This document shows, piece by piece, positions 1-64,000 of a DNA stretch of 64,000 nucleotides. The stretch is from NCBI GenBank assembly GCA_009909085.1, contig JAAANX010000034.1:1-64000 (forward strand), read 5' to 3'. The DNA is from Cyanobacteria bacterium GSL.Bin1 (GTDB lineage Bacteria > Cyanobacteriota > Cyanobacteriia > Cyanobacteriales > Rubidibacteraceae). The notes beneath the pieces are model-generated. The model saw only the letters and a list, made by a program, of their open reading frames with translations, was not told where the DNA came from and made no database searches. Both the position numbers and the translations under genes were made by a program. The number at the start of each line of letters is the position of its first letter. Position 1 is the first letter of the stretch.

Positions 1-125
1 TAGTATAACGCAAAAACGGTGAAGATGTGTTCGTCTTCGGGGTATTGAACCCCTCGACTCACCACTCCTCATCCCGTCGCCCACCCGATCGGGTAGAGCG
101 CGGGGCTTCCCCGTGACAAGCTAAG
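1..125. other. GC-rich, hairpin-rich non-coding stretch at window edge
   Basis: No convincing gene is seen here. The stretch contains several short hairpins in a row: GGGG-TATTGAA-CCCC near 40-54, ACCCGATCGGGT near 84-95, and CGGGGCTTCCCCG near 101-113. This kind of stacked structure is seen at the ends of IS200/IS605-type elements and in their guide-like RNAs, but no transposase lies inside the window. It could equally be a structured 3' end of a gene upstream of the window. Confidence 0.3.
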
Positions 126-166
126 TTTAAGAATGGCGTTAAAGTTAGAGGAGAAGATGATAACCC

Positions 167-1171
167 ATGATGATGGAAGCAAAAGAGAATAAAATTCAAG
201 TCAATGAGCAGCTGCGTCTTCCAGTGATGGGGTGTGGTACCTGGGCATGGGGCAATAAGCTGTTGTGGGAGTACGATGAGAGTCAAGATCAACAGCTGCA
301 ACAAGTGTTTAATTACTGTGTCGATCATGGTGTGACTCTCTTTGATACCGGAGATTCTTATGGCACAGGAAAATTAAAAGGACGCAGTGAGCAACTGTTA
401 GGACACTTTACCCGGGAGTATCAAGGACGCGAGAAAGAAAATATTTGTATTGCGACAAAACTGGCTGCATATCCGTGGCGTTTAACGCGTCAGTCTATGC
501 TAGCAGCCGGTCGTGCTTCGGCGGAACGTTTAGGAAAAAATGTTGATTTAGTACAAATGCATTGGCCTACAGCCAATTATTTTCCTTGGCAAGAAAATGC
601 CCTGTTAGAGGGACTAGCGGATTTGTATGAAAAGGGAGAAGTCAAAGGAGTCGGTTTATCCAATTATGGTCCGAAGCGGTTGCGGGAAGTCCATCAAAAG
701 TTTACGCAACGCGGTGTTCCCATTGTGACGTTACAGGTGCAATATTCTCTCCTCTCCACTGATCCAGTACAAGAATTGGATTTGAAAGCCGTTTGCGATG
801 AATTAGGAATTCAACTGATTGCCTATAGTCCCCTCACCCTTGGCTTATTAACTGGGAAATATGGAAATGGTGTGTTTCCCAAAGGAGTCCGGGGCTTATT
901 ATTTCGCTATTTATTGCCTGGGATCCAACCGGTTTTGAAGACCTTGGCAGAAATTGCTAAAAATCGGGAAAAGACAATGTCCCAAGTAGCGTTAAACTGG
1001 TGTATTTGTAAGGGAACGATTCCGATTCCGGGGGCAAAGACGCTACAGCAAGCCCAAACTAATCTTGGGGCATTGGGCTGGCGACTGAGTAAAGCAGAAG
1101 TAACCCAACTTGACCAAGCGGTACAAAAAAATACCCGTCAGATGTTGCAAAACATCTTTCAAACGCGATGA
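167..1171 (+). CDS. Aldo/keto reductase family oxidoreductase
   Basis: The 334-residue protein is a full-length NADPH-dependent aldo/keto reductase, predicted to be a cytosolic TIM-barrel enzyme reducing an unknown carbonyl substrate. The usual catalytic tetrad is visible: Asp and Tyr in LFDTGDSYG (about residues 60-68), Lys in CIATKLA (about 97-103) and His in VQMHWP. The C-terminal cofactor-binding stretch IPIPGAKTLQQAQTN is also present. Three ATG codons follow one another at 167, 170 and 173. The purine-rich GAGGAGAAG at about 149-157 serves any of them, so the exact start is uncertain by two residues. The gene reads towards dnaB, about 60 bp further on, but the repeat between them argues against tight coupling. 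Confidence 0.9.
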   Translation: MMMEAKENKIQVNEQLRLPVMGCGTWAWGNKLLWEYDESQDQQLQQVFNYCVDHGVTLFDTGDSYGTGKLKGRSEQLLGHFTREYQGREKENICIATKLAAYPWRLTRQSMLAAGRASAERLGKNVDLVQMHWPTANYFPWQENALLEGLADLYEKGEVKGVGLSNYGPKRLREVHQKFTQRGVPIVTLQVQYSLLSTDPVQELDLKAVCDELGIQLIAYSPLTLGLLTGKYGNGVFPKGVRGLLFRYLLPGIQPVLKTLAEIAKNREKTMSQVALNWCICKGTIPIPGAKTLQQAQTNLGALGWRLSKAEVTQLDQAVQKNTRQMLQNIFQTR

Positions 1172-1198
1172 AATACCAGTGATCAATTGATATGATTG

Positions 1199-1226
1199 CT
1201 CTGTGTTCTCTGTGTCTCTGTGGTTA
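1199..1226 (+). repeat. Dispersed CTCTGTG-type repeat upstream of dnaB
   Basis: The pyrimidine/TG-rich run made of CTCTGTG units and ending CTCTGTGGTTA sits eight bases before the dnaB ATG. Related copies lie at 2742-2769, inside the dnaB intein, and at 20792-20822, next to an IS remnant, all in the same orientation. Such runs are common dispersed repeats in cyanobacterial intergenic DNA. Here the copy forms part of the dnaB leader and leaves little room for a normal ribosome binding site. Confidence 0.7.
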
Positions 1227-1233
1227 GTAAATA

Positions 1234-3132
1234 ATGACCGAATTCTCTCCCCTTAGCGATCAATCTCTCCCGCCTCAAAATGTTGAAGCAGAAGAGTCAA
1301 TTTTAGGTGGCATTCTACTTGATCCAGAAGCGATCGCGCGAGTTGCGGAAATTCTCCCTGCCGAAGCCTTTTATCTCCAAGCCCACCAAACGATCTATCG
1401 CGGCGCGATCGCGCTACAAACCCAAGGAAAACCCACAGATTTAATGAACCTCAGCACTTGGCTCGCCGACCAAGAATTATTGGATAAAGTAGGGGGAAAA
1501 GCCAAGTTAGCCCAACTAGCAGACCGAACGGTCTCTGCCGTCAATATTGATGGCTATGCCCAACTGGTTCTCGATAAATATCTCCGGCGTCAACTGATTA
1601 ATGCCGGACATAAGATCGTGCAGTTTGGGTTTGATACCACTGAAGCGCTTAACACAATCTTGGATCGCGCCGAACAAAGTATTTTTGCCATTACCCAAGA
1701 ACGTCCACAATCGGGGTTAGTGCCTCTGAGTGAAACCCTCATTGAAACCTACGATCAAATTGAAGGGCTTTACTATCAAGAACAACTTCCCGGACTCAAG
1801 AGTAGCTTTTACGATTTAGATAGCATGACCAGTGGGTTGCAACCGTCCGATTTAATTATTTTGGCGGGACGACCGTCGATGGGAAAAACGGCATTCGGCT
1901 TAAATATTGCCCGTAATATTGCCGGAACTTATCAAGCACCGGTGGCGCTATTTAGTTTGGAAATGTCGAAAGAACAATTGAGTCAACGCTTACTTGCCAG
2001 TGAAGCAAAAATTGAAAGTAATCGACTGCGTTCAGGGCGTTTAAGCCAACAAGATTATCAGAAATTAAGTAGCGCGATCGGGACGCTTTCTGAGGTTCCC
2101 ATTTTTATTGATGATACCGCAACCCTGACCGTGATGGAAATGCGATCACAGGCGAGACGCTTACAAGCCGAACACGGACAACTGGGACTCGTCTTACTGG
2201 ACTACTTACAGTTAATGGAAGGGGGAGGGGATAATCGCGTACAAGAATTATCTCGCATTACCCGCAGTCTCAAAACCCTCGCCCGGGAATTAAAAGCCCC
2301 AGTGATTGCCCTTTCTCAGTTGAGTCGGGGGGTGGAACAGCGAACCAATAAACGTCCTATGCTGTCTGATTTGCGGGAATCGGGCTGTTTATCTGGAGAT
2401 ACCCTAGTTACTCTAGCTGATACAGGTGAAGACGTTCCCATTAAAAATTTAGTTGGACAATCCGGATTTAATATTTGGGCAGTTAATCCTGATAATTGGA
2501 AAATGGAAAAAGCACCAGTTAGCCGAGTTTTTTCAACAGGAGTCAAGCCCACTTTTGAATTAAAAACCGCTTTAGGACCTAAAATTATTGCCACCGGCAA
2601 TCATAAATTCTTAACCCTTGATGGTTGGGTGCGATTAGATCAACTGCAATGCGGAAACAAGATTGCACTTCCTCCTCACTTACCAGAAACAGAAATTACA
2701 ACTCACCCCAACCGAATCAGCAAGCAATCAACCCTCACTCACTCTCTGCGTCCTCTGTATCTCTGTGGTGAAAAACATTCTTTCAATTTCCCAATTACAT
2801 CCCCATCAGTAGCAAACCCTGTTTACTGGGATAAAATTATCTCCCTTACCCCTAGTGATTCTCTTCCTGTATACGATTTGACTGTTCCGCGATTACATAA
2901 TTTTGTTGCCAATAATATTATTGTTCACAATAGTATTGAACAAGATGCGGATCTGGTGCTAATGCTGTATCGAGATGCCTATTACAATCCCGATACACCC
3001 GATCGCGATCTAGCCGAATTAATTATTACTAAACATCGCAATGGACCCACTGGCACGGTCAAACTCATTTTCAACGCCGAATTGACGGAATTTCGGAATA
3101 TGGCGCGATACGATCATGAATCGAATCTGTAG
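1234..3132 (+). CDS. dnaB: Replicative DNA helicase DnaB, intein-containing precursor
   Basis: The 632-residue precursor is the hexameric 5'-3' helicase of the replication fork. The N-terminal DnaG-binding domain (about residues 10-115) starts with LPPQNVEAEESILGG. The RecA-like domain has Walker A GRPSMGKT (about 212-219), Walker B LVLLDYLQL, and the downstream motif SQLSRGVEQR. After DLRESG (residue 384) the helicase is interrupted by a 182-residue intein (385-566) and resumes at SIEQDADLV. Removing it leaves a normal-sized helicase of 450 residues. This is the same position as the well-known Synechocystis DnaB intein. Protein splicing is needed for function, because the insert lies inside a conserved ATPase motif. 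The stop codon falls within a dispersed palindrome. Confidence 0.97.
   Translation: MTEFSPLSDQSLPPQNVEAEESILGGILLDPEAIARVAEILPAEAFYLQAHQTIYRGAIALQTQGKPTDLMNLSTWLADQELLDKVGGKAKLAQLADRTVSAVNIDGYAQLVLDKYLRRQLINAGHKIVQFGFDTTEALNTILDRAEQSIFAITQERPQSGLVPLSETLIETYDQIEGLYYQEQLPGLKSSFYDLDSMTSGLQPSDLIILAGRPSMGKTAFGLNIARNIAGTYQAPVALFSLEMSKEQLSQRLLASEAKIESNRLRSGRLSQQDYQKLSSAIGTLSEVPIFIDDTATLTVMEMRSQARRLQAEHGQLGLVLLDYLQLMEGGGDNRVQELSRITRSLKTLARELKAPVIALSQLSRGVEQRTNKRPMLSDLRESGCLSGDTLVTLADTGEDVPIKNLVGQSGFNIWAVNPDNWKMEKAPVSRVFSTGVKPTFELKTALGPKIIATGNHKFLTLDGWVRLDQLQCGNKIALPPHLPETEITTHPNRISKQSTLTHSLRPLYLCGEKHSFNFPITSPSVANPVYWDKIISLTPSDSLPVYDLTVPRLHNFVANNIIVHNSIEQDADLVLMLYRDAYYNPDTPDRDLAELIITKHRNGPTGTVKLIFNAELTEFRNMARYDHESNL
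2386..2931 (+). other. DnaB mini-intein (182 residues, no homing endonuclease)
   Basis: The intein begins with Cys1 in CLSGDTLVTL (block A) and has block B ATGNHKFLT with its conserved His. It ends with block F VYDLTVPRLHNFVA and block G NNIIVHN, where the terminal Asn is followed by Ser+1 of the extein. All residues needed for Cys/Ser-type splicing are therefore visible. There is no LAGLIDADG endonuclease domain. The linker between the two splicing halves is about 60 residues long and partly made of a dispersed repeat. The residues and insertion site match the Ssp DnaB intein allele. Splicing is likely but inferred. Confidence 0.93.
2742..2769 (+). repeat. CTCTGTG-type repeat copy inside the intein coding sequence
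   Basis: This stretch reads CTCTCTGCGTCCTCTGTATC followed by TCTGTGGTG. It aligns with the intergenic copies at 1199-1226 and 20792-20822 (shared core CCTCTGTnnCTCTGTGGT in the best pair). It is read in frame as SLRPLYLCGE-like residues (about 503-512 of the precursor), in the linker where other DnaB inteins carry an endonuclease. Confidence 0.7.
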
Positions 3133-3158
3133 AGACATTCAGCAGGAACGCCTCTACA
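3128..3158. repeat. Dispersed TGTAGAG...CTCTACA palindrome overlapping the dnaB stop
   Basis: TGTAGAGAC and GCCTCTACA form an imperfect inverted repeat. The dnaB stop codon TAG (3130-3132) is part of the left arm. A second, closely similar copy lies at 25929-25958 before coxC. Palindromes of this sequence type are scattered through many cyanobacterial genomes. It could fold as a weak 3' hairpin on the dnaB mRNA, but it has no T-run. Confidence 0.6.
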
Positions 3159-3169
3159 ATATCGCTCAT

Positions 3170-3703
3170 TTAAGATGAGATTTCTAATAATTCCACATCA
3201 AAAATAAGCGTTGCATTGGGAGGAATTACACCACCAGCCCCCCGCTGACCATACCCCAATTCTGGTGGAATAATCAGTTGGCGACGACCCCCCACTTCCA
3301 TGGTCGAAATTCCTTCTTCCCACCCTTTAATCACTTGTCCTTCTCCTAGCTTAAAGGAGAAAGGCCGATCGCGATCACGGGAACTATCAAATTTTGTCCC
3401 ATCGGCAAGGCTTCCAGTGTAGTGAACGACAACAGTTTGTCCTTCTTTTGGGGTTGCTCCTTCTCCTTGTTCAATATCAACATAACGCAGTCCTGACTCC
3501 GTGGTTTTAACATCTTCTTTTTCTGCCACATCCTCTAAACTGAGAGCAACTAAGGTTCCTGACTCAGAAGCCTCAGTCAAGGGGGATGCAGACAGAGGGG
3601 ATGCCACAGCGCTATTCTGTTTGCCTTGATCCACGATCTGTGCGCCAATCAGCACTAAAACACAAACCACTAGAACGCCAAAACTGACTAAAATTTCTCG
3701 CAT
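3170..3703 (-). CDS. FKBP-type peptidyl-prolyl cis-trans isomerase
   Basis: The 177-residue protein has an N-terminal hydrophobic segment (about residues 5-24, VSFGVLVVCVLVLIGAQIV). This is followed by a low-complexity Ser/Ala linker and a C-terminal FKBP domain (about 85-177). Typical FKBP sequence is visible: VVVHYTGSLADGTKFDSS, GQVIKGWEEGI, and IPPELGYGQRGAGGVIPPNATLIFDVELL split over the last third. It catalyses prolyl isomerisation during protein folding. The N-terminus suggests export to periplasm or thylakoid lumen, or membrane anchoring. No lipobox cysteine follows the hydrophobic stretch. It is the last gene of a minus-strand run with the phasin-like and NmrA-like genes (gaps 24 and 36 bp), probably one transcript. 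Confidence 0.93.
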   Translation of the reverse strand: MREILVSFGVLVVCVLVLIGAQIVDQGKQNSAVASPLSASPLTEASESGTLVALSLEDVAEKEDVKTTESGLRYVDIEQGEGATPKEGQTVVVHYTGSLADGTKFDSSRDRDRPFSFKLGEGQVIKGWEEGISTMEVGGRRQLIIPPELGYGQRGAGGVIPPNATLIFDVELLEISS

Positions 3704-3727
3704 TAAATTGCCTCCTACCTGATATAG

Positions 3728-4051
3728 TTAACGCCAGGACCGATTTTCTAACTCCCTGATTTGACGTTCAATTCGATCAATCCGTCCTCGTAACTCATCT
3801 AATTCACTTTGACGAGGAACGCCTAAATCTTGCAAAGCATTCCGCATTTGGCGTTCCATCTGTTCTTCAAAATTTCCTTGTTCAGTTTGAATTTGCTTCA
3901 TTAAATCATCCACAAACTCTCGCGCTTGCTCCGGGTTAATTTTACCGTCCCTTACCCATTGTTCGCTCACTTCTCGCAATTTTTCTGCGACCAGGGACGT
4001 GGTTCCCACCCCAACCATGAGCAATTGTTTGATCCAGTTGTTGCTATCCAT
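3728..4051 (-). CDS. Phasin-like small coiled-coil protein
   Basis: The 107-residue protein begins with a short hydrophobic helix (WIKQLLMVGVGTTSLVAEKL), followed by long charged amphipathic helices. These end in a strong heptad-like stretch (LDELRGRIDRIERQIRELENR). The arrangement matches the phasin / PhaF-PhaI-like family, which coats polyhydroxyalkanoate granules or acts as a small helical scaffold. No PHA synthase gene is in the window, so granule binding is only a possibility. It sits between the NmrA-like gene and the FKBP gene on the same strand with short gaps. Confidence 0.7.
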   Translation of the reverse strand: MDSNNWIKQLLMVGVGTTSLVAEKLREVSEQWVRDGKINPEQAREFVDDLMKQIQTEQGNFEEQMERQMRNALQDLGVPRQSELDELRGRIDRIERQIRELENRSWR

Positions 4052-4087
4052 TGTTTCTGTCCAACCTTCCTTGTCTGCTTGTTCATT

Positions 4088-4963
4088 TTAAGTCCCTAAA
4101 TAGCGAGTAATAAAACTTTCTAGAGACTCCATTTTCATGTTAAACGTCGTTTCTAGCTCATTTATCTCTGCTTCGGTACAGAAAAATTCATTGGCAGATA
4201 AGGTGCGTAGGGTTCCTAGAGATTTTTTCGTATCGGGATCGAATAATCCCACTCCATCACGGATTGTATCGAGTAGGAATAAGGGAACATTTACCAGCAA
4301 TGGATCTCGATTGAAAATGCGACTCAAAATTTCTGGAATTTCCTCTCGTCTAAGAATTTCGGGTCCGCCGACTGGGAAAGTTTTGTTGTTTGCGGCGTCA
4401 ATGCGAACCGAGTTAATCGCTATTTTGGCTAAATCATCGGGACTAACAATGGAGGTGCGATTTTTCGGGTCGCCAATAATTACATACAAGCCCGTATCTC
4501 GGAACCGTTCCGCTAAGGGAATTAAATCGGAAGCCAGTCCTGACGGTTGTAAGATTGTGTAGTTGAGACCACTATTGTGCAAATATTTTTCCACTTCCCG
4601 CTTCGCTTTAAAGGTTGGCGAGTCTTCATACCCACGTTGCGCCCCTAAAACAGAAATATAAACAAAGTGTTCCACCCCTTGGGCTTTAGCATAGTCAATC
4701 AGATCAATATTTGCCCGATAATCCAAGGCTTGGGCATTTCCCCCTGAACCATGAGCACTAATAATATATTTAACCCCTTCACAGGCTTTAGCAATATCTT
4801 TTTCTTGGGTTAACTCGCCAATAAAAATTTCTGCACCGCGTTGTTCAATTTCGCTATAGTTTGACTCTAAACGCACAAATCCCCGAACCGGTTCTTCTTC
4901 TTCCCGCAATAAGCGGATGACCCGTCGTCCAATTTGTCCAGTTGCACCAGTAACTAGAAACAT
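4088..4963 (-). CDS. NmrA-like atypical short-chain dehydrogenase (NAD(P)-binding)
   Basis: The 291-residue protein opens with the dinucleotide-binding loop FLVTGATGQIGRRV and continues as a Rossmann fold. It contains EGVKYIISAHGSGG, VEHFVYISVLGA and the NYTILQPSGL region typical of NmrA/Ycf39-like atypical SDRs. In these proteins the classical Tyr-x-x-x-Lys catalytic pair is often absent, and they act as redox sensors or assembly factors. The cyanobacterial relatives include photosystem II assembly factor Ycf39, but this protein is shorter than Ycf39, and I would not assign that role. It is the first gene of the minus-strand run towards the FKBP gene. Confidence 0.85.
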   Translation of the reverse strand: MFLVTGATGQIGRRVIRLLREEEEPVRGFVRLESNYSEIEQRGAEIFIGELTQEKDIAKACEGVKYIISAHGSGGNAQALDYRANIDLIDYAKAQGVEHFVYISVLGAQRGYEDSPTFKAKREVEKYLHNSGLNYTILQPSGLASDLIPLAERFRDTGLYVIIGDPKNRTSIVSPDDLAKIAINSVRIDAANNKTFPVGGPEILRREEIPEILSRIFNRDPLLVNVPLFLLDTIRDGVGLFDPDTKKSLGTLRTLSANEFFCTEAEINELETTFNMKMESLESFITRYLGT

Positions 4964-5147
4964 CTTAACTTCCTATCGTAACCGTTTAATTCTATGCATA
5001 TTATGCAAAGGTTACTTTAATTCCTGATTAACATTCAACAATCACAAGGCTGATTATCTAGCTTGAGATTAAGAAATGCCAATGGATTTTGGTTAAGATG
5101 TCTGTTGATCAATTAGTAATAATGGATTTGATCAAGAAAGCTTCCAA

Positions 5148-5192
5148 ACTCAACGTGGGAATCCCACTGTCTTTAGACGTGGGAGGCTCAAT
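5148..5192. mobile_element. Solo IS200/IS605-like right-end hairpin
   Basis: The sequence GGAATCCCACTGTCTTTAG followed by ACGTGGGAGGCTCAA has the form typical of the right end of IS200/IS605 elements. That form is a GAATCCC arm, a short TTTAG loop region, a GTGGGAGG arm and a terminal TCAA. No tnpA or tnpB remains next to it, so it is a decayed end. It overlaps the 3' end of the small gene at 5188. Confidence 0.5.
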
Positions 5193-5415
5193 TTCCCGAG
5201 TCAGCACTGTTAAAAGAAACGGTGTTGAATTTATAGAGGAGAACAAGACTCAAAAGATGAACTGACCAATGCGCGATCGCGAACCCCCAAATTAAGCAAA
5301 CAATGGCGATAATTGCTGAGAGAACCCGATAAATATCATTTGCAGTGCGTTGATAGTACCAAATGCTAACAAGAGCAATGGTGAGGAGGGTTAAGGGGAA
5401 AATAGGCAGTATCAT
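5188..5415 (-). CDS. Small two-helix membrane protein, unknown function
   Basis: From the ATG at 5415 the product is 75 residues, MILPIFPLTLLTIALVSIWY onwards, with two hydrophobic helices (about residues 1-20 and 30-60). The open frame extends upstream to 5526, but the extra 37 residues are charged and Gly/Arg-rich and look like translated non-coding DNA, so I prefer the shorter start. The last residues overlap an IS200/IS605-like end, so the C-terminus may be altered. I do not recognise the family. It could be a real cyanobacterial membrane protein or a fortuitous frame. Confidence 0.45.
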   Translation of the reverse strand: MILPIFPLTLLTIALVSIWYYQRTANDIYRVLSAIIAIVCLIWGFAIAHWSVHLLSLVLLYKFNTVSFNSADSGN

Positions 5416-5647
5416 AGAAGTTACCTTTGGCTCAGCGAAAAATTTTTGAGTCATCCGCCCTCGCGAAATCAATACCTTTGGCGCAGGCTTTCGCCCGACA
5501 CGAGCTTGGGAATGACCGTTGCTCAAAGCGTGTTGGTTTTTTTGCCAGCCAACGCCCTGCTTAATTTTTAATTTAGCATTCTCTTTTTAGGAAAAGAAGT
5601 AATATTTGTAACCAACGTTTCATTTATTCAAAAATATTTATAATTTT

Positions 5648-7156
5648 TTATATCGATTGCACTTGATGCAAATGCTGCTCGGTTTTTGGATCATGAGAAG
5701 AAAGAAATTGAACCAGCCAGTTTTTAAGTTCATAAGTCGCTCGACAATCATCTTCGTTGTAGCGAATAATTGCCTTGAGAAGATCGCGATCGCGCGTTTT
5801 TAACCATTGATCGTACCAACAAACGCATTGTTCTCCACTGACGCCAGTTTCTCGCCATTGAAAGCCTAACCATTGCGCGATTGTTTTTAAAGAATAGTTT
5901 TCTGTCGGCAGAATCATATATCGCGTGACCCGGTCATGGAGATCAACCAATCGTTTTAGGAGTAACTGCTCTTGTGTTCGTGAAGTACGATAAAGCGCAG
6001 CCAATCGCCGAATCGTTTCCACTTCATATTTCGAGTAATGGAAGATGGGGGCATGGGGATCAAGGAAAACGAGTTCTAAAAACTTTTCCCAAATCTCAGC
6101 CTCTTGTTCTGGAGTTTCTGCAATAAGCGGATAAAAGGTTTCAGTTTGCTGTTGATAATCGACGATTAAAACGCCTAGCAAATAATCTAAATTTCGTTCC
6201 GGTTCGGCTTCGATATCAAAGTAAATTTCTCGGTGAGCAGTGGGAATTGTTTCTAAAACTGAAGCGGGAGAACCTGACTTTAATAGCGGTTTTTGATACA
6301 GGGTCGCCATTGCTTGCTTTTTTAAGTCAAATGCAACGTCTTTTCCCAACTCTTTTGCCAGTAAAAAATGATTGCCTTGGGCGAGGTTTTCTAAACTCGT
6401 TAACCCTAATTTTTTCAGAACTTCGTAACGACTGGGCGTCACACCAGGCAGCAGAGAAAGATGTGCTTGTTCTTGGGCAATGTCATAACAAAAACTTTGC
6501 CATTGACATAAATTACAGCGTTGTCTAGAGATAAAAACTTCCGGTTCTTGACGAGAAATCAACATCGCTAAAACGGCGGTTAAAATTTCTTCCATCCGAG
6601 AAACCCAAGTTGTTAAGTTAATTCGATACTCACTGCGGGATTTAACAATTAAACGGGGATTGACCAACTCACTTCCCTGCATCAGGGCTAATAATTTGGC
6701 TTGAAATGCTGCAACGAGTTTATACTCGGGTTTTGGGCGCCGACCTAATTTCACACTCACCACTTCATATTGCCAATCGCCAAAAATCGAACTTCCGGGC
6801 TGTTTCACTAGTAAACTCGGAGAAGCTAATAAGGTGACTGTTTCTCGTACAGAAAAAGGCAAATTCCAACCCGCTAACCCCGTTTGCCATAAAACTCCGT
6901 TTAAGATGCAGTCTACTCCCTGTTCCATGAGGGCTAGGGTTTCTTGGCCACTGGTTTGCCAGTCTTGGAAAGCGGTTTCTGGTTGATGATAAAAAGAATC
7001 AGCTAGAATTTCTAAAACTTGTTTTTTATTTTCTTCTCGTAATTTGAAGAGAAAGTCTCGTTGCGCTTCCTGTTGATTAGGATCGCCATAAAAATCTAAA
7101 AACGGTCGTCGGTTACAACGCTTATAGTCTAAGAGGACAACATCACTAAGTAGCAT
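5648..7156 (-). CDS. TM0106-family RecB-like nuclease with RNase H-like C-terminus
   Basis: The 502-residue protein has two parts. The N-terminal half (about residues 1-230) is a Cas4/RecB-like nuclease region beginning LLSDVVLLDYKRCNRRPFLD. It has a lysine-containing core (YEVVSVKLGRRPK, YKLVAAFQAKLLALMQG) and a Cys cluster CNLCQWQSFC. Together with the early Cys this resembles the Fe-S site of Cas4-like nucleases. The C-terminal half (about 310-490) is an RNase H-like exonuclease domain: acidic IYFDIEAEPERN, HYSKYEVETI, and YNEDDCRATYEL. It is predicted to cut DNA or RNA ends, but its cellular role is not established. No cas genes lie nearby, so CRISPR function is not implied. Confidence 0.85.
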   Translation of the reverse strand: MLLSDVVLLDYKRCNRRPFLDFYGDPNQQEAQRDFLFKLREENKKQVLEILADSFYHQPETAFQDWQTSGQETLALMEQGVDCILNGVLWQTGLAGWNLPFSVRETVTLLASPSLLVKQPGSSIFGDWQYEVVSVKLGRRPKPEYKLVAAFQAKLLALMQGSELVNPRLIVKSRSEYRINLTTWVSRMEEILTAVLAMLISRQEPEVFISRQRCNLCQWQSFCYDIAQEQAHLSLLPGVTPSRYEVLKKLGLTSLENLAQGNHFLLAKELGKDVAFDLKKQAMATLYQKPLLKSGSPASVLETIPTAHREIYFDIEAEPERNLDYLLGVLIVDYQQQTETFYPLIAETPEQEAEIWEKFLELVFLDPHAPIFHYSKYEVETIRRLAALYRTSRTQEQLLLKRLVDLHDRVTRYMILPTENYSLKTIAQWLGFQWRETGVSGEQCVCWYDQWLKTRDRDLLKAIIRYNEDDCRATYELKNWLVQFLSSHDPKTEQHLHQVQSI

Positions 7157-7270
7157 TAGATACTGGTTATTGGGTTATCGGTGATTGGTCACTGCTTCTC
7201 CGCTTACTCTCTTTGATTTTAATGTAAAGAAAGGGTTAGGCTAAGTAAGGACAACCGTTAAAAACAGAAC

Positions 7271-8392
7271 ATGGCTTGGCAGCAAAAAGGCTATTTTAAT
7301 TTTGGTGGACAGGGACCCCTCTCTCAAAAGACCTGGAACGCGATCGCGCAAGGATATGAAAGAATTCAAGCCGAGGGACCTTTTTCTCAGCGCGTCAATG
7401 CCTGGTTACAGGAAGAAACGGCCAAGACCCGTCAAGCCATTGCCCAAGAAGTCGGCAGTTCACCTGAGACCATTACTCTGACGGAAAATGTAACAGTTGG
7501 CTGTAATATAGCGTTATGGGGACTGAATTGGCAAAATCACGATCATATCCTACTTACCGACTGCGAGCATCCCGGGATTATTGCAACTGTTCAGGAACTG
7601 GCGTATCGCTTCGGAATTCAGTATTCCTTTTGTCCAATTATGGCAACCCTCAATGAGGGAGACCCCACCGCTGTTATTCAAGAACACCTGCAAGAAAAGA
7701 CCAAGTTAGTCATCTTATCCCATTTATTGTGGAATACCGGACAAGTCTTGCCGCTCAAAGAAATTATTCGGGTCTGTCATGAAAAAGGCGTCCTCGTCTT
7801 AGTGGATGCAGCGCAATCAGTGGGATCGTTACCCTTAGGGTTACCCGATACAGGAGTGGATTTTTATGCCTTTACCGGACACAAATGGCTGTGTGGTCCG
7901 GCTGGAGTGGGTGGGTTATACATTTCTGCTGAGCGTTTTTCCCAACTCCGTCCCACTTTTATCGGTTGGCGCGGGATTAATCTAGACACTCAGGGCAAAC
8001 CCGTGAGTTATAAAGAAGATGGACGAAAATTTGAAGTGGCGACATCTGCTTATCCGCAGTATATGGGTTTAAGCAGCGCGATCGCGCAACATCAGCAATG
8101 GGGAACTCCTACACAACGCTATCAGAAAATTTGTAAACTTAGCGCCATGCTTTGGGAACGTCTCTCTCAACTCAAAGGACTGAACTGTTTACGTACTTCT
8201 CCGCCAGCAGCCGGTTTGGTTTCCTTCCAGTTGGAAAACCTTCCCCACAAACCGTTTGTTACTGCCTTAGAGAAAGATGGATTTCTATTGCGAACCTTAG
8301 CTGATCCCGACTGTATCCGCGCTTGTGTCCACTATTTCACCACTGAGGCAGAAATCGAAGCCTTAGTGGAAACCATTAAGAGCCAATTATAA
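7271..8392 (+). CDS. Class V aminotransferase fold, L-cysteine/cystine C-S lyase-like
   Basis: The 373-residue protein is a fold-type I PLP enzyme. The cofactor lysine is in TGHKWLCGPAGVGG (about residue 213), the PLP-contacting Asp in VLVDAAQSVG, and a substrate-binding stretch is FNFGGQGPLS at the N-terminus. The N-terminus and length fit the cyanobacterial L-cysteine/cystine lyase (C-DES), which releases a persulfide or sulfide for Fe-S cluster assembly. Isopenicillin-N-epimerase-like proteins and the ergothioneine C-S lyase EgtE belong to the same superfamily. An egtD gene lies about 10 kb away, so an EgtE-like role cannot be excluded. The gene starts at ATG 7271 and stands alone. Confidence 0.85.
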   Translation: MAWQQKGYFNFGGQGPLSQKTWNAIAQGYERIQAEGPFSQRVNAWLQEETAKTRQAIAQEVGSSPETITLTENVTVGCNIALWGLNWQNHDHILLTDCEHPGIIATVQELAYRFGIQYSFCPIMATLNEGDPTAVIQEHLQEKTKLVILSHLLWNTGQVLPLKEIIRVCHEKGVLVLVDAAQSVGSLPLGLPDTGVDFYAFTGHKWLCGPAGVGGLYISAERFSQLRPTFIGWRGINLDTQGKPVSYKEDGRKFEVATSAYPQYMGLSSAIAQHQQWGTPTQRYQKICKLSAMLWERLSQLKGLNCLRTSPPAAGLVSFQLENLPHKPFVTALEKDGFLLRTLADPDCIRACVHYFTTEAEIEALVETIKSQL

Positions 8393-8437
8393 ATTATTTG
8401 TGACTTCCCCCGAGTAGAAGGGGGGAAATCAGCAAGT

Positions 8438-8569
8438 TTAATCTTCGTGATCTTCAAATGGGTCGCTTAATTCTGCCGATGGTGGACCAAAAGAAAGATA
8501 GAGGGAGTAACCGGTTACCGCCAGAACAACAGCTCCGATGGAAATACTAATTAGGGTTGCAGATTCCAT
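8438..8569 (-). CDS. psbN: Photosystem II assembly protein PsbN
   Basis: This 43-residue product starts MESATLISISIGAVVLAVTG and ends DPFEDHED. It has one transmembrane helix near the N-terminus, then the conserved GPPSAELSDPFE tail typical of PsbN. PsbN is a thylakoid membrane protein needed for photosystem II reaction-centre assembly rather than a subunit. It lies divergently next to psbH, the usual cyanobacterial and plastid arrangement, with 140 bp between the two start codons carrying both promoters. Confidence 0.95.
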   Translation of the reverse strand: MESATLISISIGAVVLAVTGYSLYLSFGPPSAELSDPFEDHED

Positions 8570-8709
8570 AGTGATGATAAAAAATGAGAACTATCATTTA
8601 CAATTGTACATATTTCTGGCGTGACTCTCATTGAGTTAAGCGATCGCCTTCCGCGGTCAAATAATATTACAATTAGGAAAAGTAGATTAAAATTCAAAAT
8701 TTAAGTGTT

Positions 8710-8913
8710 ATGGCACAGCGGACCCGCTTAGGAAATCTTCTCAAACCCTTAAACTCAGAATATGGAAAAGTTGCTCCTGGTTGGGGAACAACGCCTCTGA
8801 TGGCAGTGTTTATGGGGCTGTTTTTCGTCTTTTTACTGATTATTCTGCAAATTTATAACTCTTCTCTCCTGGTTGAAGGATTTGAGGTAGATTGGCGAAG
8901 CCTAAGCCAGTAA
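8710..8913 (+). CDS. psbH: Photosystem II reaction centre protein PsbH
   Basis: The 67-residue protein has the PsbH layout. A basic N-terminal segment ([20 protein letters not shown]) is followed by the conserved [10 protein letters not shown], one transmembrane helix (about residues 32-52) and a short lumenal tail ending VDWRSLSQ. PsbH is a small intrinsic subunit of photosystem II near CP47. Length and sequence are normal for cyanobacteria, which lack the phosphorylated plant extension. A strong terminator follows within about 30 bp. Confidence 0.98.
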
Positions 8914-8936
8914 ATTGATTCAGACGAAACTGGCAA

Positions 8937-8972
8937 AAAATAAACCCGGTGCTGTCCCGGGTTTATTTTTTT
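8937..8972 (+). terminator. Rho-independent terminator, shared between psbH and the Pmp3-like gene
   Basis: AATAAACCCGG and CCCGGGTTTATT form a stem of about 11 bp with a TGCTGT loop, followed by a T-run. On the complementary strand the run of A/T on the other side also gives a U-rich tail. The hairpin lies between convergent genes, so it probably stops transcription from both sides. Confidence 0.85.
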
Positions 8973-9132
8973 ATTTTTTCGCAATTACCCATACCGCATG
9001 AATTAAACCAGGAATATATCCCAAAAGCGTGAGTAAAATATTAAGCCAGAAGTGCCCGCCAAAGCCAACTTGAAGAAATACTCCTAACGGGGGAATAAGA
9101 ACGGACAAGATAATTCGGATAACGTCAGCCAT
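8971..9132 (-). CDS. Pmp3/YqaE family (UPF0057) membrane protein
   Basis: This 53-residue product starts MADVIRIILSVLIPPLGVFL, followed by GFGGHFWLNILLTLLGYIPG. These two hydrophobic helices with an IPPLGVFL turn and LLGYIPG are the Pmp3 / stress-induced YqaE signature. In yeast and plants members influence membrane potential and salt tolerance, but bacterial function is poorly defined. Its stop codon lies at the edge of the terminator shared with psbH. Confidence 0.92.
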   Translation of the reverse strand: MADVIRIILSVLIPPLGVFLQVGFGGHFWLNILLTLLGYIPGLIHAVWVIAKK

Positions 9133-9194
9133 TGTCTTTCCTTACTCTTAGACATTGCTTACGCTGTTATATTAACTTGAATTCAAAGATTTTG

Positions 9195-9566
9195 TTACTG
9201 CTGCGATTGCCGCCCGAGTTCATAAACGCCAAACGCCATACAAGCCAGAATTCCCATACTAATTGCCCAACTCGAACCCAAGCTCAACTCTACTCCATAG
9301 TTGCACAAACTACCCAGGGCAAGAAAAGGGAAAATACTAAACACAGAAGCATAAAAGGCATTCTGAGATTCTCTCGCTTCGCGGGTGCGCTCAAATTCTT
9401 GGACGGAAAGATACAAGGAGCGCTCAGCAAAGTTAAACCAACGCATTAGCTGCGTCATTAACCAGTCTCGTAAAGAAGACAAGCTGAGATAAAGTGCAAA
9501 CGCCCACAGGCTCAGTCCCGCGATCGTCGTCGTGTCGATATTGATAGGGGGGAGCATCTCAAGCAT
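9195..9566 (-). CDS. Membrane protein of unknown function
   Basis: The 123-residue protein has hydrophobic stretches at about residues 14-32, 70-90 and 97-115. They are separated by a charged segment rich in Arg/Glu (WFNFAERSLYLSVQEFERTREARESQN) that resembles a short cytoplasmic helix. I do not recognise a named family. It lies alone between the Pmp3-like gene and the two-component region. The ATG at 9566 is followed by an aliphatic N-terminus without a clear signal-peptide cleavage site. Confidence 0.7.
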   Translation of the reverse strand: MLEMLPPINIDTTTIAGLSLWAFALYLSLSSLRDWLMTQLMRWFNFAERSLYLSVQEFERTREARESQNAFYASVFSIFPFLALGSLCNYGVELSLGSSWAISMGILACMAFGVYELGRQSQQ

Positions 9567-9641
9567 AGTTCAGGGAAGTTCTTAGTAATATCAATTCGCA
9601 TTGTTTCACAAATTTTAACAGAAATTATTTGAGACGGAGTA

Positions 9642-10028
9642 TCAGCCCTCACTCATCCTTTGAATGGTATTGAGGAGATTTCTTAAGCGAACTGGCTTGG
9701 TCAGATAATGATCCGCTCCTGCGAGCAAACATTTTTCTTGATCGCCGGACATGGCAAATGCAGTCAGGGCAATAATGGGCGTTTGCAAGGAATCCGGTTG
9801 CGCCCGGAGTTGCCGAATCGCTTCCAAGCCATCAAGCTCTGGCATTTGAATGTCCATTAGAATAAGATCCGGTTGTTCTTGTCGTGCTAAGTTGACGGCA
9901 CTGCGACCATTGGTAGCAACAACAATGGGATATCCCTTCGCTTCTAGATAAGAACGAATAGTGAGCAGGTTTGCTTCATCATCATCTGCAATTAAAATTT
10001 TGGCTAAAGGTCGTGATTCATCACTGCT
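9642..10028 (-). pseudogene. Receiver domain severed from the upstream hybrid kinase by an in-frame TAG
   Basis: The 128 codons after the kinase stop encode a complete receiver domain: acidic pocket ILIADDDEANLL, phospho-acceptor Asp in LILMDIQMPELDG, Thr in IIALTAF and Lys in YLTKPVR. It is in the same reading frame as the kinase at 10029-13124, separated only by the TAG codon at 10029-10031. No ATG, GTG or TTG start exists in this frame before the ATG that immediately precedes the phospho-acceptor Asp, which would give a useless fragment. The simplest reading is a hybrid kinase with a nonsense mutation, a sequencing error or read-through of the stop. Confidence 0.85.
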
Positions 10029-13000
10029 CTAACTGGTGGTGCTCTCTTGGCTTGTATTTTCACTTTTGAGAGCGATGGCATCATTTTGCTCCTGAGTGTA
10101 AGGAACAATGATCGTAAAACAACTGCCTTCTCCGAGTGTACTTTCCACTCTCACGTTTCCATGATGTAATTCTGCAATCCGTTTCACGAGAGACAGTCCT
10201 AAGCCAGTTCCCTTCCTTTGCTGAGTCAGCCATACTCCGCCGTGAGACGACGGAGCCTGCGGCTGTAGCTGCATAAAAGGCTGAAATAGCTCAGGCAGAT
10301 CCTTTTCATCAATGCCAAGGCCGGTATCAATTACAGAAAAAGCCATTTCTGTTCCCTGATTCATCCATGCCACCTGCAAAGTAATCTTGCCCTCTGGCGG
10401 TGTAAATTTAATAGCATTAGACAGTAAATTGAGTAACGCCTGTCGTAAACGCTGTTCATCTCCTCTAATTGTCAGTAACTGCTGAGGAAGCTCAAGCTTC
10501 AGAGTGATTTGCTTTCTCTGAGCCATTTCCCTCACTAGAGAAAGGGCACTATCACACAGATGTTGCAGCGAGATCGGATTGATATCTAACTCTAACTTGC
10601 CCGCTTCAATTTTGGAGAGGTCAAGAATATCATTAATCAGTTCTAGGAGATGGGTCCCACTACTGTGAATCGTTTCTAAATTCTTGAATTGTCTGGGATT
10701 AAGAGAACCATAGGCTTGTTCTTTTAACCCTTCGGTCAATCCCAAAATGCTATTGAGCGGTGTGCGGAATTCATGGCTCATGTTAGCCAAAAATTCGTCT
10801 TTCAATCGGTTGGCTCGTTCGAGTTCAGCATTGGTTTGTTCTAGATATTCTTGATCTTGCTTCCGTCGGGTCACATCATGAGCAGCGGCATAAATTTTTT
10901 CTCCTACTCGTACAGCACTCCACTCTAACCAGCGATAGGAGCCATCTGCACAACGATAACGATTAATAAAATACTTCACCGGTTGATCCTTTTGGAGGCG
11001 TCGCAACGCCTCTTCCGTAGCGGCTTGATCTTCAGGATGAATAAAATGCGAGCAAGGTTGAGTTTTCAGTTCGTCTAGAGAATAGCCTAAAATTTCCTCC
11101 CATCTACGGTTTAAGTGACAGAAATACCCTTTGAAATCGGCAATACAAAGTAAATCCAAGCTCACGGAAAAGAAGCTGTCTAATTCTTGGTTTCTTTTTG
11201 CTAAATCTGCGGTCCGGGCTGCCACTTGCTTCTCTAAATCTTGGTTAAAAGCTTGCAGGTTAGCCAAAGCTTCTGTGCGCTCTAATTCTGCAGCAATGCG
11301 GTCTGCAAAGACATTAAGAATTGCTTTGATCCGATCAATTCCTGTGAGAGGTTGGCGATGAAAAATACAAAGATTGCCAACGACCTCTTCTTTCAAATTT
11401 AAGAGCGGTAGACCAATGTAGACTTTGGCATCTGTAGCTTTGAGCAGCTCATTATTGGGAAAATTGTCTTGGACATTGTCTTGATAAATTAAGCCATTAT
11501 GATATTGAAAACGAATAATATCCACACAAGGGCTGTCATCAGTCAAAGATAGTTTCACATTCGGTTGTAGTTTCCCATTGCCCCAAATTGCTTTGCTTTG
11601 TATAGCATTACCTTCTTTCTGGGAAACCATGACCCAATGAACGTCCAAGGTGTTTGCAATATATTCCACCACTGACGCTAAAAAATTTTTACTGCTAAAA
11701 TTTTTGCTGGCTTCGACGAGCGTCCGCCAGCCATTCTCAGCATTTTTGCGTTCTGTCGTATCTAAAACGACGCCGTTAAAAACAACACTGTTATCTTCTC
11801 GCTGTTCAGGAATGTCAGCAATGCTCTCAACCCAGCGGATGCCGTCAGCACGAACAACCCGAAATTCACATTGCCACCGGGTTTTATGGCAAAGCGCCAT
11901 TTCAATTTTGTTGTTGACTTTCTGTAAGTCCTCAGGATGGATCCGGTCTAACCAATGTTGGGCAACTGAGAAATCAACGTCGGCGGGAATACCAAATAAA
12001 TTGAGTGCCCCTTGATTGGCAAAGGGAAATGACCATTCTCCATTAGGGCTGACGGAAAATTGATAAATTCCGCCGGGAATACTGTTGGCGATATTGAGCA
12101 ATTGTTGTTGCTGATTTTCGAGGTGCCGTTGCCCTTTTTTGCGTTTTGTCACCTCTCGACGCAGGTTACGATGGATCAGGGCTTGCTGGATCGCGATCGC
12201 GCATTGCTGTGCCACTTGTTTTACGACTTTGACTTCCTCAGTTGTCCACTGTCGAGGGGTAGCCTGTTGACTAACGCTGAAGACGCCCCACAGTTTCCCT
12301 GAACAAACAATGGGGGCAATGATGACCGCCTTAATTTCAGCATTAATCAGTTGTTGAGCAAAGAACACCTTTGATTCGCAGACATCTGAAATGACCTGGA
12401 CAGCCCCTTGGCGATACGATGCTAAGTCTTCTGAGTTATTCTCAAGATTCTCAAAAATAGACAGTTCCTTTGGCAAGGGAGAGACTTCTTCAGAAAGGGT
12501 AGTTTCAGAAGCCACGCGACCTTTTCCTTGGGCAGAGTATTGATAAATTAGAGCGCGATCACTGCCTAGAAAAGTACAGCTTCTTTGAGTTGCAAGATGC
12601 AGAACTTCCTGAATATTGAGAGAACCATGAATGGCTTGAGAAATCTCATTGAGAAACTGTTCTGCTGCGAGTTGTTGCTTCAGATGCAGGGTATTCGTTT
12701 TAGCAAGATCGTGCCAAACACGCTCAGAGTCTAACACTCCCACAACCTCATCTTGATCATTAATAACTGCAATTTCAGAAGTTTGATTCTGTTGTAATTG
12801 ATTAAGAACGCGAGCAATACAACTTAATTCCGACTCATAAACCGTCGGTTCTCGAGGAAGCATCATTGCTTCTACGGCTAGCGTTTCTAATGTTTCTCCT
12901 TGAGCACATAATGCCAAAATTTGTTGGGCACTCATGCGCCCAACTAACTTTTCTTGTGCTGTTACTAACACAGAATTTTTATCTGAAAAATCATTATTCC

Positions 13001-13124
13001 CCTGTGCTTGGGAGGTGATTAATCTTAAAGCTTCAGCAACAGAACAAGTTGATTGAATGGTTAATGGAGAAAAAGCAATTAGCTGCTTGAAATTTATTTC
13101 TAAGTCATTTGACTTAATATCCAT
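10029..13124 (-). CDS. Multi-domain sensor histidine kinase (CBS-GAF-PAS-GAF-PAS-HisKA-HATPase)
   Basis: The 1031-residue protein has in order: a CBS-pair-like region (about residues 10-150), a GAF domain (about 160-310) and a PAS domain (about 340-460). A second GAF-like region (about 470-620), a long coiled linker and a second PAS (about 650-765) follow. The HisKA domain has the phospho-acceptor His in FLANMSHEFRTPLNS (about 783), and the HATPase domain (about 880-1005) carries the N box LLNLSNAIKFT, DTGLGIDEKDL and GTGLGLSLVKR. It is soluble, since no transmembrane segment is seen. Autophosphorylation in response to an unknown signal is expected. It ends with TAG directly in frame with a receiver domain, so the natural form was probably a hybrid kinase of about 1160 residues. 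Confidence 0.93.
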   Translation of the reverse strand: MDIKSNDLEINFKQLIAFSPLTIQSTCSVAEALRLITSQAQGNNDFSDKNSVLVTAQEKLVGRMSAQQILALCAQGETLETLAVEAMMLPREPTVYESELSCIARVLNQLQQNQTSEIAVINDQDEVVGVLDSERVWHDLAKTNTLHLKQQLAAEQFLNEISQAIHGSLNIQEVLHLATQRSCTFLGSDRALIYQYSAQGKGRVASETTLSEEVSPLPKELSIFENLENNSEDLASYRQGAVQVISDVCESKVFFAQQLINAEIKAVIIAPIVCSGKLWGVFSVSQQATPRQWTTEEVKVVKQVAQQCAIAIQQALIHRNLRREVTKRKKGQRHLENQQQQLLNIANSIPGGIYQFSVSPNGEWSFPFANQGALNLFGIPADVDFSVAQHWLDRIHPEDLQKVNNKIEMALCHKTRWQCEFRVVRADGIRWVESIADIPEQREDNSVVFNGVVLDTTERKNAENGWRTLVEASKNFSSKNFLASVVEYIANTLDVHWVMVSQKEGNAIQSKAIWGNGKLQPNVKLSLTDDSPCVDIIRFQYHNGLIYQDNVQDNFPNNELLKATDAKVYIGLPLLNLKEEVVGNLCIFHRQPLTGIDRIKAILNVFADRIAAELERTEALANLQAFNQDLEKQVAARTADLAKRNQELDSFFSVSLDLLCIADFKGYFCHLNRRWEEILGYSLDELKTQPCSHFIHPEDQAATEEALRRLQKDQPVKYFINRYRCADGSYRWLEWSAVRVGEKIYAAAHDVTRRKQDQEYLEQTNAELERANRLKDEFLANMSHEFRTPLNSILGLTEGLKEQAYGSLNPRQFKNLETIHSSGTHLLELINDILDLSKIEAGKLELDINPISLQHLCDSALSLVREMAQRKQITLKLELPQQLLTIRGDEQRLRQALLNLLSNAIKFTPPEGKITLQVAWMNQGTEMAFSVIDTGLGIDEKDLPELFQPFMQLQPQAPSSHGGVWLTQQRKGTGLGLSLVKRIAELHHGNVRVESTLGEGSCFTIIVPYTQEQNDAIALKSENTSQESTTS

Positions 13125-13193
13125 CCGTTATTTTTATCACTCATTGATTAATACTTGTTTCAATTATAGGATCGGTCATTTCCATGAATTTCT

Positions 13194-14720
13194 CTAGTCA
13201 TCATCCTCTAAACCAGGACGTCCAAGCGGTTGATGCCTTTTGGATTCTTGAGTCCAGAGGGTTAAACCTTGTATTGACCGAGCGGGTGGAATTTTACCGC
13301 ATAGAGAAATGCCAAAACCAAGGATTATTCCCATCGGCGCGGTAATTGCTGATCGCCAGATCCCTGGAAACGTTAACCATCCTGCTTCAGAACTAATAAT
13401 GATTAGAATCACTGCTAAAACAGTACCATAAAAGGCGCCATTGGCATTAATGCGAGGAAACAGGACTCCCATCAAAAAAATTCCTAATAACGGCCCTAAG
13501 AAAATCGTGGTATAGCTAACAAGGAAGGGTAATAAATCTTTACCGGTTGAAGCAACATAAAAAGCCGAAAAAATACCTAAAATCCCCCAAAAAACAATTA
13601 AAATTTGCGCAACTCGTAGGGAGTTTGATTCATTTTCTTGGTGGCAGAAATATCGATCATAAAAATCAACTGTCATACAGGTTGCTAAAGAGTGTAAGGC
13701 TGAGTCAATTGATGACATCGCTGCTGCAAAAATCGCTGCTACTAAAAAACCTGATGCTCCTACCGGCACTTGGTTAACGATAAAATAGGGCAAAATTTGA
13801 TCGCCAACAATCTCTTCGGGGAGACCCGTATTCAGAGAATAGAAACCAAATAAGATCACGCCGAGAAAAAGCGTCGCCGCCACTCCCACAAAGCCAGAAA
13901 ACCAGCCCAGTAAAATGGCTTTCCGCGCAGAGGGCACATCAGAACAGGAAACATACCGTTGTACCGATTGTTGATTGGTCCCAGCCACAGCAAAGGCAAG
14001 GATGCCATAAGCCAACAAAGCCGTTGGTAGAGAATAGATAGAATCAGGTTCCCAAGAGGTATTAAACATGGTTAGTTTCCCGGCCTCCCCAGCAGCTTGC
14101 CACAGGGTACCCAAGCCACCATTGACACCCGAAACAGCTGCCCAAACTCCTGCGCCCAAGCCTAGAAAAATCATGCCAAACTGCAACACATCTGTCCAAA
14201 CCACTGCTGTAATGCCACCCGCTACAGTGTAGACAATTGAGATTAAACCAACAATCATAATCGCTGGGTAGAGAGGAATTCTGGTTACAGTCGAAACCAC
14301 CAGCGATGCCCCATAGAGCAAGGCACCCAGGCGAGCAATGACAAATAAAAGAAAGCACAGTGACCCCAGAGAGCGAGTTTTTGCATCAAAGCGCCTTTCT
14401 AAATACTCGTAGGCTGTTGTCAAATTAAGATTAATAAAAAAAGGTAAAAATAGGGCAATCACTAATCCATAACCAATTAAATCCCCCAACTGAAGTTGTA
14501 AGTATAAAAAACCATGTCCATAACCTTGCCCAGGTCCTCCGAGTAGGGAAGCAGCGGAGAATGAGGTAGCAACAATCGAAAAACCAATCGCCCACCAAGG
14601 GATTTGACGAGCACCGCGAAAATATTCATCAGTGTTATTTTGCTTACGACTCGCAATCATCCCAATGCTGATGACGATCAGGGCGTAAACGGCAACAATG
14701 CTCCAATCGATGATACCCAT
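13194..14720 (-). CDS. Sodium:solute symporter family transporter
   Basis: The 508-residue inner-membrane protein has about 13 hydrophobic helices and the layout of the SSS family (LeuT fold). It starts MGIIDWSIVAVYALIVISIG, followed by EYFRGARQIPWWAIGFSIVATSFSAAS, which carries residues of the Na+ site in helix 1. GAAMSSIDSALHSLAT-like sequence (AAAMSSIDSAL) in the C-terminal half matches the second part of the Na+ site. The substrate cannot be read from sequence; relatives carry sugars, amino acids, proline, pantothenate or inositol. It stands alone, 70 bp downstream of the sensor kinase start but on the same strand and upstream of it in transcription order, so co-transcription with the kinase is possible. 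Confidence 0.9.
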   Translation of the reverse strand: MGIIDWSIVAVYALIVISIGMIASRKQNNTDEYFRGARQIPWWAIGFSIVATSFSAASLLGGPGQGYGHGFLYLQLQLGDLIGYGLVIALFLPFFINLNLTTAYEYLERRFDAKTRSLGSLCFLLFVIARLGALLYGASLVVSTVTRIPLYPAIMIVGLISIVYTVAGGITAVVWTDVLQFGMIFLGLGAGVWAAVSGVNGGLGTLWQAAGEAGKLTMFNTSWEPDSIYSLPTALLAYGILAFAVAGTNQQSVQRYVSCSDVPSARKAILLGWFSGFVGVAATLFLGVILFGFYSLNTGLPEEIVGDQILPYFIVNQVPVGASGFLVAAIFAAAMSSIDSALHSLATCMTVDFYDRYFCHQENESNSLRVAQILIVFWGILGIFSAFYVASTGKDLLPFLVSYTTIFLGPLLGIFLMGVLFPRINANGAFYGTVLAVILIIISSEAGWLTFPGIWRSAITAPMGIILGFGISLCGKIPPARSIQGLTLWTQESKRHQPLGRPGLEDDD

Positions 14721-15123
14721 AGAAGATGAAAATTCTTTACGAAGTTATTCTGACCCATTAGTTGATCAATTCGGTGAAACCAGTTTTTGGTTAATTCAAT
14801 TAAGGTACAGCAGAATCATCAGTCAATCAATGCCTGGCATAACTCAGTTGTGTATCGAGAAAGGTTAAACCCAAAATCTTTTGCATAATCACGAAAAACA
14901 AGTGACAATCAAATCAACTGATCTCTGTTTTCTGGATAGAGGCTGAGTGTCTTACCATAGAAACAGTAGAAACAAAGGATTGCCCCTCCAATCGCGTCAA
15001 CATCTTATCATCCTTCGATGAGGTGTTAGCGCATCAATCTTCTTACCTAACGGTTCGACAGTGCTCACCGTGAATTGCTATTAACATTAAAAATCGTAAA
15101 CTGCCAAAAGGACAAATCGCATT
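14721..15123. other. Intergenic region between divergent symporter and vipp1 genes
   Basis: I see no open frame with coding character, no RNA gene and no clear repeat in these 400 bases. Both flanking genes read outwards, so it must hold promoters for the symporter gene and vipp1. No promoter element stands out enough to be called. Confidence 0.5.
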
Positions 15124-15912
15124 ATGGGACTATTTGATCGCATCAGTCGGGTTGTACGCGCCAATGTTAATGATCTCGTCAGTAAAGCGGAAGACCCCGA
15201 AAAAATGTTGGAACAGGCACTGGTGGATATGAATGAAGACTTGGTGCAACTCCGCCAAGCCGTTGCCAAAGCCATTGCTGCTGAACGTCGGAGTCGGAAA
15301 CAGTACGAAGAGCAACAATCCGAAGCTAATAAATGGCAACAAAGGGCGCAACTTGCCTTGAGTAAAGGGCAAGAAGACCTCGCTCGGCAAGCCCTGCAAC
15401 GAAAAAAATCCGCTGCTGATGCTGCTGCTGCGCTGAAACCACAAGTCGATCAACAAAAATCGCAAGTTGACACTTTGAAAAAATCTTTGATTGCCTTAGA
15501 AAGCAAAATTTCGGAAGCAAAAACGAAAAAAGAAATGCTGGGCGCACGCATGAAAGCAGCGAAAGCGAACCAGCAACTGCAAGAACAAGTGGGCAACTTA
15601 AGTGGTAGTAGTGCCATGGGTGCGTTTGAACGCATGGAAGAAAAAGTGATGGAAATGGAAGCTTCTGGACAAGCCGCAGCCGAACTTGTTGGTGGTGGAG
15701 GCGGTATTGAAGACCAGTTTGCTCAACTCGAATCGGGTAGTGATGTTGATGATGAATTAGCGGCGATGAAAGCCCAATTATCTGGTTCATCCCAAAATCA
15801 GCAGGCTTTACCAGAAGGCGATCAACAAAGCAATCAACAAAATCAGGATGCAGTGAGCGATAGCGAAATGGATGCCGAGTTAGAAGCACTGCGTAGACAA
15901 TTAGATGGTTAG
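15124..15912 (+). CDS. vipp1: Vipp1/IM30, PspA-family thylakoid membrane-shaping protein
   Basis: The 262-residue protein starts MGLFDRISRVVRANVNDLVS, the amphipathic membrane-binding helix of PspA/Vipp1 (ESCRT-III superfamily). It continues with long charged coiled-coil helices (about residues 25-190). After the PspA core there is a Gly-rich turn (VGGGGGIEDQF) and a Gln/Ser-rich linker. The last helix, DSEMDAELEALRRQLDG, is the C-terminal extension that distinguishes Vipp1 from PspA. Vipp1 forms ring and rod oligomers needed for thylakoid biogenesis and membrane repair. The gene is monocistronic and followed by a terminator hairpin. Confidence 0.95.
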   Translation: MGLFDRISRVVRANVNDLVSKAEDPEKMLEQALVDMNEDLVQLRQAVAKAIAAERRSRKQYEEQQSEANKWQQRAQLALSKGQEDLARQALQRKKSAADAAAALKPQVDQQKSQVDTLKKSLIALESKISEAKTKKEMLGARMKAAKANQQLQEQVGNLSGSSAMGAFERMEEKVMEMEASGQAAAELVGGGGGIEDQFAQLESGSDVDDELAAMKAQLSGSSQNQQALPEGDQQSNQQNQDAVSDSEMDAELEALRRQLDG

Positions 15913-15950
15913 TTATGGTATGGATTAACGATACCATTTAATCTAGAAGC

Positions 15951-15998
15951 AGAGGGGAAAAGGTCGGAAATCCTAACTTTTAACCCCTCTATATTTTT
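15951..15998 (+). terminator. Rho-independent terminator after vipp1
   Basis: AGAGGGG pairs with CCCCTCT, with inner pairing of AAAAGGT and ACTTTT, followed by ATATTTTTG. The hairpin lies 40 bp after the vipp1 stop and just before the thioredoxin gene. Confidence 0.7.
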
Positions 15999-16028
15999 GA
16001 TGGTTTCGTTAACGACAGAAGAAATTTT

Positions 16029-16352
16029 ATGAGTAACTTAATTTCAACAACGGATTCTCAAATTGCTGAAGAAATTTCCCAAGCTGGACAGCCAGTGCTT
16101 TTATATTTTTGGGCGGATTGGTGTGGTCCTTGTCGTCTGGTTTCGCCGTCAGTGGAAGCACTGGCCAATGAATATAGCGAGCAAGTAAAAGTCCTCAAGC
16201 TGGAAGTTGACCCCAATCCAGAAGCGGTAAAAACTTATCAAGTGGAAGGAGTCCCGGCCTTGAGATTCATTCAAAATGGCGAGGTTCAGTGGTCTCATGA
16301 AGGGGCAATCACCAAAGATCATTTAAAAGCAAGTATCGATCAGTATCTTTGA
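16029..16352 (+). CDS. Thioredoxin
   Basis: The 107-residue protein is a single thioredoxin domain with the active site WADWCGPCRLVSP (Cys pair about residues 33-36) and the cis-proline loop EGVPALRFI (about 75-83). It reduces disulfides in cytosolic target proteins, using electrons from ferredoxin- or NADPH-thioredoxin reductase. The sequence around the active site (WCGPCRL rather than WCGPCKM) and several non-consensus positions suggest one of the divergent cyanobacterial thioredoxins rather than the main TrxA. No operon partner is obvious; the next gene follows after 110 bp of repeat-like DNA. Confidence 0.92.
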   Translation: MSNLISTTDSQIAEEISQAGQPVLLYFWADWCGPCRLVSPSVEALANEYSEQVKVLKLEVDPNPEAVKTYQVEGVPALRFIQNGEVQWSHEGAITKDHLKASIDQYL

Positions 16353-16462
16353 GGATGAGGAGGAGTTGAAGTAGCACGGTGAGGAGGAGACAAGGTGAAT
16401 CTTGAATTCTCCATTGCCTATTCCCTAATGACTAACGACCAATGACAAATGACGAATCACCC

Positions 16463-17641
16463 ATGATAAAATTTGCGCAACGTCTCCAACCGCTACGTCG
16501 CAATGTTTTTGCTGATATGGACGCGGCAAAAGCAAGAGCTAAAGCTGCTGGTAAGGAAATTATTGATCTGTCTTTGGGGTCGTCTGATTTACCAGCCGGC
16601 GATCATGTTTTAGAAGCGATTAAGAATTCTCTTTATGATCCCAGCACCCACGGTTATGCCCTATTTCATAGTACCCAGCCGTTTCGAGAAGCAGTTGCCA
16701 CTTGGTTTGAAACTAAATATGGTGTGCCCGTTGATCCGGAAACAGAAGTTCTAACCCTGATTGGGTGTCAAGAGGGAACCGCACATCTCCCTCTTGCTTT
16801 ACTTGATCCCGGCGATATTGCTTTGTTACAAGATCCCAGTTATCCCTCTCATTCTGGTGGGATTCATTTAGCCGGGGGTGAAATTTATTGGTTGCCCACT
16901 TTGGCAGAAAATCAGTTTTTGCCCGTGTTTGCAGATATTCCGCCAGACGTGCGAGAAAAAGCACAGATGATGGTGCTGAGTTATCCTCATAATCCCACAA
17001 CAGCACTCGCTCCTTTATCGTTTTTTGAAGAAGCGGTACAGTTTTGTAAAGCGAATGAAATCGCGCTCGTTCATGATTTTCCTTATGGGGATATGGTCTT
17101 TTCGGGATCACCTCCTGCCCCTTCTGTGTTACAAGCAGACCGCAATAAGGAAATTGCCATCGAGTTTTTCACGTTTTCTAAGTCGTATAATATGGGGGGC
17201 TTTCGCATTGCCTTTGCCGTGGGGAATCAAGGGTTAATTCTCGGTTTGCGACAAGTGAAAGCTGTAGTCGATTTTAACCAATATCGGGGCATTCTCAACG
17301 GCGCGATCGCGGCGTTAACCGGTCCGCAAGCAAGCATCCAGAAAACGGTGGACACCTTTGAACACCGCCGAGATGTTTTTGTGAAAGCTTTAAATCAAAT
17401 TGGTTGGGAGGTACCAACACCCGCTGCTACGATGTATCTCTGGGCTAAACTGCCCGAATCTTGGCAAGGCAATTCGATGGACTTTGGCACGCAGTTAGTG
17501 GAAGCCACTGGCGTTGCTGTCGCTCCTGGTTCCGGGTTCGGTCAAGCCGGCGAAGGATATGTCCGCATGGCATTAGTGCAGGATGCGGCGAAATTAGAAG
17601 CAGCAGCAACAAAAATTGCTAAGTTTCTCCAACATTCATGA
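16463..17641 (+). CDS. Class I/II aminotransferase, LL-diaminopimelate/aspartate aminotransferase-like
   Basis: The protein (392 residues from this start) is a fold-type I PLP aminotransferase. It has LSLGSSDLPAGDHV near the N-terminus, YALFHSTQPFREAVA, NPTT in LSYPHNPTTALAP, VHDFPYGDMVF, and the PLP lysine in FFTFSKSYNMGGFRIAFAVG (about residue 231). The C-terminal Arg region VAPGSGFGQAGEGYVRMAL binds the substrate carboxylate. Homologues are annotated as LL-diaminopimelate or aspartate aminotransferases, and the exact substrate cannot be fixed here. The frame is open back to an ATG at 16442. The seven extra residues come from a dispersed repeat of AATGAC-type units, so I prefer the ATG at 16463, which gives MIKFAQRLQPL. 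Confidence 0.85.
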   Translation: MIKFAQRLQPLRRNVFADMDAAKARAKAAGKEIIDLSLGSSDLPAGDHVLEAIKNSLYDPSTHGYALFHSTQPFREAVATWFETKYGVPVDPETEVLTLIGCQEGTAHLPLALLDPGDIALLQDPSYPSHSGGIHLAGGEIYWLPTLAENQFLPVFADIPPDVREKAQMMVLSYPHNPTTALAPLSFFEEAVQFCKANEIALVHDFPYGDMVFSGSPPAPSVLQADRNKEIAIEFFTFSKSYNMGGFRIAFAVGNQGLILGLRQVKAVVDFNQYRGILNGAIAALTGPQASIQKTVDTFEHRRDVFVKALNQIGWEVPTPAATMYLWAKLPESWQGNSMDFGTQLVEATGVAVAPGSGFGQAGEGYVRMALVQDAAKLEAAATKIAKFLQHS

Positions 17642-17716
17642 ATGCTTGTTCTTTGCTGGTGCGGAAGGGGAGAGCCCCTCCCATTCTGAAACTGAATTAA
17701 TTGGGTTTGAACCCGT

Positions 17717-18745
17717 TTAGGGGGTGACTTGACACAATAAGAGTGCAAACCAATCTTGAGGATCAGTGTAAGTGTTGAGCACTTTCAATCCAGCTTGGCT
17801 AAGTTCTTGGTCCATTTCTTGCAAATTAAACTTACGAGAAATTTCTGTATGGATGGTTTCGCCTGCAGTGAAATCTACCGTTAAATCAAGGGCTTTTAAT
17901 TGCACGGTTTGCGGACGAGTGGAACGGAGATAGGTTTCAATTTGTCCCAGTTCAGAATTATAGAATGTCCAATGTCGGAAATATTGACGGTTGAAGTTGC
18001 CCTGGAAGCGACGGTTTAAGTGATCCAATAAATTATAGTTAAACTCTGCCGTAACGCCTTGGCTATCGTCATAAGCTGGTTCGAGGATAGATTTCGATTT
18101 TTGTAAGTCTAGTCCTAATAAAAAATAATCCCCTGGGTGAAGCGCGTTCTTCACATCTTGGAAAATTTCTCGACACTGTTCTGGGGCAAAATTGCCCAGA
18201 GAACTACCGAGAAAGAACACCATACGCTTTGATAAAGGAGAAGGAGGAAGATGCTGTAGCGCTTGTTGATAAGTGCCAATTAAACCATGAATTTTGAGAC
18301 GGGGATAATCAGCTAAGAGTTGTTGGGCACTGGTTTCTAATATTCCAGCACTGACATCAATGGGAATATAATATAAAGGCTCTCCCAGGGCAGCATAGGC
18401 ATCAAATAAGAGGCGAGTTTTGGTCGAACTGCCACTTCCGAGTTCAATCAATTCGCAATTGCCAGTCGTTTGCGCGATCGCGCGCCCATTCTCTCTTAAA
18501 ATTTGCGCTTCGGTGCGCGTAGGATAATATTCCGGTAAATCACAAATCTGCTCAAATAATTCCGAACCGCGATCATCATAGAGATAGTGACAGGGAATTG
18601 TTTTTTGTTCTTGGGTCAAACCTGCAATTAGATCAGAGCCATCATTGGCAGAGGCAGTAACTGTCGGATCACTTAAATCATCAATCTTCAACCGTTTTGA
18701 AAGATCAAGGGATTCCCGATGCGCAGTTGGGAAGGAAATGGACAT
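17717..18745 (-). CDS. egtD: L-histidine N(alpha)-methyltransferase EgtD
   Basis: The 342-residue protein is an EgtD-type S-adenosylmethionine methyltransferase. Visible hallmarks are CHYLYDDRGSELFEQICDLPEYYPTRTE at the start (split here by residue limits), the SAM-binding loop LIELGSGSSTKTRLL and IPIDVSAGIL. Also present are FLGSSLGNF and the C-terminal ETIHTEISRKF, where substrate-binding residues lie. EgtD trimethylates histidine to hercynine, the first step of ergothioneine synthesis. In many cyanobacteria egtB is adjacent, but no sulfoxide synthase gene is in this window. A C-S lyase-like gene lies about 10 kb away. The gene diverges from the fibrillin gene. Confidence 0.92.
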   Translation of the reverse strand: MSISFPTAHRESLDLSKRLKIDDLSDPTVTASANDGSDLIAGLTQEQKTIPCHYLYDDRGSELFEQICDLPEYYPTRTEAQILRENGRAIAQTTGNCELIELGSGSSTKTRLLFDAYAALGEPLYYIPIDVSAGILETSAQQLLADYPRLKIHGLIGTYQQALQHLPPSPLSKRMVFFLGSSLGNFAPEQCREIFQDVKNALHPGDYFLLGLDLQKSKSILEPAYDDSQGVTAEFNYNLLDHLNRRFQGNFNRQYFRHWTFYNSELGQIETYLRSTRPQTVQLKALDLTVDFTAGETIHTEISRKFNLQEMDQELSQAGLKVLNTYTDPQDWFALLLCQVTP

Positions 18746-18879
18746 GAAATTCTCCGTTTTCGTTAAATTTAGGACTAAAAGCTAGTTCATCACACTGCGT
18801 TGTCCTTATTCCATCATCTAAAGTAGTATTTTTTGTTACAACATTCCCAAAGGGGGAATCTTAAACCATTCAAACCATC

Positions 18880-19518
18880 ATGAATAATAATCTACAAGTA
18901 AATACAAGCAATTCGGATATTTCTTCCCATCAATCTATGATTGAAGCGGCAATTCAGGAAATAAAATCGGCTCGACCAAAACCGGAAACAGTTGTTAGCG
19001 CCTTAGTCAATTTAGAAAAGGTGGGAAAAAAAGCAACATCTGTTGCCTCTTATGAGCAGTTAATTGGCAAGTGGCGCTTATGCTTTATTACGGGGACCAA
19101 AAAGACTCGTCAACGCGCTGGCGTCATGTTAGGGGCGGGACGCTATCTCCCTTCTTGGCTCAAAATTCATTTATCCTATGCTGAAAACTCTGATGATCTG
19201 AATATCACTGAGACTGAGCCGGGTCGTGTGGAAAATTCGGTCAGTGTAGCGGGTTTGACGTTTACCTTATCCGGACCGACAAAATTTTTGCCGAAACAGA
19301 AGCTCTTAGCCTTTGATTTTACTCATTTAACCTGCCAAGTATTGGGAAAAGCAATCTACTCTGGCAATATTCGTGGCGGTCAAAAGAGCCAAGACAATTT
19401 TTACCAAGAACCGATCAAAAAACAAGCCTTTTTCCGTTATTTTCTCTTAGAAGAAAACTATATTGCTGCACGAGGGCGAGGGGGCGGTTTAGCCGTATGG
19501 CGACGAGAAGACGTTTAA
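18880..19518 (+). CDS. PAP/fibrillin (plastoglobulin) family protein
   Basis: The 212-residue protein carries the plastid lipid-associated protein / fibrillin fold. The start of the domain is marked by YEQLIGKWRLCFITGTKKTR (about residues 59-78). A beta-rich lipocalin-like barrel follows, and the terminal GRGGGLAVWRRED is typical of cyanobacterial members. These proteins bind lipids or associate with thylakoid membranes and help in photoprotection. The first 30 residues are polar and look disordered. The gene diverges from egtD, and a strong inverted repeat follows the stop. Confidence 0.85.
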   Translation: MNNNLQVNTSNSDISSHQSMIEAAIQEIKSARPKPETVVSALVNLEKVGKKATSVASYEQLIGKWRLCFITGTKKTRQRAGVMLGAGRYLPSWLKIHLSYAENSDDLNITETEPGRVENSVSVAGLTFTLSGPTKFLPKQKLLAFDFTHLTCQVLGKAIYSGNIRGGQKSQDNFYQEPIKKQAFFRYFLLEENYIAARGRGGGLAVWRREDV

Positions 19519-19527
19519 AAAGCGGTA

Positions 19528-19577
19528 GGAGCTCATGTCACACAACCCGTCCTTGTGGCTAATATGACATGACCTCC
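19528..19577. repeat. Nested inverted repeat after the fibrillin gene
   Basis: GGAGCTCATGTCA (19528-19540) and TGACATGACCTCC (19565-19577) pair with one mismatch. Inside them CACAA and TTGTG form a second hairpin. It lies 10 bp after the fibrillin stop. It lacks a T-run, so it is more like a REP-type or IS-end structure than a classical terminator, though it could protect the mRNA 3' end. Confidence 0.6.
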
Positions 19578-19673
19578 CACCCACTGGTTAGATCGCAAGG
19601 GATCGCAATTTTCCTCAAAAGAGGTCGCACTGCACCTCGGCTACTCTTGTTTTTCACCGAGAAAAAATCATCA

Positions 19674-20338
<665 letters not shown>

Positions 20339-20783
20339 TACTACTTTTAGGAGCAGCCCTTTCAATGTCTTGTGATTTTTCCCAAATTGTAGTTCATTAA
20401 GGAAATCAATATCCTTTCTGTTGTCTTAGCGGCTCTGAGACGAGTTTACGGAATTGAGAAAATTCAACAAGAAGTTTCGAGCTACTATCTGGCTGATGAA
20501 ATTCGAGGCACTTATCGGGGGATGATGATTGCCATTCCTCCTTAAGAATGGATCGTTTTTGAAAGAATGACTCTCCTTGAGTTGACCAAGATTCTACTCA
20601 ATTTAGCCGCTCAGGTTAACTTGGCAGCTTTTTCACGTCATCCTCGCTCCCCAAAGAAGACCAGACGACGTCGCAAACGCACTCGTCGGAGTTAATCAGC
20701 CTCATGTTTCTACTGCTAAAATTTTATCCCAAAATTAAGACCACAAAGTTCACACCTTGAAAGGGCTGGTCCTATTGTAGTAT
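20339..20783 (+). mobile_element. Internally deleted insertion sequence, IS4-like
   Basis: The left end TACTACTTTTAGGAGCAGCC and the inverted right end TACTACAATAGGACCAGCCC (reverse complement of 20764-20783) are imperfect terminal repeats. They share CAGCCCTTTCAA further in. Between them lies only the C-terminal part of a broken transposase gene, so most of the element has been deleted. The remaining length is about 445 bp. I see no convincing target-site duplication. A CTCTGTG-type repeat begins nine bases outside the right end. Confidence 0.75.
20402..20738 (+). pseudogene. C-terminal remnant of an IS4-like transposase
   Basis: The first frame reads NILSVVLAALRRVYGIEKIQ... to MIAIPP. A TAA then stands where a Glu-type codon is expected before EWIVFERMTLLELTKILL. 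A basic tail (SPKKTRRRRKRTRRS) follows, then a stop and a shift of frame, after which QPHVSTAKILSQN continues the family's usual ending. The pieces in order look like the tail of an IS4-type cyanobacterial transposase. The N-terminus and catalytic core are missing. It is not functional. Confidence 0.75.
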
Positions 20784-20791
20784 TAACAAAC

Positions 20792-20822
20792 TCTCTGTGT
20801 TCCTCTGTGACTCTGTGGTTAA
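20792..20822 (+). repeat. Dispersed CTCTGTG-type repeat
   Basis: The run CTCTCTGTGTTCCTCTGTG continuing ACTCTGTGGTTA is the third copy of the repeat also found before dnaB and inside its intein. It lies between the IS remnant and the 3' end of ctaB. Confidence 0.7.
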
Positions 20823-20869
20823 TCACAAAAAAACTCCCCAAACTAGAGCGAATGGGGGTTAATTGTAAT

Positions 20870-21820
20870 TTAGAATTGAGCAATCGTATCAGTTACTAAA
20901 CTGAGCATGTTGTGGGTCAAGGGTAAACTATCGATAACAATTCCGGTACATAACAACATCATGTAGAGAATCGAATACTTAAACACCGATCGCGCTTTCA
21001 TTTTATCCTCTGGGGTTTTTCGTAACTCCCAAGTTTTGATAATAAATGTTACCCCGAGAATCCCTGCAAATAGAGCATAAATCAGTCCAGACTCACCAAG
21101 GGGATAAATCAAGCCAAATGTAAAAGGAACGACAAAAATGGTGTAAGCAAACACTTGTTCTGCGGTATTTTTTGCCCCTTTCACCACTGGTAACATGGGG
21201 ACATTGACTTCTGCATAATCATCACAGATCATCATTGCTAACGCCCAAAAATGAGGGGGTGTCCAAAAAAAGACAATGGCAAATAAAAACCACGCCGTCC
21301 AGCTTAACTCACCAGTCACCGCAGCCCAGCCGACTAGCGCTGGAATTGCCCCAGCCGCACCGCCAATAACAATATTCTGGGTGCTGTGACGTTTCAACCA
21401 GTGGGTATAAACCAGCATATAAACGAAAATTCCAGAAAGGGCGAGTAACGCACTCAGGACATTGACATACCAAGCCATGAGGCTAAAGGAAAGGATCGCT
21501 AAAGCAATGGCAAATAACAAAGCGTGTTGCGGTTGTACGCGCCCCGAAGGAATAGGGCGTTTCCGAGTGCGCTGCATCTCATAATCAATATCTTTATCGT
21601 AGATACAATTGAGCGTTTGGGCAGAAGCGGCTGCTAAGGTTCCACCAACGAGAGTAATGAAGACATTGAAAGGGTCAACTTGTCCTTTTCCCGCTAACCA
21701 CATCGCGGCTGCAGTTGTAATCAGTAATAGGGGAATAATACGCGGTTTGGTGAGTTGATAATAACTCTGAATCACTTGTAAAAACGTTTCGTTACGGGGA
21801 GAAAGACTAGTCCCTGTCAT
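20870..21820 (-). CDS. ctaB: Protoheme IX farnesyltransferase (heme O synthase)
   Basis: The protein (316 residues from the ATG at 21820) is a polytopic membrane prenyltransferase of the UbiA superfamily. The Asp-rich prenyl-diphosphate site is NCIYDKDIDYEMQRTRKRP (about residues 68-86). The second Asp-containing loop is ICDDYAEVNVPMLPV, and seven to nine hydrophobic helices are present. It converts heme B to heme O for the terminal oxidase. The frame is open further upstream to 21901, overlapping ctaA. That extension is not typical of the family, so I use the internal ATG that gives MTGTSLSPRNETF. It is transcribed with ctaA upstream and diverges from coxBAC. Confidence 0.93.
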   Translation of the reverse strand: MTGTSLSPRNETFLQVIQSYYQLTKPRIIPLLLITTAAAMWLAGKGQVDPFNVFITLVGGTLAAASAQTLNCIYDKDIDYEMQRTRKRPIPSGRVQPQHALLFAIALAILSFSLMAWYVNVLSALLALSGIFVYMLVYTHWLKRHSTQNIVIGGAAGAIPALVGWAAVTGELSWTAWFLFAIVFFWTPPHFWALAMMICDDYAEVNVPMLPVVKGAKNTAEQVFAYTIFVVPFTFGLIYPLGESGLIYALFAGILGVTFIIKTWELRKTPEDKMKARSVFKYSILYMMLLCTGIVIDSLPLTHNMLSLVTDTIAQF

Positions 21821-21869
21821 GTTTATTCCTTGAAAATTGAACAATGGAGAGTAATAAGCAAAGGGGCGG

Positions 21870-22793
21870 TTAGACTGCTGAGGAGGGAGTGGCGCAATCA
21901 CGCACGGCTAATACAGTATAAGCAACTAATCCCCCTAATAAAGCTGCACCCACCGCTTGATGCGTTACGGTGAGGGGTTCCACTTGTAAATGGAGATGGA
22001 AGGTCGCAAACCCCACTAAAATTTGAAGCAGCAAAAATATACCAGAAAGATTTGCTAATTGCCGTAGCATCGGATGGAGGGCTGGCGTTCGCCAGGAAAA
22101 AATCACCACTGCCAGTGTTGCTAAACTTGCCGGAAGTACACCAACTAGATGGGTATTCATCACTGAACACAGTTCAAAGCCGGTATAACATTGATGGACT
22201 GCCCAGCGGGAGGCAATTAATCCCCCCAGCAAACTTTGTAAATAGACCAAGCCAACGGCGACACCACCGAACCAAGGAAGTTTCTTCGCCGTCGTTGTTC
22301 CTTGATAAGGCAGCAAAGCGCTTCCCATGCCAATCAACAAACAGAAAAATAGCAAAGCGGTTCCTAAATGGGCGGTGACAATATCAAAGCGCAATAACTC
22401 AGTTACTGTCAGCCCACCGAGTAATCCTTGAACAACTACTAAAACTAATGCCAATAGAGATGCCCAAGGTAGCCAACGGGGTAATTCTCGGCGAAACCAA
22501 ATCGATAAACCAACCAACCCCATTGTTGTCAGCCCAATCAGGGCAGCATCAAGACGGTGAAACCATTCCAAAAAAACTTGTAAATTCATTTGTTGTGAGG
22601 GCACCACCTGACCGTAGCACAGGGGCCAATCCGGACAAGCCAAACCCGCATCCATAACGCGAGTGGCACTCCCAATTGCCATTAAAATAAAGGTTGCCCC
22701 AGCAATTTTCCAAATCAACCGTCTGACCCGTTGCTGAGCTGAAACTTTGGCTGAAGAAGAATTAACTTTTGGGTAAATCGCTGATTCTGTCAT
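21870..22793 (-). CDS. ctaA: Heme A synthase
   Basis: The 307-residue protein has about eight transmembrane helices and the CtaA/COX15 signature MDAGLACPDWPLCYGQ in the first extracellular loop. Its heme-ligand histidines lie in WFHRLDAALIG, VTAHLGTALL, MNTHLVGVL and VTHQAVGAALLG. It oxidises heme O to heme A for the aa3-type oxidase encoded divergently. The ATG at 22793 gives a short polar N-terminus before helix 1. It is followed after about 50 bp by ctaB on the same strand, a typical cyanobacterial pair. Confidence 0.95.
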   Translation of the reverse strand: MTESAIYPKVNSSSAKVSAQQRVRRLIWKIAGATFILMAIGSATRVMDAGLACPDWPLCYGQVVPSQQMNLQVFLEWFHRLDAALIGLTTMGLVGLSIWFRRELPRWLPWASLLALVLVVVQGLLGGLTVTELLRFDIVTAHLGTALLFFCLLIGMGSALLPYQGTTTAKKLPWFGGVAVGLVYLQSLLGGLIASRWAVHQCYTGFELCSVMNTHLVGVLPASLATLAVVIFSWRTPALHPMLRQLANLSGIFLLLQILVGFATFHLHLQVEPLTVTHQAVGAALLGGLVAYTVLAVRDCATPSSAV

Positions 22794-23216
22794 AACCGCT
22801 AAAGATTATAAAAAAAACTTTATTAGTTGCTAAGTAATAGCTCCTCAATTAACTTAGCACTTGCTAAACAGTAATTGACTCACTTTAGTCACTACTCTAC
22901 TCATCTCAGTCGCTTATTGCCATTGTTTTAGATCTTCTTCAGATTAGAGAAAGCTTCCTTTGATATTTCTTTACATTTCCTCCCGATTTATTGTTTAGAT
23001 TTGTTGCGATCCCAAAGAAAAGACAAAGAAAAGTTGAAAATTTACCAATTCACCTGAATTTTCTAATGGTTTGTTTTACCGTAGGTTAGGGATGAGCATC
23101 GAAAGGATAATACAAATTGGCTATAGCGTTTCTGGATCAGCAACAATTCCCAGAAAAACGATCATGAAATTAACTTGAAACTTACAAACGATTAAGCAAA
23201 TCAGCGTAAAAAAACC
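22794..23216. other. Intergenic promoter region between ctaA and coxB
   Basis: This 420-bp A/T-rich stretch separates the divergent ctaAB and coxBAC units and should carry both promoters. I see no gene, RNA or strong repeat in it. Confidence 0.5.
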
Positions 23217-24188
23217 GTGACTACTGCTAACAAAATTAAAATTGCCTCAATTGCCATCTTAATCGCCATTATTAGCCTTTGGTATGGTCAAAATCATGGT
23301 CTACTTCCCGTTGCTGCTTCCCCCGAAGCGGAAGCAGTCGATGGGATTTTTCAATTGATGATGACCGTTGCCACTGCTTTGTTTTTACTGATCGAAGGTG
23401 TATTGATTTATTCAGTAATTCGCTTTCGACAAAAGCCTGGCGATGACAGTGATGGTCCACCAACAGAAGGGAATGTCTCCTTGGAAATTGTCTGGACAGC
23501 GATTCCTACTGTCATTGTCTTGATTATTTCGATTTACAGTTTTGAAGTTTATAATTCCATGGGAGGGCTCAATCCCGAAGCTTCTAGAGATCCAGGCCCC
23601 CAACAAGTTGCTGCAGATAACTCCTCTAGCCAGGGGTTACAAGGATTAATTGCCTCAGCATCCAACTACCTTGCCCTTGGTTTAGGGGAATCACCGGGTA
23701 ATCAAGCCAAAAATCTGACGCCCTTATCAGTAGATGTGAATGCAATTCAGTATGCCTTTTTGTTTACTTACCCTGATAGCGGCATTGTCTCTGGAGAATT
23801 GCATGTTCCAGTCGGGCAACCCGTTAAACTCAACATTGAAGCAGGGGATGTGATTCATGCCTTTTGGGTGCCCCAACTTCGCCTGAAACAAGATGCTGTT
23901 CCGGGTCGGGAAACTAAAATTAGTTTTACTCCTGAACGGACCGGTGAATATCCCATTATTTGCGCAGAACTGTGTGGTCCTTATCATGGCGCAATGAAAA
24001 CCCAGTTAATTATTGAAAGTCGAGAAGAGTATCAAGCTTGGATTCAAGAACAACAAGTGGCTCAAAGTCAACCGCTAGACGATACAGTTGCAGTCGGTAC
24101 CATCGATCCACTACTTGCCCCTTACGCGGAAAAAATTGGGGTGAATGAGGAAACACTAGAGGCATTGCCTGCCCACCACAAGCATTAA
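23217..24188 (+). CDS. coxB: Cytochrome c oxidase subunit II
   Basis: The 323-residue protein starts with GTG. It has an N-terminal signal-like helix (about residues 7-24), two further membrane helices (about 45-70 and 92-108), and a periplasmic or lumenal cupredoxin domain. The binuclear CuA site is clear: His in DVIHAFWVP and the cluster CAELCGPYHGAM. Between the second helix and the domain is a cyanobacterial-type polar insertion. It accepts electrons from cytochrome c6 or plastocyanin. It heads the coxB-coxA-coxC operon, with only a few bases to coxA. The start is assigned from the downstream signal helix; there is no good ribosome binding site. Confidence 0.95.
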   Translation: MTTANKIKIASIAILIAIISLWYGQNHGLLPVAASPEAEAVDGIFQLMMTVATALFLLIEGVLIYSVIRFRQKPGDDSDGPPTEGNVSLEIVWTAIPTVIVLIISIYSFEVYNSMGGLNPEASRDPGPQQVAADNSSSQGLQGLIASASNYLALGLGESPGNQAKNLTPLSVDVNAIQYAFLFTYPDSGIVSGELHVPVGQPVKLNIEAGDVIHAFWVPQLRLKQDAVPGRETKISFTPERTGEYPIICAELCGPYHGAMKTQLIIESREEYQAWIQEQQVAQSQPLDDTVAVGTIDPLLAPYAEKIGVNEETLEALPAHHKH

Positions 24189-24213
24189 TTCATTGAAGAG
24201 AGACGCTAATTTT

Positions 24214-25878
24214 ATGACAACGCCAGTAGCAAATCCTCAAAGCGAACATCTTGAGGAAAAACGAACTTGGACCGATTACTTTACGTTTAATACGGACCAT
24301 AAGGTGATTGGAATTCAATATCTTGTCACCTCTTTTATCTTTTACCTGATTGGTGGCGCACTCGCTGCTGCTGTACGCACAGAGTTAGCAACACCAGAAT
24401 CAGATTTTGTCAGTCCAGAAGTCTATAATCAACTCTTTACCGTTCATGGCACAGTTATGATTTTTCTCTGGATTGTGCCTGCCGGGGCAGGGTTTGCCAA
24501 CTATTTAATCCCTTTGATGATTGGGGCAAAAGATATGGCATTTCCGCGCTTGAACGCGGTGGCGTTTTGGATGATTCCCCCGGGAGGCTTGTTACTCATG
24601 GCAAGTTTCTTTGTGGGGGCACCGCAAGCGGGCTGGACATCTTATCCGCCTCTGAGTTTAATGACGGGGAAAGCAGGAGAGGAAATCTGGATTCTCAGTA
24701 TTTTGATCTTGGGAACCTCGTCGATTTTGGGAGCGATCAACTTCTTGGCAACTATCCTCAAAATGCGGATGCCAGAGATGGGGTTTTTTGATTTACCCCT
24801 CTTTTGTTGGTCCATGTTGGCAACGGGGGCAATGATTTTGGTGAGTACCCCGGTATTAGCCGCAGCACTGATTCTCCTATCATTTGATTTGATTGTTGGC
24901 ACTAGCTTCTTTAATCCCACGGGTGGGGGTGATCCAATTGTGTATCAGCACATGTTCTGGTTTTACTCGCACCCGGCAGTTTATATTATGATTTTGCCCT
25001 TTTTTGGGGTAATTTCAGAAGTTTTGCCGGTTCATTCCCGCAAACCAATTTTCGGCTATCGCGCGATCGCGTTTTCCAGTCTTGCCATTAGCTTTCTCGG
25101 TTTAATTGTCTGGGCGCACCATATGTTCAGTAGTGGCACACCCGGCTGGTTACGGATGTTCTTTATGGCAACAACCATGATTATCGCCGTGCCCACCGGC
25201 ATTAAAGTCTTTGGCTGGTGTGCTACGATTTGGGGCGGAAAAATTCGTCTCAACAGTGCGATGTTGTTTGGCATGGGCTTTGTTTCTTCCTTCCTAATTG
25301 GGGGATTAAGTGGTGTCATGATAGCCTCAGTACCCTTTGATATCCACGTCCACGACACCTATTTCATCGTTGCCCACCTACACTATGTTCTTTTCGGCGG
25401 CAGTGTGCTTGGGTTGTTCTCAGCCGTGTATCACTGGTTCCCCAAAATGACCGGGAAATATCTCAACGAAACTTGGGGCAAAATCCATTTTGGACTCACC
25501 TTTATTGGTTTGAACCTCACCTTTCTACCCATGCACCAACTGGGCTTACAAGGGATGAACCGACGCATTGCCATTTATGATCCCGAGTATCAACTATTGA
25601 ATATGGTTTGTACCGCAGGGTCATATCTCTTAGCTGTTTCTACCTTTCCTTTCTTGGCAAACTTAATTTGGTCAGTATTCAAAGGAAAAGAAGCTGGGGC
25701 AAATCCTTGGAAGGCTTTAACCTTAGAATGGCAAACGACTTCGCCGCCACTGATTGAAAACTTTGAGGAAGAACCGGTTTTATGGTCAGGTCCCTATGAT
25801 TATGGCATTGATATCTCAGAAGAAGACGATCAGTCGGTAGAAGAATTGTTGTCTGAAGTGAAAGCCGACATGAGTTAA
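24214..25878 (+). CDS. coxA: Cytochrome c oxidase subunit I
   Basis: The 554-residue protein (from this ATG) has twelve membrane helices and all oxidase metal ligands. The heme a His is in FTVHGTVMIFLW and the cross-linked His-Tyr in YSHPAVYIMILP. The CuB histidines are in WAHHMFSSGTPGW, and the heme a3 and heme a histidines in HVHDTYFIVAHLHYVLFGG. It is the catalytic subunit reducing O2 to water and pumping protons. The frame opens at TTG 24193, but the ATG at 24214, preceded by the purine-rich GAAGAGAGA, gives the better start MTTPVANPQSE. It follows coxB with 25 bp between. Confidence 0.96.
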   Translation: MTTPVANPQSEHLEEKRTWTDYFTFNTDHKVIGIQYLVTSFIFYLIGGALAAAVRTELATPESDFVSPEVYNQLFTVHGTVMIFLWIVPAGAGFANYLIPLMIGAKDMAFPRLNAVAFWMIPPGGLLLMASFFVGAPQAGWTSYPPLSLMTGKAGEEIWILSILILGTSSILGAINFLATILKMRMPEMGFFDLPLFCWSMLATGAMILVSTPVLAAALILLSFDLIVGTSFFNPTGGGDPIVYQHMFWFYSHPAVYIMILPFFGVISEVLPVHSRKPIFGYRAIAFSSLAISFLGLIVWAHHMFSSGTPGWLRMFFMATTMIIAVPTGIKVFGWCATIWGGKIRLNSAMLFGMGFVSSFLIGGLSGVMIASVPFDIHVHDTYFIVAHLHYVLFGGSVLGLFSAVYHWFPKMTGKYLNETWGKIHFGLTFIGLNLTFLPMHQLGLQGMNRRIAIYDPEYQLLNMVCTAGSYLLAVSTFPFLANLIWSVFKGKEAGANPWKALTLEWQTTSPPLIENFEEEPVLWSGPYDYGIDISEEDDQSVEELLSEVKADMS

Positions 25879-25928
25879 GGGTTTGTCCTTCGTCATCAGT
25901 TCTTTGTCATTTGAGAAGAAAAGATCAA

Positions 25929-25958
25929 TGTAGAGATGTTCGATGGAATGTCTCTGCA
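25929..25958. repeat. Dispersed TGTAGAGA...TCTCTGCA palindrome
   Basis: TGTAGAGATGTTC and GGAATGTCTCTGCA form an inverted repeat closely resembling the copy at 3128-3158. It lies between coxA and coxC. An open frame extending coxC upstream runs through it, so the extra residues (MECLCMTQ...) are repeat-derived. Confidence 0.65.
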
Positions 25959-26005
25959 TGACCCAATCTTGTTGTAACCAATTCAATCATAAGGTCAAAA
26001 AATTT

Positions 26006-26620
26006 ATGCAAAGTTCAACGGTTAATCAGTCCCAAGATCTTAACGATGCAGAAAGTCAAAGCACTGCCCATGAGGAACATCCCGATCATCGGATGTTTGG
26101 TGTTGTCCTGTTTCTTGTAGCAGAGAGTATGATCTTTCTCGGACTATTTGGGGCTTACCTGATTTATTCTTCAGTAATTCCAGAATGGCCTCCTGCTGGA
26201 ACCCCAGAATTAGAAATGCTTCTTCCCGGAGTCAACTCAATTATTCTGATTTCGAGTAGTTTTGTGATGCACCGGGGACAAAGCGCGATCAAGAAAAACG
26301 ATGTTTCTGGGTTACAGTTTTGGTTTGGCTTAACCGCAGCGATGGGGGCGATTTTCCTCGCAGGGCAACTTTATGAGTACAGTCATCTCGAATTTGGTTT
26401 AACCACCAATCTGTTTACTAGCTGCTTTTTTGTTCTCACGGGGTTTCACGGCTTACACGTCACCGTTGGCTTATTGCTGATTTTATTTGTCTTGCAGCGA
26501 TCCACCCGTCAAAATCACTATACTAGTGAAGAACATTTTGGTGTAGAAGCTTCAGAACTGTACTGGCACTTTGTTGATGTGGTTTGGGTAATTTTGTTTG
26601 GTTTAGTGTACCTGTTGTAG
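26006..26620 (+). CDS. coxC: Cytochrome c oxidase subunit III
   Basis: From the ATG at 26006 the protein has 204 residues with about five membrane helices. It is the short cyanobacterial/bacterial form of subunit III, lacking the first two helices of the mitochondrial protein. Family sequence is visible in FLVAESMIFLGLFGAYLIY, FTSCFFVLTGFHGLHV and ELYWHFVDVVWVILFGLVYL, including the conserved Glu and His residues. It stabilises the oxidase core. The frame is open to 25943, but the extra N-terminus comes from a dispersed palindrome, so the later start is preferred. It is the last gene of the cox operon. Confidence 0.93.
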   Translation: MQSSTVNQSQDLNDAESQSTAHEEHPDHRMFGVVLFLVAESMIFLGLFGAYLIYSSVIPEWPPAGTPELEMLLPGVNSIILISSSFVMHRGQSAIKKNDVSGLQFWFGLTAAMGAIFLAGQLYEYSHLEFGLTTNLFTSCFFVLTGFHGLHVTVGLLLILFVLQRSTRQNHYTSEEHFGVEASELYWHFVDVVWVILFGLVYLL

Positions 26621-26668
26621 GCTCTTGTTCTATTCAACTCGGCAATTGGACACAAAAACATCATAAGG

Positions 26669-26699
26669 GAGGAGTTGACGCGCGTTAACCCCTCTTTTC
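26669..26699 (+). terminator. Probable terminator of the cox operon
   Basis: GAGGAGTT pairs with AACCCCTC with one mismatch, followed by TTTTC, 50 bp after the coxC stop. The T-run is short, so strength is uncertain. Confidence 0.5.
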
Positions 26700-26980
26700 A
26701 AGACTCATTTGCTGATCCCCACCTGAACTATAGACTCACAAACAATCGGAGTTGGGGTAAGGCAGATTAAGGGAAAGGCTAATCGAGTTTCCAGTCAAGG
26801 GAATTTTTTATTACTGAGCTGATCGAGTTGAGTTTCAAGCAGACTATTATGGCACAATGAATGGGTAACGAAAGAATGACAAATTTTTCTCTGCATATTG
26901 ATTAACTAACCCACTGGCAATCGGGTTAAGGATTTGTTATTTTTCTTCTTAAAATTGCTTCTTATCAGACGAGCTAACCC

Positions 26981-28012
26981 ATGAGCCGATCGCGCCAATC
27001 TAATCCCTCTAAAAAGCAAGCACAATCTCTCGCTCTGTCTGCTATCCATGAGCAAATTGCTGCCTTAAAAAAAGATCAGCAATGGTTTCTCAAACAAATT
27101 CAGCGTAAACGCACTGAGTTAAAAAACTTAGTGGAACAAATGCAAGACATTTCCCGAGAGATGTTTCAGCGCTGTCGCCCGGTTGTGGAAGAAATGATGG
27201 AGCGCGATCGCGAAATTCATCACCTATTCCAAGAGATTTTTACCAAGCGAAAATTTGGGAAAAAAAGCCGAAAACAAATTCAAAGTGTTTATAAATCTCT
27301 GCAAGAGGATGGCATTATTAGTCCCGACGAGGAGGACGATGAAGAAGCCAACTTTTTTTCCGGTCCCTTTGCAGAAGCATTTGCCAATCCTGAACCGAGC
27401 GCAGAAGACGAACAAGAAACTCACCAGCAACGTGAAATAAGTGATCCCCCAGCCAATCAACGTAAAATCAGGGATATTTTTCTGCGCTTAGCCAGTCGCT
27501 TTCACCCCGATAAAGTGACCGACAGCGAAACGCAAGATCAATATACGGCGATCATGCAAGAAGTCAACCAAGCCTACCAACAAGGCGACTTTGCCAAACT
27601 CCTCGAAATTGAACGTAAGCAACATGAGGTAGCAACTCTTGAGTTGAATGAAGATCAAGAAAGTAGTGCCGAAAAGCAACGCTCACAACTGACACGAGAG
27701 AATGAACTCCTCGCCCAGCAATACGAAGAAATTAAACAAGAGCTCCGCTACCTCAGAAGAACACCAGAAGGAACCGTGGTTACCGACTATCGACGTGCGA
27801 CCAAAGAAGGAATTGATCCCATTACTGATGTTGTGGCAGAAGCAGAGGAGCAATTAAAAGTTATCACCGAAATTCGCGACTTTGTGCGTGATTTTCGCGA
27901 CAAAAAAATGACAATTCAACAATTTCTCAGCGGTCCTGATTTAGGAACAACCCTGACTGCTGAAGACTTGGAAGCCATATTGGGTGAGATGTTTGAAATT
28001 GAGTTTCGATGA
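26981..28012 (+). CDS. J-domain protein with long coiled-coil regions
   Basis: The 343-residue protein has a charged coiled-coil N-terminal region (about residues 15-110) and an acidic linker. A J-domain-like segment follows, with the HPD tripeptide in LASRFHPDKVTD (about residue 173), then further coiled coil (about 210-260) and an acidic C-terminus. J-domain proteins stimulate the ATPase of DnaK-type Hsp70s. Here the J segment lies in the middle rather than at the N-terminus, and no Gly/Phe or zinc-finger region is present, so it is a specialised co-chaperone rather than DnaJ itself. The gene is transcribed alone and converges on cpcT, with only two bases between the stops. Confidence 0.85.
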   Translation: MSRSRQSNPSKKQAQSLALSAIHEQIAALKKDQQWFLKQIQRKRTELKNLVEQMQDISREMFQRCRPVVEEMMERDREIHHLFQEIFTKRKFGKKSRKQIQSVYKSLQEDGIISPDEEDDEEANFFSGPFAEAFANPEPSAEDEQETHQQREISDPPANQRKIRDIFLRLASRFHPDKVTDSETQDQYTAIMQEVNQAYQQGDFAKLLEIERKQHEVATLELNEDQESSAEKQRSQLTRENELLAQQYEEIKQELRYLRRTPEGTVVTDYRRATKEGIDPITDVVAEAEEQLKVITEIRDFVRDFRDKKMTIQQFLSGPDLGTTLTAEDLEAILGEMFEIEFR

Positions 28013-28014
28013 AA

Positions 28015-28608
28015 TTAACTGGCTGGCACTTCATGGGCAAAACTTTTCCAGCGCACAAACTGGAACGCCCCCGCAACCGATCCCCAGACGTGCTCATCCG
28101 TTTTTGGATCGCGTCCTCGGTCTAAACTAGTAAACTGATTGGCATCAATTTCAAACGTACTATCCAGATAAGTTTCCTTTCCTTTACGGACAACTTTACA
28201 GGCTTTACCTGGTTCAACTTCTCCCTGAAAACTACTGCCCGTCCAAGAAACAATCATATTGCAACCCGGGAGTTTTTCTAAATTCTCCGCTGTCAGCTTT
28301 TGTAACCGGTCTGGTTCTCGACTCGCCCCAAAAAATGCACTGGCATCTTTTAGCGTATAGTTTTCAATTTCAATATGGTCATCAACGGCTAATAGCTTGA
28401 GGACACGCATCCGATAGGGATTATTTAACATATAGTCGTAGGCTTGTTCGACAAACAAACTAATCCCAGATAGCAAGTCCACCGGTAAAGGGCGCATACA
28501 GACCCGAATATGCGCAAAAAAAGGAGGATTAGTAAAGGCTTGTTCTTGATTACTAAAATCGGCAGCCATCCAGCGACCGAGAGTGACAATATCAGTAGCG
28601 TGAGACAT
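28015..28608 (-). CDS. cpcT: Phycobiliprotein chromophore lyase CpcT
   Basis: The 197-residue protein belongs to the CpcT/CpeT family, a beta-barrel lyase. Characteristic sequence is HATDIVTLGRWMAADFSNQEQAF near the start (in two parts), NPYRMRVLKL, and the CNMIVSWTGSSFQGEVEPGKAC segment (split). CpcT attaches phycocyanobilin to Cys-153 of the phycocyanin beta subunit, so the organism is expected to make phycobilisomes. No phycobiliprotein genes are nearby. The stop codon is two bases from that of the converging J-domain gene. Confidence 0.92.
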   Translation of the reverse strand: MSHATDIVTLGRWMAADFSNQEQAFTNPPFFAHIRVCMRPLPVDLLSGISLFVEQAYDYMLNNPYRMRVLKLLAVDDHIEIENYTLKDASAFFGASREPDRLQKLTAENLEKLPGCNMIVSWTGSSFQGEVEPGKACKVVRKGKETYLDSTFEIDANQFTSLDRGRDPKTDEHVWGSVAGAFQFVRWKSFAHEVPAS

Positions 28609-28811
28609 ATCGATATATCGTTTTCTAAAACTTTTACTAATTGTCTATTATTCAGCTGACCTTGTCTATTGTCGAAGGGAGTTCCTTCAAACTCTGTATA
28701 ATTCTAGTATTTTTTTGATCAATCAGAGATTTTACTGAGTGTGCATTGAGCAGGGTTGAAGTTACACTCAAAGCAGAGGGTAAAAATATGTTAAGAGAAA
28801 GGGGGTGTGCG

Positions 28812-29075
28812 ATGAAACAACAACCAACCGCGATTGTGGAACTCTCAAAAAACATTTCCGTGCGCACCACAATGCCGGAAAGTAATTACCCTGCCTTACG
28901 TTCTGGGTTTGAAGGCTATCCACCTAACCCCCGTTGGACTGTCAGTAAGTATCGTGCCTGGAAAACGGGACAGCAATGGCGTAACGCGCTCCAGCGGGGA
29001 GAGATGGTTATCCAGCGCGATCAACTCCTTGTCACTGCCAAGAAGCAACCGCGAATGGGACGTCAAACGGTCTAG
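28812..29075 (+). CDS. Small conserved-looking protein of unknown function
   Basis: From the ATG at 28812 the product has 87 residues, MKQQPTAIVELSKNISVRTT onwards, with a basic, aromatic centre (RSGFEGYPPNPRWTVSKYRAWKTG, given in parts) and no membrane segment. Similar small proteins with the NPRW...KYxAWKTGxQWR pattern occur in other cyanobacteria as far as I recall, but no function is known to me. The frame opens further upstream at 28746. The earlier residues lack a good ribosome binding site, while AGAGAAAGGGGGTGTG precedes the chosen start. It reads towards the rpsP operon, about 60 bp on. Confidence 0.6.
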   Translation: MKQQPTAIVELSKNISVRTTMPESNYPALRSGFEGYPPNPRWTVSKYRAWKTGQQWRNALQRGEMVIQRDQLLVTAKKQPRMGRQTV

Positions 29076-29137
29076 ACCAATCCGGTCTCAATTCGGTACA
29101 ATTGTAAGATGTGACTATTAACTGAACTACGGAGAAA

Positions 29138-29386
29138 ATGGTAAAACTGCGTCTAAAACGGTTAGGTAAAAAAAGAGAAGCTAGTTATCGGATTGTTGCG
29201 ATGAACAATAGTAGCCGTCGCGATGGTCGTCCCTTAGAAGAATTAGGATTTTATAATCCCAGAACGGGTGAAACCCGTCTCAATGTCCCTGCCATTGTGA
29301 AACGATTGCAACAAGGTGCGAAACCGACCGAAACCGTCGATCATATTTTGAAAAAAGCGCAAGTGTATCAACAAGTGAATGCCTAA
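29138..29386 (+). CDS. rpsP: 30S ribosomal protein S16
   Basis: The 82-residue protein starts [20 protein letters not shown] and contains [13 protein letters not shown], both diagnostic of bacterial S16. It binds 16S rRNA early in 30S assembly. The start is well placed after GGAG of TACGGAGAAA. Its stop codon overlaps the next gene start by eight bases, so rpsP and khpA are translationally coupled. The rpsP-khpA-phoH order is one I know from other cyanobacteria. Confidence 0.98.
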
Positions 29387-29828
29387 TTATGTCAATTCCT
29401 CATCCCCTGCATCGCACCAGCCCCAATATGCTGAATTAGTCCGATTTTTGTTAACTCCCCTGCTCGATGTCCCGGAAAGTTTACGAATTGATTGTGAATG
29501 GACAAATAGCAATCAACGAGTTTGGATTCGTTTGGCGTTAGAAAAAAATGATCAGGGAAAGTTATTTGGGCGAGGCGGACGAAATCTGAGTGCGATCCGT
29601 ACGGTGTTGAGAGCTGCTGCGACAGCAGCACAACAATCGGTTTATCTGGATATTTATGGGGAGAAAGAAACGACAACCGAAGTTGGGAAGATGGGTAAAC
29701 CCACTTCGCGTTCGGAACGACCGCAGAAAGCATTGGGAAAAGAAGGGAAGCGAAAACCCCAAAAACGGTCTAAACCGAGCTCCAATCGTTCTTCTGACCA
29801 ACAATCAGAACAGGCTCCTTCTGCGTAA
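29379..29828 (+). CDS. khpA: KH-domain RNA-binding protein KhpA
   Basis: The 149-residue protein has a KH domain at about residues 15-95, with the GxxG loop GRGG in [21 protein letters not shown] basic, Lys/Arg/Ser-rich disordered tail (about residues 105-149) is absent from the shorter Gram-positive KhpA. KhpA proteins bind RNA and, with KhpB/Jag, influence cell-envelope genes. In cyanobacteria the adjacency to rpsP is typical. The start ATGCCTAA overlaps the rpsP stop, so it is read from the same mRNA. The tail may make further RNA contacts. Confidence 0.9.
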
Positions 29829-29879
29829 GGAGGCATCTTCTCTGACCCATTAACGCCAAAATACTCATAATCAATTCAG

Positions 29880-30836
29880 ATGACAGAGGCGGTCAAAACC
29901 ATCGAATTACCCAGTAGCGAGAGCGCGATCGCACTCGCCGGACCCCAAGAAGCTAATCTCAAAACCCTTTCCCGACAAACTGGGGCAAAATTAGTGATGC
30001 GAGGGCAAGAGCTCTTAATTACTGGTCAAGAAAAGCCAGTGGAACGCTGTCTAGCGGTTGTGCGCTCGCTCAAACCCTACTGGGAAGAAGGAAAAGCGAT
30101 CTCCAAAGCGGAGATCATGACCGCCTTTCAAGCTCAAGACACGGGACGCTTAGAAGACTATCAAGATCTGCAAAAAAATGTTCTGGCGCGCACCCGTAAA
30201 GGTGAACAAATTCGTGCTAAAACGTTTCGACAACGACAATATATTAAAGCCATTCAATCTCACGATATTACCTTTTGCACCGGTCCAGCAGGAACCGGTA
30301 AAACCTTTCTCGCTGCAATTTTGGCCGTGCAATGTTTATTAAAAGGAGACTACGAGCGTCTCATTTTAACTCGCCCCGCCGTAGAAGCGGGAGAAAAATT
30401 AGGCTTTCTTCCCGGTGATTTACAAGAAAAGGTCAATCCTTTCCTGCGCCCTCTCTACGATGCACTGTATGAACTCATTGACCCGGAAAAAATCCCAGAT
30501 TTAATGGCAAAAGGAACGATAGAAATTGCCCCGCTTGCCTATATGCGCGGGCGGACTCTCAATAATGCCTTTGTGATTGTTGATGAAGCCCAAAATACAA
30601 CCCCAGCGCAAATGAAAATGGTCCTCACTCGCTTGGGTTTTTCCTCTCGCATGGTGGTTACAGGAGATATCACACAAACTGATTTACCTTATCATCAAGA
30701 GTCGGGGCTCGTCACCGCTTTAAAAATTTTGAAATCTGTTGAAGGGATTGCTGTTTGTGAATTTTCCCAAGGGGATGTTGTCCGTCATCCTCTGGTTCAG
30801 AGAATCGTTGCCGCTTACGAACAACATGAAATGTGA
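29880..30836 (+). CDS. phoH: PhoH family ATPase
   Basis: The 318-residue cytosolic protein has an N-terminal KH-like region (about residues 15-75) and a PhoH ATPase domain. Walker A is GPAGTGKT (about 138-145) and Walker B FVIVDEAQN; LTRPAVEAGEKLGFLPGDLQEK and SRMVVTGDITQTDLP complete the family pattern. PhoH-like proteins (YbeZ type) are associated with RNA metabolism and ribosome maturation, which fits the neighbours rpsP and khpA. The gene name is historical, and phosphate control is not implied. The start ATG 29880 lies 51 bp after khpA. Confidence 0.95.
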   Translation: MTEAVKTIELPSSESAIALAGPQEANLKTLSRQTGAKLVMRGQELLITGQEKPVERCLAVVRSLKPYWEEGKAISKAEIMTAFQAQDTGRLEDYQDLQKNVLARTRKGEQIRAKTFRQRQYIKAIQSHDITFCTGPAGTGKTFLAAILAVQCLLKGDYERLILTRPAVEAGEKLGFLPGDLQEKVNPFLRPLYDALYELIDPEKIPDLMAKGTIEIAPLAYMRGRTLNNAFVIVDEAQNTTPAQMKMVLTRLGFSSRMVVTGDITQTDLPYHQESGLVTALKILKSVEGIAVCEFSQGDVVRHPLVQRIVAAYEQHEM

Positions 30837-30957
30837 TGTTGTTAGATGCTTTAGCCTTTCTCATTCTTTTATTCTAAAAAGCTTGAATCGCGAAGTCCCT
30901 TAACAGTTCTCGCTATATGTAGCCCAGACTAACATCAAATTCCTCAACTGTGATTAG

Positions 30958-31038
30958 CGCGATCGCGAAGATCTAGAAAATAGTAGCACTTGGGTGCGAA
31001 ATTTGCGAAAAAATGATTGGTCAGAAGCTCGTGACTAA
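30958..31038 (+). pseudogene. Remnant of an antitoxin-like gene (VapB-type position)
   Basis: The last codons of an otherwise missing gene read EDLENSSTWVRNLRKNDWSE followed by ARD and TAA. The frame is closed upstream by TAG. It overlaps the GTG start of a broken PIN-domain toxin gene in the GTGACTAA arrangement typical of toxin-antitoxin operons. The family is inferred from position rather than sequence. Confidence 0.45.
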
Positions 31039-31289
31039 TTCAACTCTAATTGATACTGACATCTGGGTGAAGAACCAAGAATCCCCGCCCTTCTAGGGCA
31101 GTGGAGCGTCAACAACCAATTTCTGATTAAGCAGTTGAATTACTGCGTATGTATCGCCTCAGTCACGGCTTACTGATTTCTGATAGCTTGATTGCAACGA
31201 CAGCAATAATATGCGATTGCCCTTTGATCACTAAGAACCAACGAGACTACCGATTCATTCCAAATCTCAATCTCTTGCCTTATCCATAA
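31031..31289 (+). pseudogene. Broken PIN-domain (VapC-like) toxin gene
   Basis: A GTG start gives the PIN N-terminus TNSTLIDTDIWV, with the first metal-binding Asp in LIDTD. The frame then runs into an IS200/IS605-like hairpin. After it, in a different frame, the PIN C-terminus resumes as AVELLRMYRLSHGLLISDSL, then IATTAIICDCPLITKNQRDY and RFIPNLNLLPYP. The metal-binding Asp of SDSLIA and the Asn/Asp of TKNQRDY are visible. The middle of the domain is missing, so the ribonuclease toxin is dead. Confidence 0.7.
31070..31114. mobile_element. Solo IS200/IS605-like right end inside the toxin remnant
   Basis: GAATCCCCGCCCTTCTAGGG followed by CAGTGGAGCGTCAA has the same plan as the end at 5148-5192: GAATCCC arm, short CTAGG loop region, GTGGAG arm, TCAA. 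No tnpA or tnpB is present. It separates the N- and C-terminal parts of a PIN toxin gene, consistent with insertion followed by loss of the element body. Confidence 0.6.
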
Positions 31290-31559
31290 TTAAGCATAAC
31301 AATTCCTTGGAATAAACGATGCCTAAGTTAAGTGAGCCCGCGATCGCGCAAGGTAAATGCTAACGCAAGGGGCGATCAATCATGAGTATTGTAGAGAAGC
31401 AGCGATTGGACTCCCTCCATGCTTCACAAACGCGCGAGCTTTAGGAAATTTCCTAGTTGCTAAGATAAATCAACAACTTGAAACTTGGCGCGATCATACG
31501 TCCTAAAAGAGCAAGATAACTGCTATCATTCCTGGTGCGTATTATATTGGGAGGGGTCT
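31290..31559. other. Non-coding stretch before an unknown gene
   Basis: No gene is seen. The stretch contains one HIP1 site and an open frame from TTG 31485 that I regard as 5' leader of the next gene. Nothing else can be named. Confidence 0.4.
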
Positions 31560-32324
31560 ATGGCAATTATTGCGCTACGAGCTTGGTATTTAGAGGAATA
31601 TGAGCCGATTCAGGAGTTGATGCAACGTCCTCACAATTTACGGTTAAGTAAAAGTAGTCTCTTAAAGTCTGGACTGAGAGCAGATTTTTTGGATGAACGA
31701 GAAACAGTGGTAGCAGCAGAGTGGTTTCAACGTTATTTAGCAGGGGAAACGGTTGAGTTCTACATTGAAGGGAGTGGCGGGTATTATATTGCTAATATTG
31801 ATGTTATTTCTCAAGAGATTTACTTTATTAAACAGGAGATTAGTGCCTTACTCGATCCTGTTATTTATTTTTCCTATCAGCAAGAATATACGGCAGCGTA
31901 TGAAGCATTACAGAAAGTTCTAGAAGAGACAATTGAAACGTTTAATCGTAAAACTCGCGTTCCGCTTCGTTTGGAATATTCGCTTCGTCCACAAGACGAT
32001 CCTTTGCGCCTCAGTAAGAATCAATTAAGGAAAATTCGTAAGAGTTTAGTGTTTATTGCCGATGGCACACCTGTGGCACAAATTCCGAAAGAAAAGACGA
32101 CAGTGTTACTACCAAGTCCTACTGTTAGCGTTGAATTAGGGTATGCGTTGCAGTGTAAGCGAAGAGAGCATATTTTGTTGACTCAAATGGAACACTGGCA
32201 GGGAGAGTATCCCTTTGATCTGCCTCATCCGCAACAACTGTTATTTAAGAGTAGCACTGATTTGAAAGTCACTCTCCCTGAGCTGTTGGAAGTTATGCTA
32301 CAACGGTTTCATTTACTGGTTTAA
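31560..32324 (+). CDS. Cyanobacterial protein of unknown function with an internal repeat
   Basis: From ATG 31560, preceded by the strong GGGAGGGG, the protein has 254 residues. I do not recognise the family. It is soluble, with no membrane segment. A short motif occurs twice: LRLSKSSLLKSGLRADFL at about residues 27-44 and LRLSKNQLRKIRKSLVFI at about 149-166. This suggests two related halves or two copies of a helix-turn unit. The second copy is followed by ADGTPVAQIPK, which looks like a start of a small beta domain. The open frame extends upstream to 31485 without a ribosome binding site. It converges on the SpoIID gene with an 11-bp gap. Confidence 0.7.
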   Translation: MAIIALRAWYLEEYEPIQELMQRPHNLRLSKSSLLKSGLRADFLDERETVVAAEWFQRYLAGETVEFYIEGSGGYYIANIDVISQEIYFIKQEISALLDPVIYFSYQQEYTAAYEALQKVLEETIETFNRKTRVPLRLEYSLRPQDDPLRLSKNQLRKIRKSLVFIADGTPVAQIPKEKTTVLLPSPTVSVELGYALQCKRREHILLTQMEHWQGEYPFDLPHPQQLLFKSSTDLKVTLPELLEVMLQRFHLLV

Positions 32325-32335
32325 AAAGTTCCTAG

Positions 32336-34000
32336 TTAAGGAGTTCTTAATTGAGTGATGGCTTCCTCAAGCGGAATAATCTCTGTTTTTGGGTAGTAAA
32401 AGGAGAGAATTTCCTGAGCTGACCAGCCCTGTTGGGCAAGAGAGTGGGCACCAATTTGACTCAAGCCCACACCATGACCAAAGCCACCGCCAACAAACTC
32501 ATAACCTTGTAGTTTGTTATCGCTGTTGCGGACTGGATTGAGATAAAAAAGAGTGCTACGTGGCGGTTCAAAAGCACTACGGACTTCTGTTTTTTCAAGG
32601 GTAATCGTTCCTTGATCAGTGTCAACCTTCATTGCCAAGATTCGCCCAGAGCGCGATCGCGCTGTTATCGCCATCTTCTCAATCGCTGTCATTTTCTCGG
32701 CTAGGGGATGATTCAGGCGAGTTAAATACTTCTGTAAATCTTCTGTTAACTCTTCAAGACTACTTTCTCGTTCCCAGCGAAAGGCGCGACTCCCGGTCTC
32801 ATTAAACCCTTGTTGCTGATTAATAAAGGCCCGAAAATTGCTTTCATCACTCAGAGGACGTTTATCTAAATTCCACACAGACTGCGCTGAATCGACAACC
32901 GACCGTAAATAAGGACGTTGCCGACCATCCCAAATATCACTAAAAAATGCCGTGACACCGCCAGTGGTGGAAGAATATAGGGCATCAACCAGTTGACCTT
33001 CATAAGTGAGAACCTGTTGTGCGGTTTCTTGAATGGCGCGATCGCTGCGTTCGTTAGTATCACTCAGCCCCCAATACACCTGACAATGAGTGTTGGCGCA
33101 AATTTGATAATCATCGGCTTGAAAGCGATGCAGATTTCGCAACGCATAGGTACGAGCAATAATTGCTTGCGCTTTTACGGCTTCTAAGGGTGCTTTCGGT
33201 CCAATTTCATGGGGAACCACCCCCCGTAAGTAAGACTCAACCGGCACGATGTTCACCAGCGTATAGTTCCCGTAAGAATTAGGCTGGAGACGCAAATGCC
33301 CCGGATAAAGACGACGAGGAACTTCACTGGCATCAACAGACACTTGTTCGGTCTGATGATGAATCTCTAATGTTTCTGGGCGATATCGTTTTTCATCGAT
33401 CACAAAAGAAACTTCAACTACTTCCTCCAATACTTCTGTTTCTAAATACGGAGTTTGGTAACCTTCCCTTTGCAAGTTTTCTAATAAAAGGCGCCGCAAC
33501 AAAAGCGAGTGATAAACCTCCGGTTTCGCCCAAACTTGCCAGCGCCCTGGCTGTGTTACCTCTACAATTAATCCCCGTTTTTCCCAAGTCTTGGCACTGC
33601 TTTCTGCCGTCTCGAAGGTTGCATGATCACTTAAAATTAGACGTTCCCTGACTTTCGGCTTAACCAAAGGCACAGCTTTGATTTCTAAAGTTAACCGATC
33701 TGTCTTTAAGGTTTGAGTCGTTCCCTCTTTTTCTACAGTTACTGTTAAGGGAGTTGAGTCCGGACTGGTAATCGTTATTTCATCGCTCAGTTCTTCTCCA
33801 AATCGCTGCACGATTCCCACTTCAATGGGAAAAGCTTCGCTTCTGGCAGGTAGGGGCATCAATAGGCTAAAGGCACTGAGTAATCCAATCAACGATACTC
33901 CTAAACCTTTTCCTAAGTTAGACCCCGGAATGGCCGCTGCCATTGAATGTTGTTTTTTTTTGACGGTTAGTCGATGCAAGCGATTATTTTGATTGATCAT
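32336..34000 (-). CDS. SpoIID/LytB-domain protein
   Basis: The 554-residue protein has a hydrophobic signal region (about residues 25-55) and a basic N-terminus, followed by a long exported part. The SpoIID domain (about 245-530) is marked by GVVPHEIGPKAPLEAVKAQA, ARTYALRN, HCQVYWGL, YSSTTGGVTAFFSD and GHGVGLSQIGAHSLAQQGWS. SpoIID-type enzymes are lytic transglycosylases acting on denuded peptidoglycan. Cyanobacteria do not sporulate, so a role in wall remodelling is inferred. Its ATG overlaps the stop of the CheA-like gene (TAATG), so the two are translationally coupled. Confidence 0.9.
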   Translation of the reverse strand: MINQNNRLHRLTVKKKQHSMAAAIPGSNLGKGLGVSLIGLLSAFSLLMPLPARSEAFPIEVGIVQRFGEELSDEITITSPDSTPLTVTVEKEGTTQTLKTDRLTLEIKAVPLVKPKVRERLILSDHATFETAESSAKTWEKRGLIVEVTQPGRWQVWAKPEVYHSLLLRRLLLENLQREGYQTPYLETEVLEEVVEVSFVIDEKRYRPETLEIHHQTEQVSVDASEVPRRLYPGHLRLQPNSYGNYTLVNIVPVESYLRGVVPHEIGPKAPLEAVKAQAIIARTYALRNLHRFQADDYQICANTHCQVYWGLSDTNERSDRAIQETAQQVLTYEGQLVDALYSSTTGGVTAFFSDIWDGRQRPYLRSVVDSAQSVWNLDKRPLSDESNFRAFINQQQGFNETGSRAFRWERESSLEELTEDLQKYLTRLNHPLAEKMTAIEKMAITARSRSGRILAMKVDTDQGTITLEKTEVRSAFEPPRSTLFYLNPVRNSDNKLQGYEFVGGGFGHGVGLSQIGAHSLAQQGWSAQEILSFYYPKTEIIPLEEAITQLRTP

Positions 34001-37000
34001 TACTGCGTGAAACTACTACTAGTGACCTGACGACTCATCATGTTTTCTCCTTTTAGCATACGTTTCGCTGCATCCAATAACACCTCTTCTAAATAAGGCT
34101 TAGTGAAGTATCCTTTTGCCCCGAGACGATATGCCATTTGTCGATGACGTTCCGCCCCGCGTGAAGTCAACATTCCCACTGGTAAGTCGGCAAATCGTTC
34201 TTCTTGTTTGACGCGAGATAATAACTCTAAGCCATCCATTTTCGGCATTTCAATATCACAGAACATCATATCGCAAACTAAGCCCGCTCGCAGTTTATCC
34301 CAAGCTTCTTTGCCATCACGGGCTTGTTCAACGCGATAACCGGCTTTGGCAAATGTCATTGAGAGTAACTCCCGCACGGTAATGGAATCATCAACAATGA
34401 GCACCATCGGTTCTGCCTCGCCTGCTTGTTGTGCCATTGCTTGTTCTTGCTGCGCCAGCATTGAGTTCATTACATCTTTACGAACCCGTCCATAGAATAA
34501 ATCAATCAATTCTAAAACATCCGCGATCGCCATGACACTGCCATCAGAAATCACGGTTACCCCAGCCATTCCAATGGGTTTAGGAATGGGACCAGCCAGT
34601 TGTTTAATTACAATTTCTTGTTGTCCCAGCACTTGATCCACCTGAACCGCCACTAAATTCCCTGTACTACGGAGTACGACAATGGAAATTTCATCATCTT
34701 CTGATTGAGCGGCAAAAAGATTACTGCGGGTCAGCGTGCGATTATAGGAAAGAAGTTCTGACAGAGGTTTAAACGGGAGTAGCGTTGAGCTCTTTTGCCA
34801 GCGAATAAACCGTTCTCCGTCTTTATTGACTTTGATATTGTCTTGGGTGGTTTCAAATTGATCTTCCACCCCATCCATCGGAAAAGCAAGATTAGATTGA
34901 TTGAGTTTACAACAAAGTGCTGTTGTGATGCTAAGCGTTAAAGGTAAGGCAATGGTAAAGGTGGTTCCTTTACCAGGAGAAGAGTCAATGTTGATACTGC
35001 CGCGAAGTTTGCTTAAAGAGGAACGAACAACATCCATCCCAACACCGCGTCCAGCAAAGTCATCGGCTTGCTCCTTGGTGCTAAACCCAGGGCTAAAGAT
35101 AAAGTCAAAAATATCAATATCAGGAAGAGCACTGGCGTCCGCTTTAGAAATCAAGCCTTTCTCTACTGCTTTGCGTCGAATCCCAAGGGGATCAAGCCCC
35201 GCACCATCGTCAGAAATTGCAATGATCGTCTGATTGCCTTGGTGCCGGGCTTCTACTTTAATTGTTCCAGTGACTGGTTTACCAAATCGCTGCCGTTCTT
35301 CTGGCGACTCAATTCCATGAGTAATGGCATTGTTAACCAAGTGAGTCAATGGGTCATAGAGTTGCTCGAGAATCATCTTATCGACTAACGTCTCTTTCCC
35401 CTGCACTTCCAATTGCGCTTTCTTCTCTAATTTTATGGAGATATCCCGTACTGCTCGCGGTAAGCGATCAGCGACTTGGGAAAAGGGAACCATGCGGGCT
35501 TCTGTAAACCCTTCTTGGAGTTGACCGGTCACTTGACGGAAAATTCGGGCTTCTTGTTCAACTTTGTCAACTAAAAATTCAATATCCGACCCCGACTCTC
35601 GCACGCGCACAATCAACTCAATGATCTGTTGGGAAAGTGAATGGAAGCCGCTAAAACGGTCCATTTCTAGAGGATCATACTCCTCATTATAGGTTATCTG
35701 AGAATCGCTACTGTGCTCACTATTTTTCCGGCTTGCTCCCATTTGGCCGTTGCTATAGGATTTACTCAGCCGTAAAGAATTCTCTAACAAAGACCGCTCA
35801 TAAAGGTCTTGTATCTGTACGCCCAAATCGTTTAGATCTTGTAGCCGTTCTAATAAGTTATCTAAAAACTGTTGTAATCGCTCTTGGTCTTGTTCCAAAC
35901 TATTACGATTAATCACTAACTCCCCAATTAAGTTATTGAGGTTATCCATTAAGCGTACTGGAACCTTGAGTGTTTGTTCAAATATACTGACTCCTCCCTG
36001 TGCTGCTGGCGCTGCAACTGGAGGCTGCTGTGTTGCTGGGGCAGGGGGTGTAATCTCAGTGGTACTTGCTTCTGTGGCGATTTGTTCCGGTACTTGTTCA
36101 ATATAAGCTTCTAAGGCAACGCGATCAAAGTCTGCTTGATTCTGTAGTTGAGCAGGGGCATTAATCAAGTGCTCTAGATCTTCTATCTCTTCGTAATAAT
36201 CGAGAGCAAAACTTAGCTGTTCTCCTACCGATTCTTGGATGTAAGTTGAGGAAAAAGTTTTGTATTCATCGTATGTTGTTTGAAAAGCGAGGCTATCTTC
36301 TACCCCCTGAATAAATGTTTTCTCTTTTTCATTAGCAAAAATTGATTCAAGGTCTTCTAGGGGTTCAAAGATTTGTTGTGACCAAGAGAAATCTTCTGTA
36401 GAAGACTCTTCATCTGGATAGAGATCATCGAGTTTGGAGAGGGCTTCTTCTTCTTCTTCTTCCTTGCTAGGTTCTTGCTGTTCACTCGCATCTAAAGCTT
36501 GGAACAGTTCATTCCATTCTTCATCGGCACTGCTATCTTTGTGATCATCTAAGTTCAGGTTTTCCCTTGCAGTCTCTATATTCCAGGACTCACTTTGCTG
36601 GCTAGAGACACTTTCTTGTTCTAAGTCTATTTCTGCTACCAAGCGTTCATCATCATGATCTTCTTCGGCAAATAATTCCTCGAAAAAGGCCTCTTCATCA
36701 TCAGTTTCTTGGCTATTTTCTGGGAGCCATTGTTCTAGATCTAATTCAGCATCTTCATCTTCTAAAATGATTTCTTGCTCATGCCATGATTGTGAATTTT
36801 CTTCCCCAATTGCTGATTCTTCAATCCATAATTCAAGATCTTCGTCAGAAGCATCAACTTTCTCAGGAACATTAAGATTCATTTCTTCTTTATTCCATAA
36901 GTCAGTTTCTAGATCGAGACTCTCTAAGAAATTTAAATTTTCATTAGAAGTACTTGCTTCAGAAATACCAGATAGATCAGTAATTGTTGTTTTCTCATCT

Positions 37001-37878
37001 AATTCTTCTGAGTCTAGTGCATTGGAATCCTCTTGCTCACTATCGAGATCATCATCGTAGTTTCGTGTATCCCACGGTGAGGACAACTGTAAAGACATTG
37101 CTTTTAAGCGTTGACTCGGTTGAATGGTATAGGCTTGACCTTGCTCAAGCAAGTTTTGAGCGTCTCGAATGTCGGCGATCGCGCACTCTGCTGCAGTTTT
37201 GACGGAGTTTTCGGTTGCCGCGATCGCGCTTTGAGCGATTTTAAGCAGTTTAACCCAAGTCGGTAAGTTGGCTTGTACCCCAATTTGCTCTAGCACCTGG
37301 CAATGTTCGGTTAATACGCTGCGGTAGTGAGACGGATTTTCTTGCTCAAGGATCTCTTCCATTGCGTTTAACTCAGCCTCAACTTGCTGCTGAAAAAAGT
37401 CACTGTCTAGACTCAATTCATTCACCGTTGCTTCTTCATGCAAAATCCGAGACTGCAGGTAGTTTTTAGCCTCGTTTAACTGGGGCTGCAGTCCTTTGAA
37501 CACTTCTCGTTCGACACCCTCTGTATATTCAGTGGGTTCTTCCGAGATAGCGTGCATTTCAACCAAGCCTTGAAACGTATCAAAAACTTGCCACAATAAC
37601 TCTTCCAAACGTTTATCGCTAACCACAGAGGCCGTTCTCATCACTCCAAAACAGTCTTCAAAAAACTGAGCAATTTCTTGCATCGTCTGCATTTCATGAA
37701 GAACCGCCCCTCTATTTAGAGACTCAGCAGCATCATGAAGACGTTTTAGCGTTTCTGGTTGTCTGACGACACCTGATAAGTTTAGTAGCCCACGCTCAAT
37801 GGTTTCCAGATGAGTTTTTGCATCTAGTAGATATTGTTTCCGGTCCGGGGTTTGGGGTTGGTTTGGCTGCATAGTCAC
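34000..37878 (-). CDS. CheA-like hybrid histidine kinase/response regulator (PilL-type)
   Basis: The 1292-residue protein has an N-terminal helical Hpt-like region (about residues 15-125) and a long, very acidic Glu/Ser-rich linker (about 260-600). A CheA dimerisation domain, the CheA HATPase (about 800-990; N box HLVNNAITHGIE, FAGRGVGMDVVRSSL, GKGTTFTIALPLT), a CheW-like domain (about 995-1140) and a C-terminal receiver (about 1160-1280; VLIVDDSITVREL, MFCDIEMPKMDG, FTKPY) follow. Where CheA-type Hpt domains have the phospho-accepting His (AAHTIKGGA-like), this protein reads AAESLNRGA, with Glu52. It resembles PilL-C-like kinases of cyanobacterial phototaxis or pilus control. No CheW or receptor gene is adjacent. 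Confidence 0.88.
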   Translation of the reverse strand: MTMQPNQPQTPDRKQYLLDAKTHLETIERGLLNLSGVVRQPETLKRLHDAAESLNRGAVLHEMQTMQEIAQFFEDCFGVMRTASVVSDKRLEELLWQVFDTFQGLVEMHAISEEPTEYTEGVEREVFKGLQPQLNEAKNYLQSRILHEEATVNELSLDSDFFQQQVEAELNAMEEILEQENPSHYRSVLTEHCQVLEQIGVQANLPTWVKLLKIAQSAIAATENSVKTAAECAIADIRDAQNLLEQGQAYTIQPSQRLKAMSLQLSSPWDTRNYDDDLDSEQEDSNALDSEELDEKTTITDLSGISEASTSNENLNFLESLDLETDLWNKEEMNLNVPEKVDASDEDLELWIEESAIGEENSQSWHEQEIILEDEDAELDLEQWLPENSQETDDEEAFFEELFAEEDHDDERLVAEIDLEQESVSSQQSESWNIETARENLNLDDHKDSSADEEWNELFQALDASEQQEPSKEEEEEEALSKLDDLYPDEESSTEDFSWSQQIFEPLEDLESIFANEKEKTFIQGVEDSLAFQTTYDEYKTFSSTYIQESVGEQLSFALDYYEEIEDLEHLINAPAQLQNQADFDRVALEAYIEQVPEQIATEASTTEITPPAPATQQPPVAAPAAQGGVSIFEQTLKVPVRLMDNLNNLIGELVINRNSLEQDQERLQQFLDNLLERLQDLNDLGVQIQDLYERSLLENSLRLSKSYSNGQMGASRKNSEHSSDSQITYNEEYDPLEMDRFSGFHSLSQQIIELIVRVRESGSDIEFLVDKVEQEARIFRQVTGQLQEGFTEARMVPFSQVADRLPRAVRDISIKLEKKAQLEVQGKETLVDKMILEQLYDPLTHLVNNAITHGIESPEERQRFGKPVTGTIKVEARHQGNQTIIAISDDGAGLDPLGIRRKAVEKGLISKADASALPDIDIFDFIFSPGFSTKEQADDFAGRGVGMDVVRSSLSKLRGSINIDSSPGKGTTFTIALPLTLSITTALCCKLNQSNLAFPMDGVEDQFETTQDNIKVNKDGERFIRWQKSSTLLPFKPLSELLSYNRTLTRSNLFAAQSEDDEISIVVLRSTGNLVAVQVDQVLGQQEIVIKQLAGPIPKPIGMAGVTVISDGSVMAIADVLELIDLFYGRVRKDVMNSMLAQQEQAMAQQAGEAEPMVLIVDDSITVRELLSMTFAKAGYRVEQARDGKEAWDKLRAGLVCDMMFCDIEMPKMDGLELLSRVKQEERFADLPVGMLTSRGAERHRQMAYRLGAKGYFTKPYLEEVLLDAAKRMLKGENMMSRQVTSSSFTQ

Positions 37879-38050
37879 GTCCGTCTCTTCCTTGCTTCGC
37901 GTTTTAAATGGACAGCGATTAATTTCTTGCCTTGATTATAATCACTCTAATAAAGTTATGAAAGTTCTGTAATATTACTGAGTTGAAAAACTCTTTGCCA
38001 GCTACTTTAACCAATATTTTAGCGCTGATAGAGGGGTTGAGTCTTTGTTT

Positions 38051-38983
38051 TTAATTTTCCTGAAAGTAGCCAAATTCAGCAACTTGTCGAGCTGAATCCC
38101 GCCATTTCGCTTGTACCCGAACAAACAATTCTAAATACACTTTCCCGGCAATCATCTTTTGCATTTCGGCGCGGGCGGCTGTCCCAATTCGTTTGAGCAT
38201 TGTTCCTTTCTTTCCAATTAAAATTCCTTTCTGTGAAGGACGCTCAACATTGATTGTTGCGCGAATGGTGGTGAGATTCTTTTCTTCAATAATCTGATCA
38301 ATAACAATCGCAACCGAATGCGGAATTTCTTGCCGAGTTTCCTGTAAAATTTGCTCTCGAATTAACTCTGCCATCACTAACCGTTCCGGTTGATCACTCA
38401 CTAATTCCGGTGGATAGTAGTAGGGACCAACATCTAATTTTTGTCTGAGTTGGACTTGTAACTCTTCTAACCCCAATCCTGTCAAAGCTGAAAATTCTAC
38501 AGCATCCCATTTTCGTTCTTGTAAAAGAGTCTCATAGGTGGCGCGATTTTTGGCTCTTTGTTCGCCATCCACTAAATCAGTTTTATTCAAGCCAATCATC
38601 ACAGGAACTTGAGTTTTTCTTAGTAATTCAGCAATGTAGCGATCGCCGCCCCCAGCTGGCGTTGAAGCATCAACGACAAATAAAATTAAATCCACCGCAT
38701 CAATCGTACTCTGAGCATTCTTCACAATCACTTTGCCCAATTCATGATGCGGCTTATGAATGCCGGGCGTATCCACAAAAATCATCTGTGCTGTTTCTGT
38801 AGTCAGAATTCCTCGCAAACGATTACGAGTGGTTTGCGCCACTGGGGAGGTAATCGCGACTTTTTCCCCAACTAACTCATTCATCAGTGTCGATTTTCCC
38901 ACATTGGGTCGCCCAATCAGACCAATAAACCCTGACTTAAAATCTGGCGGTGCAACCGGAATTTGTCCAAAGCCATCAAGCAT
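38051..38983 (-). CDS. era: GTPase Era
   Basis: The 310-residue protein has the Era GTPase domain: G1 GRPNVGKSTL, G3 DTPGIHKP, G4 NKTD, and SALTG near the end of the G domain. A C-terminal KH domain is present (about residues 210-300; GQKGILIGKKG-like KGILIGKKGTML). Era binds the 3' end of 16S rRNA and is needed for 30S ribosome maturation. It starts one base after the stop of the upstream succinylglutamate-desuccinylase-like gene (TGA-A-ATG), so the two are translationally coupled. Length and domain order are normal. Confidence 0.97.
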   Translation of the reverse strand: MLDGFGQIPVAPPDFKSGFIGLIGRPNVGKSTLMNELVGEKVAITSPVAQTTRNRLRGILTTETAQMIFVDTPGIHKPHHELGKVIVKNAQSTIDAVDLILFVVDASTPAGGGDRYIAELLRKTQVPVMIGLNKTDLVDGEQRAKNRATYETLLQERKWDAVEFSALTGLGLEELQVQLRQKLDVGPYYYPPELVSDQPERLVMAELIREQILQETRQEIPHSVAIVIDQIIEEKNLTTIRATINVERPSQKGILIGKKGTMLKRIGTAARAEMQKMIAGKVYLELFVRVQAKWRDSARQVAEFGYFQEN

Positions 38984-38984
38984 T

Positions 38985-40121
38985 TCATTCTTCTCTCTCT
39001 AGTATGGTTAAAACGTATTCTCCTTCATTTACACCTTGATTGGTTCCAAGATCAAAAACGAAACCTGCTTTTTCTGCGGTTATGGTTATCTTTTGTAAGG
39101 CTTCTCCTTGCTTATTCAACTCTAAAATTTGATAAATGATATCTCCTTTTTTAACAACTGTTTTTAAATCAGCACAGCTTTGAATGATCCCTCCTGTCGG
39201 AGCATAATATTTTTTAATCTGTTCTTTTTGAACAAACGCTACTGTATGATTTGAAGTGGCGGTTCGGGGAAACTCCTCACTCTTCACAACCCCCTGATGC
39301 ACCAAATAGTTTTTTATCCCTCTTACTCCTTTTTTAACTGACTCCGGTTGGACTGTCATCCCACTTCCTAACTCTAACGTCCAAGCAGCAACATCAAATT
39401 TAACGTCCCGTCCAAGTTCTCGAAATTTTTCTTCTAAAGTTAGCCAAGGCTTAAGAAACGCTTCATCAAACGTATATCCTGCTGGTTCATCAACCTGAAT
39501 TCCAACATCTAACAAAAATGCTTGTGTTGCCTTTTCTTGACCCGGAAAAGTAAATAAATAATCAATGCCACGGTTACTGGAACTATGAATATCAATGACG
39601 TAATTGGCATCTAAACAAAGGGACTGTAACGTTTGCTGATACTTAACCCCATAGCGAACCCCGTAGGATTGACGATCCTGCTCAATTTGTTCTTGCAACC
39701 GAGCTTTAATTCGTTCTAAATAGCTGTTATAAATCGATTTGAGATCGGCTTCTAAGTAATTTTGGGCAAACCCATAAACCTCATCTTCTTCAGCAGAATA
39801 ATCCCAAAAAATACGATTCCAGTCTTGACCATCGTAACTGTTATAACGTCCAGGATTAAAAAAATGCGCTCGCTGATTCATGCCAACAGGATTACAGCCC
39901 GGAACTAACCAAATCTCACCCAATAAATTTTCTGGATCAAGTTTGGTGAGCCAATGGTACAGTTCTGCAATGACAACGTTACCAATAATTTCTGCACCAT
40001 GTAAATTGGCTTGAATATAAGTTTTTTGACCGGGTTTCCCCTGAAACTGATAAATCTGTAATGCTAGATGATCGCCTGAAGAAAGACGACGTAGATTAAT
40101 GGTTTCAATATTCGGTTGCAT
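38985..40121 (-). CDS. Succinylglutamate desuccinylase/aspartoacylase family zinc hydrolase
   Basis: The 378-residue protein belongs to the M14 carboxypeptidase-like AstE/AspA superfamily. The first zinc-binding pair lies in ANLHGAEIIGN (His and Glu), a conserved Asn-Pro is in VPGCNPVGMNQRAHFFNPGR, and the third zinc ligand His is in YVIDIHSSSNRG. The catalytic Glu is in TLELGSGMTV. A biotin/lipoyl-like beta domain (about 290-378) follows, as in many cyanobacterial members. It removes an acyl or amide group from an unknown substrate. It is the first gene of a pair with era. The ATG at 40121 gives MQPNIETINLRRLSSGDHL. Confidence 0.88.
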   Translation of the reverse strand: MQPNIETINLRRLSSGDHLALQIYQFQGKPGQKTYIQANLHGAEIIGNVVIAELYHWLTKLDPENLLGEIWLVPGCNPVGMNQRAHFFNPGRYNSYDGQDWNRIFWDYSAEEDEVYGFAQNYLEADLKSIYNSYLERIKARLQEQIEQDRQSYGVRYGVKYQQTLQSLCLDANYVIDIHSSSNRGIDYLFTFPGQEKATQAFLLDVGIQVDEPAGYTFDEAFLKPWLTLEEKFRELGRDVKFDVAAWTLELGSGMTVQPESVKKGVRGIKNYLVHQGVVKSEEFPRTATSNHTVAFVQKEQIKKYYAPTGGIIQSCADLKTVVKKGDIIYQILELNKQGEALQKITITAEKAGFVFDLGTNQGVNEGEYVLTILEREE

Positions 40122-40357
40122 TAGAATAAGAATTCAACAGTGAGTTGTGTTTTTTTATTAATTACTCGTTGTTAGCGAATCGATAATGTTGGGGCTAAAT
40201 TGATCAATCATGATGATGAATCGTTCATTTTACATTGTTGATTATTAGTTGTCCATTCATCGACTGAGTTGCCAATGGGTAGGCAAAATAGTAATCTTAG
40301 TGTCAACATCAAAAACAGGTTTATTATATTTGCTAAACGTGGGAGGAAGAAACCACC

Positions 40358-42292
40358 GTGTCGAATACAACCGTTCGGCAAGATAACAACCAGAGCCAAC
40401 CATCCTTGTGGCACAATACCCTGCAATTTACAAAAGGGGTTGGAAAAGCGGCGACAGGAACAGTGGTCTGTGTAAGTTTACTTGCTGGTGCAGTCATTAC
40501 AGGCGGACTTGTGGGATTAGCGCTGAGTTTCCGTAATCTTCCAGATGTTCGCGTTTTAGAAGGTTATTCACCCACTGAAACCAGCTATATTTATGATGTT
40601 AAAGGTCGTCTTCTAACACGCTTACATGGAGAAGCCAACCGCGATGTAATTGGGCTAGAGGAAATGTCTCCAGAACTCAAACAAGCGGTCCTTGCCATTG
40701 AGGATAGTCATTTCTACCAGCATCAGGGGATTAATCCAACGAGTATTGGTCGAGCCTTGTTGGTCAATTGGCAAAGTGGAGAAGTCGTAGAAGGGGCTTC
40801 GACCATCACCATGCAACTGGTGAAAAATGTTTTCCTTTCTCCAGAAAGAACCTTGAGTCGAAAATTAGCAGAAGCAGTCTTGGCTTTGCGGGTTGAGCAA
40901 GTCTTTAGCAAAGATGAAATTTTAGAAATGTACCTCAATACGATTTATTGGGGGCATAACAATTATGGCGCAGAAACGGCTGCTCAAAGTTACTTCCAAA
41001 AATCAGCCTCTGAATTAAACTTAGCTGAAGCGACGATGATGGCAGGGTTAATTCAAGCCCCAGAGCAATATAGTCCTTTTGTGGATTATGCAGAAACAAA
41101 ACGTCGTCAAGCAGTCGTTTTAAGCCGTATGGAAGAAATTGGTTGGATTCCGGCGCCCGTTGCTGATAGTACGATTAGGGAACCGCTATTAGTCGGAAAA
41201 CCCACAGCTTGGCAAGAAAGTAAACTCCCAGCAGTGACAGAGGCAGTCACCGCTGAACTAAGAGAACGCTTTGGGGAAGAAGCGGTCACCGAAGGGGGAT
41301 TACGAGTGCAAACGACCATCGATCTCTTTTTCCAACAAATGGCAGAAGAAACCATACAAGAAGCTCATCAACAATTACTGAATCGGGGGCTGAAGACGGC
41401 ACAAATTGCGATTGTAGCGGTTGATCCGCGAACTCATTTTGTCAAAGCCATGGTAGGTAGTGTTGATTATGAAAATAGTCAATTTAACCGCGCTCTTCAA
41501 TCTCGCCGTCAACCGGGATCTTCGTTCAAGCCGTTTGTCTACTACACCGCTTTTGCCAGTGGTCAATATACCCCGGATTCTACAATTAAAGATAGTCCGG
41601 TTCAATATCGGGATGGTTCCGGTTACTATCGTCCGAAAAACTATGGGGGAAGTTTTGCCGGAACAATGACGCTGCGAAGTTCTCTTATGCGATCGCAGAA
41701 CGTACCAGCCGTAAAATTAGGTCAAGCAGTTGGGCTAGATAATGTGATTGATGTTGCCCGTAAACTGGGAATTGAGAGCCCTTTACAGCCGGTTATTTCT
41801 TTGCCCCTCGGATCAGTGGGCGTAAAACCATTGGAAATGGCAGGGGCTTATGCGACTTTCGCGAACAATGGTTGGCATTCAGATCCGACTTTTATTGTTC
41901 GTGTCAGTAATAGTCAAGGTGATTTATTGCTCGATAACCAACCGGAACCCCGATTAGTCTTAAATCAGTGGGCGGTTGCTTCTCTCAATAGCGTCTTGCA
42001 AGGAGTGGTGCAATCCGGAACAGGCACCTCAGCACAGATCGGTCGCCCTGCTGCTGGTAAAACTGGAACAACCAATTCTGAAAGAGATGTCTGGTTCGTG
42101 GGTTATGTGCCTCAATTAGCAACGGCGGTTTGGATTGGGAATGATGATTATCGTCCTCTTGGTTCCGGAGTGACTGGTGGTGGATTCGCTGCCCCGGTCT
42201 GGCGCAAGTTCATGCTCAAAGCACTCAATAATCAACCCGTCCAACAATTTCCTTCTCCCAGTGAGTTTGAACGACCTAAGTCTAACAATTAA
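40358..42292 (+). CDS. Class A penicillin-binding protein (PBP1A/1B type)
   Basis: The 644-residue inner-membrane protein has a short cytoplasmic tail and one membrane helix (about residues 36-60). Its glycosyltransferase domain (about 85-260) contains AIEDSHFYQHQGI and EGASTITMQLVKN, and the transpeptidase domain (about 340-625) follows. The active-site motifs are SSFKPF (SxxK), SQN in LMRSQNVPAV (SxN) and KTGTT. It polymerises and cross-links peptidoglycan. A GTG start is used, preceded by GGGAGGAAG. In the first glycosyltransferase motif Ser replaces the more usual Arg (EDS rather than EDR), while the catalytic Glu is kept. It converges with the DUF1825 gene, one base apart. Confidence 0.93.
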   Translation: MSNTTVRQDNNQSQPSLWHNTLQFTKGVGKAATGTVVCVSLLAGAVITGGLVGLALSFRNLPDVRVLEGYSPTETSYIYDVKGRLLTRLHGEANRDVIGLEEMSPELKQAVLAIEDSHFYQHQGINPTSIGRALLVNWQSGEVVEGASTITMQLVKNVFLSPERTLSRKLAEAVLALRVEQVFSKDEILEMYLNTIYWGHNNYGAETAAQSYFQKSASELNLAEATMMAGLIQAPEQYSPFVDYAETKRRQAVVLSRMEEIGWIPAPVADSTIREPLLVGKPTAWQESKLPAVTEAVTAELRERFGEEAVTEGGLRVQTTIDLFFQQMAEETIQEAHQQLLNRGLKTAQIAIVAVDPRTHFVKAMVGSVDYENSQFNRALQSRRQPGSSFKPFVYYTAFASGQYTPDSTIKDSPVQYRDGSGYYRPKNYGGSFAGTMTLRSSLMRSQNVPAVKLGQAVGLDNVIDVARKLGIESPLQPVISLPLGSVGVKPLEMAGAYATFANNGWHSDPTFIVRVSNSQGDLLLDNQPEPRLVLNQWAVASLNSVLQGVVQSGTGTSAQIGRPAAGKTGTTNSERDVWFVGYVPQLATAVWIGNDDYRPLGSGVTGGGFAAPVWRKFMLKALNNQPVQQFPSPSEFERPKSNN

Positions 42293-42293
42293 T

Positions 42294-42611
42294 TTACTGG
42301 TGCAGCTCGTTTTTCATGCGTTCTAACGTTTGGTGCATTTGGTCAAACATTTGTTGCGGTGTCATTCCAAATTGTCCCAGTTGATTTTTTAGTTGTTCCA
42401 CTGTCATTTGGGCCATGAAGTCTTCTGAGAGTTCAAAGCGTTTCATGAAAATTTTATATCGTTCTAAAAGCTCTTCCATACGCTCGATATAGAGCTTTTT
42501 CCCTTCATAATCAAATTTTCCATACTTCCCTCCCAGTTCCATGAGGGCTTGATAGTCTTCAAATAGCTGTTTTGCTTCTTGTTGGACAACTTCAGAATCA
42601 AAAATTCCCAT
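42294..42611 (-). CDS. DUF1825 family protein
   Basis: The 105-residue protein starts MGIFDSEVVQQEAKQLFEDYQ and is largely helical and charged, with methionine- and glutamine-rich C-terminal helices (MTPQQMFDQMHQTLERMKNE). The whole length matches the cyanobacterial DUF1825 family, whose function is unknown. It has no membrane segment. The gene converges on the PBP gene and has its own promoter region facing asnS. Confidence 0.85.
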   Translation of the reverse strand: MGIFDSEVVQQEAKQLFEDYQALMELGGKYGKFDYEGKKLYIERMEELLERYKIFMKRFELSEDFMAQMTVEQLKNQLGQFGMTPQQMFDQMHQTLERMKNELHQ

Positions 42612-42734
42612 GGCTAATATATTTGTTTTGAATACGGTTTCTTAATTATTGGTTCGATCTTAACGAAATGGCAATAAAGCAGGCAATTCGGTTTACCGTA
42701 TGATACAGGAAGAGAGGAAAAATAAAACAAGGTT

Positions 42735-44123
42735 ATGTCAAAACGTCGCATTATAGACTTACTCCGCCAGGGACAACCCGCAGAAACCGTGACGATTCAA
42801 GGTTGGGTACGGACAAAACGGGAGTCAAAAAAGTTTGCTTTTATTGAGGTCAATGATGGGTCTGCTTTGGCGAATTTACAGGTAATTTTAGATCCTCAAC
42901 TCGACCATTATGAAACAGTTCTGGGTCAACTCAATACCGGTGCTTCTGTAGAAATCACTGGGGTTTTAGCCGAGTCCCCGGGAAAGGGGCAGCGAATTGA
43001 ATTACAAGCCAATGCGGTGACCGTTTATGGGGAAGCCGATCCAGAAACTTATCCTTTACAGAAAAAGCGCCACTCTTTTGAATTTCTCCGCAGTTTAGGA
43101 CATATTCGGACACGCACGAATACATTAGGGGCAGTGATGCGAGTGCGCAATACGTGCGCCAATGCGGTGCATCAATTTTTTCAACAGCAAGGTTTTTTGT
43201 GGGTTCACACCCCGATTATTACCACAAATGACTGTGAGGGGGCAGGCGAGTTGTTTAATGTGACCAGCTTGAATCTGAATGAGGTTCCGAAAGAGAATGG
43301 GAACGTCGATTACACTCAAGATTTCTTCGGACGACAAGCCTATTTGACTGTGAGTGGTCAGTTGGAAGCTGAAGCGATGGCATTAACTTTTGACCGGGTT
43401 TATACGTTTGGTCCCACCTTCCGGGCGGAAAACTCAAACACGTCTCGCCATTTAGCAGAGTTTTGGATGATTGAACCGGAAATGGCCTTCTGCGATTTAC
43501 AAGGCGATATGGACTTAGCAGAGGCGTTTCTCAAACAGATCTTTAAGGCGGTGTTGGATCAGTGTCCGGAAGATATGGAGTTTTTTAATCAACGGATTGA
43601 TGATTCGGTCTTAGCAACGGCAGATCATATTATTAATGAAGACTTTGAACGGATTACTTATACTAGCGCGATCGCGCTGTTAGAAAAAGCGGATCAAAAA
43701 TTTGAATATCCGGTGGAATGGGGCGTCGATTTACAATCGGAACACGAACGTTATTTATGTGAAGAATATTTCCAAAAACCGGTTATTGTTACCGATTATC
43801 CAAGTAGTATTAAAGCGTTTTATATGCGTTTAAATGATGACGGAAAAACCGTTGCCGCAATGGATGTTTTAGCCCCCAAAATTGGCGAAATTATTGGCGG
43901 TTCCCAACGGGAAGAACGATTAGAGGTGTTAGAAAAACGGATTAAAGAAGTAGGGATGGAACCGGAACAATTGTGGTGGTATCTCGACCTCAGACGCTAC
44001 GGAACCGTTCCTCATGCTGGCTTTGGTTTAGGCTTTGAACGCTTAATTCAGTTTATGACGGGGATGAAAAATATTCGAGACGTGATTCCGTTCCCCCGCA
44101 CCCCAGAAAACGCTGAATTTTAA
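42735..44123 (+). CDS. asnS: Asparagine-tRNA ligase
   Basis: The 462-residue class IIb aminoacyl-tRNA synthetase has an N-terminal OB-fold anticodon-binding domain ([20 protein letters not shown], about residues 17-100) and a catalytic domain. Motif 2 is [20 protein letters not shown], and motif 3 is in [15 protein letters not shown]. The combination of [13 protein letters not shown] and the ending [18 protein letters not shown] is typical of AsnS rather than AspS. It charges tRNA-Asn in the cytosol. The gene has its own promoter region and is followed by REP-like hairpins. Confidence 0.97.
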
Positions 44124-44129
44124 GTTCTC

Positions 44130-44230
44130 GTGCGGTTGGGTTAAAGATTACGCCTTCTGTTACCGAAGGCGCCTGTCCACATGCTTTGCTCCGGTGAGCG
44201 TTGATCAAAGAATTATCAAACCCAACCCAC
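44130..44230. repeat. REP-like nested inverted repeat after asnS
   Basis: GTGCGGTTGGGTT (44130-44142) pairs with AACCCAACCCAC (44219-44230), enclosing a perfect inner hairpin GCCTTC-TGTTACC-GAAGGC (44152-44170). A related hairpin with the same ACGCCTTCTGT core occurs at 44415-44457. No T-run follows, so this looks more like a repetitive extragenic palindrome or IS-end than a terminator. Confidence 0.6.
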
Positions 44231-44331
44231 TGAGTTACTAGCATCAGGCAATGGTAAAAAGAAAAAGTGACGACGCGATTCTATCAATGATTCAGTTTTC
44301 GTTGTGAAAACATACGGACAAATAATCGTTT

Positions 44332-44372
44332 ATTAATAAGGCATTAAATTGTTCTTAACTTAAATCCTAGAA
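44332..44372 (+). promoter_or_regulatory. Candidate PHO box upstream of phoX
   Basis: Four octamers spaced exactly 11 bp apart read ATTAATAA, ATTAAATT, CTTAACTT and TCCTAGAA. The cyanobacterial PHO box is known as tandem PyTTAAPyPyT-type octamers at 11-bp spacing, bound by the phosphate regulator SphR/PhoB. The third octamer fits well, the first two approximately. Position, about 135 bp before a phosphatase gene, supports the call. Confidence 0.55.
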
Positions 44373-44414
44373 ATTACTTTTAGGATCAATTTGTTTGGCA
44401 AAAAATTCACGACT

Positions 44415-44457
44415 GTCAAAGATGACGCCTTCTGTTTAGAAAGGTGCCTGCTTTGAC
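44415..44457. repeat. REP-like hairpin in the phoX leader
   Basis: GTCAAAG and CTTTGAC close a hairpin whose inside, GCCTTCTGTTTAGAAAGGTG, resembles the core of the repeat at 44130-44230. It lies between the candidate PHO box and the phoX start codon, so it would be in the mRNA leader. Confidence 0.55.
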
Positions 44458-44505
44458 CGTTAGTCAAACTAATATTTATTTCGAGTTGGAGAACACGAAT
44501 CGCCC

Positions 44506-46695
44506 ATGAAACGTCGCAACTTTTTACTCTTTCTCGGGGCAAGTGCAGGAACCGTTGCCCTTGGCGGAATTCCCACCCAGGGCAAACCGTTTCAAACCCC
44601 GGCAACCGCAAAAACAGTGGTCAGTAGCACCCTTCCCTCTGTCAAGCTTCCCCTCCCCCTAGAGATTGATCAGCTTTCTTCTAACGCACAAAAGGAGGCT
44701 TACAGCAACTATCAGGTGGTTGATGATTTGGTGCTGCCGGATGGCTTTACCTACGATTTAATTGCAGCTTGGGGAGACGAAGTGGGAGATTCTCGCTTTG
44801 GTTATAACAATGATTATGTTTCTTTTGTGGAAACGGCACCCAATGAAGGCTTCCTCACGGTTAACTTTGAATATATCAGTGGGAAAGCGTGGCTGGAAAA
44901 CTATCCAGAGGTCATTGGCAAGTCGTTACCCATTGCTGAAGTCAAAGCGGTTGCCGCGCCAAGCGAGGGTCAGATTAATGCCTTTGCGCTACCGGAAAAT
45001 AGTCCCCTGAAAGCGCAAATTAAAGAAATCTCGAAAGAGGGGTTGATTGACCAAGGCATTGGCATTATTTCCATTCGACGCAATCCAGATGGCAGTTGGG
45101 AACGGACTTATTCCAATGCTGATCGCCGGATTACTGGGATTTCTGGCTTAGAAGACAATCGGGCGCTTTATGCCACTGGACCGGCTACTGCTGTCTTCAC
45201 CAAACCCGACAAGATGGGCTACGAAGATAATCAAGGTAATCGGATCATTGGCACGTTTCAAAACTGTGCGGGCGGAACCACGCCTTGGGGAACCGTTTTA
45301 TCCGCTGAAGAAAACTTCCAGGATCAGGTCTATGAACCTGTAATGGCAGATGGTTCAGCGTTTAATCCCGGTAACACGCCTTTTATTCTCACCGATAATA
45401 CGGTGGATGGACGCGCCAATGTGTTCGGTTTACCGGGCAATAAATATGGCTGGATGGTGGAAGTCGATCCGGCGAATCCTGCTGACTACGGGACAAAACA
45501 TACTTGGCTGGGGCGATTTCGTCATGAAGCCGTTGGGGTGCGGGTGGTGCCGAAGCAAAAACTTGCGTTTTATTCGGGCTGCGATCGCCGCGGGGGACAC
45601 CTCTATAAGTTTGTTTCTCAAGATACTGTCAAAACCGTTACTGATAAAAACAATTCTCGCCTGCTGGAAAGCGGAATGCTTTATGGCGCGAAATTTAATC
45701 CTGATGGCAGTGGACGCTGGGTGGCTTTAACTCCTGACACGCCGATTGATCCGGTTCGTCCCAGCACAGTTTTTGGGAGCAAAGTCATGCTTCCTAATCC
45801 AGATCGTGCCGAAGGTGGTGTCATTGAAATTACTAATGACGCCGAAGCCGAAGCATTTCAAGCTCAATTCAAAACCCTCGGTGACCTTTATCTGGGAGAT
45901 CAGACAGAAAAACAGGGTGCCATTCTCGTTGATGCTCACTTTGCCGGTAATGCGGCTGGTCTTAGCTGCACGGCTCGTCCAGAAGACACTGATGTGGCAA
46001 AAGATGGTACGCTATATATTGCTTTCACTTCCGGCAGTCCGGGGGGTGATGGCGGTCCGGATAACCAAGTCTTTGCCGGTCCTAATGGTGAGGCTTATGA
46101 ATATGGCTGGATCATGAAATTACAAGAAGACAGCAATAATCCGGCAGCGATGCGTTTTCGTTGGGAGATGTTTGCCCTTGGTGGAGAACCGGCGGAAGAG
46201 GGATTAGGGTTTGTCAATCCTGATAATCTTGATATTGATACTGATGGCGATGTCTGGATGGTGACTGATATTTCCACCAGTAAGCATAATTTAGAAGTTT
46301 CTGATCGCGATGGCGTTGATCAATCGGCATTGCGAGGCATTTTCGGGAATAACTCAGCTTGGTATCTGCCTACCTCCGGTGAGAAAGCAGGGATGGCTTA
46401 TCCGATTGTTGTTGGTCCAATGGAATGTGAAATTTGTGGCATTTGGTTAACCAGCGATCAAAAAACCCTTTTCCTCGCGCCTCAGCATGTTGGAGAAGTC
46501 AATGGAAAACGCCAAAACATGGCAAGCGAAACCCGAACCTTTGCGATGAAAACGACCACCGGGGAACATTTTATACAACAGCGCGAAGTTCCTTTAGGTT
46601 CTAATTGGCCGGGCTTGGGCCCCAATGACCCACCACGCCCAGGTGTAGTAGCGGTGCGACGGAAAGATGGACAATCTCTTAAAAGAGAAGACTGA
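44506..46695 (+). CDS. phoX: PhoX-type alkaline phosphatase (DUF839), Tat-exported
   Basis: The 729-residue protein has a twin-arginine signal peptide, KRRNFLLFLGASAGTVALGG, and continues as the large PhoX/DUF839 propeller. Family sequence includes FQNCAGGTTPWGTVLSAEENF (in parts), GRFRHEAVGV, LAFYSGCDRRGGHLYKF, and FVNPDNLDIDTDGDVWMVTD. PhoX enzymes are Ca2+/Fe3+-dependent phosphomonoesterases that release phosphate outside the cell. The Asp- and Glu-rich loops bind the metals, and the Tat route exports the folded metalloprotein. A candidate PHO box upstream suggests induction by phosphate starvation. A terminator follows. Phosphate-starvation control is inferred from sequence only. Confidence 0.92.
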   Translation: MKRRNFLLFLGASAGTVALGGIPTQGKPFQTPATAKTVVSSTLPSVKLPLPLEIDQLSSNAQKEAYSNYQVVDDLVLPDGFTYDLIAAWGDEVGDSRFGYNNDYVSFVETAPNEGFLTVNFEYISGKAWLENYPEVIGKSLPIAEVKAVAAPSEGQINAFALPENSPLKAQIKEISKEGLIDQGIGIISIRRNPDGSWERTYSNADRRITGISGLEDNRALYATGPATAVFTKPDKMGYEDNQGNRIIGTFQNCAGGTTPWGTVLSAEENFQDQVYEPVMADGSAFNPGNTPFILTDNTVDGRANVFGLPGNKYGWMVEVDPANPADYGTKHTWLGRFRHEAVGVRVVPKQKLAFYSGCDRRGGHLYKFVSQDTVKTVTDKNNSRLLESGMLYGAKFNPDGSGRWVALTPDTPIDPVRPSTVFGSKVMLPNPDRAEGGVIEITNDAEAEAFQAQFKTLGDLYLGDQTEKQGAILVDAHFAGNAAGLSCTARPEDTDVAKDGTLYIAFTSGSPGGDGGPDNQVFAGPNGEAYEYGWIMKLQEDSNNPAAMRFRWEMFALGGEPAEEGLGFVNPDNLDIDTDGDVWMVTDISTSKHNLEVSDRDGVDQSALRGIFGNNSAWYLPTSGEKAGMAYPIVVGPMECEICGIWLTSDQKTLFLAPQHVGEVNGKRQNMASETRTFAMKTTTGEHFIQQREVPLGSNWPGLGPNDPPRPGVVAVRRKDGQSLKRED

Positions 46696-46802
46696 CCTCC
46701 GACGCATCCCGCTATACAATCATAGGTGGAAAGGAAATAGAACCTTGACTTGTTTATTTCCTTTTCTCAGAAAAATTTAGATCTTTGAGTTTACCTTAGG
46801 TT

Positions 46803-46833
46803 CCCTGCTCTTTATGAGTAGGGATTTTTTTCC
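46803..46833 (+). terminator. Rho-independent terminator after phoX
   Basis: CCCTGCTC and GAGTAGGG form a stem with one G-T pair and a TTTAT loop, followed by ATTTTTTT. It lies about 110 bp after phoX and before the converging cyAbrB gene, on the phoX strand. Confidence 0.8.
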
Positions 46834-46866
46834 GAGTGCTAACGACCTATAACTGCTACTCCCGGT

Positions 46867-47280
46867 CTAGGATGCTACTGCTTCGAGTTCTTCAGCCTCT
46901 TCAGGTTTGCTCGAACCATCATCAATATGAACCAAGCGAATGTGTTTATAGCCCAACTTAATTTCAAATTCTTCGCCCGGTTGTAACCCCATTGCCTGGG
47001 TATAAGTGGAACCGATGACAATTTGACCATTTTTGTGAACGCTAACTTTATAAGTCGGTTCACGTCCACGACCGTCTTTCCCCCCATCGGGATCAAGGGG
47101 AACGCCCTTGGCTTCAAGAACAGCATCATAAAACTCGGTTAAATTGACCCGCGTTTGACCGGTTTTGGTTGTGTTGTAATAACCACACTCTTTAGCTGTT
47201 TCTCGACGCGGTAAGTGAGAGAGTTCTTTGACTTTTTGCAGCAAGGCACGACCTTTTAACGGTGCTGTTTGTTCTTCCAT
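46867..47280 (-). CDS. cyAbrB-type transcriptional regulator
   Basis: The 137-residue protein is a cyanobacterial AbrB-like regulator. The conserved N-terminal part (GRALLQKVKELSHLPRRETA, CGYYNTTKTGQTRVNLTEFYDAVLEAKG in parts) is followed by a C-terminal SpoVT/AbrB-like domain (YKVSVHKNGQIVIGSTYTQA, GLQPGEEFEIKLGYKHIRL) and an acidic tail. cyAbrB proteins are DNA-binding regulators that affect carbon and nitrogen metabolism and, in some species, toxin or hydrogenase genes. Sequence resemblance is closest to the cyAbrB1/CalA group as far as I can tell. The C-terminal position of the domain is characteristic. It converges on phoX. Confidence 0.93.
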   Translation of the reverse strand: MEEQTAPLKGRALLQKVKELSHLPRRETAKECGYYNTTKTGQTRVNLTEFYDAVLEAKGVPLDPDGGKDGRGREPTYKVSVHKNGQIVIGSTYTQAMGLQPGEEFEIKLGYKHIRLVHIDDGSSKPEEAEELEAVAS

Positions 47281-48203
47281 TTTCTGTATAATTATCCTCT
47301 TAATTGTCTGTTCAGTTGGGAGAGTTTGCTTAGAGACATTCCTCCTATTAAAAATATATCGTTAAACTCCTACAATTTTACAAGAAATTTTTTAAAATTT
47401 GCGATTTACTATTATTGAGCCGTTGGCTTCGCTCCGATAAAATTAAAGAACAGTAACAAAGCAAGGCGAATATCTCTTGTGCAGAAAGGAGAAAAGAAAA
47501 GGGATTAACTAGCCAAAGAAGGGGAGAATTGAGACTTTTTCTGAGATAATTGGCAGCGGCTGTTAGTCTCTAGAAATCTCAAAACCTGATTAAGGATAAG
47601 ATCTTACTCAAGAGGGTGAGCAGCAAAACTTCTACCATAAAAAATGAAAACCATGGGGCGTAACTCTAGGTTTCTTTACTGATTGGGGAGAAATATGAGA
47701 GTCTTATTAACCATTTGAATCAAGAAAAGAGCAATTGAGCTTTTTATTAACAAGCTTCGCCAAGTAATTGTGATTGCAGTCGTCTCTCACTTGAGTTATT
47801 GACTCGCTCCCATCAAAAAGTAATCGCCAACGCTAACAGCTGATCAAGCTAACCAGACTCAGGACAAAATGAGAACTGATGATTAATTTGGTAAGAGTCA
47901 AGCAGCAATTTAAAAAAATTATCCCCATGGGAAAAGCTGACCACCTTTATTTCAGCCAATTTTTCTTACCCAAGGTGATTTGTTAACTGACGCCATGAGA
48001 AAGCGAGACGCTAGAGCGGTGATTTTATCATCAATGGCGAAGTTTGATGATTAGACTAAAAAATGGCTACCTAAATCCGGAGAGGAAACTTGATTATAGT
48101 AAAAATAAATTGAACCCAAGTGCATCGTGATTGTCAACTTGTAACAGCCAAAATACCCGATTCCCTTTAAACTGATCAGAAAGCTATTTACTTATAACAA
48201 CAG
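47281..48203. other. Long intergenic region (920 bp) without recognisable gene
   Basis: I read all six frames here and find only short frames broken by many stops. The stretch includes the leader of the cyAbrB gene at its left end and the Hlip promoter at its right end. Short open patches near 47740-47830 and 47980-48060 look faintly protein-like but match nothing I recognise, so a decayed gene is possible. Confidence 0.4.
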
Positions 48204-48401
48204 ATGAACGAAAAAACATCTAACTCAAAATTAACTCAGAACAATGAATCCCTTCTTCCTGAAATTGAAGAACCTGCTTTTGGCTGGACGCCTTATGCGG
48301 AACGGATGAATGGGCGATTTGCCATGTTAGGATTTGTTGCCCTTCTCTTAATTGAATTTATTACAAACCAAAGCTTTTTGACTTGGTTAGGTTTAAGATA
48401 A
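48204..48401 (+). CDS. High-light-inducible protein (Hlip / small CAB-like protein)
   Basis: The 65-residue protein has a polar N-terminus and then the single chlorophyll a/b-binding helix PYAERMNGRFAMLGFVALLL. The ExxNGRxAMxGF motif (Glu, Asn, Arg) is intact. Hlips bind chlorophyll and carotenoids in the thylakoid and protect photosystem II assembly intermediates under excess light. Which member of the family (A-D) cannot be told from length alone. The gene ends 32 bp before the start of a large PAS histidine kinase on the same strand, so an operon is possible. Confidence 0.93.
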   Translation: MNEKTSNSKLTQNNESLLPEIEEPAFGWTPYAERMNGRFAMLGFVALLLIEFITNQSFLTWLGLR

Positions 48402-48433
48402 ACTTATTCTACCCAGTACGTTTTGCGCTAGCT

Positions 48434-51400
48434 ATGACTTGTCAGCAACTGATTGATCGGATTGCCACGTTGAGTCAAAACTTTGGTAATTCTCCTGCTT
48501 TGGAAGCCTTGCATCAGCAAACAGAAAAAGGCGTTCTCCCCACGGTAAAGCAACTGCAAGCTTCACTTCAGGAAGATTTACAACAACGTCAACGGTTATC
48601 TGCTCAAATTCAAACCCTCACTCGCCAACTTAGTTTCTATCTCCAATGGGAAGACCAACCAACAGTTTCTCTCCCTTCCTTCGATGAAACTCAAGACACA
48701 TTAGAAGTGGTTGCCGAAGCCCCTCTGCCAGAGCCAAAGAGCACTCAAGGGAAACTCAACTCAAGGGTTAGTCATCAGCAAGGAACAGAAGTGGATTACC
48801 AACGCTATCAGAACTTATTTCAGTTGGCTCCCGATGGCTATTTAACCACTGATGCTCAGGGACAAGTCCTAGAAGCTAATTTGACAGCTGGTGACCTACT
48901 GGGAGTGGACAGACAAGAACTGGTTGGACAATCTCTGCTCACGTTTCTGACGGGCGCTGACGAGAAAGAGCAGCTGCTACAAGCCATGCAGACAATTGCT
49001 GAGCAAGAAAAGAGTGTGGAAAAGTGCGAAGCCAGGATCTCTCCTCAACAAGGAAGCCCTTTTTTTGCCGCTTTGCGCTTGAGCTTGATCCAAGGAAGTG
49101 CTGGGGAAGCCCTGCAGTTTGGCTGCTTGTTACAAGATATTAGTGAACAGCAGCAAATTTATCAGGCGCTCACTGCCGGTGAAAAGAAATGGCGTGCTTT
49201 ATTTGATCAAAGTTTTCAAATTATTGCCCTGTTAGATGAAACAGGAAAAGTAATTGATTTGAATCAAACAGCTTTGGAATTAGTGCAGAGTCATCTTCCC
49301 CAGATTAGGCATCATCATTTTTCAGAAATTCCTTGGTGGCGATCAGAAGCTGATCGCGCGCAAATCAAACAGTCGATTAAGCTAGCCCAAATTGGTGGGA
49401 TGGTGCGCTATGAAGCACAATTACTCTCAGACAGTGGGGAGCTAGTTCCCATCGATTTATCTTTAAAACCGGTCCGGGATGAAGCCGGTCAAGTCGTCCT
49501 TTTAATTGCAGAAGGTCGCGATTTGCGCGATCGCGTTCAGAAAGAAGCGGAACGATATCGAGAAAAAGAAATTTCGGACTCGATTCTTAAAAGTTTGCCC
49601 GGTGTCTTCTACATGATTGAAAAAAATGGTCCTTGTGTCCGCTGGAATCAGGAACTGGAAAAGATTACCGGCTATAACACCGAGGAAATTAGTGCAATTG
49701 ATCCCCTCCAATTCTTTATCGAATCGGATCGCGCTCATGTAGAAGATAAAATCCAAGAAGCCTTGAGCCACGGTAAATCAACTACAGAAGCAACATTTCT
49801 CAACCAACAAGGCACAATTGCCACATGTTATTTAAGTCATGTCTGTGTCAATCTGGAGGAAGAGCAAGGATATGTGGTGGGCGTTGGGATTAATATCACA
49901 GAGACCAACCCCATGAAAAATGAACATCAAAAACTCGCGGCGCTGGTCGAGAATAGTAAAGATTTCATTAGCCTCACGAGTTTAGAGGGAGAAGTGGAAT
50001 TCCTCAACCCGGGCGGTCAACGGTTATTGGGAGTTGATGGCGTCGAAAGGCTTTCTCTATCGCTAAAAGACTGTTTTTTAACCAATAGTGAGGAGCAATT
50101 TGATCAAAAAATTTTTCCCAGTATTTTCAAAACCGGTCAGTGGTCGGGAGAACTTGCGGTTCGGAATCACCAAACTGGAGCAGTTCTACCCGTTTTAGCC
50201 AATATTTTTGTTGTTCGAGACCTTACCACCTCAACGCCGATTAATTTAGGGGTGATCACTCGCAATATTAGTCATCGTAAGCAAACTGAAATCGCCCTTA
50301 AAACTAGCGAACAACGTTTTCGCAGTATTTTTGAACAAGCTGCCGTTGGGATTGCCTTATTGGATCTTGCCGGTCGCTTTCAACGGGTTAATCAGCGAGG
50401 TTGTGAGATTTTAGGCTACTCTCAAAAGGAATTAGTCACTCGTACCTATCATGATTTAATTGCTATAGAACAAATTGCAACAGATGATAGTCAGATTCGG
50501 GAGTTATTACGAGGAGAAAGAGATTGCTTTTGTCAAGCACAACATTACCACCGTAAGGATAATAGTTGGGTCTGGGTTAGCTTAACGATGTCTTTGCTGC
50601 GGGATTTAGAAGGAAAACCGCAATCACTCGTGGCGATTTTAGAAGATATCAGCGATCACAAAGAAACTGAAGCGGCATGGCAACAGAGTGAGCAAGCCTA
50701 CCGCTCTCTAGTCGATGGGATCCGAGAAGTAATCTTTCGGGTAAATACTAATGGTCTCTGGTGCTTTTTAAATCCAGCTTGGACAGAAATTACCGGCTAC
50801 CGAATTTCTGAAACGATTGGACAGCCTTTTCTCAACTACATCTATTTTGAAGATTTGGCTTACCATCAAAAGCAATTTCAAAAATTGCTCAACAATCCGG
50901 ATTATCATTGTCGTTATGAAATCCGCTATCAAACGCAAGCCGGCGGTTTTTGTTGGATGGAGGTAACCGCTCGCGTAACTAGGAATGAAAATGGCATCAT
51001 TACCGGTATTACAGGAACGCTCAATGAAGTTACAGAACGTCGCCAAGCTGAAGATCAACTGCGAGCTGTGATTAATACTGTCCCCGGATTAGTTTCTTGG
51101 GTGAGTCGAGATGGATATTATTTGGGTGTCAATGAGCAATTGGCCAATACCCTCAATTTAGAACCAGAAGACTTTCTTGGGAAAGAAATTGGCTTTTTGA
51201 ATACCAATTCTTCTTTTGTCCGCTTTATGTACGAATTTCTGGCGAGTGAAGAGATTGAAACCAGCCAAGTTTTAGAAAATACGATCAAAAATGGGGAAAC
51301 TCGCAGCTTCTTGGTGGCAGCGCAAAAATATCGCCAAGCCAGTGCAGCGGTTTTGATTGGGATTGATATTACTGAACGTAAGCAAGCTGAGTTGGCATTG

Positions 51401-53308
51401 CAAGAAAGCGAAAATCAGTTCCGTCAACTGGCAGAAAATATTGAGCAAGTGTTTTGGATGGTTGATTTAGCCCGGCAGAGTTTTATTTATATCTCTCCGG
51501 CTTATGAATCGACTTGGGGACGAAGTTTGCAGAGTGCTTATGACTCTCCTACGGACTGGTTACAATCTGTCCACCCTGAAGATTACCAGCATGTGCTCGA
51601 TTCCTCTCGCAAACAGATTCGCGGTGAGTACAATGAGGAGTACCGAATTATTCGTCCGAATGGAGAGATGCGGTGGATTCATGACCGCGCCTTTCCGGTA
51701 CGGAACGATCAAGGAAAAGTTTATCGGATTGCCGGAATTGCTGAAGATATTACAGAACGGAAACAAGCGAAAGAAGCACTACAAAAACGCGAACGCTATT
51801 TAAAAGCGTTAGTCGGTGTGCAACGTCGTCTTCTCGCTTCAACCGTTGATCAAGCCTTATATCAGGAAGTATTGGGTATTTTAGGCGAAGCCTGTGCAGC
51901 GAATCGCATTTATGTCTATGAAAACTTTGTGGATGAACAAGGGCGGTTGCGGGGACGGAAATGTGCGCAATGGTATTCTGATCGTATTTATTATCCCAAG
52001 TTTGATGAGCAACTCTACTTCTGCTACGAAAACTTAGGCTCTGAATGTTATCAGAAGTTACAACAAGGAGAATTTTTACAAAAAACGGTTACGGATTTAC
52101 CACCGGCTACACAAGCCTTTTTCCGGGAGCAAAATATTATTTCGTTTCTCATGTTGCCACTAATGGTCAATGGTGAATTTTTTGGCGTTATTGGCTTTGA
52201 TAATTATGAAATTGCACGAAATTGGGGACGTTTAGAAGTTGGCTTATTAAGTTCGGCAGCAGCAGCGATCGCGCTGGCTAAAGAAAAACAACTCACTCAA
52301 GAAACGCTCCAGCAACAACTCACTGCCATTGAAACCACCACCGACGGCATTATGATTATTCAGGCTGGGGGGAAACTCCACTATGTGAATCCGGCTTACT
52401 GCAAAATGCTTGGGTATGACGCTCCTGAAACCCTCGTCAACACTCAATGGCGCGATCATCATCCCTTAGAAGAATTATCCCGAATCAACGAAGAAATTTT
52501 TCCTCAACTGCAACGTCACGGTTGTTGGAGTGGAGAAATCTACGCCCAGCGTCGAGATGGAAGCACCTTTATCCAAGAACTATCGATGAATTTAATCCGC
52601 AATGGCGAGATTGTTGGGGTTTGTCGAGATATCAGCGAACGAAAAGAAGGAGAAGAACAACTGCAAGCCTCTCTCGAGGAAAAAGACCTCTTGTTAAAAG
52701 AAGTCCATCACCGAGTCAAAAATAATCTCCAAGTCATTTCCAGTATTTTTTCTTTACAATCCCAAACAATAGAAGATGAACAAGCCCTTGCCATCTTGGA
52801 AGAAAGCCAAAACCGGATTAGTTCCATGGCCCTCATCCACGAAAAACTCTATCAAGCAACAAACTTAGCCAATATTGACTTTGCAGAATACATTCGCGAT
52901 CTCATCTATCATCTCCTTGCGTCTTACAACATTAATCCCGATTGGGTACAAACGGAAATGAACATCCAATCCATCCAACTGAACCTTGATAGTGCTATTC
53001 CTTGTGGACTCCTAATTAACGAGCTCGTTTCTAACTCACTCAAGCATGGCTTTACTAATCAACATCAAGGTAAAATTTACATTTTCTTAGGCGTTATTGA
53101 TGAAGCTCAAGAAATGATTAGCTTAAAAGTTGAAGATGATGGTGTGGGCTTACCAGAAGGATTTAATCCTGAAAAAAATAGCTCTCTGGGGGTTTCTTTA
53201 ATTACTTCTCTCACTCAACAGTTACGTGGTACTCTAAAGTTTCAGAATAACCCTGGGGCAAGTTTTGAAATTACTTTTCCCAAACCCATTGAACGGAAAC
53301 GATTTTAA
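48434..53308 (+). CDS. Giant multi-PAS/GAF sensor histidine kinase (HisKA_2 family)
   Basis: From ATG 48434 the soluble protein has 1624 residues. After a short coiled coil it carries a long chain of PAS domains (first at about residue 121, then roughly every 120-130 residues, each ending in an ITERK/ISERK-type PAC motif). A GAF domain (about 1125-1290) and a last PAS (about 1300-1410) follow. The HisKA_2 domain has the phospho-acceptor His in LLLKEVHHRVKNNLQVISS, and the HATPase domain (about 1510-1620) has NELVSNSLKHGF and DDGVGLPEGF. No transmembrane segment is seen. The response regulator gene follows after three bases. The frame extends upstream into the Hlip gene from a TTG; I reject that start. 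Confidence 0.9.
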   Translation: MTCQQLIDRIATLSQNFGNSPALEALHQQTEKGVLPTVKQLQASLQEDLQQRQRLSAQIQTLTRQLSFYLQWEDQPTVSLPSFDETQDTLEVVAEAPLPEPKSTQGKLNSRVSHQQGTEVDYQRYQNLFQLAPDGYLTTDAQGQVLEANLTAGDLLGVDRQELVGQSLLTFLTGADEKEQLLQAMQTIAEQEKSVEKCEARISPQQGSPFFAALRLSLIQGSAGEALQFGCLLQDISEQQQIYQALTAGEKKWRALFDQSFQIIALLDETGKVIDLNQTALELVQSHLPQIRHHHFSEIPWWRSEADRAQIKQSIKLAQIGGMVRYEAQLLSDSGELVPIDLSLKPVRDEAGQVVLLIAEGRDLRDRVQKEAERYREKEISDSILKSLPGVFYMIEKNGPCVRWNQELEKITGYNTEEISAIDPLQFFIESDRAHVEDKIQEALSHGKSTTEATFLNQQGTIATCYLSHVCVNLEEEQGYVVGVGINITETNPMKNEHQKLAALVENSKDFISLTSLEGEVEFLNPGGQRLLGVDGVERLSLSLKDCFLTNSEEQFDQKIFPSIFKTGQWSGELAVRNHQTGAVLPVLANIFVVRDLTTSTPINLGVITRNISHRKQTEIALKTSEQRFRSIFEQAAVGIALLDLAGRFQRVNQRGCEILGYSQKELVTRTYHDLIAIEQIATDDSQIRELLRGERDCFCQAQHYHRKDNSWVWVSLTMSLLRDLEGKPQSLVAILEDISDHKETEAAWQQSEQAYRSLVDGIREVIFRVNTNGLWCFLNPAWTEITGYRISETIGQPFLNYIYFEDLAYHQKQFQKLLNNPDYHCRYEIRYQTQAGGFCWMEVTARVTRNENGIITGITGTLNEVTERRQAEDQLRAVINTVPGLVSWVSRDGYYLGVNEQLANTLNLEPEDFLGKEIGFLNTNSSFVRFMYEFLASEEIETSQVLENTIKNGETRSFLVAAQKYRQASAAVLIGIDITERKQAELALQESENQFRQLAENIEQVFWMVDLARQSFIYISPAYESTWGRSLQSAYDSPTDWLQSVHPEDYQHVLDSSRKQIRGEYNEEYRIIRPNGEMRWIHDRAFPVRNDQGKVYRIAGIAEDITERKQAKEALQKRERYLKALVGVQRRLLASTVDQALYQEVLGILGEACAANRIYVYENFVDEQGRLRGRKCAQWYSDRIYYPKFDEQLYFCYENLGSECYQKLQQGEFLQKTVTDLPPATQAFFREQNIISFLMLPLMVNGEFFGVIGFDNYEIARNWGRLEVGLLSSAAAAIALAKEKQLTQETLQQQLTAIETTTDGIMIIQAGGKLHYVNPAYCKMLGYDAPETLVNTQWRDHHPLEELSRINEEIFPQLQRHGCWSGEIYAQRRDGSTFIQELSMNLIRNGEIVGVCRDISERKEGEEQLQASLEEKDLLLKEVHHRVKNNLQVISSIFSLQSQTIEDEQALAILEESQNRISSMALIHEKLYQATNLANIDFAEYIRDLIYHLLASYNINPDWVQTEMNIQSIQLNLDSAIPCGLLINELVSNSLKHGFTNQHQGKIYIFLGVIDEAQEMISLKVEDDGVGLPEGFNPEKNSSLGVSLITSLTQQLRGTLKFQNNPGASFEITFPKPIERKRF

Positions 53309-53311
53309 ACT

Positions 53312-53692
53312 ATGTCAGCCAATAAAATTTTAATTGTCGAAGATGAAGCCGTAGTCTCCCTTGATGTTTCTAGGCGTCTAGAAAAAATGGGCTACGAAGT
53401 GATGGGTCGTATTGCTTCTGGCGAAGAAGCGCTTGAGTTAATTGAAAAAGAACGTCCTGATTTGGTTTTAATGGATATTAACTTGCAAGGAGAAATGGAT
53501 GGCATTGAAACGGCAACTAAACTTTATAAAGAATATAATTTACCTGTTATTTATCTAACGGCTTATGCTGGAGAAAGTACCCTCGAGCGAGCGAAAGAAA
53601 GTAAACCTTATGGCTATATTCTCAAACCCTTTAAAGAAAGAGAACTGCACGCCGCGATCGAGATTGCCATTTCTCGCCATAAAACCGAATAA
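53312..53692 (+). CDS. Single-domain response regulator
   Basis: The 126-residue protein is one receiver domain without output domain. It has acidic residues in ILIVEDEAVVS, phospho-acceptor Asp in LVLMDINLQGEMDGIE, Thr in VIYLTAYAG, and Lys in GYILKPFKERELHAAIEIAI. The sequence LQGEMDGIETA resembles receivers paired with HisKA_2 kinases. It starts three bases after the kinase stop, so the pair is almost certainly cognate. It probably passes phosphate to a further protein or binds a partner. Confidence 0.95.
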   Translation: MSANKILIVEDEAVVSLDVSRRLEKMGYEVMGRIASGEEALELIEKERPDLVLMDINLQGEMDGIETATKLYKEYNLPVIYLTAYAGESTLERAKESKPYGYILKPFKERELHAAIEIAISRHKTE

Positions 53693-53781
53693 TTAATTTG
53701 AAGTTTAGTGCATCGTTATTGATGGCTACACAAGTAAAGAATACATCACTTAGAGCGTAGCCCGGGCAAAGTATAACAAAG

Positions 53782-54840
53782 ATGGAATTGAAAACAACGC
53801 TCCAAAGCCAAACTGTTCAGAATCGAATTCGAGAAGTCGGAATTAACCCCAACCACTGGTATCCGGTAAGATGGGCAGAGCAATTAAAGGTCGGTACGGT
53901 ACACCAGGTTACAATCTGGTATCAAAATATTGCTATTTACCGAGATCACGAAGGCAACGTTCATGCCCTTGCTGATGCTTGTCCTCACAAAGGCGTTGCC
54001 CTTCATAAAGGAGAAGTGAAAGAGAATCGTCTAGTTTGTCCCTATCACGGCTGGGAATTTAATAGTCAGGGCGAATGCGTAAAAATTCCTTATTTCTCCG
54101 ACGAACAAAAATTACCTCGAGCTTGCGCTCGCAGTTACCCGATTCAAGAAAAATATGACTTGATTTGGGTTTTCCCAGGTGACCCTAAGTTGGCCAATGA
54201 GCAGCCGATTTTACAGATTCCCGAATTTGAAAATCGGCAATGGTTACGAGTCCCTGTAACAGCTCACTTTAATGCTCATTTTTCCATGTGTAACGAAAAC
54301 ACAATAGATGTTTTCCATGGGTATCTTCATCAAAACTTGCAAGGCTGGTTTAACCCAGAACTGATCAATCTCAAAGAGACAGAACACAGTGTTTGCGCTC
54401 AATATAATGTTTCCTATCAGGGAGTAATGGCGAAGTTTTTAGGACTCACCGATCGCGCTGATGAAGTCACTACTCTTCCCATTACAATTGAATATCGCTA
54501 TCCTCACTACGCCACCAATTTAGAAGGTATTTCCTCACTCTACTTAATGCGTTTACCGGTGAGTAAAACAGAAAGCCGCTCCTTTGCCTATTTCTTCTTT
54601 AATCTGGGACTCCCGCAATGGCTTTTAAACCTAATCCGTCCGCTTTTAGTTTGGGGCTTACAAAGATTCGTATTGCATCGCTTTCTCGCTCAAGACATTG
54701 AAATGGTTGAAAGTGAACAAGAAACTTATCTTAAAAATCCCCAGCGTCAATGTGTGGAAGTGAACCCAGCTATCTTTGCGATCCAGCGACTGATTCTCAA
54801 GCAATCTGATCAAAGCAATGGTCAACAGTCTTCTCAATAA
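53782..54840 (+). CDS. Rieske [2Fe-2S] non-heme iron oxygenase
   Basis: The 352-residue protein has an N-terminal Rieske domain with the cluster ligands CPHKGVALHKG and CPYHGWEF (C-x-H ... C-x2-H, about residues 70-95). The catalytic domain contains the mononuclear iron-site motif NENTIDVFHGYLHQ (Asp, His, His). Relatives include pheophorbide a oxygenase, chlorophyllide a oxygenase and other ring-hydroxylating oxygenases. The plant-type C-terminal membrane tail is replaced here by a hydrophobic segment (about 270-300, QWLLNLIRPLLVWGLQRF), which may anchor it. Substrate is unknown. It stands alone, 90 bp after the response regulator. Confidence 0.85.
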   Translation: MELKTTLQSQTVQNRIREVGINPNHWYPVRWAEQLKVGTVHQVTIWYQNIAIYRDHEGNVHALADACPHKGVALHKGEVKENRLVCPYHGWEFNSQGECVKIPYFSDEQKLPRACARSYPIQEKYDLIWVFPGDPKLANEQPILQIPEFENRQWLRVPVTAHFNAHFSMCNENTIDVFHGYLHQNLQGWFNPELINLKETEHSVCAQYNVSYQGVMAKFLGLTDRADEVTTLPITIEYRYPHYATNLEGISSLYLMRLPVSKTESRSFAYFFFNLGLPQWLLNLIRPLLVWGLQRFVLHRFLAQDIEMVESEQETYLKNPQRQCVEVNPAIFAIQRLILKQSDQSNGQQSSQ

Positions 54841-55012
54841 GTCGCCATTAACATTGCAGACGAATCGCTTTTTGGGGAGTAGGGTATCATCGGAGGATTG
54901 GCAACAAGGGATGAGCAAAGAGCGAGTGGATCACGATTGACTCGAAATTTCCGATGATGCTTAAATTGGAGCAAAAGGAATAGCTAGCTCAAAGCGCTCA
55001 AAAACCAATTTT

Positions 55013-55858
55013 ATGCTCACTTCCACCCAAGAACTTTTAGAGGCAGCCCAAAAACATTCCTACGCGATTGGCGCTTTCAATTTGTATAATCTTGAAGGAG
55101 CAAAAGCGGTGGTTAATGCTGCCGAAGCAGAAAATAGCCCAGCGATGCTCCAAATTCTGCCTCATGTCCTAGATTACGGCGGTTCTCCCTTAATGGCGCT
55201 GTTTTTAGAAGCAGCCGACTCAGCTAAAGTCCCGATGTCAGTTCACTTAGATCATTGCAGCGATCGCGCTGTGATCGGAACGGCTTTAGAAGCCGGCCTG
55301 CAATCGGTTTTAGCTGATGGTTCCTCTCTCCCTTTTCAAGAAAACCTTGCTTTCACCCGCTCCATGACGGAGTTAGCCCACGCTAAAGGGGCAACGGTGG
55401 AAGCAGAAGTCGGTCGAATTAGCGGCACAGAAGACGGAATGACGGTTGCCCAAAAAGAAGCTAAAATGACCGACCCCCAGGAAGCAAAGGCATTTGTGGC
55501 TGAATCGGGAGTCGATTTTCTCGCGGTTACCATCGGTAATGTTCACGGTCAGTATCACGGCGAACCCCAATTAGATTTTGATCGCCTCGCTAAGATTCGT
55601 CAGCAACTCCAGATTCCCTTAGTGTTGCACGGTGCTTCTGGTTTACCGGTGGCAATGATTCAACAGTCTATTGAATTAGGAGTCTGCAAGTTTAATGTCA
55701 ATAGCGAAGTGCGAAAAACCTATCTCCAGTTTTGGCAGGAGTACGGGCAAACGGAAGCTAAAAGCGATCTCTTAGATTGCCAAAAAGCCGTGACGGCAGC
55801 GATGCAAGCGGTGATTGCCGAAAAGATGAGGTTGTTTGGTAGTGCGGGTAAAGCTTAA
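55013..55858 (+). CDS. Class II fructose/tagatose-bisphosphate aldolase family protein
   Basis: The 281-residue protein has the class II aldolase fold. The zinc-binding and catalytic region is SVHLDHCSD (first His and catalytic Asp), EAEVGRISG (second ligand), VTIGNVHGQYHG (third) and LVLHGASGLP (fourth). Length and the absence of the longer beta-domain insertions fit the GatY/KbaY (tagatose-1,6-bisphosphate) group rather than the cyanobacterial CbbA aldolase, so the physiological substrate is uncertain. It is probably cytosolic. The gene stands alone, 170 bp after the Rieske gene. Confidence 0.85.
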   Translation: MLTSTQELLEAAQKHSYAIGAFNLYNLEGAKAVVNAAEAENSPAMLQILPHVLDYGGSPLMALFLEAADSAKVPMSVHLDHCSDRAVIGTALEAGLQSVLADGSSLPFQENLAFTRSMTELAHAKGATVEAEVGRISGTEDGMTVAQKEAKMTDPQEAKAFVAESGVDFLAVTIGNVHGQYHGEPQLDFDRLAKIRQQLQIPLVLHGASGLPVAMIQQSIELGVCKFNVNSEVRKTYLQFWQEYGQTEAKSDLLDCQKAVTAAMQAVIAEKMRLFGSAGKA

Positions 55859-55918
55859 AGTGATGCGCTCTACCAAATTGACGAGGAGACGTGAACTGAC
55901 CAACCTTTGATTATTGTA

Positions 55919-55991
55919 TTGTTCCCTTGCTCAGCTAAAAGAATGATTTCTGCTCTGAGAGTAATGCCTTGTATGATTGGAAAGGGAACAA
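55919..55991. repeat. Spaced inverted repeat after the aldolase gene
   Basis: TTGTTCCCTT (55919-55928) and AAGGGAACAA (55982-55991) are a perfect 10-bp inverted pair with 53 bp between. No T-run follows. It could be a terminator with a large loop, a protein site or the ends of a small element. Confidence 0.45.
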
Positions 55992-56057
55992 AGTGACGTA
56001 ACAAACAGTGCAAACGTTGCCGCTCCCACGGCAGGAGTAATTATTACTGACGAAAAG

Positions 56058-56075
56058 GTACGGTTTTACGTAAAT
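56058..56075 (+). promoter_or_regulatory. 18-bp motif GTACGGTTTTACGTAAAT, copy 1 (upstream of FHA gene)
   Basis: The motif lies 158 bp before the FHA gene start. An identical copy lies at 58795-58812, about 215 bp before the first coiled-coil gene. It contains the palindrome TTTACGTAAA and is otherwise unlike a dispersed repeat I know. An operator or activator site shared by the two transcription units is the simplest reading. The rest of 55859-56232 holds no gene. Confidence 0.6.
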
Positions 56076-56232
56076 AAGTTTGAGTTAATTTGTCCAATTT
56101 AGCTAAGGGAAAATTATAGGATCAGAGTTAATCACGTTCAACACTCCCCTCCTCATTTGAATGTTCAACTGACAGTCATCCTTTGTAGCAACTTTACATG
56201 ACATGAGAAATTACTCCTAATTCATATGTAAG

Positions 56233-58428
56233 ATGGCCTCTAAAGCAGACAAACTTGAGCAAACACTTCGTGATCTCCGAACTTTTTTGGAAAAAACTGG
56301 ATTGAGTGAGCCATTAGATAGTGTGGTTCGAGAACTAACTGAGATCGAACACTATCTTGCTAAGAGAAAGGTGACAATGCAAATTGTTAGCCAAGATCTA
56401 AGCTTAGCTGAAGTTTTATATAACGTCGTCAGTACCGATCAAACTCTGACTAGTGCTTGTCAAATTAATTATAGTCATCTACCGGATGTTCCACAGCGGA
56501 TTGAACCTGAATACAAAGGATATTTAAGTTTACGTCAATTTTTATCGGAAGAGGGAACTGAAAGTTGGCAACGATATGAGTTACTTGCAACTCAAGAATA
56601 TCAAATTGGTAGAGATGAAAACTGCGCGATCGCGCTGCCAGCCAGCCATTATCGAGGTATTTCTCAACACCACGCCACCATCCGCTTTGTTGGCGAAAAA
56701 GAGGGGGAGGGGATTTGGGAATTATGTGACTTTAATAGTCGCAATGGCACATTTATTAATGGTCAACCAATTAAAGGATCTCAACAAATTGTTTCCGGAG
56801 ATAAAATTCACCTAGGCTTCCCAGAATCAAAACCTCAAATTGCAGAATTTTCCTTTGATAGTTATTTTGAAGTTCCTGACTACAGTGCCTCTCCCCTCTA
56901 TTGGGAATGTATAAACTGTGATTTTTTAGTAATGGTGGTTAATTCTTGTCAACCGCTGACTTCAGAAGAAGAAAATTTTCTGCAAAAACTAGATAGCACT
57001 CTCATTCATAAACCGCTAATTGTTGCTGATATTCCTTCACCGAATGATTCTGAAGAAGAAAAATTATCCTCCGAGCACTCGAGCCGCTTACAAAATTGGC
57101 TTGACCAACAAACCTTACAAAAAGAATTTGAACTGATTACAGTTTGTCTTCAACTCTTCTATGAGCAAGACACAAATCAGTCAGAGAATAACCCCGATTT
57201 TGACCAGTTACCGAAATCCTTAAAAAAAGCACAAGCTAATTTTTTTAAGTCTTTAGAAAATTTCGTCAAACGCCAGCCTGAAAATATCTTAGCTCAGCGC
57301 TTATCTAAATTGACACTTCCTTTATTAGAACCAATTGATCAAGCCCTTTCCAAGCAAGAAGAAAAATTGGATACAAAATTAGAGCAAGTTCAATCTAAGT
57401 TAGAAGGAATTGCCACTGTTAACTTGAAAGAAATGGGAAAAAAAGTGATCACGGAAGTAAATGAAGATAAAGATCGTTTCTTTAAACAAGTGAAGATAGA
57501 TTTTACGCGCTCTAAAGAGCAGTTACTATTTCTTCCCCATAAAGATAGTGTTAGTTACCAGCTTCATACAATCGTTCAAGAGCTAGATTCAATTATTTTG
57601 AAGAAAGAAGGGATGTGTTACATCCAACTTAGTACACCAGAATCAGCAGAAAGCCGAGAAATTAACCAGAAACTGCTGAAATTTATTTGTCAGGAACTGA
57701 GGCGTTGGGCTTATGCCGAATGGGAAAAAATCCTTAATACCTACGGCAATGGCGGATTAAAAGGGTTATATGATCGGTCTCATCAAAACCTCAATATTTT
57801 TCCGAATCTCTTACCTGAATCTCCTTTCCCATCTACCCCAGAAATTGATATCGAAAATATTTTAATGGGGTCATTTATGGAACATGAATGTGATAGTCAT
57901 TATAAGCAAGTTTCTTTTGCTGGTTACCTGATGAAACAACTGAGAAGTAATTTGATGCAAATTATGATGATGGTGACAATGGGATCAGCATTCATTGGCT
58001 TGGGTTTAGGCAGACAAGAAATTTCTGATTTTGTTGGAAAACACTTTACTGCTTTCCCACCTCTGTTTGGTGTAGTGATTGCTCTGATTTACTGGTTTTT
58101 CTCGGATCAGTATAATCAAGAACAAAAACTAAAAATACAAGAAACTACTGAAAAATTAAAAAATAAGTTACTGAGTTACTATCAATCCTTGCTGAAAAGT
58201 CTGTTAGATAAAATTTTTCAAGAACTCACCCTAAAGCTTGAAGAAGAAGAGCGCTCTTTCCGAGATGCTTTAAAGCTAGTTAACGAAACTTATGAACAAA
58301 AAATTTTAGAAAAAGAAAAAGAGCAAAATCAATATAAAGCTCAAATGGAAGAATTAAAGACTCAGCAAAACGAGTTGAAAAAGCAAAAGGAACACTATCT
58401 TAAGCTTAGCAAGGCTCTTCACATCTAG
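56233..58428 (+). CDS. FHA-domain membrane protein, possibly a degenerate dynamin-like protein
   Basis: The 731-residue protein has a helical N-terminus and an FHA domain (about residues 115-200; YQIGRDENC, YRGISQHHATI, DFNSRNGTFINGQ) that would bind phosphothreonine. A stretch resembling part of a GTPase fold follows (FLVMVVNSCQPLTSEEENF, KPLIVADIP). A coiled coil comes next, then two membrane helices (about 574-593 and 608-624) and a long C-terminal coiled coil. The two-helix hairpin flanked by coiled coils and the LVMVVNSCQPLT stretch recall bacterial dynamin-like proteins, but no P-loop or NKxD motif is present. If related, it has lost GTP binding. I do not recognise the family with certainty. 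It lies between two copies of an 18-bp motif. Confidence 0.7.
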   Translation: MASKADKLEQTLRDLRTFLEKTGLSEPLDSVVRELTEIEHYLAKRKVTMQIVSQDLSLAEVLYNVVSTDQTLTSACQINYSHLPDVPQRIEPEYKGYLSLRQFLSEEGTESWQRYELLATQEYQIGRDENCAIALPASHYRGISQHHATIRFVGEKEGEGIWELCDFNSRNGTFINGQPIKGSQQIVSGDKIHLGFPESKPQIAEFSFDSYFEVPDYSASPLYWECINCDFLVMVVNSCQPLTSEEENFLQKLDSTLIHKPLIVADIPSPNDSEEEKLSSEHSSRLQNWLDQQTLQKEFELITVCLQLFYEQDTNQSENNPDFDQLPKSLKKAQANFFKSLENFVKRQPENILAQRLSKLTLPLLEPIDQALSKQEEKLDTKLEQVQSKLEGIATVNLKEMGKKVITEVNEDKDRFFKQVKIDFTRSKEQLLFLPHKDSVSYQLHTIVQELDSIILKKEGMCYIQLSTPESAESREINQKLLKFICQELRRWAYAEWEKILNTYGNGGLKGLYDRSHQNLNIFPNLLPESPFPSTPEIDIENILMGSFMEHECDSHYKQVSFAGYLMKQLRSNLMQIMMMVTMGSAFIGLGLGRQEISDFVGKHFTAFPPLFGVVIALIYWFFSDQYNQEQKLKIQETTEKLKNKLLSYYQSLLKSLLDKIFQELTLKLEEEERSFRDALKLVNETYEQKILEKEKEQNQYKAQMEELKTQQNELKKQKEHYLKLSKALHI

Positions 58429-59027
58429 CTCAACATGATTGAACTTGACATGAGATGTATTGTTTAGTTTCTCATTAAGCGATAGAAGCTGGAAGCCGCT
58501 GATACTCTAAAAATCCTTCAAATGCTATTACTCCGTGCGGGTAATAGCGGGACTTAAACAATTGTGAGGCAAAAACAACCTCAAACCTTTACATAGTAGT
58601 TGTTTAACTTCGATTGAGCAGTTTTCTCGATATAGCTGGGTTTCAGCGATTTTTAGTTTTTTGGCGTAAATTGATTGCTATGACTGCGTCTAATGCTGTT
58701 TTCTTGTTGTTTTTTGTCTAAGTCCTAACAACAGCCTGTTATTTTGCACATAGATTAATATATTTCTCAGTTACACCTAACCTATCTAAAAAAAGTACGG
58801 TTTTACGTAAATCTTTGTACGCAGATGAAGGATTGTGACTCAATGACACTTGTTATGATTGAAATCATATTATAAATGTTATTAATAACGATACCTAATT
58901 TCTTTCTAAAATCAATAGGTAAGTATAAAAACTTATTACTCCAATATTTTTACTCAATTTTTGAGATAAGTGCATACTCTTTCTCTAAGGAGACCAATAA
59001 GTAAATAACAGCATTCAAAGGAAAAAT
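58429..59027. other. Intergenic region with hairpins before the coiled-coil operon
   Basis: There is no gene in these 600 bases. It contains hairpins CTATTAC-TCCGTGCGG-GTAATAG near 58525-58547 and CTTGTTGTT...AACAACAG near 58703-58734, and a TTTGCCTCACAA-type stretch that may be an IS end. The second copy of the 18-bp motif and the A/T-rich promoter region of the first coiled-coil gene lie at its right end. Confidence 0.4.
58795..58812 (+). promoter_or_regulatory. 18-bp motif GTACGGTTTTACGTAAAT, copy 2 (upstream of coiled-coil operon)
   Basis: Identical to the copy at 56058-56075 and in the same orientation. It lies about 215 bp before the first coiled-coil gene start. Confidence 0.6.
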
Positions 59028-59918
59028 ATGACTGAAAGTATCGAAGTTTTAATCGATCAATGTGACCAACAATCGCAAGCTCTACTTTTAGATGGGACTA
59101 ATGCACTGGATGAAGTTGATCAGATTGTGGAGTTTACCAATAATCTTGTGCAAACCCTAAGCACAGCTGGTCAAGAAGCGCATCAAAATTGGGAAGCAAT
59201 TCTCAGTGAGCTGGAAATTGCCGAGGAACAATTTGAAACTGAGTTAGAGCAATCGAATACCGGTCTTGACGACTTTCGGCAAAGAATTGAAGATATTAGC
59301 AATAAAGTTGAGGAAGAACTGAATAATTTTAAGGCGAGTCTAGAGAATTTTCGCAATCGTAAAGAGGAAATTCAAGGAGAGTTAGATGAACAAGCCCAAA
59401 CAACTCGCTCAGACTTTGATCAGTATTCTCAACATCTTCAAGAAACTGAAGAAGAGATCGATAATCATCGCGAAACTGCTAACAGCAATCTTGATAACTT
59501 TAAGGGTTCTATTGACGCGACTTCTGAAAGCTTTTCAGAGAAAAAAGGTAATCTTCTAGAGCAATTTATAGCGCTCGAAGAAGAGTTGAAAGAAAAAATG
59601 CAGAGTTTATCTGATGACGTATCAACGGTCAAGGATGAAAGTAAAAATCAGGAACAAACCTTAGAGAGTAATCTTGATTCTTCGACCAACGAACTCATAT
59701 CAGCTTTGGCAACTAAATTTGCCGAAGAAGTGATTAGTGAGCTGACTGGCTCTTCTGAAGGTCTCAAACAAGCTCTAGATGCGGTCGATAGCGCTGGGGG
59801 AGAAGCCTCGGAATTAATCGATGGAGAAATTGGTGAGATTGTTGATAGCGTTTCCGAAGTCACTGACTTAATTGAAGAAGTAAAACCCATTTTAGAAGCA
59901 ATTGACCAAATTCTCTAA
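59028..59918 (+). CDS. Acidic coiled-coil protein 1 of the tandem set
   Basis: The 296-residue protein is almost entirely helical, with long heptad-like stretches rich in Glu, Gln, Ser and Leu. It has no membrane segment, signal peptide or catalytic motif. Charge is strongly acidic. It begins MTESIEVLIDQCDQQSQALL and ends DLIEEVKPILEAIDQIL. The whole protein is built like the next three: an N-terminal helical part, a central Asp/Ser/Glu-rich coiled coil, and a short less charged C-terminal helix. Function is unknown; a filament or membrane-associated scaffold is possible. The ribosome site AAAGGAAAAAT precedes the start. It heads the operon. Confidence 0.85.
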   Translation: MTESIEVLIDQCDQQSQALLLDGTNALDEVDQIVEFTNNLVQTLSTAGQEAHQNWEAILSELEIAEEQFETELEQSNTGLDDFRQRIEDISNKVEEELNNFKASLENFRNRKEEIQGELDEQAQTTRSDFDQYSQHLQETEEEIDNHRETANSNLDNFKGSIDATSESFSEKKGNLLEQFIALEEELKEKMQSLSDDVSTVKDESKNQEQTLESNLDSSTNELISALATKFAEEVISELTGSSEGLKQALDAVDSAGGEASELIDGEIGEIVDSVSEVTDLIEEVKPILEAIDQIL

Positions 59919-59955
59919 TTTTCCAGTTCATTTAATCATATAGGAGCAAAGAATC

Positions 59956-60948
59956 ATGGCAGGTATTGAAGAATTAGGAATTAATGTCGAACAAGCAACT
60001 GAGAAGTTAACCAGTCTTCAAAGCAACTTAAATGTTGCAGCAGAAACTATGGGAGAGCTTCAACAACAACTAGCAAGCACTGGCGAACAACTGCAACAAG
60101 CTCAACAAGCAGTGGAAACAGAATTAGAAGAAACTGCCCAACTTTTAGAAAACACTAGAACCGAGTTTGAAGGCTCTCGTACTGAAACGATTAATGCTTT
60201 ACAGGCGTTGCAAGATGCTTTAGAAGAATTGCAAGGGAAGCTAGATGAAGCAGACCAATCCATTGAAGATTCTGAAAGTAGTTTTGAGTCAGAAGCTGAT
60301 GCACGAAAATCTGATTTAGATAGCACTTATGAGGAGTTAACTCAGACATTTAGTGAACTTGCTGAAGCAATTTCTATCCTAGAAGATAACTTGTCAGGCA
60401 CGCGAGAAGAAGCTGAAAATACCTTTTCAACTTATGAAGAAAATCTGGGTAACCACCAGCAAGCAATGGAAACAGCTCAATCAGATTCAGAAAGTGATTT
60501 TGATGAGACTTCCAGTGAAATTGGAGAAAGCCTAAAAGCAACCCTAGAGTCCTTACTTTCTGATTTTAGTTCTGATTTAACCGATAACAAATTAAGTGAA
60601 ATTACTGCCACGTTTGAAGAAACCATCACAAAGTTTGAAGACAGTATTAACTCCTTTAATGAGGATACTTCAGATTTGGGAGATCAGCTGAAAGATCGGT
60701 TAAATGAGATTTTAGAAAATAGCCAAGACTACGCAGAGAATAAAGCCACTGAAGAAATCAAACAAAGTTTCCAAGATGCAATAGACGAGGTTGTTAAAAG
60801 TATGGCAACCGAAGTAGCAGAAAATATTGCCTTAATGACAACTGGAACTAGCGTTACTGGTGCAATTTCACCAATTCTTCCCCAATTAGCAGCAGCAAAA
60901 GCGCTCATTAGTGCAATGAATGAAGTCTTAGACTTTGTTGGTCTTTAA
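59956..60948 (+). CDS. Acidic coiled-coil protein 2 of the tandem set
   Basis: The 330-residue protein starts MAGIEELGINVEQATEKLTS, and most of it is coiled coil of Gln, Glu, Ser and Leu. It has no Cys and no Trp, and the only prolines are near the C-terminus (ISPILPQLAAAKALISAMNE). The last 50 residues are less acidic and moderately hydrophobic (ENIALMTTGTSVTGAISPIL), possibly a membrane-contacting or partner-binding helix. It begins 38 bp after protein 1, with AGGAG before the ATG. I do not recognise a family; it is a paralogue-like companion of the neighbouring genes. Confidence 0.85.
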   Translation: MAGIEELGINVEQATEKLTSLQSNLNVAAETMGELQQQLASTGEQLQQAQQAVETELEETAQLLENTRTEFEGSRTETINALQALQDALEELQGKLDEADQSIEDSESSFESEADARKSDLDSTYEELTQTFSELAEAISILEDNLSGTREEAENTFSTYEENLGNHQQAMETAQSDSESDFDETSSEIGESLKATLESLLSDFSSDLTDNKLSEITATFEETITKFEDSINSFNEDTSDLGDQLKDRLNEILENSQDYAENKATEEIKQSFQDAIDEVVKSMATEVAENIALMTTGTSVTGAISPILPQLAAAKALISAMNEVLDFVGL

Positions 60949-61006
60949 CCCTTAAACTCACTCAAAATCAAACAATAGCAATCACATTAATATTAGGAGA
61001 ACCCAA

Positions 61007-61933
61007 ATGGCTGATTTAGCAGATGCTCTCGATAGATTGTCTCTGATGGTAACTGAATTTCCTACCCGTCTCAACACAATTATTACTGAAGCAGAAGCAG
61101 TAGAACAACAAACACAAGCGTTAATGGAGAACGCGAAGGGAAAACAGGAACAAGTTACCCAAATCTTAGAACAGGTGCAAACTGCACTCAATGAAATGAG
61201 AGAAGAAACCTCAACTCGTCAATCAGATTTAGAATCAGGCATTTCTGAATTTGAAAATAGTGCATCTAACCTAACGACATTTCTTGAAGAAGCTCAACAA
61301 AAATTAGGCAGTGAAGTAGAAAAGACTCAATCTCAGTTTGGTCAACTACAAACAAAAATTCAAGAAGGTCGCGCTCAAACCGATTCTACTGAAAGTGAAA
61401 CTCGTAACACTTTCGATGAGGCTCGGACTTCTCTAGAAACTAATCAAGAAAAACTCAGTACGGCAATGGAAGCAACCATTGAAAAAATTGATGTTCTTCG
61501 TGAAAAGCTGGAATTAGCAAAAACCACAATGGGAGAAGAAGTGGAAAACTTCAGTAATGAAGTAAATACCAATCAACAAGAGGTAACCAGCAAAATTGAG
61601 ACACTAGCATCTGAATTCCGCAACATTTCAGAAATGTTTAGTAATAATTTAGATGCTATTTTAGGCTCGATGTATGGAGGAGTTAACGGCATGATCGATG
61701 AAGCTCAATCTAAAATCGAACAAGAGTTACAAGAACTCATTGATGATGGACTGAAACAAATAACGGATTCCATTGAACAAATGAGTGCAAAAATTATAGA
61801 ATCGGAATCCGAATCATCAGGAACACGACAGCTGGTTGAGCCTTTAATTGATGAATTATGGGAGTATGTTGATCCCATTCAAGAAGGAATTGAAGCTGTA
61901 GAAAGAGAAGCAAACAAACTGGGGGTAGCTTAA
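61007..61933 (+). CDS. Acidic coiled-coil protein 3 of the tandem set
   Basis: The 308-residue protein starts MADLADALDRLSLMVTEFPT and has long Gln/Glu/Ser-rich coiled coils from about residue 25 to 240. Its last part (LVEPLIDELWEYVDPIQEGI) resembles the ending of protein 1 (DLIEEVKPILEAI) in pattern. There is no Cys. It has no membrane segment or enzymatic motif. AGGAG precedes the start, 58 bp after protein 2. The function is unknown. The common C-terminal helix in proteins 1 and 3 suggests a shared binding partner. Confidence 0.85.
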   Translation: MADLADALDRLSLMVTEFPTRLNTIITEAEAVEQQTQALMENAKGKQEQVTQILEQVQTALNEMREETSTRQSDLESGISEFENSASNLTTFLEEAQQKLGSEVEKTQSQFGQLQTKIQEGRAQTDSTESETRNTFDEARTSLETNQEKLSTAMEATIEKIDVLREKLELAKTTMGEEVENFSNEVNTNQQEVTSKIETLASEFRNISEMFSNNLDAILGSMYGGVNGMIDEAQSKIEQELQELIDDGLKQITDSIEQMSAKIIESESESSGTRQLVEPLIDELWEYVDPIQEGIEAVEREANKLGVA

Positions 61934-62009
61934 TTTTTAGCTATTCCTAATAACCAGTCTTTAAGTTTTAAGAACGCTTACTATAATCATTAAGATTAGG
62001 AGGAAAAAA

Positions 62010-62915
62010 ATGGCCGTTGATTTTGAAGCTACCGCCCTAGAAACCGCCGATAAACTGGAAGCATTGATGGATCGCGCAGCTGAAACCGAAACAAATTTAA
62101 TTGCAGCTAGAGAAGAATTAGGGCAAGTTGCCGAACAATTCGATTTTTATTGGGATGATTTGGAAACGAAAGCACAAGCCCTTTTAGACCGTCTGAATGC
62201 TGCAAAAGAACAAGTGCAATCAGAAGGAGAAGTCTTAAGAACTGGGATCGTAACCCTGAAAGATACAACCGAACAATTGCAATCAGAAGCAGAGCAAGAA
62301 TTAGAAAATACCACCTCTGAATTAGCATCTCTTGGGGAAGATTCGGAAACAAAAGGAAGTGATTTAGATGAACTTTTCAATTCTATTGAAGAGAGTTTGG
62401 AATCTCTGCGAAGTAAAGTTGAAGAGGTTAGCCAAGAGTTAGAAGAAGATGCGACCGATATAGAAAATCGCTTAAATGAGGATATTGCTCAAGAAATTCA
62501 AACTCATGAAGAAGAAATTGAAGAAAATTCCAATCGTGTCCAAAGCACCATTTCTGAAGAAGCAATTTCTGAACTGACAGAAAAGATCGCTGAACTTAAT
62601 AGCGAAATTGATGGTCTCATTGAAGCTTCTCAATCAAAAGCAGAAGAAAAGGGAAATGAGACTCGCGAAAAGTCCGAAGAAGTTGTCGCTGAAACACAAA
62701 AACAAGAAGAGGATCAATTTGAGGAGTTAATCAGTCAAGCACAAGAATTGCGGAATACCCTAAACAGTATTGGAGAGACAGTTATTGATTTGGGGAATAC
62801 TGTTGATACTAGCAAAGACACATTAGTGACTGGTATGAATACCACAAATGTTGGTCTGGAAGCTGCAATTGGCGTGTTTGCTGAAGCAAAAGAATTATTG
62901 GGAAGATTTACTTAG
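62010..62915 (+). CDS. Acidic coiled-coil protein 4 of the tandem set
   Basis: The 301-residue protein starts MAVDFEATALETADKLEALM and is coiled coil nearly throughout, without Pro or Cys and with a single Trp (DFYWDDLE). It is the most acidic-looking of the set, with Glu-rich runs in the centre. Its C-terminal 60 residues (LRNTLNSIGETVIDLGNTVD, GLEAAIGVFAEAKELLGRFT) are less charged. AGGAGG precedes the ATG. It is the last gene of the operon; a terminator follows within 30 bp. Family and function are unknown to me. Confidence 0.85.
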   Translation: MAVDFEATALETADKLEALMDRAAETETNLIAAREELGQVAEQFDFYWDDLETKAQALLDRLNAAKEQVQSEGEVLRTGIVTLKDTTEQLQSEAEQELENTTSELASLGEDSETKGSDLDELFNSIEESLESLRSKVEEVSQELEEDATDIENRLNEDIAQEIQTHEEEIEENSNRVQSTISEEAISELTEKIAELNSEIDGLIEASQSKAEEKGNETREKSEEVVAETQKQEEDQFEELISQAQELRNTLNSIGETVIDLGNTVDTSKDTLVTGMNTTNVGLEAAIGVFAEAKELLGRFT

Positions 62916-62943
62916 GTAAAATTATTCCTTGGCATTATTAACA

Positions 62944-62990
62944 GCTGTTCTATCTTAACTTATTGTCAAGCTAGAACAGCCTCCTTTTTT
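62944..62990 (+). terminator. Rho-independent terminator after the coiled-coil operon
   Basis: GCTGTTCTA and TAGAACAGC form a perfect 9-bp stem with a 19-base loop, followed by CTCCTTTTTT. It closes the four-gene operon and separates it from the sigma-like gene. Confidence 0.75.
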
Positions 62991-63039
62991 AAGAGCTTTG
63001 CTAAGAAAAAATATATTAAGTTCTAAATTATTTTACAGT

Positions 63040-64000
63040 ATGAATAACTATGAAGCAATTCTTAAAAATTTTTCTAGTGTTATTTATTTAAGAACAAACT
63101 CAACCACAAACCACATTATTCCAATTTACCAATCTCATCCCGTTCTAAAAGCACTAATCGAAGAAGTTTATTGTTTAATCGCAAACTATTCTGATGTGGA
63201 TTGGGCAAATCATTTTTTACAAATATTGAGATCATTTAAACAAAATATTTATTTCTTAAAAAAAGAAAAAGCAAGTCTTTACTGGACTTATTCAATTTTA
63301 GGTAGCAGCTATTATCAGCAGTTCCTCTTCTGTTATTTGCAAACACCAAGTTGGCAAGCTGCTAAAAAAGTTAATTTCCAACTGCGACAATCTTTTAATG
63401 TTAACTTGCAGTATCCCCTTGAAGAGTGTTTTGTTTTAGCTTTAGAACAAGCTCTCAATCCAACTAGACTCCTGAAACGTTTTGATGTTAAGACGGGGGT
63501 TTCTGCTCAATCTTATGCTTTTACGGTTCTAAGTCGGTTGATTAAGCATCAGATTGCCAAGGAATTAAAGTCGAAATCAATCAAATTATCAGGATATGGC
63601 TTTCTTCAATCAGTGAGTCCTACCCAACTAGAAAAAGGCTTAGTCAGATGGGGAATTACAGGCAATGAATTAATTCGGTATCGCTTAATTTGGCAATCGT
63701 TTAAAGATCTGCTAAATGAAATTAGTGTTAATAATACTCAACATCGCCGTCAAAGCTCTTCTGTGCGATCGCTGAACAACGAGCAAATTTTAAGACTCAA
63801 AAGTCTTTATCAAGACTATGCGAGAGCTTTTAAGTTGGAAGCAAAGCCCTTAAATCGCCAAGATATTGAAGAAGTTTTAGACACTTGTTTGAAAGCAACA
63901 CAGGAGGGGGAACGGAAAAATAAAATTTCCTTAGATGCACTTCAAGTTTCTCCTTCAGTTAGCGAGGAGACTTCACCGTTAGTGGCTAATCCTTGGGAAA
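63040..64000 (+). CDS. Cyanobacterial sigma-70-like factor, N-terminal part (cut by window end)
   Basis: The ATG at 63040 opens a frame of 320 codons that runs off the window. It reads MNNYEAILKNFSSVIYLRTN onwards. The central part, LLKRFDVKTGVSAQSYAFTV followed by LSRLIKHQIAKELKS, and the part after it, GFLQSVSPTQLEKGLVRWGI followed by ITGNELIRYRLIWQSFKDLL, match the layout I know from a cyanobacterial group of large ECF-like sigma-70 factors. Its C-terminal region 4, which recognises promoters, would lie outside the window. I infer the family from this pattern. Position after the coiled-coil operon makes it a candidate regulator. Confidence 0.65.
   Translation, partial: MNNYEAILKNFSSVIYLRTNSTTNHIIPIYQSHPVLKALIEEVYCLIANYSDVDWANHFLQILRSFKQNIYFLKKEKASLYWTYSILGSSYYQQFLFCYLQTPSWQAAKKVNFQLRQSFNVNLQYPLEECFVLALEQALNPTRLLKRFDVKTGVSAQSYAFTVLSRLIKHQIAKELKSKSIKLSGYGFLQSVSPTQLEKGLVRWGITGNELIRYRLIWQSFKDLLNEISVNNTQHRRQSSSVRSLNNEQILRLKSLYQDYARAFKLEAKPLNRQDIEEVLDTCLKATQEGERKNKISLDALQVSPSVSEETSPLVANPWE

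What the first reader, a model, noticed from the sequence alone, without database searches (positions are those of the whole stretch)
59028..62915. Four consecutive acidic coiled-coil genes of similar size
Four genes of 296, 330, 308 and 301 codons, each with its own strong AGGAG-type ribosome site and 37-76 bp spacing, encode nearly all-helical, strongly acidic proteins of the same general layout. They are followed by one terminator. Proteins 1 and 3 share the pattern of the last helix. I know no described operon of this type. They could form a filament, a scaffold or a membrane-remodelling complex.
Basis: partly seen in the sequence, partly recalled or inferred. Interest (0 to 1): 0.85.

Follow-up and report, generated by a model that had tools for sequence, protein, structure and literature searches.

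The report
Four-rod operon tied to bacterial toxins
Four neighbouring cyanobacterial genes encode a matched set of long rod-shaped proteins that recurs as a unit across the class, and in a third of the loci examined diverse toxin genes sit in or beside it and start with a copy of one rod's end helix, so the rods are probably the carrier of an undescribed toxin-handling or delivery system.

Summary
P1-P4 are divergent paralogs: all six profile pairs align collinearly and beat reversed and shuffled controls. They form one heritable unit. P1-P2-P3-P4 recur in this order in nearly all of 45 loci from 44 cyanobacterial genomes, with near-constant lengths (297, 330, 308, 298 aa). In five genomes a second tetrad, E1-E4, repeats the unit subunit by subunit. 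No described family covers them.

Function comes from the relatives. In 15 of 45 loci, genes in or beside the cassette (mostly between P2 and P3) encode proteins with one short N-terminal helix and 18 unrelated C-termini: Ntox24/28/44/5, pretoxin-HINT, peptidase C39, Amidase_6. One is followed by a SUKH immunity gene. The helix matches P4 residues 18-41 and was not found (strong hits) outside cassette genomes. The upstream FHA protein folds like a mitofusin/BDLP dynamin without GTPase motifs; Ser/Thr kinases are usual neighbours.

Best reading: P1-P4 build a straight rod that carries tagged polymorphic toxins, held at the membrane by the FHA-pseudo-dynamin. Export is inferred, not shown. The window's own genome has no recognisable tagged toxin.

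The parts
56233..58428 (+). FHA-pseudo-dynamin: FHA domain (aa ~93-213) inserted in a dynamin-like protein with a membrane-insertion segment (aa ~562-610)
   Evidence: FHA PF00498 E 3e-16; AF2 pLDDT 81; Foldseek top hits BDLP 2j69 E 2.8e-10, 5oxf, IniA, MFN; VIA Z 16.4 to MFN2 over 295 residues; no GxxxxGK[ST] or [NT]KxD in any of 13 homologs; linked to the cassette in 30 of 45 loci
59028..59918 (+). P1, 296 aa acidic rod protein
   Evidence: orthologs in 42 of 45 loci; predicted as one ~210-residue helix plus a C-terminal helix, low confidence (pLDDT 57); hydrophobic periodicity 3.59
59956..60948 (+). P2, 330 aa acidic rod protein with a conserved mildly hydrophobic C-terminal tail (SPILPQLAAAK...)
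   Evidence: orthologs in 43 of 45 loci; alignment A6
61007..61933 (+). P3, 308 aa acidic rod protein
   Evidence: orthologs in 45 of 45 loci; periodicity 3.59
62010..62915 (+). P4, 301 aa acidic rod protein; residues 18-41 match the N-terminal tag of toxins in relatives
   Evidence: orthologs in 45 of 45 loci; hhalign tag vs P4 score 29.6-29.9 against 8-18 for the other families and at most 16.8 for column-shuffled tags
62944..62990 (+). terminator-like stem-loop with T run
   Evidence: read from the sequence; loop of 19 nt, so not listed by the scan
62998..64000 (+). neighbour: start of a 531 aa protein with weak sigma-70-like matches, continuing past the window and followed by DUF1822, CHAT-FHA-WD40, Ser/Thr kinase and COP23 genes
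   Evidence: the Sig-DUF1822 pair lies next to the cassette in 5 loci

Best explanation
P1-P4 are the four obligate, non-interchangeable subunits of one straight, roughly 45-nm, all-helical rod assembly (300 residues at 0.15 nm each) that serves as the carrier of a cyanobacterial polymorphic-toxin system. Toxins dock on it by a 25-residue helix that imitates the N-terminal helix of P4 (residues 18-41). The FHA-pseudo-dynamin tethers the assembly to the membrane and reads phosphorylation by neighbouring Ser/Thr kinases, and the loaded toxins are released or exported towards rival cells. Shown by computation: four paralogs, conserved order and lengths, en-bloc duplication, toxin domains with a shared tag, and tag similarity to P4. 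Well supported: a functional link between cassette and toxins, about 0.9. Inferred: the rod geometry, docking by helix imitation, tethering, phospho-control and export. In the window's own genome the carrier is present without a recognisable tagged toxin.
For: Four paralogs: true profile scores 88-123, reversed 63-81, block-shuffled maximum 79. Order P1-P2-P3-P4 in nearly all of 45 loci from 44 genomes. E1-E4 map one-to-one on P1-P4 in order: 104, 104.5, 98 and 55, off-diagonal at most 63. Lengths within 6 aa of the median in 88-95% of orthologs, and one hydrophobic stripe coherent over about 300 residues at 3.51-3.59. Twenty-five tagged proteins in 15 loci fall into 18 unrelated C-terminal clusters, including Ntox24 plus PT-HINT, Ntox44, Ntox28 (E 1e-32), PT-HINT, peptidase C39, Amidase_6 and Ntox5, with a SUKH immunity gene next to one. 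In 390 genomes of the class, P4 was found in 24 and the tag with E below 1e-9 in 12, all among those 24. The tag matches P4 only. FHA-dynamin fold. Seven loci continue with Wza-like and Wzc-like export genes, a kinase and the FHA-dynamin.
Against: Thirty of 45 loci, the window included, show no tagged toxin, and the window genome has none by three searches. There is no direct evidence of export. No translocase is shared by all loci: Wza/Wzc occur in only 7 of 45. The P1 model is low in confidence, and no complex could be modelled. A 24-residue helix match is short and could be a common export or sorting signal rather than imitation of P4. The tag profile A12 was built partly from the same genomes that score, so only the absence outside cassette genomes is free of circularity.
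Confidence: 0.5

Rival explanations
1. Intracellular response system: P1-P4 hold tagged toxins inactive inside the producing cell, and the kinase/FHA/pseudo-dynamin arm releases them on membrane damage or phage attack, killing the cell.
For: No signal peptide on P1-P4 or on most toxins; FHA, kinase, CHAT and caspase-like genes nearby; PT-HINT autoprocessing domains would allow release; dynamin-like defence systems are known (LeoA is among the fold hits).
Against: C-terminal diversity with dedicated immunity genes such as SUKH and an Amidase_6 effector fit killing of other cells better; no PADLOC model matched beyond coiled-coil noise.
Confidence: 0.25
2. P1-P4 are an ordinary intracellular scaffold or cytoskeletal/membrane-organising complex with a housekeeping or stress role; the toxin genes merely exploit or hitchhike on it in some lineages.
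For: Most loci, the window included, lack tagged toxins; cyanobacterial coiled-coil-rich proteins can form filaments (PMC7002697); E1-E4 tetrads occur without toxins.
Against: Presence is patchy (24 of 390 genomes), unlike housekeeping; tagged toxins of unrelated C-terminus enter the same cassette in many families and the tag was found only in cassette genomes.
Confidence: 0.2
3. P1-P4 are themselves a multi-component alpha-helical pore-forming toxin (MakABE/XaxAB-like), with tagged toxins as passengers.
For: Weak matches to MakB and XaxA models; size and all-helical make-up.
Against: All far below cut-off (17.5 of 240 and 11 of 125 bits); no hydrophobic head segment: highest 19-residue hydropathy 0.57-1.35; one stripe through the whole length suggests a plain rod.
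Confidence: 0.04

Closest known systems
[quoted passage not shown] 2012, PMC3482391)
   Same: Constant N-terminal part, variable C-terminal Ntox and other toxin domains, HINT, immunity genes (SUKH) in the relatives.
   Different: The trafficking routes tabulated there that were read (T2SS, T5SS, T6SS, PVC, T7SS, PrsW, MuF; TcdB/TcaC also mentioned) do not include a coiled-coil tetrad with an FHA-dynamin; the term coiled-coil does not occur in the text held. The window locus itself has no toxin.
Type VIIb secretion (LXG toxins with small helical partners, EssC)
   Same: Helical N-terminal region of toxins next to genes for helical partners; FHA domains (in EssC) in the machinery.
   Different: No EssC over cut-off in 18 cassette genomes; partners are 300-aa rods, not ~100-aa hairpins.
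Bacterial dynamin-like proteins (BDLP, IniA, Cj-DLP1/2, SynDLP) and mitofusins
   Same: Overall fold of the FHA protein, with membrane segment in the position of the paddle.
   Different: FHA domain inserted; GTPase motifs G1 and G4 absent in all 13 homologs aligned.
Cyanobacterial coiled-coil-rich filament proteins (Slr7083, HmpF; PMC7002697)
   Same: Cyanobacterial coiled-coil proteins, possibly assembling.
   Different: No homology beyond coiled-coil noise (HmpF 12.8-15.6 bits of 200; no plasmid hit, so none on pSYSA if that record is in the collection); a fixed four-gene unit with fixed lengths.

Membership tests
Polymorphic toxin system (relatives' loci) | constant N-terminal region with variable C-terminal toxin domains | tested here: met
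   25 tagged proteins, 18 C-terminal clusters, several Ntox/HINT domains
Polymorphic toxin system (relatives' loci) | cognate immunity gene next to the toxin | tested here: inconclusive
   SUKH gene at L141 (E 3e-10); LRR protein at L074; other downstream genes have no known family
Polymorphic toxin system (window locus) | toxin gene with tag in the window genome | tested here: not met
   no convincing tag match in G000
Polymorphic toxin system (relatives' loci) | toxin is exported and acts on other cells | not testable with these tools
   needs experiment
Type VII secretion | EssC/EccC ATPase in the genome | tested here: not met
   TIGR03928: 0 of 18 cassette genomes over cut-off; partial FtsK-like matches in 8
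Type VII secretion | WXG100/LXG domain in P1-P4 | tested here: not met
   13-18 bits, below cut-offs
SMC/Rad50, apolipoprotein, intermediate filament | family model above curated cut-off | tested here: not met
   all below cut-off, many families at once as expected for coiled coils
Alpha-helical pore-forming toxin | family model above cut-off and hydrophobic head segment | tested here: not met
   17.5 bits of 240 for MakB, 11 of 125 for XaxA; hydropathy maximum 1.35
Dynamin superfamily (FHA protein) | dynamin/BDLP-like fold | tested here: met
   BDLP E 2.8e-10; MFN2 Z 16.4, rmsd 7.2 over 295 residues
Dynamin superfamily (FHA protein) | GTP-binding motifs G1 and G4 | tested here: not met
   absent in all 13 aligned homologs; hence pseudo-GTPase
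Cyanobacterial coiled-coil-rich filament protein | self-assembly into filaments | not testable with these tools
   needs experiment

The most novel reading that the evidence does not exclude
A previously undescribed type of bacterial toxin-delivery machine: a hetero-tetrameric, fixed-length helical rod loaded with interchangeable toxins through a P4-like docking helix, attached to the membrane by an FHA-regulated pseudo-dynamin, and in some lineages coupled to a Wza/Wzc-type envelope channel.
Probability: 0.35. Interest if true: 0.93.

Novelty: new variant of a known kind. Interest (0 to 1): 0.78.

Why it matters
How many polymorphic toxins leave the cell is unknown, and little is known about antagonism in cyanobacteria. 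A four-rod carrier with a short, transplantable docking helix would be a new trafficking principle for such toxins, would give function to several cyanobacterial protein families that now have none, and makes a testable prediction: any protein given the 25-residue helix should bind the rods. The kinase-FHA-pseudo-dynamin arm suggests phospho-regulated membrane work by a dynamin without GTPase activity.

Tried and rejected
Family libraries for P1-P4: Pfam, NCBIfam and PADLOC gave only coiled-coil noise, with dozens of unrelated families below cut-off. Profile search of the PDB with P2: only designed bundles, apolipoproteins and similar noise. Single-protein and P4-profile scans of genome contigs: nothing, then one locus, Aphanothece sp. 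CMT-3BRIN-NPC111, the same as L036. Plasmid and phage collections: no match, so no sign of a plasmid or phage element; a viral-contig scan could not be run with the divergent alignment. AF2 of P1: low confidence, not used for a fold search. T7SS as the exporter: rejected. Slr7083 filament link: rejected. The hydrophobic pretoxin hairpin as the cassette-specific signal: rejected, since it also occurs in large toxins elsewhere without the tag. P4-like helix on cargo in the window genome: none found. Literature: no description of the cassette found in the open-access library; bioRxiv and subscription papers were not searchable.
Full report
Observation. P2-P4 have clear AGGAG-type ribosome sites, P1 a weaker one. 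A terminator-like stem with a T run follows P4 (62944-62990). The proteins are strongly acidic, lack signal peptides and match no curated family. The window lies on a 103.6-kb contig (C34) of a cyanobacterial genome.

A conserved four-gene unit. One ortholog search in 60 relatives found P3 in four further genomes, and the wider loci showed all four genes in the same order. Profile searches with P4 found clear orthologs in about 25 of 293 genomes of the order and 24 of 390 sampled genomes of the class. In 45 loci from 44 genomes, P1-P4 are found in 42, 43, 45 and 45 loci; the missing ones are mostly at contig ends or in two genomes with a split, duplicated cassette. Lengths hardly vary (medians 297, 330, 308, 298; 88-95% within 6 residues), unusual for coiled-coil proteins and suggestive of rods that must match in length.

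Four paralogs and a duplicated tetrad. Coiled coils give falsely significant profile matches, so I used controls. All six P1-P4 pairs score 88-123 over 245-302 columns, collinear from the N-terminus; the same profiles reversed score 63-81, and 12 block shuffles per pair reach at most 79. The weakest pair, P3-P4 (88 versus 80 reversed), rests mainly on the others. In five genomes three or four further genes follow P4; these E1-E4 match P1-P4 one to one (104, 104.5, 98, 55; all off-diagonal values at most 63). E2 carries an extra N-terminal part of about 200 residues with a hydrophobic segment. The tetrad was therefore duplicated as a set, which argues for four distinct positions in one assembly.

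Shape. Conserved hydrophobic positions repeat every 3.59 residues in P1 and P3 over the whole length, 3.57 in P4 and 3.51 in P2, far above shuffled columns. A repeat near 3.6 means an almost straight stripe on a straight helix rather than a classic supercoiled heptad. AlphaFold2 gives P1 as one helix of about 210 residues plus a C-terminal helix, at low confidence (pLDDT 57). The 45-nm rod is inference from length.

The toxin link. In relatives, genes in or beside the cassette encode proteins that share the first 25-30 residues (MSxxxLxARIDxARxxxQxAxxxLxEAR) and then diverge. I list 25 in 15 loci; their last 100 residues form 18 unrelated clusters. Known domains among them: Ntox24 with PT-HINT (L037); Ntox44 twice (L074, L076); Ntox28 (L143), PT-HINT (L144) and peptidase C39 (L148); peptidase C39 (L155), Amidase_6 (L144), DUF6973 (L151) and Ntox5 (L154). 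The L141 toxin is followed by a SUKH immunity gene. In 12 loci at least one such gene lies between P2 and P3; four have one just after P4. This constant-N, variable-C pattern with immunity is the hallmark of polymorphic toxins (PMC3482391).

The tag belongs to the cassette and looks like P4. A profile of the toxins' N-terminal 130 residues found the tag in 3 of 286 order genomes, all three with the cassette; the hydrophobic pretoxin part alone also occurs in large toxins elsewhere. In 390 class genomes, strong tag hits (E below 1e-9) occur in 12, all among the 24 with P4; six weak partial hits elsewhere look like noise. Caveat: that profile contains members from those 12 genomes; however, the earlier profile from three order genomes had already picked out six of the class loci at 23-38 bits. 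Aligned with all eight rod families, the tag matches only P4, residues 18-41, ungapped: 29.6-29.9 against 8-18 for the others; 60 column shuffles per profile reach at most 16.8. Two readings remain: the toxin imitates P4 to dock on P1-P3, or P4 and toxins share a sorting signal read by something else.

The FHA protein. The gene upstream of P1 has orthologs in 30 of 45 loci. Its model is good (pLDDT 81), and Foldseek ranks BDLP, the Campylobacter DLP pair and IniA first. VIA-align gives Z 16.4 with MFN2 over 295 residues spanning the chain. The FHA domain sits inside the GTPase-like domain, and the GTP-binding motifs are missing in all 13 homologs. It is a pseudo-dynamin that presumably reads phospho-threonine; a Ser/Thr kinase gene is in 36 of 45 loci. 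In seven loci P4 is followed by a Wza-like export protein, a Wzc-like protein, a kinase and the FHA-dynamin, the only hint of an exit route.

Mechanism and its limits. I propose that P1-P4 form a rod that carries tagged toxins, is held at the membrane by the FHA-pseudo-dynamin and is controlled by kinases. The unit and its toxin link are well supported; docking, tethering and export are inferred. Most loci, the window included, have no tagged toxin, so the window locus itself should be filed as a carrier module and not as a complete toxin system. An intracellular, suicide-type role is the main rival.

Novelty. The toxins belong to a known kind. The carrier matches no trafficking route found in the survey paper, T7SS is excluded, and no paper in the searchable library describes the cassette. 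Preprints and subscription journals could not be checked.

Noticed in passing
L035:6973-10486, L069:10719-14245, L070:10895-15301, L072:10878-17988, L078:11002-15571: A second tetrad E1-E4 follows P1-P4 (E4 seen in three of the five); E2 has an extra ~200 aa N-terminus with a hydrophobic segment and a low-complexity region.
   Followed up: partly
L079:4963-6762; L146:6132-6986: Cargo-like proteins in the cassette without the N-terminal tag but with a similar helix at the C-terminus (..LDEAYAKLQS.., ..IKEASARLESLL..); two of them, and the N-tagged L152:11486-12463, have Gly/Ala/acid-rich beta-like repeats.
   Followed up: no
L074:5844-14982 and L076:5305-13113: Split cassette: P1, P1', toxin(s) and P4' on one strand, P2-P3-P4 on the other, with Sig and DUF1822 genes beside.
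   Followed up: no
L036:9887-10509: A PemK/MazF toxin-antitoxin pair is inserted between P3 and P4.
   Followed up: partly
contig C34 65867-68398 (L008:12868-15399), beyond the window: CHAT-FHA-WD40 protein with nearly identical tandem WD40 repeats, suggesting recent repeat expansion or conversion.
   Followed up: no
window 62998 to contig C34 71813, beyond the window: Sigma-like 531 aa, DUF1822, CHAT-FHA-WD40, Ser/Thr kinase and COP23 genes, followed by caspase-like and two-partner-secretion genes; parts of this set recur at other cassettes.
   Followed up: partly
L141:5744-9059 and the equivalents in L142-L144, L146, L148, L150: Wza-like (Poly_export/SLBB) and Wzc-like genes directly after P4, in these loci always followed by a Ser/Thr kinase and the FHA-dynamin.
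   Followed up: partly
L035:15054-16223 and similar genes in 11 loci: Glutamate-receptor-like ligand-gated channel (SBP_bac_3 plus Lig_chan) next to the cassette.
   Followed up: no
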